Positions 1 to 64,000 of a stretch of DNA of 64,000 nt are shown one piece after another. The notes under the pieces were generated by a model. It was not told the DNA's origin. It was given only the letters and a program-made list of their open reading frames with translations, and searched no databases. Numbering within the stretch: the stretch's first letter is position 1; every line of letters starts with the position of its first letter. Location of the stretch: positions 1-64,000 of the forward strand of contig NCRC01000007.1 of assembly GCA_002894685.1 (NCBI GenBank), given 5' to 3'. A program made the translations under genes and the position numbers. The stretch is from Salinivenus lutea. Its GTDB lineage: Bacteria > Bacteroidota > Rhodothermia > Rhodothermales > Salinibacteraceae.

Positions 1-1
1 T

Positions 2-1279
2 GGGATAATCACTCAAGTGGATACGTCCAACGGAGCAATTACCTACGCTCCGGACGGAGGCTTCGTAGGCACCGACAGCTACACCTACACGGTGGCAGAC
101 ACCGCGGGGGCACGGTCCGAGGAGGCGACTGTGACGGTGGAGGTGCGAGATGGTGGGGAGCCGTTTGTCACCACGTGGGAGACGACCTCCCCGGACTCAG
201 TGGTCACGATTCCAACAGACACCAGCGACGCTGGCTACGACTTCCAGATCGACTGGGGGGACGGAACGACCGAGAGCTATTCGGGGGCGGACCCGGATCC
301 AAGGCACGCCTACGCGGAGGCCGGGACCTACACGGTCGAGATCAGTGGCATCTTCCCGCGCCTGTTTCTCGATGCGGGATCCGCAGGAGAGGGAAGTCAG
401 GCCAACGCCCGCCGACTGCAGTCGATCGAGCAATGGGGAGACATTCAGTGGGAGAGCATGGAGGGGGCTTTTGCAGGGGCAGAGAACATGACCTACAATG
501 CGCCCGATAGGCCGGACCTGTCTCGCGTGACAAGCGTGTCCGCCATGTTCAAAGGCGCAGACAGCTTCAACGGGGACATCGGCGGGTGGGACGTCTCCAG
601 CGTCACCAATATGGAATCCATGTTCAGAGGTGCGGACAGCTTCAACGGGGACATCAGCGGGTGGTATGTCTCCAACGTGATCAGGATGGCTTTCATGTTC
701 GAAGGCGCGACCAGCTTCGATCGGGACATCGGTTCCTGGAATGTCTCTAATGTCGACTCCTTTGAAAACTTTCTTGCGGGTGGGGCCGAGCTGTCCCCAC
801 CGAACTACGACGCGCTTTTGACAGGATGGTCCCAGTTGGATTTGACCGTGCCGGAAGAGGGAGAGACAGTTACCTTTGACGCCAGCGAGTCGGGCGATCC
901 GGATGGGCAGGTCCAGTCCTATGAATGGGACTTTGGGGACGGCTCCAGCGGTAGTGGCGCTCAGCCTACCCATATCTACCAGGAGGACGGAAGTTATACG
1001 ACCCGCCTTATAGTCACCGACGGTGACGGAGCGGTCTCCGAAGAAGCTACCACGGAGCTACAGGTTCGTCCCATTCAGACGCAGGCAACAACCACCCAAT
1101 TTTTCGGCGGAAACCAAGAGGACGATTACAAACTGGTGGCTCTCCCCGGTCAGGCGAATGCAACGTTAAGTGAGACGGTGTCCGGCGACTGGCGCGGATT
1201 CCGTGAGCAGGGGGCGAGTGGCGGGCAGGCATACAGCCGCTCAGAGTGCTCGGGGGGGGTGTCGATTCGGGCCGGGTGA
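2..1279 (+). CDS. Secreted PKD / BspA-repeat surface protein, 5' part (partial, frameshifted)
   Basis: The reading frame is open at the left edge, so the true start lies outside the window; the GTG at 17 is only an internal codon. Visible domains, counted from that GTG: the end of a cadherin/Ig-like repeat (about 1-45, with the GTDSYTYTVAD motif), a PKD domain (about 50-120), three BspA/DUF285-type repeats (about 165-260, pattern MF-GA-SFN-DI-W-VS-V), and a second PKD domain (about 275-355, with WDFGDGSS). Such repeats are typical of adhesive or scaffold surface proteins. The frame stops shortly after a run of eight G; the other frame continues directly into a C-terminal sorting domain, so this and the next entry are one broken or phase-switched gene. 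The ligand is unknown. Confidence 0.75.
   Translation, partial: GIITQVDTSNGAITYAPDGGFVGTDSYTYTVADTAGARSEEATVTVEVRDGGEPFVTTWETTSPDSVVTIPTDTSDAGYDFQIDWGDGTTESYSGADPDPRHAYAEAGTYTVEISGIFPRLFLDAGSAGEGSQANARRLQSIEQWGDIQWESMEGAFAGAENMTYNAPDRPDLSRVTSVSAMFKGADSFNGDIGGWDVSSVTNMESMFRGADSFNGDISGWYVSNVIRMAFMFEGATSFDRDIGSWNVSNVDSFENFLAGGAELSPPNYDALLTGWSQLDLTVPEEGETVTFDASESGDPDGQVQSYEWDFGDGSSGSGAQPTHIYQEDGSYTTRLIVTDGDGAVSEEATTELQVRPIQTQATTTQFFGGNQEDDYKLVALPGQANATLSETVSGDWRGFREQGASGGQAYSRSECSGGVSIRAG
1252..1259 (+). repeat. G8 homopolymer tract at the frameshift point
   Basis: Eight consecutive G lie where the 5' frame and the 3' frame of the surface-protein gene must be joined. Removing one G (G7) fuses the frames without loss. 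This could be a phase-variable tract, a fixed frameshift mutation or a sequencing error. Confidence 0.7.
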
Positions 1280-2363
1280 GGGCTTTTGGCTCATCGCCGG
1301 GGAGAACTGGCAGATCGACCGGGCCGTCGAGACAGCAGACTTGAATGAGGGGGGCTCAGTTCAGATTAACCTGCAGGACGGGTGGAATCTGGTGTCTAAC
1401 CCGCTGGAGAGGGATGTTTCCTGGAGTGCGGTACAGCAGGCTACCGGTACGAACCAGTCGCTCTGGCGCTGGGAGGGGACTTGGCAGCAGGCTCAGACTT
1501 TCGCATCCGCGAAGGAAGGAGAAGCCTACTACTTCCGTGATGATGAGATCAGCGCCCTGACCGTGCCGTTTCCAGGAGGGGGCGCTTCCTCTGCTCAGGG
1601 TAATTCCACAGCGAAAATAGATACGACTCGGTCCCAGGCAGGCATAAAGCAGTCGCTTGACCTGTCGGTCGTTCGCGATGAGGAGATTGTTTCTTCTGTC
1701 GAGGTAGGCACTCGAGCGGGGGCGGAATCCGGTCTCGACCGCTACGACCTGTATGGCCCTCCAGGATATTTTGGGAATGCAACATTGCGGCTTGTTCACC
1801 AAAACGACGACCGCCAAGCAGCCCTGGCAGCTGAATATCGCGGACCGGAAAAAGAAGGTCACAGCTTCGATCTTCGGTTGCAGGCCTCGGCGGACACGGC
1901 CCTGACGCTCCGCGTTCGGGCTTTTAAGGGACTTAAGGGTGAAGCAGTAGCTCTCGTTCAGAAGGCAACCGGTGAGACCCATCCGTTGAAGGAAGGACGG
2001 CAGATCACGGTTCTGCAGCGGGCGGCGGAGGAGAGCTACCGGCTTCTAATCGGAAGCGAGAACTACGTCGAAGGGGAAAGGCGGGATATCAGGCCTTCGG
2101 AGCTGAAGTTTTTGCCGAACTACCCAAACCCCTTCTCCCGCCAAACGACGATCGAGTACGCGCTGCCGGAGTCTAGAGACGTACGTCTTACAGTATACGA
2201 CCTGCTAGGACGGCAGGTAGCAACCCTTATTGATGGACAGAAAGACGGAGGTTTTCACCGGGTTCGGTGGACTGCGGGTCAGAAACTGTCCAGTGGGACC
2301 TACTTCCTGAGATTGCGTGCAGGAGGCCAGAGTAAAACCCAGCGCCTGACGGTCGTCCGCTAG
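1257..2363 (+). CDS. Secreted surface protein, 3' part with C-terminal sorting domain
   Basis: This is the continuation of the upstream surface-protein gene in another frame. It has no convincing start of its own: the ATG at 1170 in this frame opens an implausible Arg/Gly-rich stretch. After the G8 tract the text becomes protein-like (FGPGEGFWLIAGENW), a pattern common in Rhodothermota secreted proteins just before the sorting domain. The last 85 residues (from FLPNYPNPFS to the end) match a T9SS type A / FlgD-like Ig sorting domain, with the YPNPF start, the VYDLLGRQV core and the GTYFLRL end. The product would be exported and attached only when the two frames are joined. Domain identity is good; function is unknown. 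Confidence 0.7.
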   Translation, partial: GCRFGPGEGFWLIAGENWQIDRAVETADLNEGGSVQINLQDGWNLVSNPLERDVSWSAVQQATGTNQSLWRWEGTWQQAQTFASAKEGEAYYFRDDEISALTVPFPGGGASSAQGNSTAKIDTTRSQAGIKQSLDLSVVRDEEIVSSVEVGTRAGAESGLDRYDLYGPPGYFGNATLRLVHQNDDRQAALAAEYRGPEKEGHSFDLRLQASADTALTLRVRAFKGLKGEAVALVQKATGETHPLKEGRQITVLQRAAEESYRLLIGSENYVEGERRDIRPSELKFLPNYPNPFSRQTTIEYALPESRDVRLTVYDLLGRQVATLIDGQKDGGFHRVRWTAGQKLSSGTYFLRLRAGGQSKTQRLTVVR

Positions 2364-2430
2364 GGAGGGCTGTAGCCACGCCGGAAGAGCTTTTCGGATT
2401 CCTTTTGCTCACGGGTATCACACCAGCGTC

Positions 2431-5400
2431 ATGAGAACACTGCTTGGCACTCTGTCACATTTGGCGCTGATTTTGATGGTTCCAGTCTCCGGCTATGCCC
2501 AGCAGGGCACGGTGACCGGCGAGGTGAGAACCCATTCTTCCGGAGAGCCGGTCGATGGCGCGGTAATAGCGGTCCAAGATACCGAGCTACGGGCGACCAC
2601 GTCTAAAGATGGGAAGTTCCGAGTTGAGGAGGTGCCCGCTGGAACACGGATAGTACAGGCGCGCCTCGAGGGATACAAGGTCCGAGGACGTTCTGTCTCT
2701 GTTCCGATCGGTGGCACCGCGCAGGTTCAGTTTAAGCTTGAGGCTACAACCTCATCCTCGCCCGTGGGAAGTGGGTCGCTTGGTCGAAAAGGGAGAGACT
2801 CAGAAGTGGTGTCGGACCAGCCTTCTTGTGCGGCGGTGACCATTCCCGACGGCTGGGTGGCGACTGATTCGGGAAGTGAAGGAAAAGCACATCAGCTCCG
2901 TGGACAGACCTATCGTGTGCGCACGTACCTGGCCCCTGTTTTTGAGGACGGCGCTGAGATGCTAGATAATAAGAACGGCACGCTTGCAAAAATACCAACT
3001 CGTGCTCCTGGTCCCTCTCAGCTCCAGGATGACACTCCCATATCGTCGAAGAAGGAGCTTCTCGCGGTCATGGGGCACGTCATGAATACGGACGCCCCAG
3101 TGTCCCGCGGTGGCCGTTTTTTATCCGTCGACCATCCGGTCGAGTGGGGGGAGCGGGCCGACAAGTGGCGAACGGTCCGACAAGATGCCTTTGATCCGGA
3201 GGACGGAAAAATCGCCTCTGCCCTTCTTCTAGGCGGGAAGCTGCTCGGTGCTGTGGGCGTATCGATGGCGATCGGAGACCTGTCGGGATTCAGCATGGTC
3301 TCGGCTACCGATTTTGCTATCGACCTTGGGAGTACGACGCTGAACTACTTCGAATCGATCACGGCTACGCCGAAGGACAAGAGCCTGGCTCCCGCCATGC
3401 GAGCTCTTGCCGATCTCGACGGCGAGCATCAAGGCGCCCGCTACCGAGAAATGCTTGAAAAGGTGCAAGCCCGGGAGTACCTGAATCGCTACATGGACAT
3501 CAGCTCCGATGCCGCGGAGATAGCAGGTGCCCTCAAGTTCGCGACGGGCGAGTGGAGTGACGTTTCCACTGCCATTCAGAACTACCAGGCCGCACAGGAG
3601 CCCATTATTGCCGGTACTCCGATGGGAGAAACAGCCATTCGTAACGCGTACCACTTTTTTGGCGCAGCGGCGGTCGGGGCTGCCGATGAAGTGGCGACAG
3701 GTCGCCTCTTGGGGAGTGTCGAGAATCTGTCGAGCGGAGTGAATCGGTATCTCTTCACCGCGAACTTCTACCTGACGGTGCTTGAGGCCTACGCTCGCCT
3801 GCTAGGCGAGCGGAAGCAGAAGGTCGCCCGTCCGGAGACATTCGACAGCTGGAGCGCCTACTCCGAGGCGCTCTCCCGCTACCAGTACCGGGTGGCGCTC
3901 TACCACGAGGTGCGGCTGGGCCTGATGACGAACTTGCATCAGTACAGCAAGCGGCTCAACGACATGGGCTACAAGGGAGATGCGGCCATCCCGGACGAGA
4001 CGATCGAACGATATAGGGGCCTGATGAACGAGCAGCGCGAGACGCACGGGGCGATCGTAGAGGAGATCTCTACTCAGATGCAGGTGCTGGGTGCCGTGGA
4101 GGAGGGATATCCGGACTTTGCGGGACAGGATTGCCTGACGGACGATTCTACGGGGCCGAGCGGCGACAAGGACACTGGGGGCGAAGATCCACCTGTTGCT
4201 GACGGTGGGGAAGATCCCACATCGGGAGACGAAGGGGATACCACCGATGACGTAGACAGAGGAGACACTAGTTCAGCGGGAGAACAGGAATTAAATGTGG
4301 TCTACGAGGAGAATTTTTCGTCCGATCCGGAATATCGGAGAACTACCTCCCAAAGTGCGGGCGGTAAAATGGAGGTCTACTGGGATGACGCTCGTGGAAG
4401 TTACTATGCGAAGGTTCGAGACCAGTCCTCAGAAAATTGGTGGGCACTTGGGAGGAGCCCCGAATTCTCGACCGTAAGTTCCGACAAAGCCTTCACTGTC
4501 TCCTTCAAGATCAATCCAGTGGAGCCGGATTGGGGACACTATCCGGGAATCTATTTCGTTTCGTCTCGCAGATCGCCCGATCCCCGGAATTTAGATACGT
4601 CTTTTAAGTTCGATATCAAATGGTCGGACAACTATCTTAAAAAGTTCGCGATCACAAATAGCGATGGCGATAGATACAGTACCCCGACGATACCAGAAGA
4701 AGACGAATGGTACGACGTAACGATTAAGTACGACCCGAGAAGTGAGACAACCGGTCTCTCCATACTCAGAGAAGACGGGTCGATGTTTGTCGACGAGACA
4801 GACATTTCAGTTCCAATCTACAGCCGCTTCGACCAACTCGCGATTGGAGAGACCCAGGGAGATGGAGTACAGTACGGCGATCAGGCTCAGGTTCGCCTGG
4901 ACGACATTGTTATTTCGAGCTACCTGAGAAACGATTCCAAAGGTCCGAGCGACGGGGAAAACGCTGTCGACGAAGACCCCCCTTCCGGTGGTATCACACT
5001 TAAAACCCGCGGGCAAAAAGTTCTGGCCCGTTCGAGTGAAGATGTCAAATGGCACTTCGCAACGAAGCGCCCGGAGCCATCGGTCTCGAAGAGGGATGGA
5101 GGCGTTGCCTACGTGGTCGACGGAAAAGGATACCGGGCCGAAGCGTCCCACGTGTACGCGCTTGAAGTGACAACTGGCGACCTGCTGTGGAAGAGAGAGA
5201 TTGGGGGCTACACAAAAGCGGGGGTGCTTCGCGTCAGTGACGAGACCCTCTTTGTGGAGCACAGTTCTGGAATGTACGCCCTCAACGCCGAGACTGGAAA
5301 CGCGTTGTGGGTCTACGACAGCTTCGATGATGAGACCACGTCGTTTACGTTTGCGGAGGGCACGCTGCTTTTTCTGGATGGGATGCCGACGTCGGCCCAC

Positions 5401-5961
5401 GAGATGATGGGGTCCCGTTCGCAGAGCACCCTCCATGCGGTCGACCTGGAAACAGGACAGGGCCGTTGGTCGATGACCTTGCTGTCGAAGCCGCAGAAGC
5501 GCCCCACCAGCCATGTTGGATATAGCGTTGAAGGAGAGGTCGTGACCGCCAAAAATACGCGGACTGGTCGCACCTACCGGCTTGACCTCATGACTGGAGA
5601 GACCCTGGAAGCCAGTGGCTCGTCTCGATGTGCCGCCACTCAGGCAGAGAAAGTTGCCGACGAGGCCTTCGGTGCATGGGGACCCACTGAGGACAGCCCG
5701 GAGGTGACTGTTGACTTAAATGGCGACGGAGCAGAAGAGAAGTTCTACCAGATGTCCGGCACGAATAGGCTCGGACAGATGAAGGTCGTCGCCATCAGTG
5801 GAGCGGCTCCGTGCAGCCAAATCTTTTCCAACATTGTCTACGATTCTGACTGGACGGAAAGTCTCACGGTCCTCAACCGCCAACGGAACGGGTACCGCAT
5901 CATTGAGGTCAGGGGCCGAAAGTATGCCTTCGGTGGAGAACGATATACCCAGATGGACTGA
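2431..5961 (+). CDS. Large secreted mosaic protein (CarboxypepD_reg-like, lectin-like and PQQ-propeller regions)
   Basis: A signal peptide (residues 1-24, ending SGYAQ) is followed by a carboxypeptidase-regulatory-like beta domain (about 25-105). Residues 140-560 are mostly helical with no recognisable family. An Asp/Gly-rich linker (about 571-622) leads to a concanavalin A-like region (about 625-830), a second acidic linker, and then PQQ/WD40-like propeller repeats (about 870-1065; motifs TGDLLW, TGNALW, TGQGRW). A DLNGDG calcium-loop motif lies near 1096. There is no C-terminal sorting domain. The product is presumably periplasmic or outer-membrane exposed. It follows the surface protein by 67 bases. 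Codon use looks more AT-rich than in the housekeeping genes. The function is not recognised. Confidence 0.8.
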   Translation: MRTLLGTLSHLALILMVPVSGYAQQGTVTGEVRTHSSGEPVDGAVIAVQDTELRATTSKDGKFRVEEVPAGTRIVQARLEGYKVRGRSVSVPIGGTAQVQFKLEATTSSSPVGSGSLGRKGRDSEVVSDQPSCAAVTIPDGWVATDSGSEGKAHQLRGQTYRVRTYLAPVFEDGAEMLDNKNGTLAKIPTRAPGPSQLQDDTPISSKKELLAVMGHVMNTDAPVSRGGRFLSVDHPVEWGERADKWRTVRQDAFDPEDGKIASALLLGGKLLGAVGVSMAIGDLSGFSMVSATDFAIDLGSTTLNYFESITATPKDKSLAPAMRALADLDGEHQGARYREMLEKVQAREYLNRYMDISSDAAEIAGALKFATGEWSDVSTAIQNYQAAQEPIIAGTPMGETAIRNAYHFFGAAAVGAADEVATGRLLGSVENLSSGVNRYLFTANFYLTVLEAYARLLGERKQKVARPETFDSWSAYSEALSRYQYRVALYHEVRLGLMTNLHQYSKRLNDMGYKGDAAIPDETIERYRGLMNEQRETHGAIVEEISTQMQVLGAVEEGYPDFAGQDCLTDDSTGPSGDKDTGGEDPPVADGGEDPTSGDEGDTTDDVDRGDTSSAGEQELNVVYEENFSSDPEYRRTTSQSAGGKMEVYWDDARGSYYAKVRDQSSENWWALGRSPEFSTVSSDKAFTVSFKINPVEPDWGHYPGIYFVSSRRSPDPRNLDTSFKFDIKWSDNYLKKFAITNSDGDRYSTPTIPEEDEWYDVTIKYDPRSETTGLSILREDGSMFVDETDISVPIYSRFDQLAIGETQGDGVQYGDQAQVRLDDIVISSYLRNDSKGPSDGENAVDEDPPSGGITLKTRGQKVLARSSEDVKWHFATKRPEPSVSKRDGGVAYVVDGKGYRAEASHVYALEVTTGDLLWKREIGGYTKAGVLRVSDETLFVEHSSGMYALNAETGNALWVYDSFDDETTSFTFAEGTLLFLDGMPTSAHEMMGSRSQSTLHAVDLETGQGRWSMTLLSKPQKRPTSHVGYSVEGEVVTAKNTRTGRTYRLDLMTGETLEASGSSRCAATQAEKVADEAFGAWGPTEDSPEVTVDLNGDGAEEKFYQMSGTNRLGQMKVVAISGAAPCSQIFSNIVYDSDWTESLTVLNRQRNGYRIIEVRGRKYAFGGERYTQMD

Positions 5962-6028
5962 CTTAAAACAACCCCGCTACAGGGAGCACTTCGCGTACTT
6001 CTGAAGCAGGGGGAGACCATTGATACTA

Positions 6029-7298
6029 GTGGTCAGTCAACCATCAATGGAGGGATAGAGCCGTCGGAGTTTGATTCGAGCATCCTCGGTTGTGAACCGC
6101 CAGTTGACTGGCTTCCTGGTCCGGTTACGTGGGGTTTGCCAGGCCTTCGCCTCCTGAGCCAAGCGCGCCAGACTTTCGATCCGCCGGTTCAGGCATTGCA
6201 GTTCGAAGACCGAGATCTCGATTTCGGCCATGTTTAGCCACGAGCCGTGCTTCGGCGTGAAGACCAGATCGATCCGGCGGGCGATTCGCCGGGCCTCCTC
6301 CGGAGCGAGCGCCTCGTAGAGCACCGCCTTCGTGTGGATGTTCAGGTTGTCGCAGACGACCTGGATGCGCTCTGCGCTGGGATAGTGACGGTCGGCAAGC
6401 TCCGCAAGAATCCGGGCAAAGTCCTGCTTGGTGCGCCGCTCGGTGACCTCCAAGTGACGACCTCCACGTGACGGAAGCCTCTGAGCGGTTCGTAGATCAT
6501 AAACAGATTCCATATACGGATTCGCCGTGCCTTCCCGCCGGTACTCGTAGTCGGTGCGCTGGCAGACGCCCGGCTTCGCGGAGAGGGGCGTCCGGACGTG
6601 ACTGTGAAGCGAGACCGGCTTTTCGTCGAGACAGACGAGAGGTCGGCAGTGATCGTAGGGCTGCTGATACCGATCCAGCACCGCCGCCTCCATCTGGCAG
6701 ACGAACGCGGCACTTTCGAGCGGGGGGATCGCCCATTGCTTACGCAGATGCGGCTTGATCTCGTTTTTTTGAGCGTTTGTCGAACCGTCTCGTGGCTGAT
6801 GGAGTCAACGACTCCCAGTTCAACGAGCCTGTCGGCCAGAAGCCGAAGCGTCCACCGGCTCCGTCCCTCTGGAGCCTCCAAGCAGGCCAGGGCGATGAGA
6901 CGGGCCTCTCCTTCTCCGTCGAGGCGGCGCCGGTACACCCGGTCGGGCACCGAGCGCTCCAGCGCCGCCTCCAAGTCCTGTTGGCAAAAGCGCTGGCGGA
7001 CCCGCTGGACCGTGACCGTCGAGCAGTCGACGGCTTCCGCCACCTCCGCGTCGGTCACTGGCTCATGCGGAGCGGAGTCACCAGTGTCGGCCTTTAGCAG
7101 AATGCGGGCGCGCATCAGCTTGCGGGCCGGATACCGACCGCGATTCAGAAGATCGGCCAGTCGGGTCCGCCCCTCGGCTGTCAACCGCAGGTGGTAGATC
7201 TTAGCGGGCATTGGAGGTCACCGATTGGGAGAGACAAAAACAAGATCGGCTTCGACTCTCCTCGCTGACCATGGATCCCATCATGCTGGACAAAGCAC
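6029..7298 (-). mobile_element. IS630-family insertion sequence
   Basis: The element is about 1270 bp, flanked by TA at 6027-6028 and 7299-7300, the usual IS630 target duplication. The ends begin GTGGTCAGTCAACCAT and, on the other strand, GTGCTTTGTCCAGCAT; 16 of the first 23 positions match, which supports terminal inverted repeats. One transposase is encoded in two overlapping frames. The element lies inside a CTAG that is the left target duplication of an older IS5-type remnant, so it arrived later. Confidence 0.8.
6037..7211 (-). CDS. IS630-family transposase, expressed through a -1 frameshift
   Basis: The first frame (7211 down to the A7 run) carries an N-terminal helix-turn-helix region (TDAEVAEAVDCSTVTVQRV). 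The second frame, to the TGA at 6037, carries the DDE catalytic domain: Asp in LVCLDEKPVS, Asp in VVCDNLNIH and Glu in SWLNMAEIE. The frames join at seven A (T7 on the + strand, 6764-6770), where reading CTC AAA AAA and slipping back one base gives AAC GAG and an uninterrupted IS630 sequence. Programmed -1 frameshifting is known in this family, so the element may still be active; a decay mutation is the alternative. The stop codon lies inside the terminal repeat. Confidence 0.8.
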
Positions 7299-7877
7299 TA
7301 GGCAGTGTCTGAAAAGTGGAGTTTTCGGAAGCAACGCCGAATGAAGCCAGTTTGAGCATGGCCGAGGAGCAGCGTGCATACTTGTCGTAGCGAGTTGCCA
7401 GCCGACGACACTCCATCACCCATCCGATCAGCCGTTTCAGTTGCAGGGTGTGATGGCGCTCCGGCGGCAGCGCGACGAGCTCGGATGGTGGTCGAGTCCG
7501 ACCATCCCGCCCGGAAAGTTCTGCGACCCATAGTCAATCAGGCCCTGCTCGTCGCGTTCAACGTGGAACGCCCCTAAATGCAATCAAAGAGCCCCCGGGC
7601 GTCCCACTGTCAAAATCGGGGAGACTGTTTTCCAGGGTCCGTAGCGCCCGGGCAAATCGTGCCAGGCCGCTCCCAAACAGGGAATCCAGAGAATTCCATT
7701 CAAGGCGACTCGATTGCGAGGGCGAGGGCGCCCCATCGTCTGCTCAGGAAAAGATCCGAGGCCCGCGCCCACTGATCGTCGGGCAGTTCGTAGCCGGGCA
7801 TGGCGTCCTCTGAAGGGTTAGAGGGACGGCTTGCTCTGCCAAAATTCGACACGATGGACGCTTCAGACAGAATCTAG
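7298..7877 (-). mobile_element. Decayed IS5-family (IS427-like) element with CTAG target duplications
   Basis: CTAG occurs at 7298-7301 and 7874-7877. Four bases inside each copy lie TGTCTGAA (7306-7313) and its complement TTCAGACA (7862-7869), so the inverted repeats are in register. The remnant is about 580 bp, shorter than a full IS5-type element of roughly 800 bp. The left CTAG has been split by the neighbouring IS630 insertion. Confidence 0.75.
7302..7801 (-). pseudogene. IS5-family transposase remnant
   Basis: Read on the minus strand, an N-terminal fragment begins near 7801 (MPGYELPDDQWARASDLF), then shifts frame into NGILWIPCLGAAWHDLPGRY followed by GPWKTV, the recognisable N-terminal signature of IS427-group IS5 transposases. 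A C-terminal piece (KRLIGWVMECRRLATRYDKY) lies near 7440-7360 and corresponds to the end of the same family. The central DDE region is largely missing and frames are broken, so no functional transposase can be made. Confidence 0.7.
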
Positions 7878-9271
7878 TCCGCTGAGGCCAGTGCCTCCAC
7901 GGCATCGGGCGCCTTGGGGATGCTCGGCCCAAGTACGCGGGCGCCGTTCTCCGTGACGAGGACGTCGTCCTCAATCCGCACGCCGCCGAGCCCCACGAAA
8001 GTCTCCACCGTGTCGTAGTCGATGAAGCGGGCGTGCCGTTGGTCGGCCCTCCACTGGTCGATCAGGGCGGGGATGAAGTAGCAGCCGGGCTCGACGGTGA
8101 CGACAAAGCCGGGGGCCAGCGGGCGGGCGAGGCGCAGGGCGTGCAGGCCAAACTGATCGCTTCGGGTCTGGTCTGGCGCGTAGCCCACGAGGTCCTCTCC
8201 GAGGTTCTCCATGTCGTGCGCATCGAGGCCGAGCATGTGCCCGAGGCCGTGGGGCAGAAAAAGCGCGTGGGCGCCGGCCTCCACCGCGGCCGACGCCTCG
8301 CCTTTCATGAGGCCGATGTCGATGAGGTGCTCGGTCAGGACCGTGCAGGCGTGGAGGTGAAGGTCGCGGAACGTGCGACCGGCCTCAATCGCGTCGATGG
8401 CCGACACCTGGGCGTCCAGGACGGCCTCGTACACGGCCCGCTGCCGAGAGGAGAAGTGGCCCCCCACCGGTGCCACACGCGTAATGTCGCCGGCGTAATG
8501 GTGGGGAGATGTGGCCCCGGCGTCCACGAGCAGCAGGTCGCCCGTGTCCAGCGTATTGTCGTATTCGTGGTTGTGGAGCACCTCGCCGTGCACCGAGCAG
8601 GTGGGGCGAAACGACAGCCCGGCGCCGTGGGCGTCGGCCAGGCCAGCCAGCGTCCCGGCCAGTTCTCGTTCGGTGGTGCCCGGGCGTGCGTGCCGGAGGG
8701 CGTACCGATGCATGCGCGCCGTCGTCTCTACGGCGTCCTCCAACTGATCGATCTCGACGGATTCTTTTTGTGACCGATGCGCGATAATGGTTCGGCACAG
8801 GGAAGAAGAGGCACGATCCGCCACCTGGGCGGGGGCCAGATCCAGATGGTCGGCCAGCCGCAGCTTGTGGCCCGGACGATAGGGCGGCAAAAAGTGAACG
8901 GGACGCCCGGACGCCCGGGCGTCCGCGAGGTCCGCGGCCAGGGAGGAGCGGTCCGCGGTCGTCGAAATGCCCGCGGCGTCGGCGTAGTCGTCCCGGGTGG
9001 GATGCTCGCCCCTCCAGATCACATCGTCGAGGGACGGGTCGGCGCCATACAGGCAGGTGGATCCCGTCTCGAGGTCGAGCAGGGCGGCGAATCCGGGGGC
9101 ATCGACCCCAATATAGTACAGAAACGTGCTGTCTTGACGGAAGGGGTACGGGTTGTCCGCGTAGTTCATGGCGCTCAGCTCATTGCCGAGCAAGAGCACC
9201 AACCCGCGGGCCGGCTCGTCTGCTTCGAAGAGGCGACGGCGCCGGTCGGCGTACGTAGACGGGGTAAACAT
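7874..9271 (-). CDS. pepP: Xaa-Pro aminopeptidase (M24B family)
   Basis: This 465-residue metallopeptidase removes N-terminal residues preceding proline. It has an N-terminal creatinase-like domain (about 1-150) and a C-terminal pita-bread domain with the five metal ligands: Asp in LLVDAGAT, Asp in HYAGDITRV, His in HGLGHMLGLD, Glu in VTVEPGCYF and Glu in GVRIEDDV. The start is placed at MFTPSTYADRRRRLF because upstream in-frame codons give Arg/Pro-rich text. The TAG stop is part of the CTAG target duplication of the adjacent insertion sequence; the C-terminus after ALASAD could therefore have been altered, but the catalytic domain is complete. It is presumably cytoplasmic. Confidence 0.92.
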   Translation of the reverse strand: MFTPSTYADRRRRLFEADEPARGLVLLLGNELSAMNYADNPYPFRQDSTFLYYIGVDAPGFAALLDLETGSTCLYGADPSLDDVIWRGEHPTRDDYADAAGISTTADRSSLAADLADARASGRPVHFLPPYRPGHKLRLADHLDLAPAQVADRASSSLCRTIIAHRSQKESVEIDQLEDAVETTARMHRYALRHARPGTTERELAGTLAGLADAHGAGLSFRPTCSVHGEVLHNHEYDNTLDTGDLLLVDAGATSPHHYAGDITRVAPVGGHFSSRQRAVYEAVLDAQVSAIDAIEAGRTFRDLHLHACTVLTEHLIDIGLMKGEASAAVEAGAHALFLPHGLGHMLGLDAHDMENLGEDLVGYAPDQTRSDQFGLHALRLARPLAPGFVVTVEPGCYFIPALIDQWRADQRHARFIDYDTVETFVGLGGVRIEDDVLVTENGARVLGPSIPKAPDAVEALASAD

Positions 9272-9360
9272 CGTTGTGAGTTGGGGATGAGACGGGGGCG
9301 GAGGGGCACGAGCGTCGACCGAGCCATCCGTCCGAAGACGAGAACAAGTGCGCCGAGGGC

Positions 9361-9759
9361 TTACTCCGACGATGCGGACCGTTCGGTCAGAACCTGGAGG
9401 AGGGATCGGGCCTCGGACAGGTGGTGGATTTCGCGGAGGGTCTGGTGGGCGGCATACACGGCATACAGCGTCACCAAGCCCACGGGCGTCACCCACAGAA
9501 GCACCTCCTGCCACGAGTCGCCCCCGACGAGCCACGTCCCCACGAGCACGCCGAAGTAAATGCCTGCGACGAGCATCGAGACCAGAGAATAGTGTGCGGT
9601 CGACAACCGATCGTCTACCGATTCCGCCACCTGCCGGTACTCTTTATTCTCCAGGGCGTCCAGGTCCACGACGCTCGCCAGGTGGGTTCGCAGGTCGGTG
9701 CTGCCGTGGGGGGACAGCCGATCGTGGACGAGGGTGTGGAGTCTGTTGGGGGACGACAT
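9361..9759 (-). CDS. Small membrane protein of unknown function
   Basis: The product has 132 residues. Residues 1-55 are soluble and charged. Two hydrophobic segments follow (about 57-78, YSLVSMLVAGIYFGVLVGTW, and about 84-106, around LLWVTPVGLVTLYAVYAA), and then a short helical tail. This is a two-helix inner-membrane protein with both ends probably cytoplasmic. It lies 89 bases upstream of the aminopeptidase on the same strand and may share its transcript. I do not recognise the family. Confidence 0.65.
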   Translation of the reverse strand: MSSPNRLHTLVHDRLSPHGSTDLRTHLASVVDLDALENKEYRQVAESVDDRLSTAHYSLVSMLVAGIYFGVLVGTWLVGGDSWQEVLLWVTPVGLVTLYAVYAAHQTLREIHHLSEARSLLQVLTERSASSE

Positions 9760-9942
9760 GAAAGCACGGAAATCTGGGCGAAGCGCATCCCATCGATCAT
9801 CGATGGGCCCTCAGAAGACATGAACCGAAGAGCGCCCGAAGATTGCAAGTACGCGTTCCGGGGACGGATGGGAGGGGGACCAGGAGGGAGGCGGCGCCGT
9901 CCCGGGAATTGTGTGATCTTCGGAGGAGAGCGGCCCCGTCCG

Positions 9943-9972
9943 TTGCGTTTCGGCGGTTCGGTTCTGTATAAT
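9943..9972 (+). promoter_or_regulatory. Sigma70-type promoter of the TerB-like gene
   Basis: TTGCGT (9943-9948), an 18-base spacer and a perfect TATAAT (9967-9972). This places transcription start near 9979, upstream of the ATG at 10019, and excludes the ATG at 9971, which overlaps the -10 box. Confidence 0.55.
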
Positions 9973-10018
9973 GGCAGCGCACACGCACTCCCTACTGTAC
10001 GCTTCGCCCCGGATTGTC

Positions 10019-10822
10019 ATGCCCTCCTCAGACGACTGGAGCATTTCGCACAACCTTGCCCTTATCTATCTGGCCCTTGCCTACGGAACCGACCATGACT
10101 TGGGGAACGATGAGATGAAGGCCCTCACCGATGCGCTGGGCCGCTGGGCGGCGGTCCCCGACGACGTGAAGGTACAGGAGGTGGTCCTGGAAGCCGCAAC
10201 CGCCTTTCTGGAGGGCGATCCCCAGACGGAGGTGCGTCGCTCCATTGATCGCCTTCGCGAGGACCTTTCCTTTGGCGAGCGCCGGCGCGCCCTCCGGGAC
10301 GTGATGCGAATCGCGGAGGCGGATGGCGTCCTGCTCGAACGAGAGCAGGGCCTCATCCATCGGCTCGCGGATGCGTGGTCGCTGAAGCAGATGAGCGAGG
10401 ACCTTCTGGAGGACACGTCGGCCGTCGTGCAGCGCCAGGGCGAGGACTGGAGCCTCGTGCATGAGCTGGCGTTCATCTTTATCGCTGTTTCGCACAGCTC
10501 GACGAACGACCTGTCGGACGCCGAAATTGACGCGGCGCTGGATCGGCTTCAGGAATGGCGCCCCGATCTGGGGGAGGAAGAGGTGCGCGAGGTCTTTCGG
10601 CGTGCCCTGCAGGTGTACGCGGAGTGTCCCGAGCAGTCACTCATTGAGGACTCGCTGGACGCGCTCAAGGAGGCCCTGCCGCCGATTCAGCGTCTGGCCG
10701 TGCTCGACGATCTGTGCACGGTCGTCCGGGCCGATGGCGACTTGACGGAGACGGAGCGGGAGCTCCTCATGCGGCTCGCGCAGGCCTGGGATGTGAGTGT
10801 GCGGCTCAACGGAACGGCGTAG
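10019..10822 (+). CDS. Tandem TerB-like (DjlA N-terminal-like) helical protein
   Basis: The product has 267 residues from the ATG chosen because the longer frame would start inside the promoter. It consists of two similar all-helical halves. Both start alike (DWSISHNLALIYLALAYGTD at about 5 and DWSLVHELAFIFIAVSHSST at about 140) and both end with an acidic EADG/RADG loop followed by E-GLIHRLADAW or ERELLMRLAQAW. This is the TerB/DjlA-N pattern of acidic helical bundles, which may bind metal; the role is unknown. There is no signal peptide or membrane segment, and no other ter gene is near, so tellurite resistance should not be assumed. Confidence 0.7.
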   Translation: MPSSDDWSISHNLALIYLALAYGTDHDLGNDEMKALTDALGRWAAVPDDVKVQEVVLEAATAFLEGDPQTEVRRSIDRLREDLSFGERRRALRDVMRIAEADGVLLEREQGLIHRLADAWSLKQMSEDLLEDTSAVVQRQGEDWSLVHELAFIFIAVSHSSTNDLSDAEIDAALDRLQEWRPDLGEEEVREVFRRALQVYAECPEQSLIEDSLDALKEALPPIQRLAVLDDLCTVVRADGDLTETERELLMRLAQAWDVSVRLNGTA

Positions 10823-10854
10823 AAGAGACCAGTGTGCGTCCGTTCCCAACGGCG

Positions 10855-11433
10855 TCACTCCGAAGAGGGCGCGTCGCCGTCCCCCGACGGTGAGGACGAC
10901 GCGCCATTGGAGGGAGAGTTGCGGTGATCGGGCACCTGGCGCGCCGTTCCGTTCCAGCTGGTCGACGGTTGGTCGTCCGAGGAACTGGGGTCGAACGAGC
11001 CGGGCGAGGCGGCGCCCGAAGACGAGGTGGCGCCTCCAAAGACGCCGAATTGAACCTCCATCGATCCGTCGTCCATCTTCGACTGGAGGCGTTTCATCAG
11101 GGCCTTTCGGATGAGGGCTCGGCTGGGCGGCAGAAGGCCCAGAAACCCGAGGACGTCCGTGAGGACGCCCGGCGTAATGAGTAGCGCCCCGGCCACGAGG
11201 ATGATGACCCCGTCCGCCAACTCTTTTCCGGGCAGCTCGCCGGCGCCCAGCCGTTTGTTGAGGCGGCGCCAGGTGGTCAGGCCCTCGCGTCGGGCCAGGT
11301 AGCTGCCCGCAATGCCCGTCGCGATGATGAGCGCGATGGTGGGGCCAAAGCCGATGAGCCGATCGACCTGGATAAGCAGACCAAGTTCTACGGCCGGCGT
11401 GATGAGAAAAAGAAGAACGAGGCGGCCGAGCAT
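10855..11433 (-). CDS. fxsA: FxsA family membrane protein
   Basis: The product has 192 residues. The N-terminal 130 residues match FxsA: a hydrophobic first helix (MLGRLVLLFLITPAVELGLL), a second segment ending GIAGSYLARREGLTTW, and a third around ILVAGALLITPGVLTDVLGF. The tail (about 135-192) is Ser/Asp-rich and disordered. E. coli FxsA is an inner-membrane protein linked to exclusion of phage T7 by the F plasmid; its cellular role is unclear. The start is the Met immediately before the first helix. The gene converges with the TerB-like gene. Confidence 0.85.
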   Translation of the reverse strand: MLGRLVLLFLITPAVELGLLIQVDRLIGFGPTIALIIATGIAGSYLARREGLTTWRRLNKRLGAGELPGKELADGVIILVAGALLITPGVLTDVLGFLGLLPPSRALIRKALMKRLQSKMDDGSMEVQFGVFGGATSSSGAASPGSFDPSSSDDQPSTSWNGTARQVPDHRNSPSNGASSSPSGDGDAPSSE

Positions 11434-11764
11434 AGGCGGAGAATTGTTTTCGGAGGGAGCCACACGTGCCGTGACTGTGGTACATGAGGCGTATGTTGGA
11501 GGGCGGGAATGGTTCGACGCTCCGTGCCGGCTCGTGCGGGTCGATGTGACCCTCTCAGGGCCGGTTGGGTCGCGACGCCGTGCAGGCCATCGGTTTCCGT
11601 TTGATCTCTTCCTCGGCGTGACCGTTCGTCTCTCACTCTTGCAGAAGGCATTAGAGTGGAGGCGCCTCGTCCCGGTTGGGGAAGTGCAGGGTGAGGCGTG
11701 AAGCGACGACGCACGGGGGGACACCATTCGTTTCTTTGTTTCGAAAGAGTCTTCGGTGGTTTCT
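11434..11764. other. Intergenic region between divergent fxsA and flavoprotein genes
   Basis: This 331-base stretch contains no ORF with protein-like composition on either strand. No tRNA, terminator or clear promoter was recognised, though promoters for both flanking divergent genes should lie here. Confidence 0.5.
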
Positions 11765-12811
11765 ATGACGAAAATCGGCATTGTCGGGGCCGGCCCGGCG
11801 GGCCTGGCGACGGCGTATGGGCTGCGATCTGCGTCGGTTGATGTGACGGTATTCGAAAAAAGTCGAGGCTTTGGGGGACGGGCGGCCACCCGCGGGCGGG
11901 ACGGCCATCGGTACGACCACGGGGCCAAATTCTTTTCCGCACCCACGCCGCGGGTGCACCGCCTCATTACGGGGCACCTCCCCACCGCGGGGCTCGTCGA
12001 CATTGGGGCGCTTTCTGTGTGGGAGTTTGAGACCGACGGAACGATCGTGCGGACCGAGGACCCGGACGCATCGCCCCGGTGGACCTATCGGTCGGGGATC
12101 AGCACGCTCGGAAAGCTCCTGGCCCGACAGAGCGACGCGACAATCCGCCGAGACACCCGAATCACGAAGATCCGCCCTCAGGAGGAGGGATGGGGGCTGC
12201 GGACGGAAGAGGGGGCCGTGGCCGAGGCCTGCGACGCCCTGGTGCTAACCCCTCCGGCCCCACAGACGGCGACCCTCCTGAAGACAGCCCGGACAGAGGA
12301 GGCGCCCGACGCCGTCCACACGTTGAGCGAGGCCGTGCGGGCCGTTCGGTATGCGTCGCAGTTTGCCTACATCTTTGCTTATGATCACCCCGTCGACCGG
12401 CCCGATCATCTCTACGGCCTCCGCGCCGCCGACCCGGAGCACCCGCTGGCCTGGATTGGGTTTGAAGAGGCGAAGCCGGGACACGTGCGGGAGGGGCACA
12501 GCGTAATGGTCGTCCATACGTCCCCGTCCTGGACGGCGGACCGGGTGGATACAGATCCCCTCTCGTTTGTGCCCGAGGTGCAGGGCCGGGTGGCGAACCT
12601 CCTGGGCCAAGACCTACCGGCCCCCGCGTGGGAAGACACGCAGCGGTGGCGATACTCGGTGCCACAGGCCCCGATCGCGTCGGCGGGGCGCGCCGCGGGG
12701 CGAGAGGTTGGGCTCTTTCTGGCGGGCGACGCGGGGACGGACCGGGGAGGCGTGGGGGCGGCCCTCGCCAGCGGCCTCGCCACCGCGGATCGGCTGCGCC
12801 GGGGGGCGTAG
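11765..12811 (+). CDS. FAD-dependent oxidoreductase, renalase-like
   Basis: The product has 348 residues. The N-terminus has a dinucleotide-binding fold (GIVGAGPAGLATAYGL, then the acidic strand end VFEKSRGFGGRAATR), and the C-terminus has the second FAD motif (LFLAGDAGTDRGGVGAALAS). This arrangement is that of the amine-oxidase-like/renalase group of small soluble flavoproteins; bacterial renalases oxidise aberrant dihydro-NAD(P) isomers, but the substrate here cannot be read from sequence. The ATG at 11765 is preferred over the GTG three codons earlier. Confidence 0.8.
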   Translation: MTKIGIVGAGPAGLATAYGLRSASVDVTVFEKSRGFGGRAATRGRDGHRYDHGAKFFSAPTPRVHRLITGHLPTAGLVDIGALSVWEFETDGTIVRTEDPDASPRWTYRSGISTLGKLLARQSDATIRRDTRITKIRPQEEGWGLRTEEGAVAEACDALVLTPPAPQTATLLKTARTEEAPDAVHTLSEAVRAVRYASQFAYIFAYDHPVDRPDHLYGLRAADPEHPLAWIGFEEAKPGHVREGHSVMVVHTSPSWTADRVDTDPLSFVPEVQGRVANLLGQDLPAPAWEDTQRWRYSVPQAPIASAGRAAGREVGLFLAGDAGTDRGGVGAALASGLATADRLRRGA

Positions 12812-12833
12812 GGCCGTCGCATCGCGGCCAGCA

Positions 12834-13613
12834 CTACGCAGACGCCCCGGAGCGCTCCACAAAGTATTTTTCCTCGTGGATCGACTCCTCGGGAAGCCCC
12901 ACCCGCTGAAAGATGCCCTGGGCCTTGTCGATCATCTGTGGATGGCCGCAGGTGTAGGCGGCGGTGTCGTCGAGGGGAAACCCGGCGTCGTCAAGATGCT
13001 TGCGAATCACGTCTTCCACGCGGCCCCGCTCGCCGTCCCAGTCTGAGTCCTCCCAGGGACGACTCACGGTGGGGATATAGTCGAGCCAGTCGACCGTCTG
13101 CGAGAAGGAGGTGAGTCGTTCGCGATACGTCCCCAGCTCCCACGAGCGGCTGGCCCCGTGGAGGATGAGGAAGCGGTGCGGGGTGGACCGACGGCCGGCC
13201 GCCAGCGCCTGCTGCTGGGCGCGAGCAATGCTGAGGTACGGCCCCACGCCGGTCACCGTCGCCACCATCACGTGGTGGCGGTGGTCCTGATCCAGGACGA
13301 ACCGCCCGACGATCCGTTCGCGCATCCACAGCGTGGCCCCCGAGTCGAGCGACCAGAGGTGAGAGGTGAGCGCCCCGTCCTCAACGCGTTCGATGAAGAA
13401 CTCCAGGTCGCGGGTGCCGGGCGCCGAGGCCACCGAGTAGGGCCGGAGGAGCGGTCGGTCCTGATCCGCCGTGCGCACCCCAAGGGTTGCGTACTGGCCG
13501 GGGATGAAGTCAACCGGTTGTTCGGCACGGACCCGAAAGACGGCCAAATCATCCGAAAAGTCGACCCGCTCTACAAGCGTCAGTTCCAGATATTGAGAGG
13601 GATCGAAACCCAT
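12834..13613 (-). CDS. fpr: Ferredoxin/flavodoxin-NADP+ reductase
   Basis: The product has 259 residues, the usual size of bacterial FNR. The N-terminal barrel binds FAD through RPYSVAS (near residue 58). The NADP domain has the VTGVGPYLSIAR loop, the CGHPQMI motif and a conserved end with EEKYFVE. It transfers electrons between NADPH and ferredoxin or flavodoxin in the cytoplasm. It converges with the renalase-like gene (22 bases apart) and lies 122 bases downstream of moxR on the same strand, a gap that leaves separate transcription possible. Confidence 0.88.
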   Translation of the reverse strand: MGFDPSQYLELTLVERVDFSDDLAVFRVRAEQPVDFIPGQYATLGVRTADQDRPLLRPYSVASAPGTRDLEFFIERVEDGALTSHLWSLDSGATLWMRERIVGRFVLDQDHRHHVMVATVTGVGPYLSIARAQQQALAAGRRSTPHRFLILHGASRSWELGTYRERLTSFSQTVDWLDYIPTVSRPWEDSDWDGERGRVEDVIRKHLDDAGFPLDDTAAYTCGHPQMIDKAQGIFQRVGLPEESIHEEKYFVERSGASA

Positions 13614-13735
13614 AGCGGTGGGACATACATGAGGGAGAGGATACGAGCAGGGCCCGCAACCTCGTACACGAGTCCATTCCGCAGGGTTTGGACGTCAGGG
13701 AAAGATCACGGGGGCGTCACTCTCGGGACGCGGCG

Positions 13736-14737
13736 TCAGGACCGGTCCTGTTCCAGGAGGCGTTCAATCAGGTGAATCGAAGAGATGTCCTCAGCCTCCG
13801 CATTGAAGCTCGGCACGATGCGGTGGCGCAGGACGGGAATGGCCATGCGGCGGATGTCGGCCTCCACGGGCGTCATGCGTCCGTCCAGCGCGGCAAGCGT
13901 TTTGGCCCCGAGCACCAGATACTGCGACGCCCGCGGGCCGGCGCCGTAGCTCAGGTAGTCCGAAATGAAGTCCGGCGCCGCGTCGGCCTCTGGGCGCGTG
14001 CGGGCGACGAGCTCAACGGCGTACTGAATGACGTTGTCGGCCACCGGAATTTGCCGGATAAAGTCCTGATAGCGGCGGAGCTCGTCGGCGGACATGACGG
14101 GCTCGGGCTCCGCCTGCGGCCCGGCGGTGGTACTGCGGACGACCTCCACCTCCTCGTCGAACGTGGGGTAGTCGAGCCACACGTTCAGCATGAAGCGGTC
14201 GAGCTGGGCCTCGGGGAGAGGGTACGTGCCTTCCTGCTCAATTGGGTTTTGTGTCGCAAGCACAAAGAACGGGTCGTCGAGGGAGTGCGTGTCGCCGCCC
14301 GCGGTCACGTGCTGCTCCTGCATGGCCTCCAGAAGGGCCGCCTGTGTCTTCGGAGGCGTCCGATTGATTTCGTCCGCCAGAATGACGTTGGCGAAGATGG
14401 GCCCTTCGGTGAACTCGAAGTGGCGCGTCCCCTGCGTGGTCTCCTGAATGATCTCCGTCCCCGTGATGTCGCTCGGCATCAGGTCGGGTGTAAACTGAAT
14501 CCGGCTGAAGTCGAGGTCCAGGGCCCGGGCCAGGGTGCGGACGAGGAGGGTTTTGGCCAGTCCGGGGACGCCAATCAGCAGGGCATGGCCCTGCGCCATC
14601 AGGCAGACCACCACCATCTCGATAATCTCTTCCTGCCCGACGATGACTTTGCCAATTTCGCCTCGGAGGCGGCCGTAGGCGTCGCTCAGGTCGTCGAGGG
14701 TGTCGGGGTCCTGCGGGGACGACGGAGAAGAAGGCAT
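13736..14737 (-). CDS. moxR: MoxR-type AAA+ ATPase
   Basis: The product has 333 residues. It has Walker A (GVPGLAKT, about residue 58), Walker B (LADEINRTPPKTQAALLEAM), sensor 1 (ATQNPIEQEGTYPLPEAQLD) and a C-terminal lid domain. MoxR ATPases act as chaperones for metalloenzymes or envelope complexes, usually beside DUF58 and von Willebrand factor A genes. None of those partners is next to it; it follows surA by 54 bases on the same strand, suggesting co-transcription and a possible link to envelope quality control. Confidence 0.9.
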   Translation of the reverse strand: MPSSPSSPQDPDTLDDLSDAYGRLRGEIGKVIVGQEEIIEMVVVCLMAQGHALLIGVPGLAKTLLVRTLARALDLDFSRIQFTPDLMPSDITGTEIIQETTQGTRHFEFTEGPIFANVILADEINRTPPKTQAALLEAMQEQHVTAGGDTHSLDDPFFVLATQNPIEQEGTYPLPEAQLDRFMLNVWLDYPTFDEEVEVVRSTTAGPQAEPEPVMSADELRRYQDFIRQIPVADNVIQYAVELVARTRPEADAAPDFISDYLSYGAGPRASQYLVLGAKTLAALDGRMTPVEADIRRMAIPVLRHRIVPSFNAEAEDISSIHLIERLLEQDRS

Positions 14738-14791
14738 GCGCGTGGGGGCGGAGCGAGAAAGCAGCGGACACTCAGCAGATGGGCGAAGACG

Positions 14792-16180
14792 CTATCGGAA
14801 TCCGCGCATGGCGGTGAGGTCCCGTTCGGTGATCCGAATGTCGACGTAGACCTCATCCCGCAACTGGTCGATCCACTCCTGCATTTTGCGGTTCTGCTTC
14901 TCCTGCAGGGCCAGTTGGCGAATCCGCTCGTAGTCCATGTCCAGGTTCGCCCGGTGGGCCGGGGTGCGCCGGTCGAGGCGAACGATGTGGAACGCATCTT
15001 CGCCATTGAGGAGCTGCACGCTGGTCGGCTTGCTAATCTCGCCCACCTCAAGCTGTTCGATGGTTTGTCGCCAGGAGGGGTTGAGGCGATCGAGGACAAG
15101 GTCGCGCGTTCCGCTCTGCGGGTCGGTGACCCGGCCCCCATTCTGTGCCGATCGATCTTCCTCGGAGTGGCGGCGCGCCATTCGTTCAAAGGTGACCGCG
15201 TCGTCGTTCAGCAGGGTGTCGCGCACGGCTCGGAGGCGCGCCTTGGCCGCCTCGGCATCGGTTCCGCCCACGCGAATCAGAATGTGGTTCAGGTTGACCG
15301 TGTCTCCCGACCGCGAGTTGACCCGGAGAATGTGGAATCCGTTTTGGCTTTCGTTGTAGAACACCTGGGAGACGGTGCCCACCGGGATTCGAGACGCGAC
15401 GGCGGCAAATTCGGGCACCAGGTCGTCGAGGGTGACCCCGCTCAGTCGTCCGCCGGAGGGGGCGGTCGGGTGGTCCGAGAACTCACGGGCGATCGCCTCG
15501 AAGGAGGCGCCCTCGTTCACGATGGAGTCGCGGAGGGAGGTGATGGTGTTGCGGGCGTCCTGACGGGCCTCCCGGGTCGGTTTGGGAAAGCGGACGATGT
15601 GGGAAAGGCGAACCGTCGGGGGAATGTCCGGGAGGGAGTCGGCCGGAATCCGCTCGAACCACTGCCGCACCTCGCTCGGGGTAATGTTGATGTTTTGCAT
15701 GCGGCGCTGGCGCAGGCGCTGGGCGAGGAGCTGGTCGCGCAGGTCCGGACGAAACGTCTCTTTGATCTCCAGAATGCTTTTGCCGTAAATCTGCTCCAGC
15801 TGCTCACGCCCCCCGGCCCGCTCCTGCAGCCGTTGGATCTGACGGTCGAGCTGGTTTGAGACCTGCTGGTCTGAGATTTCCAGGGTGGTGTCCCGTCTCG
15901 CCTTCTCCGACAGGAGCTTCTGGTCGACCAGGGACTGGAGCGATTCCATCCAGAGGTCGTCGCTGTAGGAGGTGTTTTGCTGTTGGGCGCGCCGACGGAC
16001 CATCTGATCAACCTCCGACTTCAGGATGATGTCGTCGCCCACAACGGCGGCGATGCGGTCGACCACCTGCGCCTGCTGGGCGTGTGCCCCGGGGGAGACC
16101 GCCGAGGCGAGAAGAACCGCCAACAGAGCGGACACGACCGCGGGGAAAAGGGAGTGCGCGTCCAGGGAAAACGTACGCAT
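14792..16180 (-). CDS. surA: Periplasmic peptidyl-prolyl isomerase / chaperone SurA
   Basis: The product has 462 residues. A signal peptide ends at AHAQQ (about residue 35). The SurA N-terminal chaperone region follows (VVDRIAAVVGDDIILKSEVD), then two parvulin domains (about 180-285 and 290-395; both have the SHIVRF or NHILIRV strand and FEAIAREFSDH or FERMARRHSEE), and a C-terminal helix. In Gram-negative bacteria SurA escorts outer-membrane proteins to the BAM complex. The size and two-parvulin order are typical. It is the first gene of a surA-moxR pair. Confidence 0.92.
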   Translation of the reverse strand: MRTFSLDAHSLFPAVVSALLAVLLASAVSPGAHAQQAQVVDRIAAVVGDDIILKSEVDQMVRRRAQQQNTSYSDDLWMESLQSLVDQKLLSEKARRDTTLEISDQQVSNQLDRQIQRLQERAGGREQLEQIYGKSILEIKETFRPDLRDQLLAQRLRQRRMQNINITPSEVRQWFERIPADSLPDIPPTVRLSHIVRFPKPTREARQDARNTITSLRDSIVNEGASFEAIAREFSDHPTAPSGGRLSGVTLDDLVPEFAAVASRIPVGTVSQVFYNESQNGFHILRVNSRSGDTVNLNHILIRVGGTDAEAAKARLRAVRDTLLNDDAVTFERMARRHSEEDRSAQNGGRVTDPQSGTRDLVLDRLNPSWRQTIEQLEVGEISKPTSVQLLNGEDAFHIVRLDRRTPAHRANLDMDYERIRQLALQEKQNRKMQEWIDQLRDEVYVDIRITERDLTAMRGFR

Positions 16181-16742
16181 GCGAAGAAGCCCTATTCATT
16201 AGAAAGAGCGCCGACGCGACCCCGGGAGGGACGGTTGGTCGGGAGTCACAAGAAGATTCTCCGCCCGGGCTCGATTGCGAAGGCGTTGAACCTCACGTGC
16301 ATACATCTGTTTCCGATGGTCGATTTTCAAATGCTCGCGGATCTTGTCGTGCACGCCCGCACGGCGCGGCGGGGCCCCTTTGGTGAGGGCCGTCTACAGC
16401 CAATTCGATAAGGCGGTAGCGCTCACGCGCCTCCACGATCGGGGCGAGGGGGCTCTTGTGTCGGGGCGCGCCCTGCTCGGCAGAACAACGGGCACGAGTT
16501 GGAAGGGGGGCGGCGGTCGTGAATTTTTCCGACAGGGGGCTGCTTCGGTTGGACGCACCCGCAAAACGACAACGAGGCGGGCCGGGGAACGGCCTTCGCA
16601 AAGCGCCCGCCAATTTGCAGTTGGAACGGAACTGACCCTCTCCATCATTTTTCAACCGCCGGACTGAGGTCTTGCGTCCTTGCGACTTCCTGGCGCAGAG
16701 CCTTTTTTTCGCCTGTCACTTCGTGAATTAATCCCGTCTCCC
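16181..16742. other. Long intergenic region between divergent surA and gltX
   Basis: 562 bases with no convincing gene. ORFs in it are Arg/Pro/Gly-rich shadows. No tRNA, CRISPR or clear riboswitch fold was recognised. A GAATTAAT stretch about 16 bases before the gltX ATG could be a weak -10 element. Confidence 0.45.
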
Positions 16743-18215
16743 ATGGCCTCCTCCGATCGCGTTCGTGTGCGATTCGCTCCAAGCCCGACCGGACACTTGC
16801 ACATTGGGGGCCTCCGTACGGCCCTCTACAACTACCTTTTTGCGAGAAAGCACGGCGGGGACTTCCTGCTCCGGATCGAGGATACCGATCAGAGCCGGTA
16901 CGTGGAAACGGCCGAGGACGACATCATGGACGCGCTCCAGTGGACCGGGCTGACGTACGATGAAGGGCCCGACGTGGGGGGCGAACACGCGCCGTATCGT
17001 CAATCCAAGCGGGCCGACCTGTACCGGTCGTACGCCGAGAAGCTCGTGGAGGCCGGTGCGGCCTACTACGCATTCGATACGGAGGAAGACCTGGAGGCGC
17101 TGCGGGATGAAGGGGTCACGTACGACCTGCACACCCGCCATCAGATGCGGAACTCGATCACGATGTCGGACGACCAGGTCCAGGACCGACTGGACGCGGG
17201 GGCCGACTACGTGATTCGGCTGAAGGTGCCGGAGCGGGAGACCGTGCGGTTCGAGGATGAGATCCGTGGGGCCGTCAGCTTCGATTCCGACGAAATCGAT
17301 GATCAGGTGCTCTTGAAGTCGGACGGGCTCCCGACCTATCACCTCGCCAATATTGTTGACGACCACCTGATGGAGATCTCCCACGTGATTCGCGGGGAGG
17401 AGTGGTTGTCCTCGACGCCAAAGCACGTGTTGATGTATGAGGCGCTCGGGTGGACGCCGCCGACCTTTGCGCATCTGCCGCTCATCATGAGTCCGAACGG
17501 CGGCAAGCTGTCGAAGCGCGACGCCAATACGCTCGGGATTCCGGTCTACGTAACGGACTATCGAGAGGAGGGGTACGAGCCCGAGGGCCTCATAAACTAT
17601 CTCGCCCTCCTGGGCTGGAATCCGGGCACGGAAGAGGAGCTGTTTGCGCTCGACGACATGGTCGAGGCCTTTTCGCTGGAGCGGGTGGGGGCAAGCGGCG
17701 TACAGTTCGACCTCGACAAGCTCCGCTGGGTGAACGAGCACTACGTACGGGCGCTCTCAGTCGAGGAGCTGGTCGATCGGGTGCGCCCCTACGTTGAGGA
17801 CGCGGGCTATTCAGCCTCCGACGATCGCCTGCACGAGATCTGCGAGCTGGTGCAGGAACGGGTGCAGGTGGTTCCGGAAATCGTGACGGACAACCGATAC
17901 TTCTTCGAGGACCCGGACGAGTACGAGGAGGCCGGCGTGGAGAAGCGCTGGAAAGACGCGTCCGCCGACCTGCTAAGCACGTACGCTGACCGCCTGGAGT
18001 CGGTGGAGGAGGAAGACTTTGACGCGGACACCGTGGAGACGGAACTTCGCAACCTCGCCGATGAGGAGGACGTGGGGGCGGGGGCCATCATTCACCCGGC
18101 GCGGCTTGCGGTGAGCGGACGCTCGTACGGGCCGGGCGTGTTCGGGCTCCTGGCAACCGTGGGGAAGCGGGCCTGCATTCGTCGGATGCGGCGCGCAGTC
18201 GAAACGCTAGGATAG
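16743..18215 (+). CDS. gltX: Glutamyl-tRNA synthetase
   Basis: The product has 490 residues. It is a class I synthetase that charges tRNA-Glu (a non-discriminating enzyme would also charge tRNA-Gln). The HIGH motif is HLHIG at residues 18-22 after RFAPSPTG; the KMSKS loop is KLSKR near residue 255. The C-terminal anticodon-binding domain is acidic. The start is the ATG giving [11 protein letters not shown]; longer frames begin with an unlikely TTG. Because a dedicated GlnRS is encoded just downstream on the other strand, this enzyme is probably discriminating (inference). Confidence 0.96.
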
Positions 18216-18354
18216 GCTGCCTGAGACGCAAGGAGCGGGGGCCCCTGAACGCCGGGGGCCGCTGCACCGGGCGACCGCTGCGGGCCCGTCCATCGACTCC
18301 GGATGCAGGGGCAAGGACCGGTGGGGACCCCCCTCTGGACACGGCGGCCGGGGA

Positions 18355-20718
18355 TTACGCGTCGCTCAGCCGCTTCTGCAGAAGCTCGCGGGCCAGTTCG
18401 GGCTTGGCGGAGCCGTTGGTGGCCTGCATGACCTGTCCCATGAAGAACCCAATGAGGTTCTTCTTTCCGTCGCGGTACCGGGCGACCTCGTCGGGGTGTT
18501 CCTGGATGACCTCCTCGATCACGTCCGCGAGGGTCTCGGTGTCGTCCACCTGACGAAGGTTGCGCTGGTCCACGATCGCCTGCGGGTCGCCGCCGCCGTC
18601 CATCATCTCGTTGAAGACGGTATCGGCGCCCCGGTTGGTGATTGCGTCGGTCTCGACGAGGCGCACCAACTCCCCAACGGCCGCGGGGCCGAAGGGGAGA
18701 GCGCCGACGGATCGCTCCTCGAGTTTGCCGAGCAATTCGTTGACAATCCAGTTGGCAAGGGGCTGCGGGGCGTCGTACGTCTGCTGGGCCGCGTCGAAGA
18801 AGTCGGCCAGGTCGTCGTCGCCGGCGAGGGTCGCCGCGTCCTCACGGTCGAGGCCCAGTTCCTCGTGGTACCGAGCAAACCGCTCGCGCTGGGCGTCGGA
18901 GAGCAGCTCCACAGGGTCGGTTTTGCCCTCCTGCGAGCGTTTCCGCTGCGCCTCCTTCTGTCGCTGCTTCTCTTTGCGCCGGCGCTCGAGCTCTTCGGGC
19001 GTGAGGCGGGTCTCGTCCTCGTCCCAGGTGTCGCGGAGGGACACAATCTGGTTGTAGACGGGGGCCTCGGGGGACGACTCTTCAGGGTCGGGCCAGAAGT
19101 AGCCCTGGCGCTCGAACTGGACGCGCGCTTGCTCGGGCTGATCGGCGAGGGCGGGCTCGGCCACGGCGTGCTTCACAACCAGAGAGTCGGGATTCAGGTG
19201 GTCGGTAAAGGGGGCGTCGCCGTCGTCGGGGGCGGGCACGTCGAAGAGCCGGTCATAGACGCGGGCCTGAATCGGCCGGCCCTCGCTCGCGGAGACCCAA
19301 TGGATGGTGCCCTCAGGCGAGCGGCCGTCCGGGGCCGTGCCGTCCCGCGTCTCCGGATCGATCCGCCCGCGCAGCTCCACAATCTCGCCGTCGTCGTTTT
19401 CGACCACGTCCTCGCAGGTGAAAAAGTACCCGTGCCGCAGCCGGACTTCCCGGCCGGGGGCGAGGCGAATGAAGTCGTCCGGCGGATCTTCGCGGAAGTC
19501 GCTCCGCTCGATGTAAAACGTGCGGGTGAACGGAATCTCCCGCGTCTCGTCCTTTTCGATGTCGCGGGGCCAGTAGTCGCCCTCCAGGTGTTCTACGGTT
19601 CCTTCCTCCACGTTCGTCGCCACCACCTTGAGCGGGTCGAGCACAGCCATGAGGCGGCGCGACGTGGGGCTCAGGTCGTCGCGGAGGGCGTGTTCGAACT
19701 GGCGCATCTCCACGCGACTCTCCGACCGGGTGACGCCCACCTCGCGACAGAACGATCGGACGGCGCTCGGGGGGACGCCGCGCCGTTCCAGGCCGGCGAG
19801 GGTGGGGAGGCGCGGGTCGTCCCAGCCGTCCACGTATCCCTCGTCCACGAGGTGCCGGAGCTTCCGCTTGCTCATGATCGTGTACCCCAGGTTCAGCCGC
19901 GAAAACTCGTACTGTCGGGGCCGTGAGGGAAGCTCGTCCTCGTCCAGGCAGTGCTCCAGCACCCAGTCATACACGCGCCGGTTGTTGTCGAACTCGAGCG
20001 TGCAGAGCGAGTGGGTGATGCCTTCGATTGCATCCTCTAAGGGGTGGGCGTAGTCGTACATTGGATAGATGCACCACTCGTCGCCCTGCCGGTAGTGGTC
20101 GGCGTGCTTGATGCGGTAGAGAAGGGGATCCCGCAGAATCATGTGCGGCGAGCTCATGTCAATTTTCGCCCGCAGCACGTGCTCGCCGTCCGCAAACTCC
20201 CCGGCCCGCATCCGACGGAAGAGGTCCAGGTTGTCCTCGACGGAGCGGTCCCGGTAGGGCGACGGGGTGCCTGGCTCCGTGACCGTGCCCCGATACTCGC
20301 GGATTTTCTCCTCCGGGAGGCTGTCGACGTACGCGTCGCCCTGTCGAATGAGCTTGAGGGCGTACTCGTAAAACTGCTCGAAGTAGTCGGAGGCGAAGTA
20401 GAGGTGGTCCTCCCAGTCGTAGCCCAGCCACCGCACCGACTCCTTGATGGAGTCCACGTACTCCGGGTTTTCCGTGTCCGGGTTCGTGTCGTCGAAGCGG
20501 AGGTGGCACTGGGTGTCGGCCCGGTCGGCGTAGTCGTGTTTGATCCCGAAGTTGAGGACGATCGATTTTGCGTGGCCGATGTGCAGATAGCCGTTGGGCT
20601 CTGGGGGAAATCGGGTCGCTACGCGGTCGCCGTAAGTGCCCTCGGCGAGGTCTTCGTCGATGATGTCGTAGACGAAGTTATTGCGGTCGGAGGAGGCCAC
20701 GTTGGTTGGGACGAACAT
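18355..20718 (-). CDS. glnS: Glutaminyl-tRNA synthetase with C-terminal YqeY/GatB-like domain
   Basis: The product has 787 residues, against about 550 for E. coli GlnRS. HIGH is YLHIGH (about 44-49) and the KMSKS equivalent is IMSKRKL. The core and beta-barrel anticodon domains run to about 560. A charged linker (ERRRKEKQRQKEAQRKRSQE) precedes an extra helical domain (about 625-787, containing LANWIVNELLG and NLIGFFMGQVMQAT) of the YqeY/GatB tail type, as in Deinococcus GlnRS, where it aids tRNA-Gln binding. The start is MFVPTNVASS; further upstream the frame is Pro/Arg-rich noise. It converges with gltX. Confidence 0.94.
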   Translation of the reverse strand: MFVPTNVASSDRNNFVYDIIDEDLAEGTYGDRVATRFPPEPNGYLHIGHAKSIVLNFGIKHDYADRADTQCHLRFDDTNPDTENPEYVDSIKESVRWLGYDWEDHLYFASDYFEQFYEYALKLIRQGDAYVDSLPEEKIREYRGTVTEPGTPSPYRDRSVEDNLDLFRRMRAGEFADGEHVLRAKIDMSSPHMILRDPLLYRIKHADHYRQGDEWCIYPMYDYAHPLEDAIEGITHSLCTLEFDNNRRVYDWVLEHCLDEDELPSRPRQYEFSRLNLGYTIMSKRKLRHLVDEGYVDGWDDPRLPTLAGLERRGVPPSAVRSFCREVGVTRSESRVEMRQFEHALRDDLSPTSRRLMAVLDPLKVVATNVEEGTVEHLEGDYWPRDIEKDETREIPFTRTFYIERSDFREDPPDDFIRLAPGREVRLRHGYFFTCEDVVENDDGEIVELRGRIDPETRDGTAPDGRSPEGTIHWVSASEGRPIQARVYDRLFDVPAPDDGDAPFTDHLNPDSLVVKHAVAEPALADQPEQARVQFERQGYFWPDPEESSPEAPVYNQIVSLRDTWDEDETRLTPEELERRRKEKQRQKEAQRKRSQEGKTDPVELLSDAQRERFARYHEELGLDREDAATLAGDDDLADFFDAAQQTYDAPQPLANWIVNELLGKLEERSVGALPFGPAAVGELVRLVETDAITNRGADTVFNEMMDGGGDPQAIVDQRNLRQVDDTETLADVIEEVIQEHPDEVARYRDGKKNLIGFFMGQVMQATNGSAKPELARELLQKRLSDA

Positions 20719-20820
20719 GATCAAAAAAGCACACGGACACCACCAGATTCGGGCTTCCGGAGGGGAAAGTTCCTGTACGCCGCGTCCGAAACGAGCGGCT
20801 GGGGGGCCGGCCCGGGCGGG

Positions 20821-20868
20821 GCGCGTTGGGCTACGGGGCGAGGGGCGCGTTGGGCTACGGGGCGAGGG
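20821..20868 (+). repeat. Perfect 24-bp tandem duplication
   Basis: Two identical adjacent 24-base units (20821-20844 and 20845-20868) beginning GCGCGTTGGGCTACGG. The upstream unit, read on the minus strand, holds the stop codon of the neighbouring lipoprotein gene. Because 24 is a multiple of three, copy-number changes would not shift the frame. Confidence 0.8.
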
Positions 20869-21358
20869 GCGAGCAGACGTACGAGGATTCGCGGAGGAGG
20901 GGGCGACACCGCTCGCCGGTGGAGGCGTCGCGGCCGCGGGCATGCCGGCGCTGCGCGACCAGGGTGCCGCGGGCCCGGCGGGCCGATCGGGAGGATGGGG
21001 ACACGGAGCGCCCACTCCGGATGTCCCAGGTCGCCCATTCGACCGTGGCCCGATACCGGTTGTCCTCTAGGCGGCCCGACACCACGACCTGATCCAGCCG
21101 GAGCTCCATGCGGCCCTCCCGAACCCGCACGCGGGCCCGCTGGGGGCCCCGACGCGTGTCCCGAAGCGTGGCATACAGGCGGTCGCCGTCGCGTTTGATT
21201 TCAATCGTGCCGCGGTCCAGAAGGGGCGACCCCGTGACCCGGTACTGCCAGGTCCCGAGGGCCTGAGCCTGCACGGCCCGTCGGTCTTCCGGGGGGCGGG
21301 ACGAGGTGCACGCCGAAAGCACCAAGAGGCCCCCGAGGACGAGCGTCCCGGTCCACAT
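20855..21358 (-). CDS. Predicted lipoprotein of unknown function
   Basis: The product has 167 residues. It starts MWTGTLVLGGLLVLSAC, a type II signal peptide with the lipobox LSAC, so the mature protein would be lipid-anchored. Residues 30-115 look like a compact beta domain (GTWQYRVTGSPLLDRGTIEI, then RDGDRLYATLRD). The last 45 residues are Arg/Ser-rich and less natural, and the stop lies in a tandem duplication, so the 3' end may be altered. The Met at 21358 is preferred to a start 22 codons earlier because it begins the signal peptide directly. Confidence 0.65.
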   Translation of the reverse strand: MWTGTLVLGGLLVLSACTSSRPPEDRRAVQAQALGTWQYRVTGSPLLDRGTIEIKRDGDRLYATLRDTRRGPQRARVRVREGRMELRLDQVVVSGRLEDNRYRATVEWATWDIRSGRSVSPSSRSARRARGTLVAQRRHARGRDASTGERCRPLLRESSYVCSPLAP

Positions 21359-21610
21359 GAGGGAGAAGAAACGGGGCACCGTGAGTTCGGGAGTCGATGA
21401 AGGGACGGGAACGAGGGCCCCCAACTTGCGGGGGACAAGAGGACTGCCTCAAGGACGGCGGACCGCCGAGCACCGCTCGCTTCCGCGGTCTTTTGTTTGC
21501 CGTTTCCCCGAAACTGGCGCCGGAGATCACAACGTGAAGTTGGTAAACGCAAGCCGGGGGAAACCGGTCCCAGTCCGCGACGGATCGCGCGTCACGTTCT
21601 CAGAAAGAGG

Positions 21611-22708
21611 CTATGCTCCGTCCGACGACCGGTACACCTCCAGCAGCCGCTCGGCCGCCGCAAACGAGCTCAGGGTTCCTGATTCGACCGCGGCTTCCAG
21701 GTCGGGGCGCGCTGCCTCCACCTCTGGATCGGAGAAGAAGTCTTCCTGCAGGCGCTGTTCGATGGTTTGGTAGAGCCAGTGCCGAGCCTGTCGGCGCCGT
21801 TGGGCGTCGAAGAACCCGTTGTCGCGGGTGTGTTGCCGGTAGTCCTCCACCGCCTCCCAGACCGCCGGAATGCCGTCCCCGGTGAGCGCTGAACAGGTGA
21901 GGACGGGCGGTTCCCAGCCCGACTCCGGGTCGCCGAGCAGGCGGAGGGCGCGCTCGTATTCGGCCTGGGCGTCCTTCGCCGCGGCCACGTTGTCGCCGTC
22001 GGCCTTGTTAATCGCGATGGCGTCTGCCATCTCCACGATGCCGCGCTTGATGCCCTGCAGCTCGTCTCCGGCCCCGGCGAGGGCCAGCAGGAGGAAGAAG
22101 TCGACCATCGAGTGGACTTTCACCTCCGACTGCCCGACCCCTACGGTCTCAACGAAGATCGTGTCGTAGCCGGCGGCCTCGCAGAGCACGATCGTCTCGC
22201 GCGTCTTCCGGGCCACCCCGCCCAGCGTGCCGGCCGTGGGGGAGGGCCGGATGTACGCGTTGTCGTGGGACGACAGGTCGCCCATGCGCGTCTTGTCGCC
22301 CAGGATGCTGCCCCGGGAGCGCTCGCTCGTGGGGTCTACGGTGAGGACGGCCAGGCGGTGGCCCTGCTCCACGAGACGGAGGCCGAGGGTCTCGATGAAC
22401 GTGCTTTTGCCCACGCCCGGCACGCCCGTCACGGCCACGCGGATCGAGTCGCCGGACGCCGGAAGACACTCGTCCACGATGGTGCGCGCCGTCTCGCGAT
22501 GGTCGGAGCGCGTGCTCTCCAGCAGCGTGATGGCTCGACTCAGAACCCCCACATCCTGATTCTTAATTCCGTCCACGTACTCCGCTGCCGACGAGGGACG
22601 TACGGAGGGGGAGTTCGAGCGAGTGGAGAGGTTGGGGTTCAGGTTGGAGACGGATCCCGATGAGGTGGACGACGACAGGGCGCCGTGATCGTCAGGGTCG
22701 GAGGCCAT
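21611..22708 (-). CDS. meaB: Methylmalonyl-CoA mutase-associated GTPase MeaB
   Basis: The product has 365 residues. It is a G3E-family GTPase that gates loading and protection of adenosylcobalamin in methylmalonyl-CoA mutase. It has Walker A GVPGVGKST (about residue 93), LTVDPTSERSRGSILGDKTR, FVETVGVGQSE and the NKAD guanine-specificity motif, followed by a helical dimerisation arm. The first 40 residues are a Ser/Asn-rich extension. It is the last gene of trmH-mutA-mutB-meaB and starts 28 bases after mutB. Confidence 0.94.
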   Translation of the reverse strand: MASDPDDHGALSSSTSSGSVSNLNPNLSTRSNSPSVRPSSAAEYVDGIKNQDVGVLSRAITLLESTRSDHRETARTIVDECLPASGDSIRVAVTGVPGVGKSTFIETLGLRLVEQGHRLAVLTVDPTSERSRGSILGDKTRMGDLSSHDNAYIRPSPTAGTLGGVARKTRETIVLCEAAGYDTIFVETVGVGQSEVKVHSMVDFFLLLALAGAGDELQGIKRGIVEMADAIAINKADGDNVAAAKDAQAEYERALRLLGDPESGWEPPVLTCSALTGDGIPAVWEAVEDYRQHTRDNGFFDAQRRRQARHWLYQTIEQRLQEDFFSDPEVEAARPDLEAAVESGTLSSFAAAERLLEVYRSSDGA

Positions 22709-22736
22709 GATGGGCGCGGGGCCAGTGGGGGAGACG

Positions 22737-24896
22737 CTAGGCAGGGTGGGGCGAGGGAGAAGAGGCCTCGGGGGACTGATCCAGGAGCACCTCCAGGATC
22801 TGGGCGGCGGCCTGTGCGATGTTCGTTCCGGGGCCGAAGATGCCGGCGACGCCCTCGTCGTACAGGGCCTCGTAATCCCCGTGGGGAATCACGCCGCCCA
22901 CAACCACGAGGATGTCGTCGCGACCGTACGACTGAAGGGCCTCAATGACCTGAGGCACCAGTGTTTTGTGACCGCCCGCGAGACTCGAGACGCCGAGGAT
23001 GTGCACGTCGTTTTCCACGGCCTGTCGGGCGACCTCGTCCGGGGTTTGGAAGAGGGGGCCGATGTCCACATCGAACCCCATGTCGGCAAACGAGGTGGCG
23101 ATGACTTTGGCCCCGCGGTCGTGGCCGTCCTGTCCCATCTTGGCAACCATGAGGCGCGGGCGCCGGCCCGCCTGGCGGGCAAACTGGTCGGCCAATTCGC
23201 GAGTCTGCAGGAACTGTTCGTTCTCCCGCACCTCCGACGCATACACCCCAGAGATCGACTCGGTTCGGGCCGTATGGCGTCCGTATTCGGCCTCCAGGGC
23301 CTCCGAAATTTCACCGAGGGTGGCGCGTGCACGGGCGGCCGCCACCGCCCGCCGAAGCAGGTTGCCGTCCCCTGTCTCCGCACAGTGGGTGAGGGCATTG
23401 AGGGCAGACTGGACCTCGGCCTCGTCGCGCTCGGACTTGATTTCTTCGAGCCGTTCCAGCTGCTTCCGCCGCACGGCCTCGTTGTCCACCTCCAGGGTTT
23501 CGATCGGCTCGACCTCTTCCGGCTCGTAGGCATTGACCCCAACGATGGTCTCTTCGCCCGTATCGATGCGGGCCTGCTTGCGGGCGGCGGCCTCCTCGAT
23601 TTTGCGTTTGGGCAGGCCCTTCTCGATCGCGTCCGTCATGCCCCCTTCCTCTTCGACCTCCTCAATGAGGCTCCAGGCCCGCCGCGCCAACGTGCCGGTC
23701 AGTTGCTCAACGTAGTAGGAGCCGGCCCACGGATCGATGGCATTCGTAATGCCCGTTTCTTCCTGCAGGTAGAGCTGCGTGTTGCGGGCAATGCGGGCGG
23801 CAAACTCGCTGGGCAGTGCAATCGCCTCGTCCAGGGCGTTCGTGTGGAGGGATTGGGTTCCACCAAAGGCTGCGGCCATCGCCTCAATCGTGGTGCGTGC
23901 CACGTTGTTAAAGGGGTCCTGCTCGGCCAGGGAATACCCCGAGGTTTGGCAGTGGGTGCGCAGGGCCATCGACTTTGGATTGTCCGGGTCGAACTGCTTC
24001 ACCAGTTTGGCCCAGAGCATGCGCCCGGCGCGCATCTTGGCGATCTCCATGAAGTGATTCATGCCAATGGCCCAGAAAAACGAGACCCGGGGCGCAAAGT
24101 CGTCGATGCCCAGCCCGGCGTCGAGTCCTGTGCGGAGGTATTCGAGCCCGTCGGCCAGCGTGTAGGCCAACTCCAGATCGGCGGGGGCGCCGGCTTCGTG
24201 CATGTGGTAGCCACTCACCGAAATCGTGTTGAACTTTGGCATCTCCTCCGCACAGTAGGCAAAAATGTCGCCCACGATCCGCATGGACGGCTGCGGCGGG
24301 TAGATGTAGGTGTTGCGCACCATGAACTCCTTCAGGATGTCGTTCTGGATGGTCCCCGTTAGCGCGTCGTGGGACACCCCCTGCTCCTCGGCCGCCACGA
24401 TGTAGAAGGCCATCACGGGAAGCACCGCGCCGTTCATGGTCATCGACACCGACATCTCGTCGAGGGGAATGCCGTCGAAGAGGATCTTCATGTCCTCGAC
24501 GGTATCCACGGCCACGCCGGCCTTGCCGACATCGCCCCGCACCCGCTCGTGGTCGGAATCGTAGCCGCGATGCGTGGCCAGGTCGAAGGCCACGGAGAGG
24601 CCTTTCTGACCGGAGGCCAGGGCCTTTCGGTAGAACGCATTGGACTCCTCCGCCGTCGAGAAGCCCGCGTACTGCCGGATGGTCCACGGACGATAGTTGT
24701 ACATCGTGGAGTACGGCCCCCGAAGGTACGGCGGGAGGCCGGCCGCGTAGTCGAGGTGGTCGAGGTCGTCAAGGGCGTCCGGGCCGTACGACGGCTCGAT
24801 GTCAATCTGCTCCGGGGGCGTCCACGGAGCGCTCTCGGCCGACGAATCGGACTTGGTCGGAGGATCGTACTCGATCGAAGAGAAATCCGGGCGCAT
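22737..24896 (-). CDS. mutB: Methylmalonyl-CoA mutase, large (catalytic) subunit
   Basis: The product has 719 residues. It interconverts methylmalonyl-CoA and succinyl-CoA with adenosylcobalamin, feeding propionyl-CoA into the TCA cycle or running in reverse. The barrel domain has [20 protein letters not shown] and [12 protein letters not shown], and the C-terminal B12-binding domain has the DxHxxG motif ([10 protein letters not shown]) with the later GG loop ([12 protein letters not shown]). Length and order are standard. It follows mutA by 38 bases. Confidence 0.96.
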
Positions 24897-24934
24897 GGGA
24901 CGGAGGGGCGTCGGGAGAGAGGGAGAGCGAAGGG

Positions 24935-26947
24935 TCAGCGAGCCGAGGGGACGGCGATGCCGAGGCGACGCTGAAACTGCTGGAGGGTGTCGAGGAGGGG
25001 GCTGCCGCGATGGATGAAGGCGTCCGCAGGCACGTCGGGGAGGGCGTCTGGGTTGCCGGCGACGACGAGGAGCGGGGACGGCTCGTGCGACTGCAGGGCC
25101 GCTCGCAGGGGCGGGGCGAGGTCGGGGTACGTCTGGTCGCCGCTACAGAGGACCACCACGTCGGCGGTTGCTTCCTGGGCCGACGCCGCGGCGTCGGCGG
25201 GCGCGTCGAACCGGATGTGCTCTCTGACGTCGAAGCCCGCCACCCCGAAGAAGTTGCGGGCAAAGGTGGCGCGGGCACTCCGCGGCCCGGTGGGGCCGAG
25301 CGGGGCGAGGAAGACCACGGGCGCTCGTCCCTCCTTCTGGGCGTGCCGTTCGGTTCGGAGGCGCAATGCCTCCAGCTCCTCGGACGGACGGATCGAGGGG
25401 AGCGGCTCATGGTCGGCGGCGGTCCGCTGGAGTTGGTCCGCAACGGAGGCACACGTCGAGGCCTCGGCCACGGCCGAGCGGAGCGCCGAAAGGCTTCGCG
25501 GGGCCGGGGCGGACGTGGAGGGGGCGTCTTCGGTCGGCGGCGTGGTCGGCGGCTCCGACGCGTCCAGGTCGTCGAGCCGGGTTTCCTTCAGGTTGGGGTA
25601 GTGATTCGTGCCCACGACGACCTCCGACCGGTCGTTGACGTGTTGCTGGAGGCGGTCGCGGCTCTGGCGAAGGGTCGATTGCACCGTATCGGTTTGAAGG
25701 CCCTCTAGGAGCCCCCCGTCGGCCTCCAGGGATTGAAACTCCGACCAGGCGGCGCGTGCCAGCTTGTCGGTGAGCGTTTCCACGTAGTAGGAGCCGGCGG
25801 CCGGGTCGGCTACCGCGTCGAAATGAGACTCATGCTCCAGGATGAGCTGGGTATTGCGGGCGATGCGGGAAGAGAAGTTTTCGGCGGGACGTAGGGTTGC
25901 GTCGTAGGGGCGCACGCTGAGCACGTCGCAGCCGCCGAGGACGGCCGCCATCGCCTCCGTGGTGGAGCGCAGAATATTCACGTAGGGGTCGAACACCGTC
26001 TCCGCCCGGCGGGAGGTCTCGGCCTGAACAAAAACATCGTCCGGGCCGACGGTGACCGATGCCGCTCGGTCCTGTGCATACGCATCGATGACCTGTGGCA
26101 CGAGGAGGCGGAGGGCCCGAAGCTTGGCCAGGCCCACGAAGTAACGGGGGGAGACCGCCACGAGAACGTGGAGGCGCGAGACAATTGTGGACAGGGAGCA
26201 CCCGCGATCCAGAAGGTGCGCGAGGGCCTCGCTGAGGGCGCCGAGGGCGTACGCCAGCTCATGGACGGCGGTCCCGCCGGCCGCGTGGTACACCCGCGTG
26301 TCGACGGCGAGGGAGCGGACGCCTTCGGGGGCGGACGTGGCGAGGGTGGCGGCCAGGTCGAAGGCGTGGGCGGGGGGTGGGCCGAGGCCCTGCGCCTGGG
26401 TCCCCACGGGGTCGAAGGCGACGGTGGTGTCGGGCGGAAGGGGAGCGTCCGACACGGTGTTGAGCAGGTCCGCAAACAGGACCGGGGCGGCCGGTCCCCC
26501 CTCCAGGTGAAGTCGAACCGAGTCGAGGTCGAGATCCCCCAGCACGTCCGCCACCGGGTGGGGCGAGGAGAGGGGCAGGCCGCTCGCGGACGCGGGGTCG
26601 GGAACCAGTCCCAGGTCGGTGGCCCCGCGTTGGACCGCCGTTTTGGCGAGGCGACGCGCCGTGTCCACATCGGGGTGGCGGATGTCCTGCCGGACGCGCC
26701 AGCCGTTGGGGGCGGAGGCAGACGGGGCGCTGAGGGGCGGCGGATCCGCCTCCGGGTCCACGTGGGCAAGGCCTGCGAGGTCCTCCCGGCGACGCAGGGC
26801 CGGCATGCTCACCCCGTTGGTGTCCCAGTGGAGGACGTCCTCCAGGTCACGAGGGCCCAGGTCGGCCCGGATTTTCTCGTACCATTCGTCCGTGGACACC
26901 GGAGGAAACTCCTCAAAGAGCGGGGCCAGAGAAGACGAGGTCGACAT
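24935..26947 (-). CDS. mutA: Methylmalonyl-CoA mutase, small subunit
   Basis: The product has 670 residues and is homologous to the large subunit over the barrel ([36 protein letters not shown]) and the C-terminal flavodoxin-like domain. The B12-ligating DxHxxG motif is absent ([12 protein letters not shown] occupies the place), as known for the non-catalytic small subunit of the heterodimer. It lies 38 bases upstream of mutB and 47 bases downstream of the TrmH-like gene, all on one strand. Confidence 0.93.
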
Positions 26948-26994
26948 GAGTGGACGGACGGTCGGGGAAAGAGCACGTGTGACGAGGGTGTACG

Positions 26995-27546
26995 CTATTG
27001 CGCGCCGGGCGGTCCAAAGTGAGTGCGCGCCTGGCGGATGAGGTCGTAGATCGCAATTCCGTAGGCAACGCCCACGTTCAGCGAAATCTTCGTCCCGTAC
27101 TGCGGGAGTGCAAAGGCACAGTCGGCCATGTCAATGATCTCATCGCTCACGCCGTGTACTTCGTTGCCGACCACGAGGCAAAGCGGATAGAGTTCAGCGG
27201 ATACCTGATCGGTGGGAGAAGAGTCGTCGGTGAGCTCGAGGGCCGCGATGGTGTATCCCTCGTCCCGAAGGGAGCGGAGAAGAGGGAGGGGCGCCTCGTG
27301 ATGACTCCACGACACCGCATCCTGCGCCCCGAGGGCGGTTTTGTGGAGGTCGTTGTGTTCGGGGGTGCCGGTGTACCCTGTAAGGTGCACGTGCTCGACC
27401 CGTGCTCCATCGGAGCTCCGGATGATGGACCCAACGTTGTGGATCGAACGGACATTATGGACGACGGTCCGGACCGGATGCTTCGGGAGGTTCTGTACGT
27501 CCTCGGGGGACGGGCGGTTGATTTCATCCCAACTCAGCTTGCGCAT
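26995..27546 (-). CDS. SpoU/TrmH-family RNA 2'-O-methyltransferase
   Basis: The product has 183 residues, the size of a single SPOUT domain. Motif 1 is VRSIHNVGSIIRSSDG, motif 2 is LVVGNEVHGVSDEIID and motif 3 is SLNVGVAYGIAIYDL; together they form the knotted SAM site. The substrate (tRNA or rRNA nucleotide) cannot be told from sequence. It appears to head the mut operon, probably by chance of genome order. Confidence 0.9.
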   Translation of the reverse strand: MRKLSWDEINRPSPEDVQNLPKHPVRTVVHNVRSIHNVGSIIRSSDGARVEHVHLTGYTGTPEHNDLHKTALGAQDAVSWSHHEAPLPLLRSLRDEGYTIAALELTDDSSPTDQVSAELYPLCLVVGNEVHGVSDEIIDMADCAFALPQYGTKISLNVGVAYGIAIYDLIRQARTHFGPPGAQ

Positions 27547-27638
27547 GGACGGGCTAGTGGAGACGTTGAATGGATCGGCAATTTGATGCTCTGATACGAC
27601 ACGATGCGCTCAGCTGTTTTCGATAGCGCCAACTCCAT

Positions 27639-28268
27639 ATGAACCGATTTCTGTCTTTGCGCCGGGGGGCGGCGTCCCTGCTGTGCGTTGTTTTGTTGGC
27701 GGGGGTCACGCTGTGGTCCGGATGCCAGACGCTCCGGGAAGTGGCGCAATTGCGAAACGTAAAGTTTCAGCTTGATCGGGTGAGCAATGCTCAGCTCAGC
27801 GGCATTGACCTGCGGTCGCTCCGGTCCTACGAGGACCTCGGCGGAGTGCAGGTGGCGCGCCTGGCCTCGGACGTGTCGAACGGCCGCCTGCCGCTTTCTT
27901 TTACGCTCCATCTTCAGGGAACGAATCCTGAAGGAAATTCCGTGGACGCCCGGCTCACACAGATGGAGTGGACGTTGCTCCTGCAGGACAAAGAAACGAT
28001 TTCGGGGACGACCGACCGGGGGGTGGTGATGTCTCCGGGCACGCCCACGGACATCCCCCTGGAGTTGTCGCTCAACCTTCTGGATTTCTTTGACGACAAC
28101 CTCCGCGGGCTTGTGGAGCTTGCGTCGGCCTTTGGGGAGGGGGCGCCCCCGGCAACCGTGGAGTTGCGCATGCGACCCACCATCCAAACTGCCGTTGGGC
28201 CGATTCGGTATCCGGAGCCCATCACCGTCACGCGTCAGGAGGTGGGAGGCGAGAAGTCATCGCCGTGA
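27639..28268 (+). CDS. Predicted lipoprotein, possibly LEA14-like
   Basis: The product has 209 residues. It has a signal peptide with a lipobox-like end (LWSGC, Cys at about 29). The mature part contains alternating beta segments (VRNVKFQLDRV-type start, LPLSFTLHLQGTNPEGNSVD, MEWTLLLQDKETISGTT) that resemble the water-stress/LEA14 beta-sandwich, a fold found in many envelope lipoproteins. The family call is tentative. It is divergent from the TrmH-like gene and 48 bases upstream of cmk. Confidence 0.7.
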   Translation: MNRFLSLRRGAASLLCVVLLAGVTLWSGCQTLREVAQLRNVKFQLDRVSNAQLSGIDLRSLRSYEDLGGVQVARLASDVSNGRLPLSFTLHLQGTNPEGNSVDARLTQMEWTLLLQDKETISGTTDRGVVMSPGTPTDIPLELSLNLLDFFDDNLRGLVELASAFGEGAPPATVELRMRPTIQTAVGPIRYPEPITVTRQEVGGEKSSP

Positions 28269-28293
28269 CGCCGGGACGCGTTTGCGCTACCAG

Positions 28294-28320
28294 ATGAATG
28301 TACAGGTTTTCCTACTGTGA
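28294..28320 (+). promoter_or_regulatory. Eight-codon ORF overlapping the cmk start
   Basis: ATG at 28294 opens MNVQVFLL, whose TGA overlaps the GTG start of cmk (GTGA). This could couple translation or re-initiate ribosomes; it may also be coincidence. Confidence 0.3.
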
Positions 28321-29000
28321 TTGTCACCATCGATGGGCCGGCCGGGTCCGGAAAAAGCACGACGGCGCGAGGCGTAGCAGACCGCCTGGGGTTTGTATAC
28401 CTGGACACGGGGGCCATGTACCGCGCGGTGGCCCTTGCTTTTCGGCGGGGTGGGGCGTCGCCCTCTGAGCGCGGGGCGGCACAGGTGCTCCCGTCCCTCG
28501 AGTTGGGCGTGAAGTACGTGGGGGACGACATGCGGGTGCTGCTCGGAGGGGAAGACGTGACCCCGCACCTCCGCACTGCCGAGGTGGGGGCCCTGGTGAG
28601 CCCGGTGGCCACCCTCCGCCCCGTCCGGGAGCGAATGGTGAAGGAGCAGCGACGGATCGGATGGGAACAGGAGGAGCGGCACGGCGGCGTCGTGCTGGAC
28701 GGACGGGACACGGGCACGGTCGTCTTTCCCGACGCGGACGTAAAGATCTACATGGTGGCCGACCTCGACGAACGGGCCCGCCGCCGACAGCAAGAGTACG
28801 AGAGCCGCGGGGACTCCGTCCCGCTAGCAGAGGTCCGGGAGGAAATCAAGGAACGTGACCAGCGGGATCGGTCGCGAGACATCGCCCCGCTCCGCCGGGC
28901 CGACGACGCAATTGCCTACGATACGACCGACGAGACGATTGAGGACCAGGTACAGTTTGTGGTAGATCGCGTTAAAGCTGTGGGCGAGGAGGGAACGTAG
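28317..29000 (+). CDS. cmk: Cytidylate kinase
   Basis: The product has 227 residues. It phosphorylates CMP and dCMP with ATP. The P-loop is IDGPAGSGKSTTARG (residues 5-19), followed by the substrate motif YLDTGAMYRA, the DGRDTGTVVFPDADVKIYM strand and the RDQRDRSRD lid. The start is GTG, which gives the canonical MIVTIDGPAGSGKS beginning; no in-frame ATG gives this. It precedes rpsA, as in many bacteria where cmk and rpsA are neighbours. Confidence 0.95.
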   Translation: MIVTIDGPAGSGKSTTARGVADRLGFVYLDTGAMYRAVALAFRRGGASPSERGAAQVLPSLELGVKYVGDDMRVLLGGEDVTPHLRTAEVGALVSPVATLRPVRERMVKEQRRIGWEQEERHGGVVLDGRDTGTVVFPDADVKIYMVADLDERARRRQQEYESRGDSVPLAEVREEIKERDQRDRSRDIAPLRRADDAIAYDTTDETIEDQVQFVVDRVKAVGEEGT

Positions 29001-29030
29001 CCTGCACACCCTTATAAAACCATTTTCCGA

Positions 29031-29076
29031 TCCTGCCTTCCGAGTCTACTCGGACAGGAGCCCGGGTTCACCGGGC
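29031..29076 (+). promoter_or_regulatory. Two adjacent hairpins in the rpsA leader
   Basis: The first hairpin runs 29031-29059 (outer TCCTG/CAGGA, inner TCCGAG/CTCGGA). The second is GCCCGG (29060-29065), loop GTTCA, CCGGGC (29071-29076). No T-tract follows, so an rpsA leader structure or a cmk 3' end structure is possible; autoregulation by S1 is speculative. Confidence 0.4.
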
Positions 29077-29202
29077 GCTGACTGACATTCTCACTCACAC
29101 GAACCTTCCTTGTCGGGTCTGGTCAGGTCCTGGCAAGTACAAAAGATCGCACGCCACGCGGTCGGACCGAGTGGCGGGCGAGCAATCCACACACGAACGT
29201 AT

Positions 29203-31857
29203 ATGGCTGAAAAACAAGACCAAGTCACCTCCACCCCTGAATCCGACGATTCCCAGACGGACGCCCGCCCAGACGCCGGCGGTGGCGACGGCGCGGCCGA
29301 AGAGGTCGCGGACGAAACCGCTGCTGCCGATTCGTCGGGCGAGTCGGCCCCGGCCGAGAACGCCGCGGACGATGCTGCGGCCGACGCGGACGCCGATGCC
29401 GACGCCGACGTTGAGTCGTCCGAGGCCGACGCGTCCCCCAGTGCCGACGCACCTGAGGCCGAGGCCCAGGCCGCGGATGACGCCGAGGCTGATGTTGACG
29501 AGGCGGAAGAGCCTCCGCCTGAGGATCCGGCCCAGGGACCGAAGTTTGTAAGTCGCCTGCTTGAAGAAGCCGTCGAGTCCGCCTCCGAAAAGTACGACAT
29601 CCCCACCGGGGACGAGGCTGAGGTGGACCTGTCGGATATCGAGACGCCGGCTCCCTCCGTGAGCCCCGACGAGCTGGAGCGAACGGAAGACCACCAAGGG
29701 TTTACCGGGGAGGAGACCTACGGGGACACCGTTTCCCTCGACGAGCTGGAGTCCGAGGAGCAGACGTACGCCGACGACCCGGTGTACGACCAGTTCCGTA
29801 CCCTCATCGACGAGACTGCGATCGACGTCCGGGAGCAGGACATCGTAGAGGGGCGGGTTCTACGGGTCGACGAGGATTACGTCGTCATCGACATCGGGTA
29901 CAAGAGCGACGGCATCGTGCCCCGCGATGAGTTTGGGGAGGAAGAGCTGCACCCCGGAGACACCGTGGAGGTGTATCTGGAGCTCAAGGAAGACCGCGAC
30001 GGCCAGCTGGTGCTCTCCAAAGAGCAGGCCGACAAGGTTCGTCGGTGGCAGCGGGTCGAAGAGATTTACGAAAACGAAGAAGTCATCGAAGGCACGATTA
30101 TCCGTCGCATTAAGGGCGGCATGATTGTGGAGCTCTTCGATGGCATGGAGGCGTTCCTTCCGGGATCGCAGATCGACGTGCGCCCCGTCCGCGACTTCGA
30201 GTCCTATCTCGAGAAGCGGATGGAGTTCAAGATTGTCAAGCTGAACCCGGAGAACGAGAACATCGTCGTCTCCCACCGGGAGCTCATCGAGCACGAGCTG
30301 GAGGAGCAGCGCCAGGAGATCCTCGATCAGCTCGAGGTGGGACAGGTCCTCAAGGGCACGGTCAAGAACATCGTCGACTTCGGGGTCTTCATCGACCTTG
30401 GCGGCGTGGACGGCCTGCTCCACATTACGGACCTGTCGTGGGGACGCGTCTCCCACCCGAGCGAAGTGGTCGAACTCGATCAGGAGCTCGAAGTGGTGGT
30501 GCTCGACTACGAGGAGGAGCGCCAGCGCATTTCGCTGGGCCTCAAGCAGCTTCAGGACCACCCCTGGGAGAACATCACCAAGAAGTACGACGAGGGGGAC
30601 GTGGTCGAAGGCAAGGTCGTGTCGATCACAAACTACGGCGCCTTCGTCGAGCTTGAGAAGGGCATTGAGGGGCTCGTCCACATCAGCGAGATGTCGTGGA
30701 CGCGTCACATCAAGCACCCCAGCCAGATGGTCTCGCTGGGACAGCTCGTCGACGTCAAGATTCTGAACATCGACGAGGAGGAGAAGAAGATTTCCCTCGG
30801 GATGAAGCAGCTGGAGCCGGACCCCTGGGAAGGCATCAGCGACCGGTACCCTCCGGGAACCGTGCTGACGGGCACGGTGCGCAACATCACGAACTTCGGC
30901 GTTTTCGTCGAGATTGAGCCGGGGATCGACGGCCTCGTCCACATCAGTGACCTGTCGTGGACGAAGAAGGTGCGCCACCCGGGCGACATGGTCGATAAGG
31001 AGCAGGACCTCGACGTGGTGATCCTCAACATCGACGAGGAGCGTCGCCGCATCTCGCTGGGCCACAAGCAGGTGAAGACCAACCCGTGGGACCAGTTTGC
31101 CGACGCCTACGAGGAAGGCAACGACACGGAGGGAGAGGTCGTCCGCGTTGAGGACAAGGGCCTCGTCGTCCAGCTTCCGCTCGACGTGGAGGCCTTCGTG
31201 CCGGGAAGCGAGCTGAAGGACGGCCCGCGCAATTTCGAAAATCACTACCACGAGGGCGATGAGCTGGAGCTCCGCGTGATCCGGTTCGACAAGGACCAGA
31301 AGGACATCGTGTTGAGCCAGACGGCGCTCGAAGAAGGGCGGGAGGAGCCGCAGGAAGAGACGCAGGACCAGCAGCGGCGCGAGGAGCAACAGCAGCAGCG
31401 CCGCCAGCAGTCGTCGCCCGACTACGAGACCCAGGACGACGACGACTCGGCGACGGGACCCACCACCCTTGGCGAGCTCTCCGGACTGGCCGACCTGCGA
31501 CGCGAGATGGAGGAGGAAGAGTCCTCCGAGCGGGCCGCGGCGGCCGAGCAGGCCGCTGAGGAAGCGGTGGACGCGGAGGACGACGCGCCCGATGCCGGAG
31601 CAGACGCCTCGACGGAGGACGACGAGGCGTCTTCGGCTGAGGAGGAAGAGACGGACGACGGTGAATTTGACGAGTCGTCCGGCTTCCCCGACGGATTCCC
31701 GCGCGTCTCCCGCCTTGAGAACGCCGGCGTGAACAGTCTCGCCGAGCTCCGGGACGTCGAATCCCTGGATGAGTTGACGGGCATCGGCCCCGCGTACGCC
31801 GAAGAGATTCAGGAGGCCCTCAACGAGTACGACGAGACGGGTTCGGTTGCCCAGTAA
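29203..31857 (+). CDS. rpsA: 30S ribosomal protein S1 with acidic N-terminus and C-terminal HhH
   Basis: The product has 884 residues, against 557 in E. coli. Residues 1-110 are an Ala/Asp/Glu-rich extension. Six S1 RNA-binding domains follow (about 210-710), the third to fifth being the most canonical (VDFGVFIDL, TNYGAFVEL, TNFGVFVEI). A Gln/Arg stretch and a second acidic region lead to a helix-hairpin-helix-like end (about 840-884; SLAELRDVESLDELTGIGPA). S1 recruits mRNA to the 30S subunit. The start is MAEKQDQ; the upstream Met gives unnatural sequence. Confidence 0.93.
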   Translation: MAEKQDQVTSTPESDDSQTDARPDAGGGDGAAEEVADETAAADSSGESAPAENAADDAAADADADADADVESSEADASPSADAPEAEAQAADDAEADVDEAEEPPPEDPAQGPKFVSRLLEEAVESASEKYDIPTGDEAEVDLSDIETPAPSVSPDELERTEDHQGFTGEETYGDTVSLDELESEEQTYADDPVYDQFRTLIDETAIDVREQDIVEGRVLRVDEDYVVIDIGYKSDGIVPRDEFGEEELHPGDTVEVYLELKEDRDGQLVLSKEQADKVRRWQRVEEIYENEEVIEGTIIRRIKGGMIVELFDGMEAFLPGSQIDVRPVRDFESYLEKRMEFKIVKLNPENENIVVSHRELIEHELEEQRQEILDQLEVGQVLKGTVKNIVDFGVFIDLGGVDGLLHITDLSWGRVSHPSEVVELDQELEVVVLDYEEERQRISLGLKQLQDHPWENITKKYDEGDVVEGKVVSITNYGAFVELEKGIEGLVHISEMSWTRHIKHPSQMVSLGQLVDVKILNIDEEEKKISLGMKQLEPDPWEGISDRYPPGTVLTGTVRNITNFGVFVEIEPGIDGLVHISDLSWTKKVRHPGDMVDKEQDLDVVILNIDEERRRISLGHKQVKTNPWDQFADAYEEGNDTEGEVVRVEDKGLVVQLPLDVEAFVPGSELKDGPRNFENHYHEGDELELRVIRFDKDQKDIVLSQTALEEGREEPQEETQDQQRREEQQQQRRQQSSPDYETQDDDDSATGPTTLGELSGLADLRREMEEEESSERAAAAEQAAEEAVDAEDDAPDAGADASTEDDEASSAEEEETDDGEFDESSGFPDGFPRVSRLENAGVNSLAELRDVESLDELTGIGPAYAEEIQEALNEYDETGSVAQ

Positions 31858-31903
31858 CGCCCGGGCACCACGACGCATACGACTGAGCACGACAGTCAAT
31901 TCC

Positions 31904-31940
31904 AATGGGGACGGCTTCCGCTTTGGGAGTCGTCCCCATT
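31904..31940 (+). terminator. Strong hairpin after rpsA
   Basis: A 16-base stem (AATGGGGACGGCTTCC pairing with GGGAGTCGTCCCCATT, two G-U pairs) closes a five-base loop. No T-tract follows, so it may act as a terminator, a processing site or an mRNA 3' stabiliser. Confidence 0.6.
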
Positions 31941-32017
31941 CGTGCATCTGGAGGCCTTGATGTGCGTCTGTGCACAGGCTCTCCGCCGTCCCGACCCATC
32001 ACCGACCCCCTAGGAGA

Positions 32018-33439
32018 ATGACCGATCAGCAAGAGTATCTCCCGAGTGCGAGCAACTCGATTACCGTTCGATTCGACATTCGCAACCGGCCGGGAATGCT
32101 CGCCCAGGTGACCTCGGTCATTGGGGAGCATGGGGGGAATATCGGGGCGATCGACATCGTGCGGGCCGATGAGGATCGGCTGATCCGCGACATTACCATC
32201 AACGCCCGAAGTGACGACCACGCCCACAACATCGTCGAGAGCGTCCGGGACGTAGACGGCGTACGGGTGGTCAATGTGTCCGACCGGACGTTTTTGATGC
32301 ATCTAGGGGGCAAGCTGGAGGTGGAAAGCAAAACCCCGATTCGCACGCGCGACCAGCTCTCGATGGCCTACACGCCGGGCGTTGCTCGGGTCTCCGAGGC
32401 CATCCACGACGACCCCGTGGACACGCACCGCCTCACCATGAAGAGCAACACCGTCGCGGTGGTCACGGACGGAACCGCGGTGCTGGGGTTGGGAGATATC
32501 GGGGCGAATGCTGCGATTCCGGTGATGGAGGGCAAGGCCCAGCTGCTCAAGGAGTTTGCCGGGGTGAATGGGATCCCCATCAGCCTAAACACCACCGAGG
32601 TCGACGAAATTGTGGAGACCGTTGAGCGGATCGCTCCGGTGTTCGGGGGGGTGAACCTCGAAGACATCGGTGCGCCCCGGTGCTTCGAAGTGGAGAAGCA
32701 GTTGAAGGAACGGCTCGACATTCCGGTCTTCCACGACGATCAGCACGGAACCGCGGTGGTGGCCGTCGCCGCGTTGTTGAATGCGCTCAAGATCGTCGAC
32801 AAAGAGCTATCGGAGCTCAAGGTCGTGATGGTGGGGATCGGGGCGGCGGGCTCCGCCGTCACGGAGATGCTTCTAAAAATGGGGGTCGAGACGGTGGTTG
32901 GAATCGATCGGGAGGGCCCTGTAACGTCCGATCGGGACGATCTTGGCCCGGCGAAGGAGCGCTACGTTCGCATGACGGACCCGGACACCGAGAGCGACAC
33001 CCTTGCGGAATCGATGGAAGACGCGGACGTCTTCATTGGACTGAGTGGCCCTGATGTCATTGGGCCCGAAGATCTGAAACGCATGGCCCGCGATCCGATC
33101 GTGTTTGCGATGGCCAACCCCCGCCCCGAAATCATGCCGGAGGTCGCCTATCCTCACGTTGCCGTGATGGCCACGGGACGGAGCGATTATCCCAACCAGA
33201 TCAACAACGTCCTGTGCTTCCCGGGCCTGTTCAAGGGGCTTCTCAACTGCCGGGCCACCGATGTCACCGACGAGATGATGATTGCGGCGGCTCACGCCAT
33301 CGCGGATACGATCGATGATCGAAGCCTTACGCCGGACTACATCGTTCCGAGCGTATTTGACTCCGAGGTCGTGGGGGCCGTGGCCTCGGCCGTCTCCGAC
33401 GTTGCGGTGGACCAAGGCGTTGCCCGGAAACGAACGTAA
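32018..33439 (+). CDS. NAD(P)-dependent malic enzyme with N-terminal ACT domain
   Basis: The product has 473 residues. Residues 13-90 form an ACT domain (TVRFDIRNRPGMLAQVTSVI), and the rest is a bacterial-type malic enzyme: MAYTPGVARVSEAI, VTDGTAVLGLGDIGANAA, the signature FHDDQHGTAVVAVAAL and the dinucleotide fold MVGIGAAGSAV. It oxidatively decarboxylates malate to pyruvate. The ACT domain suggests control by an amino acid or similar ligand. The start is ATG preceded by AGGAGA, a good ribosome-binding site. Whether NAD or NADP is used is not evident. Confidence 0.92.
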   Translation: MTDQQEYLPSASNSITVRFDIRNRPGMLAQVTSVIGEHGGNIGAIDIVRADEDRLIRDITINARSDDHAHNIVESVRDVDGVRVVNVSDRTFLMHLGGKLEVESKTPIRTRDQLSMAYTPGVARVSEAIHDDPVDTHRLTMKSNTVAVVTDGTAVLGLGDIGANAAIPVMEGKAQLLKEFAGVNGIPISLNTTEVDEIVETVERIAPVFGGVNLEDIGAPRCFEVEKQLKERLDIPVFHDDQHGTAVVAVAALLNALKIVDKELSELKVVMVGIGAAGSAVTEMLLKMGVETVVGIDREGPVTSDRDDLGPAKERYVRMTDPDTESDTLAESMEDADVFIGLSGPDVIGPEDLKRMARDPIVFAMANPRPEIMPEVAYPHVAVMATGRSDYPNQINNVLCFPGLFKGLLNCRATDVTDEMMIAAAHAIADTIDDRSLTPDYIVPSVFDSEVVGAVASAVSDVAVDQGVARKRT

Positions 33440-33519
33440 CCGTCTGTTCTCCCGAGGCGCCCTGCTCGCTCGACGCGCATCGGGGGCAATTCTCAGTACA
33501 CGGACCGTCTTCTTGTACG

Positions 33520-33873
33520 ATGGCACACATAACCACGTACTTGTTGGTGTCGGGACTCAACGAAGATGACACCCCCGAAACGCACCCGGTATTGGAGGAG
33601 AGTGGGTTTGAAGTTGATACGCGGTTTCGCGAAAACAGTGAATCATGTACCGCCGTTCGATTCTCGGTTCAGCAACCGATAGAAGAAAACGAACCAAAAG
33701 AAGAAACCGCTACTGAAATTTCTAACGCATTTCCCGAATCCACTGTAACGCTGGCCGTCGTTGAACAACGCTTTGGTCAGATTGAGCACGTCCAAACTAC
33801 CGTCTTTACGGACGGGTCGTACGCAGGAGAGATTGAGCACGGTCTTCTATACAACGTGGGGGCACGACAGTAA
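33520..33873 (+). CDS. Small acidic protein of unknown function
   Basis: The product has 117 residues. It has no signal peptide or membrane segment. Residues 1-50 (MAHITTYLLVSGLNEDDTPE) and 75-117 (STVTLAVVEQRFGQIEHVQT) look like two beta-rich halves around an acidic helix. Base composition is clearly more AT-rich than in the neighbours, and the next gene is also a short AT-rich orphan, suggesting acquired DNA. I do not recognise the family. Confidence 0.6.
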   Translation: MAHITTYLLVSGLNEDDTPETHPVLEESGFEVDTRFRENSESCTAVRFSVQQPIEENEPKEETATEISNAFPESTVTLAVVEQRFGQIEHVQTTVFTDGSYAGEIEHGLLYNVGARQ

Positions 33874-34029
33874 CTGGGCCCTCTTCTGGATGATTTTAGG
33901 GTGTGTCGAAAGAGAAAACACGGAATGCGTCGTCACGATCATATGAAAGAGTAGGAAATGAAGGAACCTGTGTTTGTGGCCCGGTGTTTTCTGTGACGAC
34001 AAACCCTGTAAAATCAAAACGATACAATT

Positions 34030-34332
34030 ATGGAGACCAATTTTGAGATCGAAGTGAAGAGCAAAGACGAAGCCGAACGTGAATTGGGGGCCCGTGGAGG
34101 GCAGGGACGTACCTCCCAGTACGAGCCCATTGCGCAGAAATGGTCTGAGCTGGATGAGGATGAGTCGATCGTGATCTCGGGGCTGGAGAAAAACGACATC
34201 CAGAACCTGAGAAATCTCCTCTACCGCCGATTTGGAAAAGAGACCGTCATTGTTCGGTCGGCCCAGCAGGACGATGAGAGTTACATGGCGGTTGTGCGAG
34301 CCCGAGAAGGAAATGAGTACCTTCGGGACTAA
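34030..34332 (+). CDS. Small charged protein of unknown function
   Basis: The product has 100 residues, mostly charged, with no membrane segment. A flexible Gly/Arg loop (GARGGQGRTSQYEP) is followed by a compact segment (ESIVISGLEKNDIQNLRNLL then YRRFGKETVIVRSA) that reads like a small helix-containing nucleic-acid-associated fold, but this is only impression. It is AT-richer than its neighbours, lies 156 bases after the other orphan gene, and is followed by a hairpin. I do not recognise the family. Confidence 0.6.
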   Translation: METNFEIEVKSKDEAERELGARGGQGRTSQYEPIAQKWSELDEDESIVISGLEKNDIQNLRNLLYRRFGKETVIVRSAQQDDESYMAVVRAREGNEYLRD

Positions 34333-34348
34333 CCCGTTATTCCAGGTC

Positions 34349-34376
34349 TCTTTCTGAGAGGTGGTTTTCAGAAAGA
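34349..34376 (+). terminator. Hairpin after the second orphan gene
   Basis: A nine-base perfect stem, TCTTTCTGA (34349-34357) with TCAGAAAGA (34368-34376), 17 bases after the stop codon. No T-tract follows. Confidence 0.5.
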
Positions 34377-34527
34377 AGGGCCTCACTTTGGGCGTTTCGG
34401 TCTCCTTGATCCTGAGCCCCGGACCGATGGTGGGTTGTCGGGGACTGCGCCGGATCTCCCGATTCAGGTTCAGGGAGAGAGGGGGATGAGAGACGTGTCG
34501 GGGGCGACCTGGGACGTCCCGTCTATA

Positions 34528-34565
34528 CAAAAAGAAGGGGTGGCGCCACCAACGCCACCCCTTCT
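34528..34565 (-). terminator. Rho-independent terminator of the aldehyde dehydrogenase gene
   Basis: A 13-base perfect stem (AGAAGGGGTGGCG, 34533-34545, with CGCCACCCCTTCT, 34553-34565). On the minus strand it is followed by a run of T, as expected for an intrinsic terminator reading away from the dehydrogenase gene. Confidence 0.85.
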
Positions 34566-34592
34566 ACGTTTGTCGTGCCCGGACGCGGACGC

Positions 34593-36080
34593 TTATTCCT
34601 CAACGCTGTCCATCTGGGCCTTCTGGAGCTGTCCGCTGAAGTCGACGTAGACCGTCTTGGTCTCCGTAAAGAACTCGAAGGCGGCCCATCCGCCGTCGCG
34701 GTGTCCATTGCCGGTGTCTTTGACTCCCCCGAAGGGCATGTGGGCCTCCGCCCCAATCGTCGGGCCGTTGACGTATGTAATGCCTGCCTCCAGGTCTCGC
34801 ATGGCCCGGAAGCCGTACTTTACATCCTCGGTGTAGATGGAGGAGGAGAGTCCGAAGCGTGTGTCATTGGCGACATCCACCGCCTCCTCGTAGGACTCGA
34901 CCTCGAGGACCGACAGGACCGGGCCGAAGATTTCCTCCTGCGCGATCCGCATGTCGGGCGTGACGTTCGTGAAGAGGGTTGGCTCGAAGAAGTGTCCCTC
35001 CAGTCCCTCGCCGGACGCCGGGGCGCCGCCCATGCGAAGGGTGGCCCCTTCCTGCTGTCCGATGTCGACGTAGGAGGAGACCTTCTGGAGGGCCGCGTCG
35101 TTGATGAGCGGGCCGACGTCCGTTCCGTCGTCGTTTCCGTCGCCCAGGGTCAAAGTGGACGCCTCGGTCTCAATCATCTCGACAAACTCGTCGTGGACGG
35201 ACTCGTGGCAGATGAGGCGACTGGTGGCGGTGCACCGCTGCCCGGTGGTGCCGTAGGCGCCCCAGATGACGCCCTCGAGTGCCAGGTCGAGGTCGGCGTC
35301 ATCCAGCACGATCATCGGATTCTTTCCGCCCATCTCCAACGAGACCCGTTTGTTGAGCCGCCCGCAGGTCTCCGCGATGGAGGTGCCTACCTCGTAGGAG
35401 CCGGTGAAGCCGACCGCGTCAATCTCGGGGTGCTCTACGAGAGCGGCGCCCGCGTCCCCCGCTCCGTGAACCACATTGAGCACGCCGTCGGGGAGTCCGG
35501 CGTCCAGCAGGGCCTCCACGAACAGAAGGCCGCTGTGGGGGGCTTCCTCACTGGGTTTGAAGACGATGGTGTTGCCCGCGGCCAGGGCCGGAAGGATTTT
35601 CCAGGAGGGGACGGCGACGGGAAAGTTCCACGCCGTGATGATGCCGCACACGCCCACGGGGCGGCGAATGGACATGTTCATTTTGTTCGGGAGCTCGCTC
35701 GGGACCGTGCGCCCGAAGAGACGACGCGTCTCACTGGCCGTGTAGTACGCCGTGTCAATGGCCTCTTGGACGTCGCCTTTCGTTTCGAAGAAGGGCTTCC
35801 CCATTTCGCGGGTCATTGTGCGCGCAATTTCTTCCTTCCGCTCGGACAACAGGTCGCCGGCCTCGCGAAGAATTTTGCCGCGGTCGGGCGCAGGGGACTG
35901 GCTCCAATCGTCAAAGGCGGTCCGCGCGGCGGTTACGGCACTGTCGACATCCTCCGCTGCGGAGTCGGGGACGTGCCCGAGGGTGTCCGACGGGGCGGCG
36001 GGATTGGTGACTTCAATCGTATTGCCGGAGGCAGCGTCGTGCCAGGCGCCGTCGATGTAGTTCTGGGAGCGAATGGCCAT
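34593..36080 (-). CDS. NAD(P)-dependent aldehyde dehydrogenase
   Basis: The product has 495 residues. It has the family motifs in order: the cofactor site ITAWNFPVAVPSWKILPAL, GFTGSYEVG, the catalytic Glu in LEMGGKNPMIVLDDADLDLA, the catalytic Cys in GQRCTATSR, and EEIFGPVLSV near the end. It oxidises an aldehyde to the acid in the cytoplasm; the C-terminal part is reminiscent of the succinate/aminoadipate semialdehyde branch but the substrate is not certain. The start is MAIRSQNYIDG; the upstream in-frame extension is unlikely. It is divergent from the aminotransferase gene. Confidence 0.92.
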   Translation of the reverse strand: MAIRSQNYIDGAWHDAASGNTIEVTNPAAPSDTLGHVPDSAAEDVDSAVTAARTAFDDWSQSPAPDRGKILREAGDLLSERKEEIARTMTREMGKPFFETKGDVQEAIDTAYYTASETRRLFGRTVPSELPNKMNMSIRRPVGVCGIITAWNFPVAVPSWKILPALAAGNTIVFKPSEEAPHSGLLFVEALLDAGLPDGVLNVVHGAGDAGAALVEHPEIDAVGFTGSYEVGTSIAETCGRLNKRVSLEMGGKNPMIVLDDADLDLALEGVIWGAYGTTGQRCTATSRLICHESVHDEFVEMIETEASTLTLGDGNDDGTDVGPLINDAALQKVSSYVDIGQQEGATLRMGGAPASGEGLEGHFFEPTLFTNVTPDMRIAQEEIFGPVLSVLEVESYEEAVDVANDTRFGLSSSIYTEDVKYGFRAMRDLEAGITYVNGPTIGAEAHMPFGGVKDTGNGHRDGGWAAFEFFTETKTVYVDFSGQLQKAQMDSVEE

Positions 36081-36242
36081 TCGGGAGAAGTGGGATTGTG
36101 AAAGAGTACGATGCCTCGTAAACCTATCTGTTGGGTGCCCTCTTGTGCAAAGGAAGGGCGGAGTGGGCACGAACGCCCCGAACTCTAGCCCTCCGGATGT
36201 GTGTAGGGTCCCGCACGTTCTTTCGTCAAGCTCCGCCCCCGT

Positions 36243-37439
36243 ATGTCCGGCACCGACTCCCTTGATCTTGAATCCCGCATCTCCGACCGGGTGCAGGGTA
36301 CCCCTCCGAGCGGCATCCGTCGGTTCTTTGACATTGCCGCGACCATGGACGACGTCATTTCGCTCGGCATTGGCGAGCCGGACTTCGTGTCGCCGTCGGT
36401 GACCGTGGAGGCCGGGATCAACGCCCTGAGAGAGGGCCGCACCAGTTATACCTCGAATGCGGGCATGCTGGAGCTTCGTGAGTTAATTGCGGCCGATTAC
36501 GAGAAGCGGCTGGGGGTGTCGTACGATCCAGAGGGGGAGATTATCGTCACGGTTGGGTGCAGCGAGGCGATGCAGCTGGCAATGCAGGCCCTGGTAGGGC
36601 CCGGCGATGAGGTCCTGATTCCGGAGCCGTGCTTTGTGTCCTACGGCCCGTCCGCACGGTTCGCGGGGGGCACGGTTACCCATGTGCCGACGTCGGTGGA
36701 GAACGACTTCCAGGTGACGGCCGCCGACATTGAGCCGCACATTACGGACGACTCGAAGGTGCTTTTTCTGGGCTATCCGAACAACCCCACGGGGGCGGTT
36801 TTGCGTCGCGAGACGCTGGAGGACATCGCGGACCTGGTCGTTGAACACGACCTCCTGGTCATCTCCGACGAAATTTACGATCAGCTGATTTACGGACAGG
36901 CCCACGACCGGGGCCATGTCTGCGTCCCGTCGATCGACCGGCTGCGGGACCGGACGGTGCTCCTGGGCGGCTTCTCGAAAAACTACGCCATGACCGGGTG
37001 GCGCATCGGGTTTACCTGTGCGCCGGAGCCCATTGCGCGGGCCATGTACAAGGTGCACCAGTATATGATCATGAGTGCGCCGACGATGGCCCAGGAAGGG
37101 GCGATTGCGGCCCTCCGCGACGGCCGCTCGGCCGTGGAGGAGATGCGGCAGAGCTACGACGAGCGTCGCCGGACGATTGTGGACGGGTTGAATGCCGCCG
37201 GGCTTCCGACGTTTGAGCCCGAGGGGGCCTTTTACTGCTTTCCGGACATCCGGCCGACGGGGCTCTCGTCGGAGGAGTTTGCCCAGCAACTTCTGCAGGA
37301 AGAGAAGGTGGCCTGCGTGCCGGGGGATGCCTTTGGGCCGAGTGGGGAGGGGTACGTGCGATGCTCGTACGCCACCGCCCTGGACGACATTGAGCGGGCC
37401 CTCGAGCGCATCGATCGATTTGTCGGCCGCCACACCTAA
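36243..37439 (+). CDS. Class I/II pyridoxal-phosphate aminotransferase
   Basis: The product has 398 residues of fold type I. Motifs: SLGIGEPDFVSP at the start, the PNNPTG turn, ISDEIYDQLIYG, the Schiff-base Lys in GGFSKNYAMTGWRIGF, and the C-terminal RCSYA carboxylate-binding Arg. It resembles aspartate/aromatic aminotransferases of the AspC-like Ib group; the amino donor cannot be assigned. It is followed two bases later by a small membrane protein gene. Confidence 0.9.
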   Translation: MSGTDSLDLESRISDRVQGTPPSGIRRFFDIAATMDDVISLGIGEPDFVSPSVTVEAGINALREGRTSYTSNAGMLELRELIAADYEKRLGVSYDPEGEIIVTVGCSEAMQLAMQALVGPGDEVLIPEPCFVSYGPSARFAGGTVTHVPTSVENDFQVTAADIEPHITDDSKVLFLGYPNNPTGAVLRRETLEDIADLVVEHDLLVISDEIYDQLIYGQAHDRGHVCVPSIDRLRDRTVLLGGFSKNYAMTGWRIGFTCAPEPIARAMYKVHQYMIMSAPTMAQEGAIAALRDGRSAVEEMRQSYDERRRTIVDGLNAAGLPTFEPEGAFYCFPDIRPTGLSSEEFAQQLLQEEKVACVPGDAFGPSGEGYVRCSYATALDDIERALERIDRFVGRHT

Positions 37440-37441
37440 CC

Positions 37442-37813
37442 ATGCGACTCCGTACTGTTGGGGCGTTGCTGGCCGCCTGGGGGCTCACGTGTGGACTGCA
37501 CGTGGCCCTCGGGTGGGCGTGGACCGTGGCGGGGGGCGTCATTGTGGGCCTGTGGCAGCCGCGCCGCGGATGGCTTCTCGGCCTGGGGGGTGCTGCGCTG
37601 GGGTGGGCCACCCTCATCGGGTACACGGCGCTGGTGGCCCCGGGCGGACTCCGCCTCTTGCTTGACACGCTGGGGGCGCTCGTGGGAAACATCCCCGGCG
37701 AAGCGGTTGTTGGTGCGTCGGTCGTGTTGGGCGGGGGGCTTGGGGCCCTCGGCGGAGCGATCGGGTCGGCCTGCCGGGGCGGGGGGACGGTTCCCACTGC
37801 GGCCCCTCGCTGA
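37442..37813 (+). CDS. Small hydrophobic membrane protein of unknown function
   Basis: The product has 123 residues. It has three to four hydrophobic segments (about 5-22, 26-42, 46-65 and 85-110; Gly-rich GGGLGALGGAIGSA at the last) and short positively charged loops, so it is an inner-membrane protein. It starts two bases after the aminotransferase stop and 35 bases before prfB, so co-transcription is likely. No family is recognised. Confidence 0.7.
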   Translation: MRLRTVGALLAAWGLTCGLHVALGWAWTVAGGVIVGLWQPRRGWLLGLGGAALGWATLIGYTALVAPGGLRLLLDTLGALVGNIPGEAVVGASVVLGGGLGALGGAIGSACRGGGTVPTAAPR

Positions 37814-37847
37814 CTTCTCGTGCGTCTCTCAATTGAGCCAACGAACA

Positions 37848-38985
37848 ATGAAGAAATACACGGAAGACGACCTGCAACAACTCATCGAGCGCGTGGAAGC
37901 GCTCGGGGGCTATCTTTGACGTAGCCGGGCGCCGGCAGACCATTGAGGAGTTAAACCGGGAGCGTGTCGACCCTTCGTTCTGGGACGATCCGGAACGGGC
38001 GAAAGAGATCGAGCAGCGCATTGCCCGCGAAAAGGAGTGGATTCAGGCCTGGGAAGATGTGAAGGAGCAGGCGGAAGACATTGAGACCCTGCAGCTTCTG
38101 GCCGAGGAGGAAGGCGAAGATCTGGAAGATGAGATTTTTGCGGCGGCCGAGGCGCTGGAGGAGGACCTGGATGAGCTTGAGCTCCGCAGCCTTCTGGACG
38201 ATCCGGATGATGAGCGGAACGCGATTCTCACGATCAATCCGGGGGCGGGGGGCACCGAGAGTCAGGATTGGGCCGACATGCTGCTCCGCATGTACACCCG
38301 ATGGGCGGAGGAGAAGGGGTATGACGTCGAAATGCTGAACCACCAGGCGGGGGAGGAGGCCGGCATCAAAAGCGCCTCGATTTCGGTGGAGGGCGAATAC
38401 GCCTACGGTCGGCTGAAGGGCGAGTCGGGCGTCCACCGCCTCGTGCGCATTTCTCCGTTCGACTCCGACAGCCGCCGTCACACCTCCTTCGCCAGTGTGT
38501 TCGTGTATCCGGAGGTGGACGACAGCATCGACGTGGACCTGAGCGAGGGGGAGATGGACTTTCAGACGTTCCGGTCGGGCGGGAAGGGGGGGCAGCACGT
38601 GAACAAGGTGGACACCGGGGTGCGCCTCGTGTGGGACGGGGAGCTTTCGAACGGGGAGGAGGTGACCATCACGGCCGAGTGCACGCAGGAGCGGAGTCAG
38701 TTCCAGAACCGGTCGCGGGCGGAAACGATGCTCCGCAGCCGGATTTACCAGGCCGAGCGGGAGCTGCGAGAGCAGAAGAAGGAAGAAATCGAGAGCCAAA
38801 AAAAGAGCATCGAATGGGGAAGCCAGATCCGCTCCTACGTCCTTCACCCCTACAAAATGGTGAACGACCACCAAACGGAGACCAAGTTCTCGAATGTGGA
38901 CGCCGTTCTGGAGGGTGAGATCGACCCCTTGATCGAAGCGTTCCTCCTTCACGGGAAGAAAGATCGCGACACCTCGCCTGCGTAG
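37848..38985 (+). CDS. prfB: Peptide chain release factor 2 (programmed +1 frameshift)
   Basis: The protein is about 378 residues: 23 codons, then an in-frame TGA at 37917-37919 (context CTT TGA C), a +1 shift to GAC, and 355 more. The G-rich stretch GCTCGGGGGC just before TATCTTTGAC is the Shine-Dalgarno-like stimulator known from E. coli. Low RF2 causes slow reading of TGA and promotes the shift, so RF2 regulates itself. The tRNA-recognition SPF motif (RISPFD) and the catalytic GGQ (GGKGGQHVNK, near residue 248) are present. RF2 ends translation at UGA and UAA. Confidence 0.95.
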
Positions 38986-39112
38986 AACGCCGGGACAGCA
39001 CCGTCGAATAAAGACGTGTCGCAATTAGGGAGGGCGTAGAAACATCGCGCGACCGGTGCCGTAACGGAATTGGTGCGTTTTGATGCATCCGGTTCTTGGA
39101 GACCGCGAAACG

Positions 39113-39137
39113 GGGTGGCGGACATCGCCGCCCTTTT
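39113..39137 (+). terminator. Intrinsic terminator downstream of prfB
   Basis: An eight-base stem GGGTGGCG / CGCCGCCC (one G-T pair) with loop GACAT, followed directly by TTTT. Confidence 0.7.
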
Positions 39138-39169
39138 CTATGCGGTTCCCTACACACCGGGATGTGCGA

Positions 39170-39203
39170 CGCTCGCCCCGCTTGTCGGGTCGGGCGTTTT
39201 TTT
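39170..39203 (+). terminator. Intrinsic terminator or attenuator just before rimP
   Basis: An 11-base stem with one mismatch (CGCTCGCCCCG / CGGGTCGGGCG), loop CTTGT, then seven T. It lies 33 bases before the rimP start. A second terminator only 33 bases after the prfB one suggests either a double stop or an attenuator in the leader of the nusA operon. Confidence 0.75.
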
Positions 39204-39236
39204 GTCGTTCTTGTTCACCAATCGTGCGCCGCTGCC

Positions 39237-39704
39237 GTGAACACTGTGCAGAAGCAGCTTGCCGACCAGGTACGCCAGTTCACGGAGGAGGTCATTGCGG
39301 GGACGAGCTACTTTCTGGTGGATGTGGAAGTCCGCGGGCACAAGGGGACACGGGTGGTTGAGGTGTACGTGGACTCAACCGGGGACCTGGGGCACGACGA
39401 CCTTGCAGTGATAAGCAAGGAGGTGGGATTCCTGCTCGACGTTGAGGACACGGTAGATGGGAGCTACAAACTTGAGGTGTCCTCGCCCGGCATCAAGCGC
39501 CCGCTGACCCTGCCGAAACAATACCAAAAGAACGTTGGACGAACCTTGCGCGTACGGCACCATGTGGATGACAGCGAGGAAATCGTGGTCGGGGAGCTGA
39601 CCGCGGCGAATGAGGAGGGCATTGAAATTGAACGATCGTCTGGAGAACAGCTGGTGCTCTCCTACGACGACATTACGCAGGCGCGCATCGAACTGCCTTG
39701 GTAA
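39237..39704 (+). CDS. rimP: Ribosome maturation factor RimP
   Basis: The product has 155 residues. RimP assists 30S subunit maturation. It has the N-terminal alpha/beta domain (VDVEVRGHKGTRVVEVYVDS), the SKEVGFLLDVED helix, the conserved YKLEVSSPGIKRPL loop and a C-terminal SH3-like barrel. The GTG at 39237 is chosen because the upstream ATG at 39096 would put a terminator hairpin inside the coding region. It is the first gene of the rimP-nusA-infB-rbfA-truB-ribF-rpsO-pnp cluster. Confidence 0.9.
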   Translation: MNTVQKQLADQVRQFTEEVIAGTSYFLVDVEVRGHKGTRVVEVYVDSTGDLGHDDLAVISKEVGFLLDVEDTVDGSYKLEVSSPGIKRPLTLPKQYQKNVGRTLRVRHHVDDSEEIVVGELTAANEEGIEIERSSGEQLVLSYDDITQARIELPW

Positions 39705-39773
39705 CTCGTGCTGAGCTGACGCTGCTCTGTTGTCCAGGGGCGGCTGTACTCCATCACAGGATGATACTGACTT

Positions 39774-41420
39774 ATGCGAAGCGAAGACCTTGTCTCTTCT
39801 TTCGGGGAAATTGCCCGGGCCAAAGATATTGACCGGGACACCCTTCAAATTATTGTGGAAGATGTCTTCCGGGCGATGCTCCGGAAGCGATTCGGGGCGG
39901 ACGAGGCCTTCGAGATCATTTTTAATCCCAACCAGGGGGACATCCAGATCCTTCACATCCAGGAGGTTGTGGAGGACTGGGACCTGGAGGATCCTGTGAC
40001 CGAGATTGAGCACAGCGAGGCGCAGAAGATCGACGAGAGCTTTGACGTCGGGGACGAGGTGGCCAGCGAACTGGAAATCAACGACTTTGGCCGTCGGGCG
40101 GTGATGACGGCGCGGCAGACGTTCCGCCAGCGGATCCGAGACATCGAGAAGGAGCACGTGTACGAGAAGTACACGGAGCTCATCGGCGAGATTGTGGTGG
40201 GGGAGATTTACCAGGTTCGCCGTCACGAAACGCTTTTGATGCATGAGGACACCGAGCTCGCCCTTCCCAAAAGTGAGCAAATCCCGGACGACCATTACCG
40301 AAAGGGCAATATGCTCCGCACGGTCGTCAAGGAGGTGCGCCGCGACGCGGGAAGCGACCCCCAGGTGGTGGTGAGCCGGACGTCCCCGGTCTTCATGGAG
40401 CGCCTCTTTGAGGTGGAGGTGCCGGAGGTGTACGACGGCATCGTTGAAATCAAAAAGGTGGCCCGGATCCCGGGGGATCGGGCGAAGGTAGCGGTGACGA
40501 GCCACGACGCAAAGGTCGATCCTGTGGGCGCCTGTGTTGGGGTGAAGGGGGTTCGGATTAATGCCGTCGTCCGGGAGCTCTCGAACGAGAACATCGACGT
40601 GATGGAGTGGTCCGACGATTCGGCGGAACTGATCGCCCGGGCCCTGTCGCCGGCGGAACCGACCAACGTGGAGCTGAACGTGGACGCCGAGCCGCCCCGC
40701 GCCCGTGTCGAGGTGCCGCCGGACGAGGTGAGTCAGGCGATCGGCAAGCGCGGCGTAAACATCAAACTCGCCTCACAGCTCACGGGCTTCGAGATCGACG
40801 TGTACCGCGAGATTCCGGCGGACGAGGAAGACATCGACATCGAAGAGTTTGGGGACGAGCTCAGCGAAGAGACGATCGAGAAGCTCAAGCACATTGGGTG
40901 TGACACCGGAAAGGCGGTGCTTGAGCTGTCGGCCGACGCCCTGTCGCGCCGCGCAGACCTCGACAAGGAGACGGCGAAGCGTGTTCTCGACATTATCGAG
41001 ACCGAGTTCGAGAAGGGGCCGGGCATTATCGAGGCCATCCGCCGGGGACGCTTTACCGTGGAGTCGGTGCAGGCCCCCGATGCGACCGAGACGGACGGAA
41101 CGGCGGCTCCCGACGCGAACGAGGGCCCCTCACAGGACTCGGCCGCCCAGGAGGCCCCCGATCAGGAGGCTCCCGCTCAGGAGGCTCCCGCTCAGGAGGC
41201 CGAGGACGAGCCGGTCGAGGCAGAGAAAGATGACGATCCTGAGTCGTCCGAAACCGCTGAAGAGCCGCACGGTACGGCCCACACAGGGGATTCCGAGCCG
41301 GAGGCGAATCCCGACGCGGCCCAGTCAGTGGAATCTTCAGAGGAAACAGGAGAAGAGGATGCCCGCAAAGAGGATGCCGACACGGAACCCGTTCGGGAAG
41401 AGCCCGAAGTAAAATCCTAA
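39774..41420 (+). CDS. nusA: Transcription elongation/termination factor NusA
   Basis: The product has 548 residues. Domain order: the RNA polymerase-binding N-terminal domain (1-130), an S1 domain (about 135-205), two KH domains (about 210-350; GACVGVKGVRINAVVREL and AIGKRGVNIKLASQL), a helix-hairpin-helix-like region (about 360-425), then a 115-residue Ala/Pro/Glu/Asp-rich tail with a near-repeat of QEAPAQEA. NusA modulates pausing, termination and antitermination. The acidic tail replaces the paired AR domains of E. coli. Confidence 0.94.
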   Translation: MRSEDLVSSFGEIARAKDIDRDTLQIIVEDVFRAMLRKRFGADEAFEIIFNPNQGDIQILHIQEVVEDWDLEDPVTEIEHSEAQKIDESFDVGDEVASELEINDFGRRAVMTARQTFRQRIRDIEKEHVYEKYTELIGEIVVGEIYQVRRHETLLMHEDTELALPKSEQIPDDHYRKGNMLRTVVKEVRRDAGSDPQVVVSRTSPVFMERLFEVEVPEVYDGIVEIKKVARIPGDRAKVAVTSHDAKVDPVGACVGVKGVRINAVVRELSNENIDVMEWSDDSAELIARALSPAEPTNVELNVDAEPPRARVEVPPDEVSQAIGKRGVNIKLASQLTGFEIDVYREIPADEEDIDIEEFGDELSEETIEKLKHIGCDTGKAVLELSADALSRRADLDKETAKRVLDIIETEFEKGPGIIEAIRRGRFTVESVQAPDATETDGTAAPDANEGPSQDSAAQEAPDQEAPAQEAPAQEAEDEPVEAEKDDDPESSETAEEPHGTAHTGDSEPEANPDAAQSVESSEETGEEDARKEDADTEPVREEPEVKS

Positions 41421-41481
41421 AGGGCTGGTGTTGGGGCGCTACGATTGCTTTACAGGTTACTGAGTAACAACTGATTGCCAT

Positions 41482-44400
41482 ATGGCGACTACGACGAAAG
41501 ACTTTGAGAAGAAACTCTTCCAGGTAGTCCGGGAGCTCAACGTGTCCCAGGATCGTGTGGAGGAGTTTCTGGAGGAGGAAGGGTATACAGATGCTCTCTC
41601 CGGGGCCGGTCTGAATGCGAAGATTGTCGACGAGGAGGCCTATCTCGTTTTGCGGGAGGAGTACGCCGACGATGCCGAGGCCGCTGAACGCATTCGCGAG
41701 CTCCGGTCCCAGTCGGACGACACAGGGGCGGGCCAGCACGATGAGGTCGCGACGCTCGATGAAGAGCAGGAGGCCGAGCCGGAACCGACGCCGGACGAAG
41801 CCGAGGCAGAAGAGGAGTCGGCGCCCGAGGCGGAGGCGGCCGACGCCGAACCGGACGCCGCGGCCGATGTCTCCGAGGAGGCCCCCGCCTCGCCGACCGA
41901 CGAGGCCGCGGAGGCTGAGCCTGTAGACGAGGCGACGGAGGCCGACGAGGCGGAAGCGGAAGCGACGCCGACCGAAGAAGCGCCGGAGGCAGAGGCGGAT
42001 CTTGCAGAAGACGAGGCGCCCCCCGAGGACGATGCGGTAGAAGCGGCAGAACCCGCCGAGGCGCAGGACGCTGAGGAAGCTCCCTCCGTTGACGCCGATT
42101 CTGAAGGCGAAGCGACGGCGACGGAGGACGTCGACTCTCCGGACGTCGAAACGACGGAGGCGGAAGCGGAAGCCGAAGAGGACGTTTCTTCCGCGGAGGT
42201 TGAGGAGGAAGAGGCTCCTGCCCCGACGGCGGACGAGGCTGAGGCTGAGAGTGAAGCGGAGGGCACCGATGAAGACCCGGCCGCCTCGGAAGAGGCCGTC
42301 TCGGAAGAGGAGGACACGTCCGATGTGCGCACGGCCGAGAAGCAGCCGATGGCCAAGGAGGGCGTGCCGGAAGAAGAGGTCGATACAGAGGACATTGAAA
42401 GCGTGGAGGAGGGCGAGGAGGACGAGGAAGACTCCGGCACCCTGAAGGCCAACCGGTACCGCTTGAGCGGCACTCAGGTCGTCGGCAAAGTGGACGTCAA
42501 CAAGTTTCAGCGTCCGAAGCGAAAGCGGAAGCGAAAAGAGAAGTCGGACGAGGACGACGACGATTCGCAGGATCGCGACCAGAAAAAGAAGCAGAAGAAA
42601 AAGCAAAAGAAGAAGAAAAAGAAGAAGAGTCGGAAGCCCGACGAGGAGGATGTCGAGCAGACCATCCAGGAAACCCTGCAGGAGCTGGAGCAGGGCGCCA
42701 GCCGGGCCCGGCAGCGTCGCCGCCGTCGCCGTCGCGAGCGACACGAGAAACAGCGCCAGCGGCGTCGAGAACAGAGGGCGGAGAAGGAGGATGTGGTCGA
42801 GCTCACGGAGTACGTAACGACCGGGGAGCTTGCAAGCCTGATGGGCGAGCCGGTGAGCGACGTGATCGACACCCTCTTCGATGCGGGCATGATGGTGTCG
42901 ATCAACCAGCGGCTCGATCGGGAGGCGATTGAGTTCGTCGTCGACGAGTACGACATGGAAGTGGAGTTCGTCGACGAGGTTGGGGAGGGGGTCATTGAGC
43001 TTGAGGAAGACGATCCGGAAGACCTTGAGCCCCGGGCCCCCGTCGTCACCGTGATGGGACACGTCGACCACGGGAAAACCTCCCTCCTCGACTACATCCG
43101 AAATGCGAATGTGGTGGCCGGGGAAGAAGGGGGCATCACCCAGCACATCGGCGCGCACTACGTGGAGCTTACGGACCACGAGGACGAGGCGGTGACCTTC
43201 CTCGACACCCCGGGCCACGAGGCCTTTACGGCCATGCGTGCCCGAGGGGCCAAGGCGACCGACATCGTGATCCTGGTGGTGGCCGCCGACGATTCCGTGA
43301 TGCCGCAGACCATTGAGGCCATCAACCACGCGCAGGCCGCGGACGTGCCGATCGTGCTTGCGATCAACAAGATGGACAAGCGAGAAGCCGACGCGGAGCG
43401 CGTGCGAGCGGAGCTTGCCGAGCACAATGTTCTGGTTGAGGAATACGGAGGCGATGTCCAGGCGGCCGAAGTGTCCGCCGAAACGGGACAGGGCATTGAC
43501 GACCTCCTGGAAAAGGTGGTCCTGCAATCCGAAATCATGGAGCTGCAGGCAAATCCGAATCGCCAGGCGTCCGGGGTTGTGATTGAGAGTCGCCTGGAGA
43601 AGGGCCGCGGAAACGTCATTACTGTGCTTGTGCAGAACGGCACCCTCGAGGTGGGCGACCCCTTCCTCGCCGGCCGACACAGCGGCAGCGTGCGGGCAAT
43701 GTTCGACGAGCGAGACAACCGAGTCGAATCGGTGGGGCCCTCCCAGCCCGCCCTCGTGCTTGGGTGCGACGGGTCGCCCGAGGTGGGCGATCAGTTTATC
43801 GCGATGGAGGACGAAGGGGAGGCCCGAGACCTGGCGCAGGAGCGTCAGCGCATCCACCGCGAGCAGGAGCTTCGGCGCAAGAGCCAGGTGTCGCTCGACC
43901 AGGTCAGCCGCCGGATGGCGGAAGGCGAATTCCACGAGCTCAACCTCATTGTGAAGGCCGACGTGGGCGGATCGGTCGAGGCGCTCTCCGACGCGCTCCT
44001 CAAGCTGAAGACCGACGAGGTGGCCGTAAACATCATCCACAGTGGCGTGGGCGCCATCACAGAAAGCGACGTGATGCTCGCCCGGGCCTCCGACGCGATC
44101 ATCCTCGGGTTCCAGGTCCGTCCGACGTCCGGGGCCCGCGAGGCCGCCAGCCGCGAAGAGGTGGACATCCGTGCGTACTCGGTCATCTACGACGCCATCG
44201 AGGACGTTCGCGACGCCCTCGAAGGACTCCTCTCGCCCGAGCGGCGCGAAGAGACCAAGGGCCGCGTCGAGGTGCGCGACACGTTCAGCGTGCCGAATGT
44301 GGGAACCGTGGCCGGCGGCTACGTGACCGAAGGCACGGTCAACCGCAACCACCGCGTCCGCGTCGTTCGCGACGGAGTGGTGCAGTACGAGGGGCAGATT

Positions 44401-44550
44401 GGGTCGCTCAAGCGGTTCGAGGAGGATGTGAAGGAGGTCCAGAACGGATACGAATGCGGGATCTCGATCGAGAACTACGACGACATCAAGGTCGACGATG
44501 AATTTGAGACCTACGTCGTGGTCGAAGAGAAGCGCGAGCTCGAGGTGTAG
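41482..44550 (+). CDS. infB: Translation initiation factor IF-2
   Basis: The product has 1022 residues, longer than E. coli IF-2 (890). Residues 1-70 form the N-terminal helical domain, about 80-320 are almost purely acidic with Ala and Pro, and about 360-385 are a lysine block. The GTPase domain starts near 525: GHVDHGKTSLLD, DTPGHEAFTAMRARGA and NKMDK. The C-terminal domains hold the fMet-tRNA site. The start Met fits MATTTKDFEKKLFQV. It lies 61 bases after nusA. Confidence 0.95.
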   Translation: MATTTKDFEKKLFQVVRELNVSQDRVEEFLEEEGYTDALSGAGLNAKIVDEEAYLVLREEYADDAEAAERIRELRSQSDDTGAGQHDEVATLDEEQEAEPEPTPDEAEAEEESAPEAEAADAEPDAAADVSEEAPASPTDEAAEAEPVDEATEADEAEAEATPTEEAPEAEADLAEDEAPPEDDAVEAAEPAEAQDAEEAPSVDADSEGEATATEDVDSPDVETTEAEAEAEEDVSSAEVEEEEAPAPTADEAEAESEAEGTDEDPAASEEAVSEEEDTSDVRTAEKQPMAKEGVPEEEVDTEDIESVEEGEEDEEDSGTLKANRYRLSGTQVVGKVDVNKFQRPKRKRKRKEKSDEDDDDSQDRDQKKKQKKKQKKKKKKKSRKPDEEDVEQTIQETLQELEQGASRARQRRRRRRRERHEKQRQRRREQRAEKEDVVELTEYVTTGELASLMGEPVSDVIDTLFDAGMMVSINQRLDREAIEFVVDEYDMEVEFVDEVGEGVIELEEDDPEDLEPRAPVVTVMGHVDHGKTSLLDYIRNANVVAGEEGGITQHIGAHYVELTDHEDEAVTFLDTPGHEAFTAMRARGAKATDIVILVVAADDSVMPQTIEAINHAQAADVPIVLAINKMDKREADAERVRAELAEHNVLVEEYGGDVQAAEVSAETGQGIDDLLEKVVLQSEIMELQANPNRQASGVVIESRLEKGRGNVITVLVQNGTLEVGDPFLAGRHSGSVRAMFDERDNRVESVGPSQPALVLGCDGSPEVGDQFIAMEDEGEARDLAQERQRIHREQELRRKSQVSLDQVSRRMAEGEFHELNLIVKADVGGSVEALSDALLKLKTDEVAVNIIHSGVGAITESDVMLARASDAIILGFQVRPTSGAREAASREEVDIRAYSVIYDAIEDVRDALEGLLSPERREETKGRVEVRDTFSVPNVGTVAGGYVTEGTVNRNHRVRVVRDGVVQYEGQIGSLKRFEEDVKEVQNGYECGISIENYDDIKVDDEFETYVVVEEKRELEV

Positions 44551-44572
44551 AGCGGACGCTCTGATCTCTTTC

Positions 44573-44601
44573 CCCGGTCCGTCGACCGGGCCGTCGTTTT
44601 T
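44573..44601 (+). terminator. Terminator-like hairpin between infB and rbfA
   Basis: A perfect seven-base stem CCCGGTC / GACCGGG with loop CGTC, then six bases and five T. It may lower expression of the downstream genes or mark an internal operon boundary. Confidence 0.5.
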
Positions 44602-44621
44602 GTTGCATTTCTGCTGGTCCC

Positions 44622-45032
44622 ATGAGCATTCACACCGAACGCGTGGCCGAACTTGTGCAGCGAGAGGTGGCCCGCATCTTGCAGCGGGAGTACGCCGATC
44701 AGCTGCAGCCCATGGTGACGATCACCCATGCGCGGGTGACGGGCGACCTCTCGATTGCCTACGTGTACGCAAGCGTGATGGGGGATACGTCTGAGAAGCG
44801 TCAGGCCACCTTTGAGCAACTGAAGGCGCTCACCTCCGAAATTCGGAGCAAGCTTGCGTCCCGGATTCGCCACCAGGTCAAAGAAATTCCTGAGCTCAAG
44901 TTCTTCCTGGACGAGTCGTTCCAGAAGGCGAAGCGGATGGAGTCGCTCTTTGACCGCATCCAGGAGGAGAGGAGCCGACGCACGACCGATTCGGATCCGG
45001 AGCAGCCGGACGAGGACACCGGATCCGCGTAG
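44622..45032 (+). CDS. rbfA: Ribosome-binding factor A
   Basis: The product has 136 residues. RbfA is a KH-like protein needed for late 30S maturation and 16S 5' end processing. Characteristic segments are [38 protein letters not shown] and the C-terminal [20 protein letters not shown]. The last 25 residues are an acidic tail. It sits between infB and truB as in many bacteria. Confidence 0.93.
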
Positions 45033-45084
45033 CGGGCCGACCGGGGGCGTTTCGCCGTACTTACCAGAGTCGCCTTTTGCACCT

Positions 45085-45831
45085 GTGCCCTCCAGCGCCG
45101 CCCAGCGTGACATTCCCCCGGAGATTGTGTACCGGGCGTCCGAGGTGCCTTCGTCGCCCGCGGACGGGGCGGCCGTTCTTGTGGAGAAGCCGAAGGGGGC
45201 GACCTCGCGGGATGTCGTCAACGCACTCCAACAGGCCACTGGGATTGAGAAGGTCGGGCATTCCGGCACCCTCGACCCCATGGCGACCGGCCTGCTGATT
45301 GTGTTGGTGGCCCGCCCCGCCACGCGCCTGCAGGCGGCCTTCATGCACCACGACAAGACATACGAGGGGACGATGCGACTGGGGGAACGGACGCGGTCGC
45401 ACGACGCCAAGACGGAGGTGGTGGAGAGGACGGATCCGTCGTCCCTGACGCGCCCGCAGATCGCCGCGGCGTGCCAGCGCTACGTCGGGTCGTTCTGGCA
45501 GACCCCGCCCATGTATTCGGCGGTGCACGTGGACGGGGAGCGCCTGTACAAGAAGGCCCGCCGGGGGGAAACGGTGGAGCGACCGCCGCGCCGCGTGCGG
45601 CTGGAGACCTTCGACCTTCTCGACTGGTCTCCCCCGACCCTCCAGTTCCGCCTGACGTGCTCGAAGGGCACCTACGTCCGGGCCCTTGCCCGCGACATCG
45701 GGGCGGACCTCGAGGTGGGGGCACACCTCACGGCCCTCCGGCGGACGGCGATTGGTCCCTACCGCGTCTCCGACGCCTGGTCGCTCGACGCGCTCGTACT
45801 CGCTCTCACGGATGATGCGGCACACCCATGA
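45085..45831 (+). CDS. truB: tRNA pseudouridine(55) synthase TruB
   Basis: The product has 248 residues. TruB converts uridine 55 of the T-loop to pseudouridine. The catalytic Asp lies in GHSGTLDPMATGLLIV; KTYEGTMRLGERTRSHDA and SKGTYVRALARDIGADLEVG are further family motifs. A GTG start is chosen since it follows rbfA and precedes the conserved VLVEKPKGATSRDVVNALQQ by the usual distance. It lacks a long C-terminal PUA domain. Its stop overlaps the ribF start by four bases (ATGA), indicating translational coupling. Confidence 0.92.
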   Translation: MPSSAAQRDIPPEIVYRASEVPSSPADGAAVLVEKPKGATSRDVVNALQQATGIEKVGHSGTLDPMATGLLIVLVARPATRLQAAFMHHDKTYEGTMRLGERTRSHDAKTEVVERTDPSSLTRPQIAAACQRYVGSFWQTPPMYSAVHVDGERLYKKARRGETVERPPRRVRLETFDLLDWSPPTLQFRLTCSKGTYVRALARDIGADLEVGAHLTALRRTAIGPYRVSDAWSLDALVLALTDDAAHP

Positions 45832-46760
45832 CATGTGAGATTGGCTGGGAGAATATCTCGCAGGACCCCCGTTCGATTGTGACGGTGGGGACGTTTGACG
45901 GAGTCCATCGCGGCCACCAGGCCATTGTCGACTACCTGCTTGAACGGGCGCAGGCGCAAGGCGGAACGAGCACGGTGGTGTCGTTCGACCCGCATCCGCG
46001 GTCGGTTGTGCACGATGAGGACGTGCCCCTTCTGACGACGGTACCGGAGCGTGCCTCCCTGCTGTCCGATCTGGGGATCGACCGGCTGGTCGTCATTCCG
46101 TTCTCGTTGACCTTCGCGCAGATCTCACCGGAGGAGTACGTGCAGGAGGTGCTGGTTCGCCGCATCGGCCTCCAGGAAATCACCGTCGGGTACGACCACC
46201 GCTTCGGGCGCAAGCGTGCCGGGGACGTGGACCTCCTCAAACAGTTGGGAACCACCCACGGCTTCGACGTCGACGTTATTCCTCCACGGGAGGTGGGGCC
46301 CGATGTGGTGTCCTCGAGCATGATTCGCGAGCGGGTTGGGGAAGGGGACGTGCAGCGCGCGGCGGAGCTGCTGGGCCGTCCGTACCAGCTGTCGGGGACG
46401 GTGGCGCGGGGAGAGGGCCGAGGCCGCACGATTGGGTTTCCGACCGCCAATCTCTCCATTCCCGATCCGCGAAAACTCGTGCCCAAGAGGGGTGTCTATG
46501 CCGTTTGGGTGCAGCTTCCAGGTGGCGAGAAGAAGCCCGGGATGTTGAACATTGGCCACCGGCCCACCTTCGATGAGATGGATGTGACCGTAGAGGCGCA
46601 TCTTCTGGATTTCGAGGGGGACCTCTACGGAGAGACCCTGACTGTACAGTTCATGCAAAGATTGCGAGACGAACAGAAATTTGCTTCCGCCGACGCACTC
46701 GCCACGCAACTATCAGAAGACGAACAGCATTGTAAACGTGTTCTAGAAGATCGTGACTGA
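45828..46760 (+). CDS. ribF: Bifunctional riboflavin kinase / FAD synthetase
   Basis: The product has 310 residues. The N-terminal adenylyltransferase domain has TVGTFDGVHRGHQAIVDYL and VGYDHRFGRKRAGD; the C-terminal riboflavin kinase domain has GRGRTIGFPTANLS and KRGVYAVWV. It makes FMN and FAD from riboflavin. It overlaps the end of truB by four bases, so it is translated from the same message. Confidence 0.94.
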   Translation: MTCEIGWENISQDPRSIVTVGTFDGVHRGHQAIVDYLLERAQAQGGTSTVVSFDPHPRSVVHDEDVPLLTTVPERASLLSDLGIDRLVVIPFSLTFAQISPEEYVQEVLVRRIGLQEITVGYDHRFGRKRAGDVDLLKQLGTTHGFDVDVIPPREVGPDVVSSSMIRERVGEGDVQRAAELLGRPYQLSGTVARGEGRGRTIGFPTANLSIPDPRKLVPKRGVYAVWVQLPGGEKKPGMLNIGHRPTFDEMDVTVEAHLLDFEGDLYGETLTVQFMQRLRDEQKFASADALATQLSEDEQHCKRVLEDRD

Positions 46761-46866
46761 TCACCTGGGAGGCGCGCAGGACCACACCCCGGTGGCCTCC
46801 CCGGCGGTTATCGCGGTTTCTTCTTTAGCATGGCATAATCTAAAGAGGTACCCACACCGCACGACA

Positions 46867-47133
46867 ATGATTACACAAGAAGAACAACAGGAAATCATCG
46901 ATCACTTCGGCAATGGCCCGAACGACACGGGCACTCCCGAGGTCCAGATCGCCATCTTCACGAAGCGCATCGAGAATCTGACGGAGCATCTGAAGGATCA
47001 TCCGAACGACAACTCCACCCGGCACGGCCTCCTGAAACTGGTGGGGAAGCGTCGGCGCCTGCTCAATTACCTTCAGGAAAATGAGATTGAGCGGTATCGC
47101 TCCGTCATCGATGAGCTGAACCTCCGCAAATAG
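46867..47133 (+). CDS. rpsO: 30S ribosomal protein S15
   Basis: The product has 88 residues, the normal size. It is helical throughout: the DTGTPEVQIAIFTKRIENLT segment, the HGLLKLVGKRRRLLNYL motif that contacts 16S rRNA, and the end ERYRSVIDELNLRK. The upstream in-frame extension to 46753 is rejected because it gives non-family sequence. In E. coli S15 represses its own translation; no matching pseudoknot was identified here. Confidence 0.96.
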   Translation: MITQEEQQEIIDHFGNGPNDTGTPEVQIAIFTKRIENLTEHLKDHPNDNSTRHGLLKLVGKRRRLLNYLQENEIERYRSVIDELNLRK

Positions 47134-47141
47134 TCCCGTGC

Positions 47142-47175
47142 CCAATCGGCGTCCCGTGACCGGGAGGCCGATTGG
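47142..47175 (+). promoter_or_regulatory. Long hairpin between rpsO and pnp (RNase III-type processing site candidate)
   Basis: CCAATCGGC (47142-47150) pairs with GCCGATTGG (47167-47175) and CCCG with CGGG inside it, separated by a symmetric GT/AG internal loop, with apical loop TGAC. No T-tract follows. In E. coli the same interval contains a hairpin cut by RNase III that starts PNPase autoregulation. Confidence 0.6.
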
Positions 47176-47255
47176 TATACTGGGGCTCATGGGACGGTTG
47201 GGACTGCCCGACGACCCCGCTATTCGTAACTTGTTGAGTGCATTCGTAGAGACAT

Positions 47256-49391
47256 ATGAAGCCGGACGCGACAATTGAAGAAATTGAATTTGCACCTGAG
47301 CGCTCTCTTTCGCTGGAAACCGGGCGCATTGCGAAGCAGGCCAATGGGTCGGTCGTGGTGCGCATGGGGGACACCATGGTGCTCTCCACCGCCACGATTA
47401 GCGACTCGGTGCAGGAGACGAACTTCTTTCCCCTCACCGTCGACTACCGCGAGAAGTTTGCCGCCGGAGGAAAGGTGCCGGGCGGCTTCATCAAGCGCGA
47501 GGGGCGCCCGACGGACAAGGAAACCCTGACGTCGCGCCTGATTGACCGTGCGGTCCGCCCGCTCTTCCCGGACGGGTTCTACAACGACGTCCACCTGGTC
47601 AACTTCGTTATCTCGGCCGGCCCGGACTACGACGCCGACGTGGTGGCCGGGGTGGGCGCCTCGGCGGCCCTCATGCTCTCCGGGGCGCCGTTCCAGGGCC
47701 CGATTGCCGAAGTTCGCGTGGGGCGCATCGACGGCGAGTTCATCGTGAACCCCACGATGGAGCAGACCGAGGAGAGTGACATGGACCTGGTCGTGGCCGG
47801 AAAAGAAGACGCCCTGGTGATGGTGGAGGGCGAGGCCGACGAGATCAGTGAGGAGTCGATGATTGATGCGCTGGACGAGGCGCACCGCTCCATTCGGCGC
47901 CTCTGCAAGGGGCAGCATCGACTCGTTGAGAAATACGGCGAGCCCGAGCCGTTTGAGTGGGAGGCCGACGTCGTGCCCGAGGCGCTCGTGCAGCGGATGC
48001 GAGACCGATACGGATCGAAGATTGCTGAGAAGATTCGGGGACAGTACAGCAAGGAGAAGTTCTACCAGGGCATCGACACCGTAAAATCCGAGGCGGTGGA
48101 CGAGGTGCTCGGGGACGACGATGAGACGGACGAGGGCTACACGGCCTCCGACGTGAAGGATGCCATCGAGCAGGTGCAGAAGGACGAGATGCGCTCCATG
48201 ATCGTGGAGGAGGAGCGCCGCATCGATGGGCGAGGCCTCACCGATGTCCGCGACCTCTGGATGGAGGTGGGGTACCTTCCGCGGGTGCACGGCTCGGCCA
48301 TCTTCACGCGGGGCGAAACCCAGGTCCTGGGATCCGTCACGCTGGGGACCTCCGAAGATGTGCAGGCCGTCGACGAGGTCTTCGATCAGGAGGACAAGAG
48401 CTTTTATCTCCATTATCGGTTCCCCCCGTTCTCCGTTGGGGAGGCCAGTTACCTCCGCGGGCCGAAGCGCCGCGAAATCGGGCACAGCATGCTCGCGGAG
48501 CGTGCGCTGCGTCCGATGATTCCCACGCAGGACAAATTCCCCTACACGATTCGCATCAACGCCGACGTCATGGAGTCGAATGGCTCGTCGTCGATGGCGA
48601 GCGTGTGCGCCGGGAGCCTTGCCCTGATGGACGCGGGCGTTCCCATTGAGAAGCCGGTGGCCGGCATTGCCATGGGGCTTGTGCAGCACAACGACGAGAC
48701 GCGGGTGCTGACCGACATTCTCGGCCAGGAGGACCACCTGGGCGACATGGACTTCAAGATCACGGGCACGCGGGACGGCATCACCGCCTGCCAGATGGAC
48801 ATGAAGATCGAGGGACTCTCGCGCGACGTGATGCTGAAGGCCCTCCGCCAGTCGCGGGACGCCCGGCACAAGATCCTCGACGGCATGCAGGAGACCATTG
48901 CCGAGCCGCGCGAAGACCTCTCCAAGTACGCTCCGCGCCTGACCAAGCTCACGATCGACCCGGACCGCATCGGCGCCGTGATTGGCCCCGGCGGCAAGGT
49001 GGTGAAGAGCATTCAGAAGGAAACCAACACCGAGATTGCGGTCGAGGAAGACGAGGGCGTCGGAATCGTCACGATCGCGGCGACGAACAAGGAAGATGCG
49101 CAGGCCGCCATCGAGCGCGTGAAGCAAATTGTGGCCGTTCCCGAGGAAGGAGAGGACTACATCGGAACGGTGAAGGGCATCCGGGACTTCGGCGCCTTTA
49201 TCGAGATTATGCCGGAGCGCACCGGCCTGCTTCACGTCTCGGAGATTTCCCACGAGTACGTGGAAAACGTCGAGGATCACCTGCAGGTCGGTGACAAGGT
49301 GAAGGTGCATCTCCTGGAAGTGAAGGACGACGGAAAGATGCGGCTCACCCGCAAGCCGTTCCTCTCCGAAGAAAACGGAGAAAAGGAGTAG
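47256..49391 (+). CDS. pnp: Polyribonucleotide nucleotidyltransferase (PNPase)
   Basis: The product has 711 residues. It is a 3'-5' phosphorolytic exoribonuclease. It has two RNase PH domains (about 10-220 and 315-545; the second has GTRDGITACQMDMKIEG), a helical linker between them, a KH domain (about 565-625; DRIGAVIGPGGKVVKSIQ) and an S1 domain (about 630-705; VKGIRDFGAFIEIMPERTGL). Domain order and length are standard. It follows rpsO after the processing-type hairpin. Confidence 0.96.
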   Translation: MKPDATIEEIEFAPERSLSLETGRIAKQANGSVVVRMGDTMVLSTATISDSVQETNFFPLTVDYREKFAAGGKVPGGFIKREGRPTDKETLTSRLIDRAVRPLFPDGFYNDVHLVNFVISAGPDYDADVVAGVGASAALMLSGAPFQGPIAEVRVGRIDGEFIVNPTMEQTEESDMDLVVAGKEDALVMVEGEADEISEESMIDALDEAHRSIRRLCKGQHRLVEKYGEPEPFEWEADVVPEALVQRMRDRYGSKIAEKIRGQYSKEKFYQGIDTVKSEAVDEVLGDDDETDEGYTASDVKDAIEQVQKDEMRSMIVEEERRIDGRGLTDVRDLWMEVGYLPRVHGSAIFTRGETQVLGSVTLGTSEDVQAVDEVFDQEDKSFYLHYRFPPFSVGEASYLRGPKRREIGHSMLAERALRPMIPTQDKFPYTIRINADVMESNGSSSMASVCAGSLALMDAGVPIEKPVAGIAMGLVQHNDETRVLTDILGQEDHLGDMDFKITGTRDGITACQMDMKIEGLSRDVMLKALRQSRDARHKILDGMQETIAEPREDLSKYAPRLTKLTIDPDRIGAVIGPGGKVVKSIQKETNTEIAVEEDEGVGIVTIAATNKEDAQAAIERVKQIVAVPEEGEDYIGTVKGIRDFGAFIEIMPERTGLLHVSEISHEYVENVEDHLQVGDKVKVHLLEVKDDGKMRLTRKPFLSEENGEKE

Positions 49392-49439
49392 CACCTCCGA
49401 CCGGACGGGAGCCTCCCCTCATTTGACCTTGCGCGTACG

Positions 49440-49466
49440 GGCGAGGGCCACTCGGCTCTCGCCTTT
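49440..49466 (+). terminator. Terminator after pnp
   Basis: GGCGAGGGCC pairs with GGCTCTCGCC (one G-T pair) around an ACTC loop, followed by TTT. It closes the ribosome/RNA operon. Confidence 0.6.
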
Positions 49467-49541
49467 CGCGTATCTCCCTCTCCGGGTCGTTTGGTCACGG
49501 CCATCTGGTTTTTTGTTCTACAACCATCCTACACACTCTCT

Positions 49542-50528
49542 ATGCGAATTCTCGTAACGGGGGGCGCCGGGTACATTGGAAGTGCCGTCACCCAGGAGCT
49601 GATCGCCGATGGACATGAGGTTGTGGTGTTTGACAACCTGTCGCAGGGCCACCGGGCGGCGGTTCACGAGGCGGCCGACTTTGTTGAGGGCGACCTCGCC
49701 GACCGGGAGCACGTGGACGCGGTGATGGCCGAGCACGACCCCTCGGCCATTATGCACTTTGCGTCTCACACCCTCGTGGGAGAGTCCATGGAGCAGCCGC
49801 TCCTGTATCTAAACGAAAACGTCCGCTACGGGCTCAACCTGATCCACTCGGCGGTGGACCATGGGGTGGATCGCTTCATTCTCTCCTCGACGGCGAATTT
49901 GTTTGGGGAGCCGACCCAGATCCCGATCGACGAGTCGGAGCGCATTGATCCCGGCAGTCCCTACGGAGAGTCCAAGCACATTCTCGAGCGGACGCTGCAC
50001 TGGCTCGATGATCGAGATAAACTCCGATACGCGGCCCTCCGCTACTTCAACGCCGCGGGCGCGGCGTCTCCCGATCGGGGGGAGGACCACGACCCGGAGA
50101 CCCACCTCATTCCCATCGTGCTGGAGGTGGCCCTGGGCCAGCGCGATAAGATTGTCATCTACGGCGACGAGTACGACACGCCGGACGGGACGTGTGTGCG
50201 CGACTTTGTGCACGTGTTGGATCTGGCGCAGGCACACATCCTGGCCCTCGGGGCCCTCGACCAGGGAAGCCGCGTCTACAACCTTGGCAACGGAGAGGGA
50301 TACAGTGTACGAGAGGTCATTGACACCGCCCGACAGGTAACGGGCAAAGAGATTCCCGCCGAGGAGGGGGCGCCCCGTCCGGGGGATCCGGCGACGCTCA
50401 TTGCGAGCAGCGACCGCATCCGGGACGAGCTGGGCTGGAACCCCCAGCACGACGCCCTGGAAGACATTATTGCCAGCGCCTGGGAGTGGCACCGCCGGCA
50501 CCCGCAGGGCTACGCCGACGCCCGTTGA
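49542..50528 (+). CDS. galE: UDP-glucose 4-epimerase
   Basis: The product has 328 residues. It is an extended short-chain dehydrogenase with bound NAD: glycine motif TGGAGYIGS (7-15), the serine strand [12 protein letters not shown] and the catalytic Tyr-x-x-x-Lys in [11 protein letters not shown]. It is followed by [20 protein letters not shown], typical of GalE. It supplies UDP-galactose or related sugars for polysaccharide. The start is the ATG immediately before RILVTGG. Confidence 0.92.
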
Positions 50529-50589
50529 TCCGCCCATTTGGTCCGGTCGGTGATCCGCCGCATGCTCCTGTTTGAATCTAGGGTCCGCG

Positions 50590-51405
50590 ATGTATCGTGT
50601 TGAGCTGCAGCAGTTTGAGGGGCCGATGGACCTCCTGCTGTTCTTTATTAAGCGGGATGAAATCGACATCTACGACATCCCCATCGCGCGGATTACCGAC
50701 GAGTATCTCGCCTACGTTCGGGTGCTGGAAGAGATTGACCTGGATGGGGTCGGCGACTTTCTGTACATGGCCGCCTTGCTGATTAACATCAAGGCGCAGA
50801 TGCTCCTTCCGTCCGACGAGGAGGGAGGGGAAGGCGACGCGGTGGACCCACGTCGCGAGTTGGTCGAGCGTCTTCTGGAGTACGTGCGCTTCAAAGAAGC
50901 GGCGGACCAGCTTCGCACCCATCGCGAGCAGCGACGCGAGCATTTCACCCGGGGAGACGCGTCCGCCGTCCGCGAGCGCGTTGAGGAAGACCACGAGGCG
51001 GCCATCGACGCCTCCGTGTACGACCTGGTTGAGGCGCTCGGAGACGTATTGTCCGCGGACGAGGAGGACGAGGCGGACCCCGTTCACGAGATCGATCCGG
51101 TTCAGCATTCTGTTGAAGATCAGCAGCGATACGTTCTCAATCAGATTCAAACCGGATCGGAAACGTCCTTCCGAGCCCTTGTGCGTGGGCGTTCGAAGGG
51201 ATTCGTGATCGCAACCTTTCTGGCGGTTCTTGAGCTCGCACGCCAGCACTACATCCGCCTTTACCTGCCCGACCAAGCGGCGCAGACAGGCGACTTCAGG
51301 GTGCAGGCGTGGGCGGAAGAGGCGTTCCAGGCCAACGAGCAGGCGCTCGGCGCGCGCCCGAAGGCGTCCGAGAATGGAGAGGCCGATGGTTCCCACGAGA
51401 GTTAA
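50590..51405 (+). CDS. scpA: Segregation and condensation protein A
   Basis: The product has 271 residues. It is the kleisin subunit that bridges SMC heads. It has the family start YRVELQQFEGPMDLLLFFIK and the DIPIARITDEYLAYVRVLEE helix, a variable acidic centre and a C-terminal winged helix (SFRALVRGRSKGFVIATFLA, then VLELARQ). It is followed by scpB after 44 bases; the SMC gene itself is not in the window. The end is a charged tail. Confidence 0.93.
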   Translation: MYRVELQQFEGPMDLLLFFIKRDEIDIYDIPIARITDEYLAYVRVLEEIDLDGVGDFLYMAALLINIKAQMLLPSDEEGGEGDAVDPRRELVERLLEYVRFKEAADQLRTHREQRREHFTRGDASAVRERVEEDHEAAIDASVYDLVEALGDVLSADEEDEADPVHEIDPVQHSVEDQQRYVLNQIQTGSETSFRALVRGRSKGFVIATFLAVLELARQHYIRLYLPDQAAQTGDFRVQAWAEEAFQANEQALGARPKASENGEADGSHES

Positions 51406-51449
51406 TTCCGTTATTGCAATAAGATGCCTGTATAGCCACCACGCTGAGA

Positions 51450-52232
51450 ATGGAGCATTCTTCCGCCGACAGCACTGAACGGGAGGCCCCTGTCCCCGAC
51501 GGGGACGCGGACCACACGTTGACCGAGGCAGCCGAGGCTATTCTCTTTTCGGCCGACGAGCCCGTCACACTCGGACAGATTGCCGATATTTTTGCGGAGG
51601 TCACGGGCCGAGATCGTCCGTCGGAAGAGGCCATTGAGTCGGTGCTTCGCTCGCTGAACGAAACGTACGAGGAGACCGGGCGGGTCTACGAGGTGCACGA
51701 ATGGGGCAGGGGCTACCGGTTGGCGACCCGGTCGTCCGTCTCGCCATTCGTCAAAACCCTCTTTGTGGACGAGCACGAGACCAGCCTTTCGCAGTCCCTG
51801 ATGGAAACCCTGGCCGTGGTGGCCTATCGCCAGCCGGTCACTCGCCCCGAGGTCGACTTCGTGCGGGGAGTGAACTCGGACTATGCGATTCGGAAACTTC
51901 TCGATCGAGGGTTGCTCGACGTGGAGGGGCGCGCCGACTCGATGGGGCGCCCGTTGCTATACGGCACGACGGATCGCTTTCTGGAGGAATTTGGCCTGAG
52001 TGACCTGGAGAGCCTTCCCACGCTGCGGGAGGTGGAAGAACTGCTAGACGATCCGGCGTTCGATGAGGAACGGGCCAAACTGCTCCGCCTCGACGCAGAG
52101 GACGACGGCGACTTGGAGGTGCCCGCCGCGGTCACGGGGGAGGAGGGCACCGCAGAAGAGGAGAACGAAGGAAGAGAAGAAAATACGGACGACGGATCAA
52201 CGGACGGACCCTCGCCGGCGTCCACGGATTAA
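51450..52232 (+). CDS. scpB: Segregation and condensation protein B
   Basis: The product has 260 residues. It is a tandem winged-helix protein that dimerises on ScpA. Motifs: AAEAILFSADEPVTLGQIAD, EWGRGYRLATRS and the second wing LMETLAVVAYRQPVTRPEVD followed by GVNSDYAIRKLLDRGLL. Residues 215-260 are an acidic tail. Confidence 0.93.
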   Translation: MEHSSADSTEREAPVPDGDADHTLTEAAEAILFSADEPVTLGQIADIFAEVTGRDRPSEEAIESVLRSLNETYEETGRVYEVHEWGRGYRLATRSSVSPFVKTLFVDEHETSLSQSLMETLAVVAYRQPVTRPEVDFVRGVNSDYAIRKLLDRGLLDVEGRADSMGRPLLYGTTDRFLEEFGLSDLESLPTLREVEELLDDPAFDEERAKLLRLDAEDDGDLEVPAAVTGEEGTAEEENEGREENTDDGSTDGPSPASTD

Positions 52233-52275
52233 CTACGTATCGCGCTTTTTAGAACTCGAGACCTTCCGTGCCTCC

Positions 52276-53031
52276 ATGGCTTCTCAGGATCGAGCGGACG
52301 ATGGCATGCGGATTAACAAGTACATCTCGCGCTCGGGCTATTGCTCCCGGCGCGATGCCGATCAGCTCGTAGAGGAGGGCCGTGTGGAGATCGACGGGGA
52401 GCGCGTCACACAGCATGGCACTCAGGTGTATGACGGCCAGACGGTGACCGTTGATGGGGAGGTGGTGTCGCTTACCAGTCTCGAGTACTACCTGATGAAC
52501 AAGCCCAAGGACACCATTAGCACGACCGACGACCCGAAGGGGCGGCAGACCGTGCTGGACGTTTTGGGAGTCTCCGAGGAGAACCCGGCCGGACTCTTCC
52601 CGGTCGGGCGTCTGGACCGAAATACGACGGGGGTCCTGCTGATGACCAACGACGGGGACCTCGCCCACCGCCTCATGCATCCCCGCTATGAGATCCCGAA
52701 AATCTATTACGTCCGCACGCAGAAACGGATAAAGCCCCACGAAATCGATCGTCTCCGTCGTGGGGTTTCTTTGGACGACGGCCCCGCCTCGGCCGATCAG
52801 GTGGCCTACCTGGATGCACAGTCGAAGACGGACATCGCGCTGGAACTGCACGAGGGACGGAATCGCCAGATCCGTCGCATGATGGAGGCGCTCGGCCACA
52901 CCATTGTGCAGCTGGAGCGTGCCAAGTACGCGACGCTCACCGCGGGCGAGTTGCAGCGTGGGCAGTGGCGCCGCCTCGCCAAACGGGAGGTGCGTGCCCT
53001 TCGCGAACGTGTTGACCTTGAACAACCATAA
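52276..53031 (+). CDS. rluB: Pseudouridine synthase of the RluB/RsuA group
   Basis: The product has 251 residues. It has an N-terminal S4 RNA-binding domain ([20 protein letters not shown]) and the catalytic domain with [20 protein letters not shown] (catalytic Asp) and [19 protein letters not shown]. Members modify 23S rRNA (RluB, RluF) or 16S rRNA (RsuA); the linkage to scpA-scpB is the common place of RluB. The start is [10 protein letters not shown], since the longer frame overlaps scpB in unnatural sequence. Confidence 0.9.
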
Positions 53032-53044
53032 GAGTTTTCGCCTC

Positions 53045-54571
53045 ATGGACACCAACAGCCCCTCGACCAACGGAAGCCTTCAGTCTGTCCTCGACCGAAA
53101 GATTAAGGCAGAGGGCTTGACGTACGACGACGTCCTGCTCGTTCCTGCCCGCTCGTCGGTGATGCCGCGGGAGACGGATACCTCCGCGATGCTCACGTCT
53201 CGCATCGAGCTCAACCTTCCCATTCTGTCGGCCGCCATGGATACGGTGACGGAGGCCGACATGGCGATTGCGATGGCGCGGCAGGGAGGGGTTGGGGTTC
53301 TCCACAAAAACATGACGATTGAAGATCAGGCCGCCGAGGTCCGCCGCGTCAAGCGCTCGGAAAACGGCATGATCCTGGACCCGATCACGATCTCGCCCCA
53401 CGACTCGGTGGCGGATGCCCGCGACATGATGAGTCGGTTCTCGATTGGTGGCATCCCCGTCGTCGACGAATCGGAGAAGCTGGTCGGCATCGTGACGAAT
53501 CGGGACGTCCGCTTTGAGCTGGACGGCAATACGCCGATTCGAAACATGATGACCTCGGACGACCTGGTGACGGTGCCCGTGGGCACGACCCTGGATGAGG
53601 CCGTGCAGGTGCTCCAGGATCACAAGGTGGAGAAGCTCCCCGTGGTGGATGAGGAGGGGTACCTGAAGGGGCTGATCACATTTAAGGATATTCGCAAGCG
53701 TCAGAAGCACCCGGACGCCTGCAAGGATGATCACGGTCGCCTTCGGGTGGGGGCCGCGGTGGGCGTCACGGCGCAGGTGCTCGACCGGGTCGCGGCGCTG
53801 GTGGAGGTCGGCGTCGACTTTGTGGTGGTGGACACGGCCCACGGACACGCCGAGGGCGTCCTTGAGACGGTTGACGCGGTCTCCTCTCGGTTCAATGGGG
53901 AGGTGGATGTCATCGCGGGCAACGTGGGGACGGCCGACGGCACGAAGGACCTCATTGAGGCCGGCGTCGATGGGGTGAAGGTCGGGATTGGGCCGGGATC
54001 CATCTGTACGACGCGGGTGGTGGCGGGGGTCGGCGTTCCCCAGCTGACGGCCATTATGGAGTGCGCCGAGGCGGCTCGCTCGGAGGGCGTCCCGGTCATT
54101 GCGGACGGCGGCATCAAGCAAACCGGGGACATCCCGAAAGCCCTGGCGGCCGGTGCCAGTACAGTGATGATCGGCGGCCTCTTTGCCGGGGTGGAAGAGA
54201 GCCCGGGAGAGACGATCATTTACGAGGGCCGAAAATACAAGTCGTATCGCGGCATGGGCTCGGTGGGCGCCATGGGGGCGGGCAGTAAGGATCGATATTT
54301 CCAGGACGCGGAAGACGATCTGGAAAAGCTTGTCCCAGAGGGGGTCGAAGGCCGTGTGCCGTATAGTGGGACGCTCTCTGAAGTCCTCCACCAAATGAAG
54401 GGAGGCTTGCAGGCTGCTCTCGGCTATTGTGGCTGTGAGACCGTCCAGGAGCTCTATAAGAATGGACAGTTCCTGCGGACGACGGCGGCCGGCATGCGCG
54501 AGAGTCATCCGCACGATGTGGAGATCACGCAGGAAACCCCAAACTACTACACGAACCGCTCCAGCGAATAG
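53045..54571 (+). CDS. guaB: IMP dehydrogenase
   Basis: The product has 508 residues. It oxidises IMP to XMP with NAD, the committed step to GMP. It has the TIM-barrel start [17 protein letters not shown], a CBS pair (about 110-230, [20 protein letters not shown]), the catalytic loop [15 protein letters not shown] with the active Cys, and the flap region before [20 protein letters not shown]. The start [10 protein letters not shown] lies 13 bases after the pseudouridine synthase stop, and the extension upstream overlaps it, so this Met is chosen. Confidence 0.95.
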
Positions 54572-54630
54572 TAGGCCTGCCCGCGGTTGGTGCTCCTCTC
54601 CGTCGCTGAACGATCTCTTCCCCGGGTCTC

Positions 54631-55704
54631 ATGTCCACTGACCGCCTTTCCGTACTGTATGCGCGCCGTGCAGAACTTGGCGTAGATGCGTTGCTCCTGA
54701 GCCACCTCCCGGATATTCGGTGGGCCTGTGGGTTTTCGGGGACGAACGGCGTCGTCCTCGTTGGAGACGAGACGGCTCATTTCGTCACCGATGGGCGGTA
54801 CTCGGACCAGGCCCGCCAGGAAGTGGAGGGGGGCGAAGTGCATGTCACGACCGATGGGCTCCTCTCGTATCTAGAATCTGAGGACCTGCTGGCTCCCTAT
54901 GAGCAGATTGGCGTGCAGGCCGATGATGTGACTGTGTCGCGGTATCAGGCCCTTCGCGACCAATTTCCCAACGTGACCTGGACGCCGCTGACAGGGGTGC
55001 TTACGAGGCTCCGTGCGTCGAAAGAGACGGGGGAAGTCGACCGCATTCGGCGGGCCCAGCGGATCACGGACGCCGTCTTTGAGGAGATTGTAGAGCTTTT
55101 GTCCGCGGGCGTGACCGAACGTGAGGTTGCGGCCGCGGTCACCTACCGCCACCTGCAGAAAGGAGCCGATGCGATGGCGTTTCCGCCCATCGTGGCCTCG
55201 GGCCCCCACGCCGCTCAGCCCCATGCCCGCCCAACGGACCGTGCGCTGCAGGATGGGGACCTCGTGGTGCTTGACATGGGGTGCTTTCGGGAGGGGTACG
55301 CGTCCGACATGACGCGCACGGTCGCAATTGGGGAGCCCGGAGAGGAGGCGCGTACGGCGTTTGAGGTCGTCCGGCACGCCCAGACCCGTGCCCTCGACGC
55401 CGCTCGTGCTGGGATAACCGGCGAGGGGCTGGATGCGAAGGCCCGAGATGTGATTGAGGACGCGGGACTCGGATCATTCTTCTCGCACAGCCTCGGCCAC
55501 GGAATTGGCCTTGAGGTGCACGAATGGCCCCGGGTGTCGCACAAAACGTCGGAGGAGCTCCCAGAGGGGGTCTGCGTTACGATTGAGCCGGGAGTGTACA
55601 ATCCCGAGGCAGGGTACGGCGTTCGAATTGAAGACATCGTGGTGCTCCGCTCGGACGGAGCCGACAACCTGACGGCCGCCTCAAGAGCTCTGCACATTGT
55701 GTAG
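54631..55704 (+). CDS. Xaa-Pro peptidase (M24 family)
   Basis: The product has 357 residues, the size of PepQ/PapA-type prolidases, shorter than the other M24 enzyme in the window. Metal ligands: Asp in VVLDMGCFREGY, Asp in ASDMTRTVA, His in SHSLGHGIGLEVHE, Glu in TIEPGVYN and Glu in GVRIEDIVV. It cleaves Xaa-Pro bonds of peptides in the cytoplasm. No signal peptide is visible. Whether it acts as aminopeptidase or dipeptidase is uncertain. Confidence 0.92.
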   Translation: MSTDRLSVLYARRAELGVDALLLSHLPDIRWACGFSGTNGVVLVGDETAHFVTDGRYSDQARQEVEGGEVHVTTDGLLSYLESEDLLAPYEQIGVQADDVTVSRYQALRDQFPNVTWTPLTGVLTRLRASKETGEVDRIRRAQRITDAVFEEIVELLSAGVTEREVAAAVTYRHLQKGADAMAFPPIVASGPHAAQPHARPTDRALQDGDLVVLDMGCFREGYASDMTRTVAIGEPGEEARTAFEVVRHAQTRALDAARAGITGEGLDAKARDVIEDAGLGSFFSHSLGHGIGLEVHEWPRVSHKTSEELPEGVCVTIEPGVYNPEAGYGVRIEDIVVLRSDGADNLTAASRALHIV

Positions 55705-55712
55705 TTCGGGCA

Positions 55713-58700
55713 GTGTATTTCTGTTATTGCAAAGAGAAATCCCTCGCTTTAGGAAAAACACTCGCAGTGGTACTGGCCTGCGGTGTTCTCTTCTCTGGGG
55801 GACACAATGTCCTTGCGCAACCGGTGGAGCTCATCGTCCGGACCGACGACCCGTCCTCGGAGCTCGCCAACCAACTTCGTCTGTCCGAGTCTTCGGGCCA
55901 ACAATTGCCCGCCTCAGCTCAGCAAATCCAGACCGCGAACGCGGTCTTTTCGTCCAGCTCTGAACGAGTTGACTCCGGTCCCTCAAACCGGACACTCGCT
56001 TCGACCTTCCAGATCGCTGTCCGAGACTCGTCCACTCTCGAACAGTTGCTTTCCCAGCTGCGGGAACGGGACGATGTAACATACGCCCATCCAAACGTCA
56101 CCTTTACGCTCACCAATCGATCGCGCAGCGCACCCCCCGATCGATTGCCCCCACGGAATGGCGATCCCCCGATCCTCTCTCCCGAGAACGTATTGGCCGA
56201 CAGCCTCAATCATCTGGAGGTCGTCGGTGCGGTTGAGGCCTGGCAGGAAGCGGTCGGCGATTCCACCGTTCGGGTTGGCGTTGTCGATACGGGGGTGTAT
56301 CTCGAGCACCCCGACCTTGCGGGGCAGCTGGCGATCAACGAAGAGGAGGACCTCAACAACAACGGGCGCTTTGACCCCTACCCCTCCGAGCAGGGCGGCG
56401 ACCTGAACGGGGTGGACGACGATGGAAATGGGTATGTTGACGACGTGGTCGGTTACGATTTTGTAGACCGGCCGGATGCGATTCCCTCTGGGGAGTACGA
56501 GGATCGCGACCCGGACCCCCGACCGGACCCGGCGGGTCCGGGAAGCGGGCATGGAACGGCCGTGGCCGGCGTCGTTGCCGCGGCGCCCAAAGATCCCTCG
56601 GCGGGGATCGCGGGCGTGGCCCCGGGCGTGTCCATCGTGCCCCTCCGGGCCTTCGGGGGAGACGGACGCGGCCAGGCCGACGACATTGCGGCGGCCATTG
56701 TGTACGGGGCGACCCTCGGGCTCGATGTGCTCAATTTGTCCTTTGGGCGGGACGAGCCCGTTCCGGTTATTGAGGACGCCATTGAGTATGCGACCGACCA
56801 GGGCACCGTCGTGGTCGCCGCCGCGGGCAACGAGCTCACCGATGCCCCGCACTACCCGTCGGATTATCCAGAGGTTCTTTCGGTGGCGTGGCTGGCGGAA
56901 GATGGCGAGGGGCTTCCCGACTTTAATCGGAGTCAGTATGGGATTGGAATCGACATCGGGGCGCCCGGCACGAATGTGTTTTCGACTCGCTTTCCTCGCA
57001 ATCACCGTTCTTCGGATACTCCCCCGCCCCGCACGTCGCTTTACAGCTCCAACAGCGGGTCTTCGTTTTCTGCCCCCCAGGTCGCGGGCGCCGCGGCCCT
57101 GCTTCGGTCCGCTGACAGCTTCCTGTCTCCGGCGTCGATCCGATCCATTTTGACGAGTACGGCCGCGGACCTGAACGATGAAAACTGGGACGTTCGGACG
57201 GGGGCGGGCCGCCTGGATGCGCAAGCGGCGCTGCTGCGATCGTATCCTGCCCGTACGGAGATCACAACGCCATCGCACAACGCCGGGACCCTGGGCGAAT
57301 CCCCGATGCCGGTGATCGGCTCTGCGGTCTCTGCGGAGTTTGAAAGCTATGCGCTCTACTTTGCGGAGGGCACCAGGGACCTCGAGGACCGATCCGACCC
57401 CTGGCGCGAGATCCAGGCGCCTGTGTCGTCTCAGCAGCTGCAAGATACCCTTGGGGTCTGGGACGTGGCGTCGCTCTCGGAGGGGCCATATACGCTCCGG
57501 CTCGTCACGCGCCTCACGGATGGGTCCACGGTTGAGGATCGACGTCGGGTGTACGTTGATCGCACCCCGCCGCGTGTGTCCCTTCCCTTTTTGGGGACCG
57601 GGCGCGTCGAGGGGGCAAACGGGATCATCGCTGATGTTGAAAGCGACGACCCCGTCCGCCTGCGCATGACGATTGAGATGGAGGGTCGCCGGGACTCCGT
57701 GCAGAGCGAGTCGCGGGTTCGGCGCCAGGGGATCGCCTGGGCCGATGCGCGCGGCACGGGAGGCACTGCCCAGGTCACACTGCGCGCTACGAACCCCAGT
57801 GGCCTGACCACCACGATTGACACTGCCCTTTCTGTTCCCCCGGACCGGGAGAACACGGCCCTGCTTCGTCGTACGAGCACGTCGGTCCCGCGCGGGCATC
57901 TGCTCCCCCAGGCGACGGACGTTGACGGCGACGGCCTACAGGAGCTCGTGATGAATCAGGACCGTTCGCGCGGAGGCGTCTCCGACACCATCCGTTCATT
58001 TGAGTGGGCCGGCGAAGGATTTGCGCCGGCCGACACCCTCCGGTCCCGATCGTTTCCGCGTGACCTGGGGGATTCCGACGACAATGGTCGACAGGAACTC
58101 CTCTTCCAAATTCGGGGAGAGACAACCATTCGGGAGCAGCCGTCGCCCACTGCGTTTCCGACGGCCCCAATTTTTACGGATACGGCCGCCGCGGGCGGGG
58201 AGGCACTGCGCGGGGCCCTCCTTGCAGATCTGACTGGGGATGGACGAGATGATCTCTTGGCGGCGACTGACTCGTCGAGCTGGCGGGTTCTCCGACGCCG
58301 GAATGGCGAGTTTCAGGAGGCCTTCCGGCTTTCAAATCCCACGTCTGGTGGGCCGGACTCCTCGCGGGCAAATGTCTTTGGGCCCCCGACCGCGGCGACG
58401 GGCGACTTTGATGAGGATGGCGCTCCTGACCTCCTCGTGGGCGACCGAGACGGGGATCTGATTGTATACGAGGCGAGTGACGGGGGGACTCTGGCGCCCG
58501 TGTGGACGCACGAGACGGACCGTATCGACGCAGGGCGGCGCTTTGGGGTTGGAGACGTGACCGGCGATGGGCAGTCGGAATTTGTTACCATGAGCCGTAC
58601 CGCCCCCACCGAGTATCCGTCCGGCGGGCGAGCGCCCTCGTTCAGCTACTACAGTGTGTGGAAAGCAAGCGGCCCGGACTCCTATCAGCGCCGCTATCAG

Positions 58701-60101
58701 CTCCCGGTCGTGCTTCCTCCCAGCAATCAGGGGGCGATTCAGATGGGCGATCTGGATGGGGATGCCCGTCAGGAGGTCGTAATTGCCCACCCCCCGTCGG
58801 TCCTGGTGCTGGACTGGACGAACGGGCGGTGGCGGGTGCTCCACGAAAATCAAGAGTCCCCATCCATCCTGACGCCTGAGATGGTGGTCTCCGACTTTTC
58901 TGGGGACGGGCGCGCCTCTGTAATTGCCGGGGCGGAGGAGCCGGTTCTCCAGCGCTACGTGGTCGACGAGACGGCCGTCCGCAACGCGCCGCCTCAGTGG
59001 GCTCGCGCTCATCCCCTCGGGGCCGACGCGGTCCAGCTCGCATGGCAGGCGCCCGGTGCCGACTCTGTGGAGGTGTTTGCCGGGCCGCTGGAGGGCGAGC
59101 TGCGCCCGGTCCGGACCACGACGGATTCTAGTGCGGTGATCTCGGGGGCGTCCCCCCGCCGGTTTACGCTACGGGCCTGGAGAAAGGGAGAGGCGTCGCC
59201 TCTTTCCCCCTCGCGCCCCCTTCGCCCGCACGATTCCGCGACCGTGACGGCCGTCGAATATCCCGAGCCCTCCTCCGTTACGCTCCGCTTCTCCGAGCCG
59301 CTGCCTGACGGGGTGCGCGCCGAGACGTTTGCGTTTGGCGAGCAGGGGCGGTCCCCGGAGCGCCTCGTCCAGCCGAACAACCGGAGCGCCGTGGTGCTGC
59401 GGTTCCCACGCTCGGTGGCCGGGACAAGTGGCCTGCTGCACTGGCCCCCCATCACCGATGCCTCAGGGCTCCCGGTTGCGGACACGACTCAGTCCCTGTC
59501 GTTTCCCGCGGCGGATCGGCCGTCGTTGTTTGTCGAGGAGGCGACGATTCTGAGCGAACAGCGCGTTCGGCTGCGGTACAGCGCGCCCGTGCCGCCAGCG
59601 CAGGCGACGGACCCGTCCCGGTATCGGGTGCGGCCTCGGGGCCGTGTGGATGCGGCCCGCATGCGCGAGGAGTCGGAGCGCTCGGTGCTTCTCCACATCG
59701 ACGGGCTCGCGGTGGGGGCTACCGGGCAGGAGGCGTCCCTGACGATCACGGACATGGTGAGTACCGACGGTCGCTCGCTTGCGCAGGAAGGCGGAACGGT
59801 CCGCCTTACCCGTCCCGCCGGGGACCTCGACAATGTTTTTGTGTACCCGAATCCGCATCGGGCCCTGCAGCACGGGGAAGAGATTACCATTGCCGGTCTT
59901 CCGTCGCAGGCCACGATTCGAGTGTATTCGCCGGAGGGGCGACTGGTCGACGAGTGGACGGTCGAAGACAACCCCACGGGCGGGTCAACGTGGGACCTCC
60001 GGGATCGACGGGGCCAACGGGTGCCGTCTGGCATTTACCTGTTTCGCATTGAGGCCCCCGAACAGTCTGCTGTCCTGAAGAAGGCTGCTGTCCTCCGGTA
60101 G
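55713..60101 (+). CDS. Secreted subtilisin-like serine protease with FG-GAP repeats and sorting domain
   Basis: The product is about 1462 residues from a GTG start; an alternative nearby start is possible, but the signal peptide (hydrophobic LAVVLACGVLF, then VLAQ) must be kept. A propeptide-like region (40-150) precedes the S8 domain with triad Asp192 (VVDTGV), His280 (GHGTAVAG) and Ser451 (GSSFSAP) and a calcium-type NNNGRFDPY segment. Seven FG-GAP/VCBS-like repeats (about 730-1075; DVDGDGLQE, DLTGDGRDD, DFDEDGAPD and others) probably form a beta-propeller. The last 85 residues (YPNPHRAL to the end) form a sorting domain. It is likely cell-surface or secreted. Confidence 0.88.
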   Translation: MYFCYCKEKSLALGKTLAVVLACGVLFSGGHNVLAQPVELIVRTDDPSSELANQLRLSESSGQQLPASAQQIQTANAVFSSSSERVDSGPSNRTLASTFQIAVRDSSTLEQLLSQLRERDDVTYAHPNVTFTLTNRSRSAPPDRLPPRNGDPPILSPENVLADSLNHLEVVGAVEAWQEAVGDSTVRVGVVDTGVYLEHPDLAGQLAINEEEDLNNNGRFDPYPSEQGGDLNGVDDDGNGYVDDVVGYDFVDRPDAIPSGEYEDRDPDPRPDPAGPGSGHGTAVAGVVAAAPKDPSAGIAGVAPGVSIVPLRAFGGDGRGQADDIAAAIVYGATLGLDVLNLSFGRDEPVPVIEDAIEYATDQGTVVVAAAGNELTDAPHYPSDYPEVLSVAWLAEDGEGLPDFNRSQYGIGIDIGAPGTNVFSTRFPRNHRSSDTPPPRTSLYSSNSGSSFSAPQVAGAAALLRSADSFLSPASIRSILTSTAADLNDENWDVRTGAGRLDAQAALLRSYPARTEITTPSHNAGTLGESPMPVIGSAVSAEFESYALYFAEGTRDLEDRSDPWREIQAPVSSQQLQDTLGVWDVASLSEGPYTLRLVTRLTDGSTVEDRRRVYVDRTPPRVSLPFLGTGRVEGANGIIADVESDDPVRLRMTIEMEGRRDSVQSESRVRRQGIAWADARGTGGTAQVTLRATNPSGLTTTIDTALSVPPDRENTALLRRTSTSVPRGHLLPQATDVDGDGLQELVMNQDRSRGGVSDTIRSFEWAGEGFAPADTLRSRSFPRDLGDSDDNGRQELLFQIRGETTIREQPSPTAFPTAPIFTDTAAAGGEALRGALLADLTGDGRDDLLAATDSSSWRVLRRRNGEFQEAFRLSNPTSGGPDSSRANVFGPPTAATGDFDEDGAPDLLVGDRDGDLIVYEASDGGTLAPVWTHETDRIDAGRRFGVGDVTGDGQSEFVTMSRTAPTEYPSGGRAPSFSYYSVWKASGPDSYQRRYQLPVVLPPSNQGAIQMGDLDGDARQEVVIAHPPSVLVLDWTNGRWRVLHENQESPSILTPEMVVSDFSGDGRASVIAGAEEPVLQRYVVDETAVRNAPPQWARAHPLGADAVQLAWQAPGADSVEVFAGPLEGELRPVRTTTDSSAVISGASPRRFTLRAWRKGEASPLSPSRPLRPHDSATVTAVEYPEPSSVTLRFSEPLPDGVRAETFAFGEQGRSPERLVQPNNRSAVVLRFPRSVAGTSGLLHWPPITDASGLPVADTTQSLSFPAADRPSLFVEEATILSEQRVRLRYSAPVPPAQATDPSRYRVRPRGRVDAARMREESERSVLLHIDGLAVGATGQEASLTITDMVSTDGRSLAQEGGTVRLTRPAGDLDNVFVYPNPHRALQHGEEITIAGLPSQATIRVYSPEGRLVDEWTVEDNPTGGSTWDLRDRRGQRVPSGIYLFRIEAPEQSAVLKKAAVLR

Positions 60102-60111
60102 CCGCTGTCCG

Positions 60112-61434
60112 ATGTCGGTTGATCTTTCGTCCATGCCCGCACTTCCGTCGAGTCGTCCCGATACGCTTCTCCTCGCGATCACGGTGGGGGCGCTGGCCTG
60201 TCTCCCGGTGCTTGCCTCTTTTCCTACGCTCTGGCCCCCTCTGGTGGGCGTTGTCTTCTTTGCGATGGGCGGGCTCATCACCCTCCGCCATCGCGAGGCG
60301 CTCTCGATGCGGACGGTGTTGTGGGGGGGCGTCCTGCTCCGCGTGCTTTTTCTCCCGCTTCTGCCGGAGCTCACCGACGATCCCTTTCGGTATTTGTGGG
60401 ACGGCCGGCTCCAACTTGCAGGCATCAACCCATACCACTACGTCCCCGAGGCAGACGCGCTGTCGTCTTTTCAGGAGGGGGTCCTGTTTCGGGAGATGAA
60501 CTCTCAGCCCTACTACAGCATCTATCCTCCCCTCACCCAACTGACGTTCGTGGTCGGGGGGCTGGGGAGCCTGCTGGACTGGCACCTCGGCTACTATCTC
60601 CTGAAGGGGCTGTACACCGCCGTCGAGTTCGGCGGCGTGGTCCTCCTCAGTCGGATGACGACGGCCCGGAACGTCGTGTTGTACGCCTGGAATCCGGTTG
60701 TGCTGCTCGAAGTTGCCGGGCAGGGGCATACCGAAGCCCTCATGGTTCCGCTGCTTGTGGGCGTGATATGGAGCGTACAGCAGGGATGGGCCGCAACGGC
60801 GTCCATGCTGGTGACGGCCGCCGGGATGGTGAAGCTGTATCCGTTTGTGCTCGGGCCGTTTTTGCTCCGCCGATTTGGCGTGCGGGCGGTGTGGCCCGGC
60901 GCCTTGCTGGGGGTGGCGCTCTCCCTTCCGTATGCCGCGCCGTACGTGCTCCCGCACATGAAGGCCTCCGTCGACCTCTTCTCGGAGCTCTTTGAGTTCA
61001 ATGCGGGGCCCTACTATCTGGTGAAATATGGGTTCTGGCTGGGGACCGGCGCGGATTGGAGCAAGGTCATTGGCCCGGCATTTCGTGGGGTGTTCGTCGC
61101 GAGCCTCCCGGGGCTCTACGTCTTGGACGGGTGGTACAACTGGTCCATGCGGCGGGCGGCCCTGTGGACGATCGGCCTTTTCCTCGTGCTGAGCACGACC
61201 GTTCATCCATGGTATCTGGTGCCGGTGCTTGCGCTCAGTGTCCTCGATGAGACGCCGTCCTGGCACTGGGTGTGGCTCGCCACGGCCAGCGTCGGCACGT
61301 ATCTGTTCTACGTCGGGGGGACGTATTGGATCTGGATCATCGGAGGATGGGGAGGCGCGGGCGTCCTTGCCCTCTACCGACACCGTTCTGCTGTGCGGGC
61401 GTTGGTGCAGGCGGGGCGGAAAAGGGCATCCTAG
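60112..61434 (+). CDS. Membrane glycosyltransferase, GT-C / DUF2029-like
   Basis: The product has 440 residues with about 11 hydrophobic helices. The conserved acidic start of GT-C enzymes is seen as LPELTDDPFRYLWDGRLQLA in the first periplasmic loop, followed by GINPYHYVPE and SIYPPLTQLTF, as in polyprenyl-phosphate mannosyl- or glucosyltransferases. The acceptor is unknown; it starts ten bases after the protease gene, so a role in decorating secreted proteins or lipids is possible but unproven. It converges with miaA. Confidence 0.75.
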   Translation: MSVDLSSMPALPSSRPDTLLLAITVGALACLPVLASFPTLWPPLVGVVFFAMGGLITLRHREALSMRTVLWGGVLLRVLFLPLLPELTDDPFRYLWDGRLQLAGINPYHYVPEADALSSFQEGVLFREMNSQPYYSIYPPLTQLTFVVGGLGSLLDWHLGYYLLKGLYTAVEFGGVVLLSRMTTARNVVLYAWNPVVLLEVAGQGHTEALMVPLLVGVIWSVQQGWAATASMLVTAAGMVKLYPFVLGPFLLRRFGVRAVWPGALLGVALSLPYAAPYVLPHMKASVDLFSELFEFNAGPYYLVKYGFWLGTGADWSKVIGPAFRGVFVASLPGLYVLDGWYNWSMRRAALWTIGLFLVLSTTVHPWYLVPVLALSVLDETPSWHWVWLATASVGTYLFYVGGTYWIWIIGGWGGAGVLALYRHRSAVRALVQAGRKRAS

Positions 61435-61436
61435 GG

Positions 61437-62375
61437 CTATTCCGCTGTCTCCCCGTGCTGTCGGTAGGTCTCGATGATTTCGGGTGCTGTGGCCTCCGCC
61501 GCGTCCATCCAGTGGTATTCGTCGTAGCGCCGAAACCAGGTGAGCTGGCGCTTGGCATAGCGGCGCGTGTTCCGTTTGATGCGGCGCACCATCTCGTCGT
61601 AGTCAATTTCGCCCTGCAGGTGCTGAATGGGCTCGCGGTATCCGATGGTACTTAGGGGCGGCTCGTCCAGTGCGACCCCCTCAATCTGCATGACCTCCCG
61701 CACCTCGTCGAGGAGCCCATCGTCGAGCATGCGGTCGACCCGCTTGTTGGCGCGCTCGTACAGCTCGTCTCGGTCCCGGTTGAGGACAATGGTTGTGTAG
61801 TCGTACGGCGGCTCCGGCTGGTTCTCGTGGTAGTAGCTGAGGGGATTGCCGGTGCCGTGATAGACCTCCAGGGCGCGCAGGACGCGTTGGGTTTTGGTCG
61901 GGTCGTTTTTCTCGGCCTGGCGCGGATCTACGTCTTTCAGTTCCTCATACAGCGCCTCTTTCCCTTCGTCTTCGAGACGATCCTCCAGCCAGTCGCGCAC
62001 GTCGTCGTCGACGTCGGGAATGTCGGCAAGGCCGTACTGGACCGCGTGGACGTACAAGGTGGCGCCCCCGACCAGCAGCGGGCGGGTGCCGCGGGACAGG
62101 AGGGTGCGTATTCGTTCATTCACAGCGTCGGCGTAATCGCCGGCCGTGTAGGGGGCAGTCAGCGACCGCTCGCCAATGAAATGGTGCGGAACGCGCTCCT
62201 GCTGCGCAGGCATTGGCTTGGCGGTTCCAATCGTCAACTCCTGGTATACCTGACGGCTGTCAAGAGAGACGATCTCGGCGTCAAGTTGCTCGGCGACGCT
62301 CAGGCTCAGTTCGGTTTTTCCGACCGCGGTCGGGCCGGTGAGGGTGAGGAAGGGGCCGGGACGAGAAGAAGCCAT
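61437..62375 (-). CDS. miaA: tRNA dimethylallyltransferase
   Basis: The product has 312 residues. It adds an isopentenyl group to adenosine 37 of tRNAs reading UNN codons. It has the P-loop LTGPTAVGKTELSLSVAEQL, the VSLDSRQVYQELTIGTAKP motif and the later HYFGT-like region with FIGERSLTAPYTAGDYA, plus the C-terminal RRYAKRQLTWFRR. Met at 62375 is preferred, since the 16-codon extension is unnatural. It lies downstream of xanthorhodopsin on the same strand after a strong hairpin. Confidence 0.94.
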   Translation of the reverse strand: MASSRPGPFLTLTGPTAVGKTELSLSVAEQLDAEIVSLDSRQVYQELTIGTAKPMPAQQERVPHHFIGERSLTAPYTAGDYADAVNERIRTLLSRGTRPLLVGGATLYVHAVQYGLADIPDVDDDVRDWLEDRLEDEGKEALYEELKDVDPRQAEKNDPTKTQRVLRALEVYHGTGNPLSYYHENQPEPPYDYTTIVLNRDRDELYERANKRVDRMLDDGLLDEVREVMQIEGVALDEPPLSTIGYREPIQHLQGEIDYDEMVRRIKRNTRRYAKRQLTWFRRYDEYHWMDAAEATAPEIIETYRQHGETAE

Positions 62376-62430
62376 TCGGGGCAACCGATTGGTGGGGGAG
62401 AGACACGATCCATGGCCTCCCACAAATACA

Positions 62431-62466
62431 GTGGCCCGCCGTCGGTTTCTTCCGACGACGGGCCAC
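62431..62466 (-). terminator. Strong hairpin between xanthorhodopsin and miaA
   Basis: A 15-base stem (GTGGCCCGCCGTCGG with CCGACGACGGGCCAC, one mismatch) around a six-base loop, 35 bases beyond the rhodopsin stop. No T-tract; likely a terminator or 3' stabiliser. Confidence 0.65.
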
Positions 62467-62501
62467 AGGGCATTCAGCCGTGTGATGGGAATACAGGGCG
62501 T

Positions 62502-63314
62502 TTAGGCCTCTGCACTTGCCGGCTGTACCATCTTGTCCACATTGTAGCCCTCTTCCTCGGACTTGGCCTTCGCGATGCTGTAAATCAGCACGCCGTAGCC
62601 GGCCTTCGCGAAGATGTCGGCCAGGGTGTACCCGACCTGAATGACGACGGTCGAGGAGGCGCCGGTCCATCCGAAGAACGGAGCCATGTACACGATGGGG
62701 TAGAAGCCCCAGGTGAAGAGCAGCAGGAGCCGAGCATTCCCCAGGAGGGTGGACACTCGCTTCGACTGCTGCTGGATGACATCCCCGAGTCCGGTGAACA
62801 GCACATAGAGGATGTACACGAAGGGAAGGGTGCTAAGGAAGCCCCACAGGCCTCGCGTACCAAACAGCTCCGTGCTGGTGCTGACCTCGCCGGGGTATCC
62901 GAGCACAATCATCAGCGCGGCGGCAAAGCCGAGCTTGCCCGCCAGCGGGCCGCTTTCGCCTTTCGGAAGGTCCATTACCAGGACGAGTTCAACGACGAGC
63001 AGGGGGACGGTGAGTAGCCAGTCCACGTATCGATACGCGTCGTTGAAGGGCTCGCCGCTAAACTCATACATCCCCGCGGCCTGGTTGAGCGTGTAGGCGT
63101 GCTCCCAGCTGTTGAAAATGCGGAAGTAATGGTAGCCAGCGATCAGGACCACGAGCGCCGATACCATCATCGAGATTCGGTACTTCGGCGCCAGGTTCTT
63201 CTGTGCAAGCACGAAGAACACGAACGCGGCCCCCATCGTGGCGATGGTGAACGAAAACATGTTGTACACCAGGGAATACTGCCCCGGCGTAAGTGAAGGA
63301 AGCTCCTGTAGCAT
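62502..63314 (-). CDS. Xanthorhodopsin (light-driven proton pump with carotenoid antenna)
   Basis: The product has 270 residues and seven helices. From this start: His62 (GYHYFRI), proton acceptor Asp98 (YRYVDWLLTVPLL), proton donor Glu109 (VVELVLVM) and retinal Lys237 (AKAGYGVLIY). Gly158 (GLWGFLST) matches the S. ruber glycine that leaves space for the 4-keto ring of salinixanthin, so an antenna carotenoid is expected. GGAGG lies seven bases before the ATG and fixes the start. Compared with S. ruber (from memory) there is a two-residue insertion after helix B and a shorter F-G loop. Lycopene cyclase lies directly upstream. Confidence 0.95.
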   Translation of the reverse strand: MLQELPSLTPGQYSLVYNMFSFTIATMGAAFVFFVLAQKNLAPKYRISMMVSALVVLIAGYHYFRIFNSWEHAYTLNQAAGMYEFSGEPFNDAYRYVDWLLTVPLLVVELVLVMDLPKGESGPLAGKLGFAAALMIVLGYPGEVSTSTELFGTRGLWGFLSTLPFVYILYVLFTGLGDVIQQQSKRVSTLLGNARLLLLFTWGFYPIVYMAPFFGWTGASSTVVIQVGYTLADIFAKAGYGVLIYSIAKAKSEEEGYNVDKMVQPASAEA

Positions 63315-63321
63315 GGATTTG

Positions 63322-63326
63322 CCTCC
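63322..63326 (-). promoter_or_regulatory. Ribosome-binding site of xanthorhodopsin
   Basis: GGAGG on the minus strand, seven bases before the ATG at 63314. It decides the start against an in-frame extension of seven codons. Confidence 0.75.
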
Positions 63327-63410
63327 GTTGTTCAAGAAAATTGCGAATACGGCTGGCAGTCCATTGTCGAAGCCGTGTGACTCAAGGCGACCGCCAGTTC
63401 GATCTTTCTA

Positions 63411-63430
63411 ATACTAGTATATGCACCCTC
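63411..63430 (-). promoter_or_regulatory. AT-rich palindrome in the xanthorhodopsin upstream region
   Basis: ATACTAGTAT (63411-63420) is a perfect ten-base palindrome about 100 bases before the start codon. It overlaps a TATACT box on the minus strand, so it may be a promoter -10 and/or regulator site. Confidence 0.4.
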
Positions 63431-63514
63431 CCGGAAAAGAGACCAAATCGTTCGGACAAATCAGCCCCCAAACTTGTGAGATGGGAGTTATATCTGGCGT
63501 ATATATCTATTTTG

Positions 63515-64000
63515 TCACAATTGCTCCTGGCTTGTGGAGACTGGAGAGGCCGCGGCAATTGTTGATTCGGGGCTGTTCAGCAGCAGAAGGAGCCCTTTCA
63601 CCACCAGGAGATTCGTGGCGAGAAAAAATGTGGCCTCTTCTATGGGCAGGCCGAGCGGGGCAATGCCGAGCGTATAGTCCTTCGAGATGATCCAGATGCT
63701 GAGTGAGATCGCGATGGTGTCGGCGACCCACAGGTAGAGCGTTGGGACCCCGACGGTTATGAGAAGCACGCCCCGATGCGTCCAGAGGGTCTCTCCGTCG
63801 TACAACCACATTCCGGCGAGGAGAGGGCACACCCAGAGGAGGATCAGGGCGAGGTACACCGCAGAGCTGATGGACGCCCACAAGGCGCCCGCCGCAAGTG
63901 CACTCAGGATGGTAAACGTAAGGAATCCTCCCCAGGCGGCCGCTGTAGCGGCGGCGTTCTCCGACGGCTGGCTTCGCCCGGTGCGCATCACATACTGGTA
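63515..64000 (-). CDS. Lycopene cyclase domain protein (CrtYcd-type), 5' end cut by window edge
   Basis: The frame runs open to the right edge (codons precede the apparent Met), so the N-terminal part is missing. The visible 160 residues have three to four membrane helices and the second lycopene cyclase domain: ILLWVCPLLAGMWLYDGETL, VGVPTLYLWVADTIAISLSI and the conserved PIEEATFFLATNLLVVKGL. In Bacteroidota and actinobacteria such proteins cyclise lycopene to beta/gamma-carotene in the membrane, feeding retinal and carotenoid antenna. It lies 200 bases upstream of xanthorhodopsin on the same strand, with its own AT-rich intergenic region. Confidence 0.85.
   Translation of the reverse strand, partial: YQYVMRTGRSQPSENAAATAAAWGGFLTFTILSALAAGALWASISSAVYLALILLWVCPLLAGMWLYDGETLWTHRGVLLITVGVPTLYLWVADTIAISLSIWIISKDYTLGIAPLGLPIEEATFFLATNLLVVKGLLLLLNSPESTIAAASPVSTSQEQL

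Follow-up and report, generated by a model that had tools for sequence, protein, structure and literature searches.

Two insertion sequences stand edge to edge in the window, the stretch of 64,000 nucleotides of Salinivenus lutea DNA analysed here, directly beside the end of an aminopeptidase gene (7874-9535, minus strand). They were assigned to the IS630 family and to the DUF4096 type of the IS5 family, and the locus comprises the following features:

6026..6029, no strand: left junction CTAG, composed of C from the flank, TA of the putative target duplication and G, the first base of the IS630 element
6029..7298, minus strand: IS630-family element, 1270 bp, with GTG...CAC tips and imperfect inverted repeats
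6037..6693, minus strand: second frame of the IS630 transposase, with the DDE_3 domain; an out-of-frame patch ends at the 14-bp duplication 6445-6472
6342..7211, minus strand: first frame of the IS630 transposase, with the helix-turn-helix part; the frame departs at an A7 run at about 6764-6770
7298..7301, no strand: middle CTAG, composed of the C tip of IS630, the putative TA duplication and G, the left edge of the IS5-type element; common to both elements
7302..7873, minus strand: IS5-family (DUF4096) remnant, 572 bp, with both ends preserved, a gap of about 336 bp in the middle of the transposase, and frameshifts
7874..7877, no strand: right CTAG of the IS5-type remnant, in which TAG is the stop codon of the aminopeptidase gene

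The IS630-family element is delimited by the imperfect inverted repeats GTGGTCAGTCAACCATCAATGG and GTGCTTTGTCCAGCATGATGGG, which start with GTG and are each preceded by TA, and is present as one copy in the draft genome of the host. Its transposase matches the Pfam profiles HTH_32 (3.4e-15) and DDE_3 (1.2e-19) and the NCBIfam IS630 profile NF033545 (9.1e-32). The two frames of the transposase meet at the run of seven A residues at 6764-6770 (minus strand). A single long transposase frame was absent in 52 of the 55 bounded IS630 relatives described below, and runs of A7-A9 occur in nearly all of them (loci L030-L107), a pattern suggestive of programmed slippage or frameshifting conserved throughout the subgroup, a mechanism known from the IS630 family (PMC5009743). 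Since the 14-bp tandem duplication and an indel at about 6505-6525 put approximately 22 transposase residues out of frame, the window copy is probably inactive. The IS630 element of Shigella sonnei, a member of the same Tc1/mariner-like family, shares with it the DDE_3 transposase, insertion at CTAG and, presumably, the TA duplication, as judged from the published description (PMC6811581) and not from a direct comparison, and differs from the window copy, in which the transposase is frame-split and carries probable inactivating indels.

The IS5-type remnant matches the DUF4096 profile (1.1e-11) and the NCBIfam IS5 profile NF033580 (6.4e-11), the latter with a score under the cut-off for the full protein, owing to the disruption of the gene. 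The octamer TGTCTGAA is found in inverted orientation at the two ends of the remnant, exactly 4 bases inside each CTAG, and these are its only two occurrences in the whole 64 kb. Compared with a 908-bp relative from Azotobacter, the remnant keeps the N-terminal part of the transposase (about residues 21-93 and the motif DST.IRA) and the C-terminal part, while the approximately 336 bp between them is absent and the frames are broken as well. A complete DDE catalytic core is lacking, and the stretch is best regarded as the relic of an IS5-family member rather than a working element. It has DUF4096, TGTCTGAAAAGT-type ends and CTAG flanks in common with the DUF4096 type of the IS5 family (relatives annotated as ISPst8 family or IS5), from which it differs in being a 572-bp remnant deprived of most of the catalytic core.

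The word CTAG occurs at 6026-6029, 7298-7301 and 7874-7877, and is scarce in the window as a whole (26 occurrences observed versus 93 expected from shuffles). The TA dinucleotides at 6027-6028 and 7299-7300 represent, together with the inverted repeats, both boundaries of the IS630 element, and both junctions read as a full CTAG because the terminal bases of the element itself are G and C. The earlier note had described an IS630 and an IS5-type element with these ends, abutting via one common CTAG, with CTA before and TAG after the former; this description is borne out by the profile matches, the inverted repeats, the CTAG positions and the TA-flanked ends, and the anatomy of a nested pair of ordinary insertion sequences is confirmed.

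When 84,980 species genomes were scanned with the IS630 transposase, 80 loci were obtained, in which the ends of the elements were set by TA and the inverted repeats only, with a bonus for GT tips. A C before the left TA and a G after the right TA were found in 51 of 55 well-bounded relatives, which belong to many phyla of both bacteria and archaea and have unrelated flanks. The same C-TA-G flanks, again in unrelated surroundings, were present in all 10 bounded copies of the same order, including six copies of identical length at six sites, three in each of two complete genomes. The relatives located in C-TA-G are mostly without an IS5-type element alongside. By analogy with the family, the C and G would be part of the target and not of the IS630 tip. 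The window element appears to have followed a CTAG rule that is general to its subgroup and corresponds to a documented preference: insertion of IS630 is specific for 5'-CTAG-3' (PMC6811581), a preference for CTAG is also documented by Tenzen and Ohtsubo (1991), and in ISY100, a relative of IS630, the TA was shown to be outside the element (PMC2170065). At three loci (L046, L094 and L041) the DNA just outside IS630 resembles, by eye, a second IS630 end, as would result if IS630 inserted into a CTAG of its own making.

Among the IS5/DUF4096 copies of a related type bounded in the genus (n=13), all are flanked by YTAR, namely CTAG in 11 cases, CTAA in one and TTAG in one, and the Azotobacter relative of the window subtype, located on a plasmid and with ends GGTTTGTCTGAAAAGT, has CTAG directly outside both ends. 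The target of IS5 is reported to be Py-T-A-Pu, with CTAG, an under-represented word, as the commonest form (PMC5493358).

We consider it highly probable (roughly 0.9) that a single CTAG at the end of the aminopeptidase gene received, one after the other, two mutually unrelated DDE insertion sequences that both target CTAG. Judging from their families, the IS630 element would duplicate the TA inside CTAG, and the IS5-type element would duplicate CTAG, or the TA within it. With G as the first and C as the last base of IS630, and with CTAG copied by the IS5 duplication, either insertion would leave a fresh CTAG at both of its own edges, where the second element could insert flush against the first one. 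IS630 would thus be at the IS5 edge because CTAG is there, and the meeting of the edges would be a by-product of a target preference common to both elements in a genome poor in CTAG, with neither element recognising its neighbour.

Insertion sequences that do target the ends of other elements include IS4321/IS5075, which insert in Tn21-type inverted repeats. The window IS630 element likewise came to rest against a different element, but for IS4321/IS5075 the end sequence itself is the target, whereas in the window the target would be CTAG alone. Recognition of IS5 ends by IS630 as favoured insertion sites, over and above the word CTAG, is very improbable, even though a second abutment in the congeneric genome G006 speaks in its favour. 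There, an 86%-identical IS630 remnant (C4:3255670-3255943) meets an IS5-type element at its N-terminal-side end, again via CTAG, with the junction sequence GATTGACCACTAGGCACTGTTTGATAAG; as opposite ends of both elements meet in the window, the two abutments are independent events. On the other hand, a search of the genus with an IS5-end pattern gave 15 intact IS5 left edges, of which a single one, that in the window, carries an IS630. No IS5 end adjoins the remaining bounded IS630 copies of the order. In 31 genomes with IS630 relatives, none of the matches from a DUF4096 search could be assigned a position next to a sampled IS630 copy, a result that is clear for the complete genomes and uncertain for the drafts, in which contig numbers limit the comparison. 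The proposal that IS630 was choosing the edge of another element is consequently not supported, given the general targeting of CTAG by its subgroup (51/55 and 10/10) and the single occupied edge among 15, and there is no sign of a strong IS5-edge hot spot for IS630.

The two related IS630 copies at IS5 edges may be due to chance, since few CTAG sites other than the edges of insertion sequences are harmless; with so small a sample a modest preference is conceivable, and the G006 abutment could hint at something beyond chance. It is an unlikely but conceivable extension that CTAG-sharing IS630 and IS5-type elements serve as mutual landing pads, with edge clusters growing beyond the share of CTAG sites. 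A literature search for IS630 nesting in IS5 edges returned nothing specific. In G006, from C4:3256150 onward (L117), another insertion sequence, possibly of the mutator/IS256 type, appears by eye to interrupt the IS5-type element by the IS630 remnant.

A clear order of events had also been proposed for the window. Both possible histories were rebuilt by script and compared with positions 5991-7900 (1910 bases). In the first, the IS5-type element is flanked by CTAG on each side and IS630 inserts into the left TA; in the second, IS630 lies between flank-C-TA and TA-G-flank and the IS5-type element inserts into the CTAG at its right edge. The two histories both reproduce the window letter for letter, and are hence identical to each other, because the G start and C end of IS630 leave a complete CTAG at each edge. 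The order of arrival is thus not readable from the sequence, and a clear order of events is not supported.

That the IS5-type element inserted first and decayed, and that IS630 later split its left CTAG, as the earlier note had it, is nevertheless somewhat probable, with the remnant lacking part of its catalytic core and carrying frameshifts while IS630 is full length. This heavier decay favours the order weakly: the opposite order yields the same final sequence, one deletion is no clock, a deleted IS5 element with both ends could have moved in trans, and IS630 is itself damaged by the out-of-frame patch and the duplication. An initial insertion of IS630 at CTAG, after which the IS5-type element entered the CTAG newly formed on the right side of IS630, is a more doubtful history; it rebuilds the window exactly and agrees with the G...C tips, through which almost every IS630 relative is bordered by CTAG on either side, but the IS5 remnant appears more decayed than IS630.

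The aminopeptidase gene ends with the TAG inside the right CTAG, and a 96%-identical gene in G003 also ends with TAG; therefore, the IS5 duplication left the stop codon in place. In the closest relative (96% identical over the aminopeptidase gene) neither element is present and the DNA on the other side is unrelated. No empty site of the window locus was found in 13 congeneric genomes, the nearest relative differing in synteny, and no strain with one of the two elements alone at the locus was found. The left flank of IS630 has no homologue across the genus with which the left CTAG copy could be compared. Empty sites were also sought for two intact copies of IS630 from the same order, both in G078, with no relative spanning the junction.

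The window pair is an ordinary illustration of a known target preference, both CTAG preferences having been published already. It shows how elements can come to lie side by side without special recognition when two known preferences coincide on one rare word, and it warns that the insertion order is unreadable from such junctions, because either element restores the target site of its partner. In G008, locus L118 contains, at about 568-812, a short IS630 derivative of approximately 250 bp, both ends of which resemble one IS630 end in a MITE-like arrangement.
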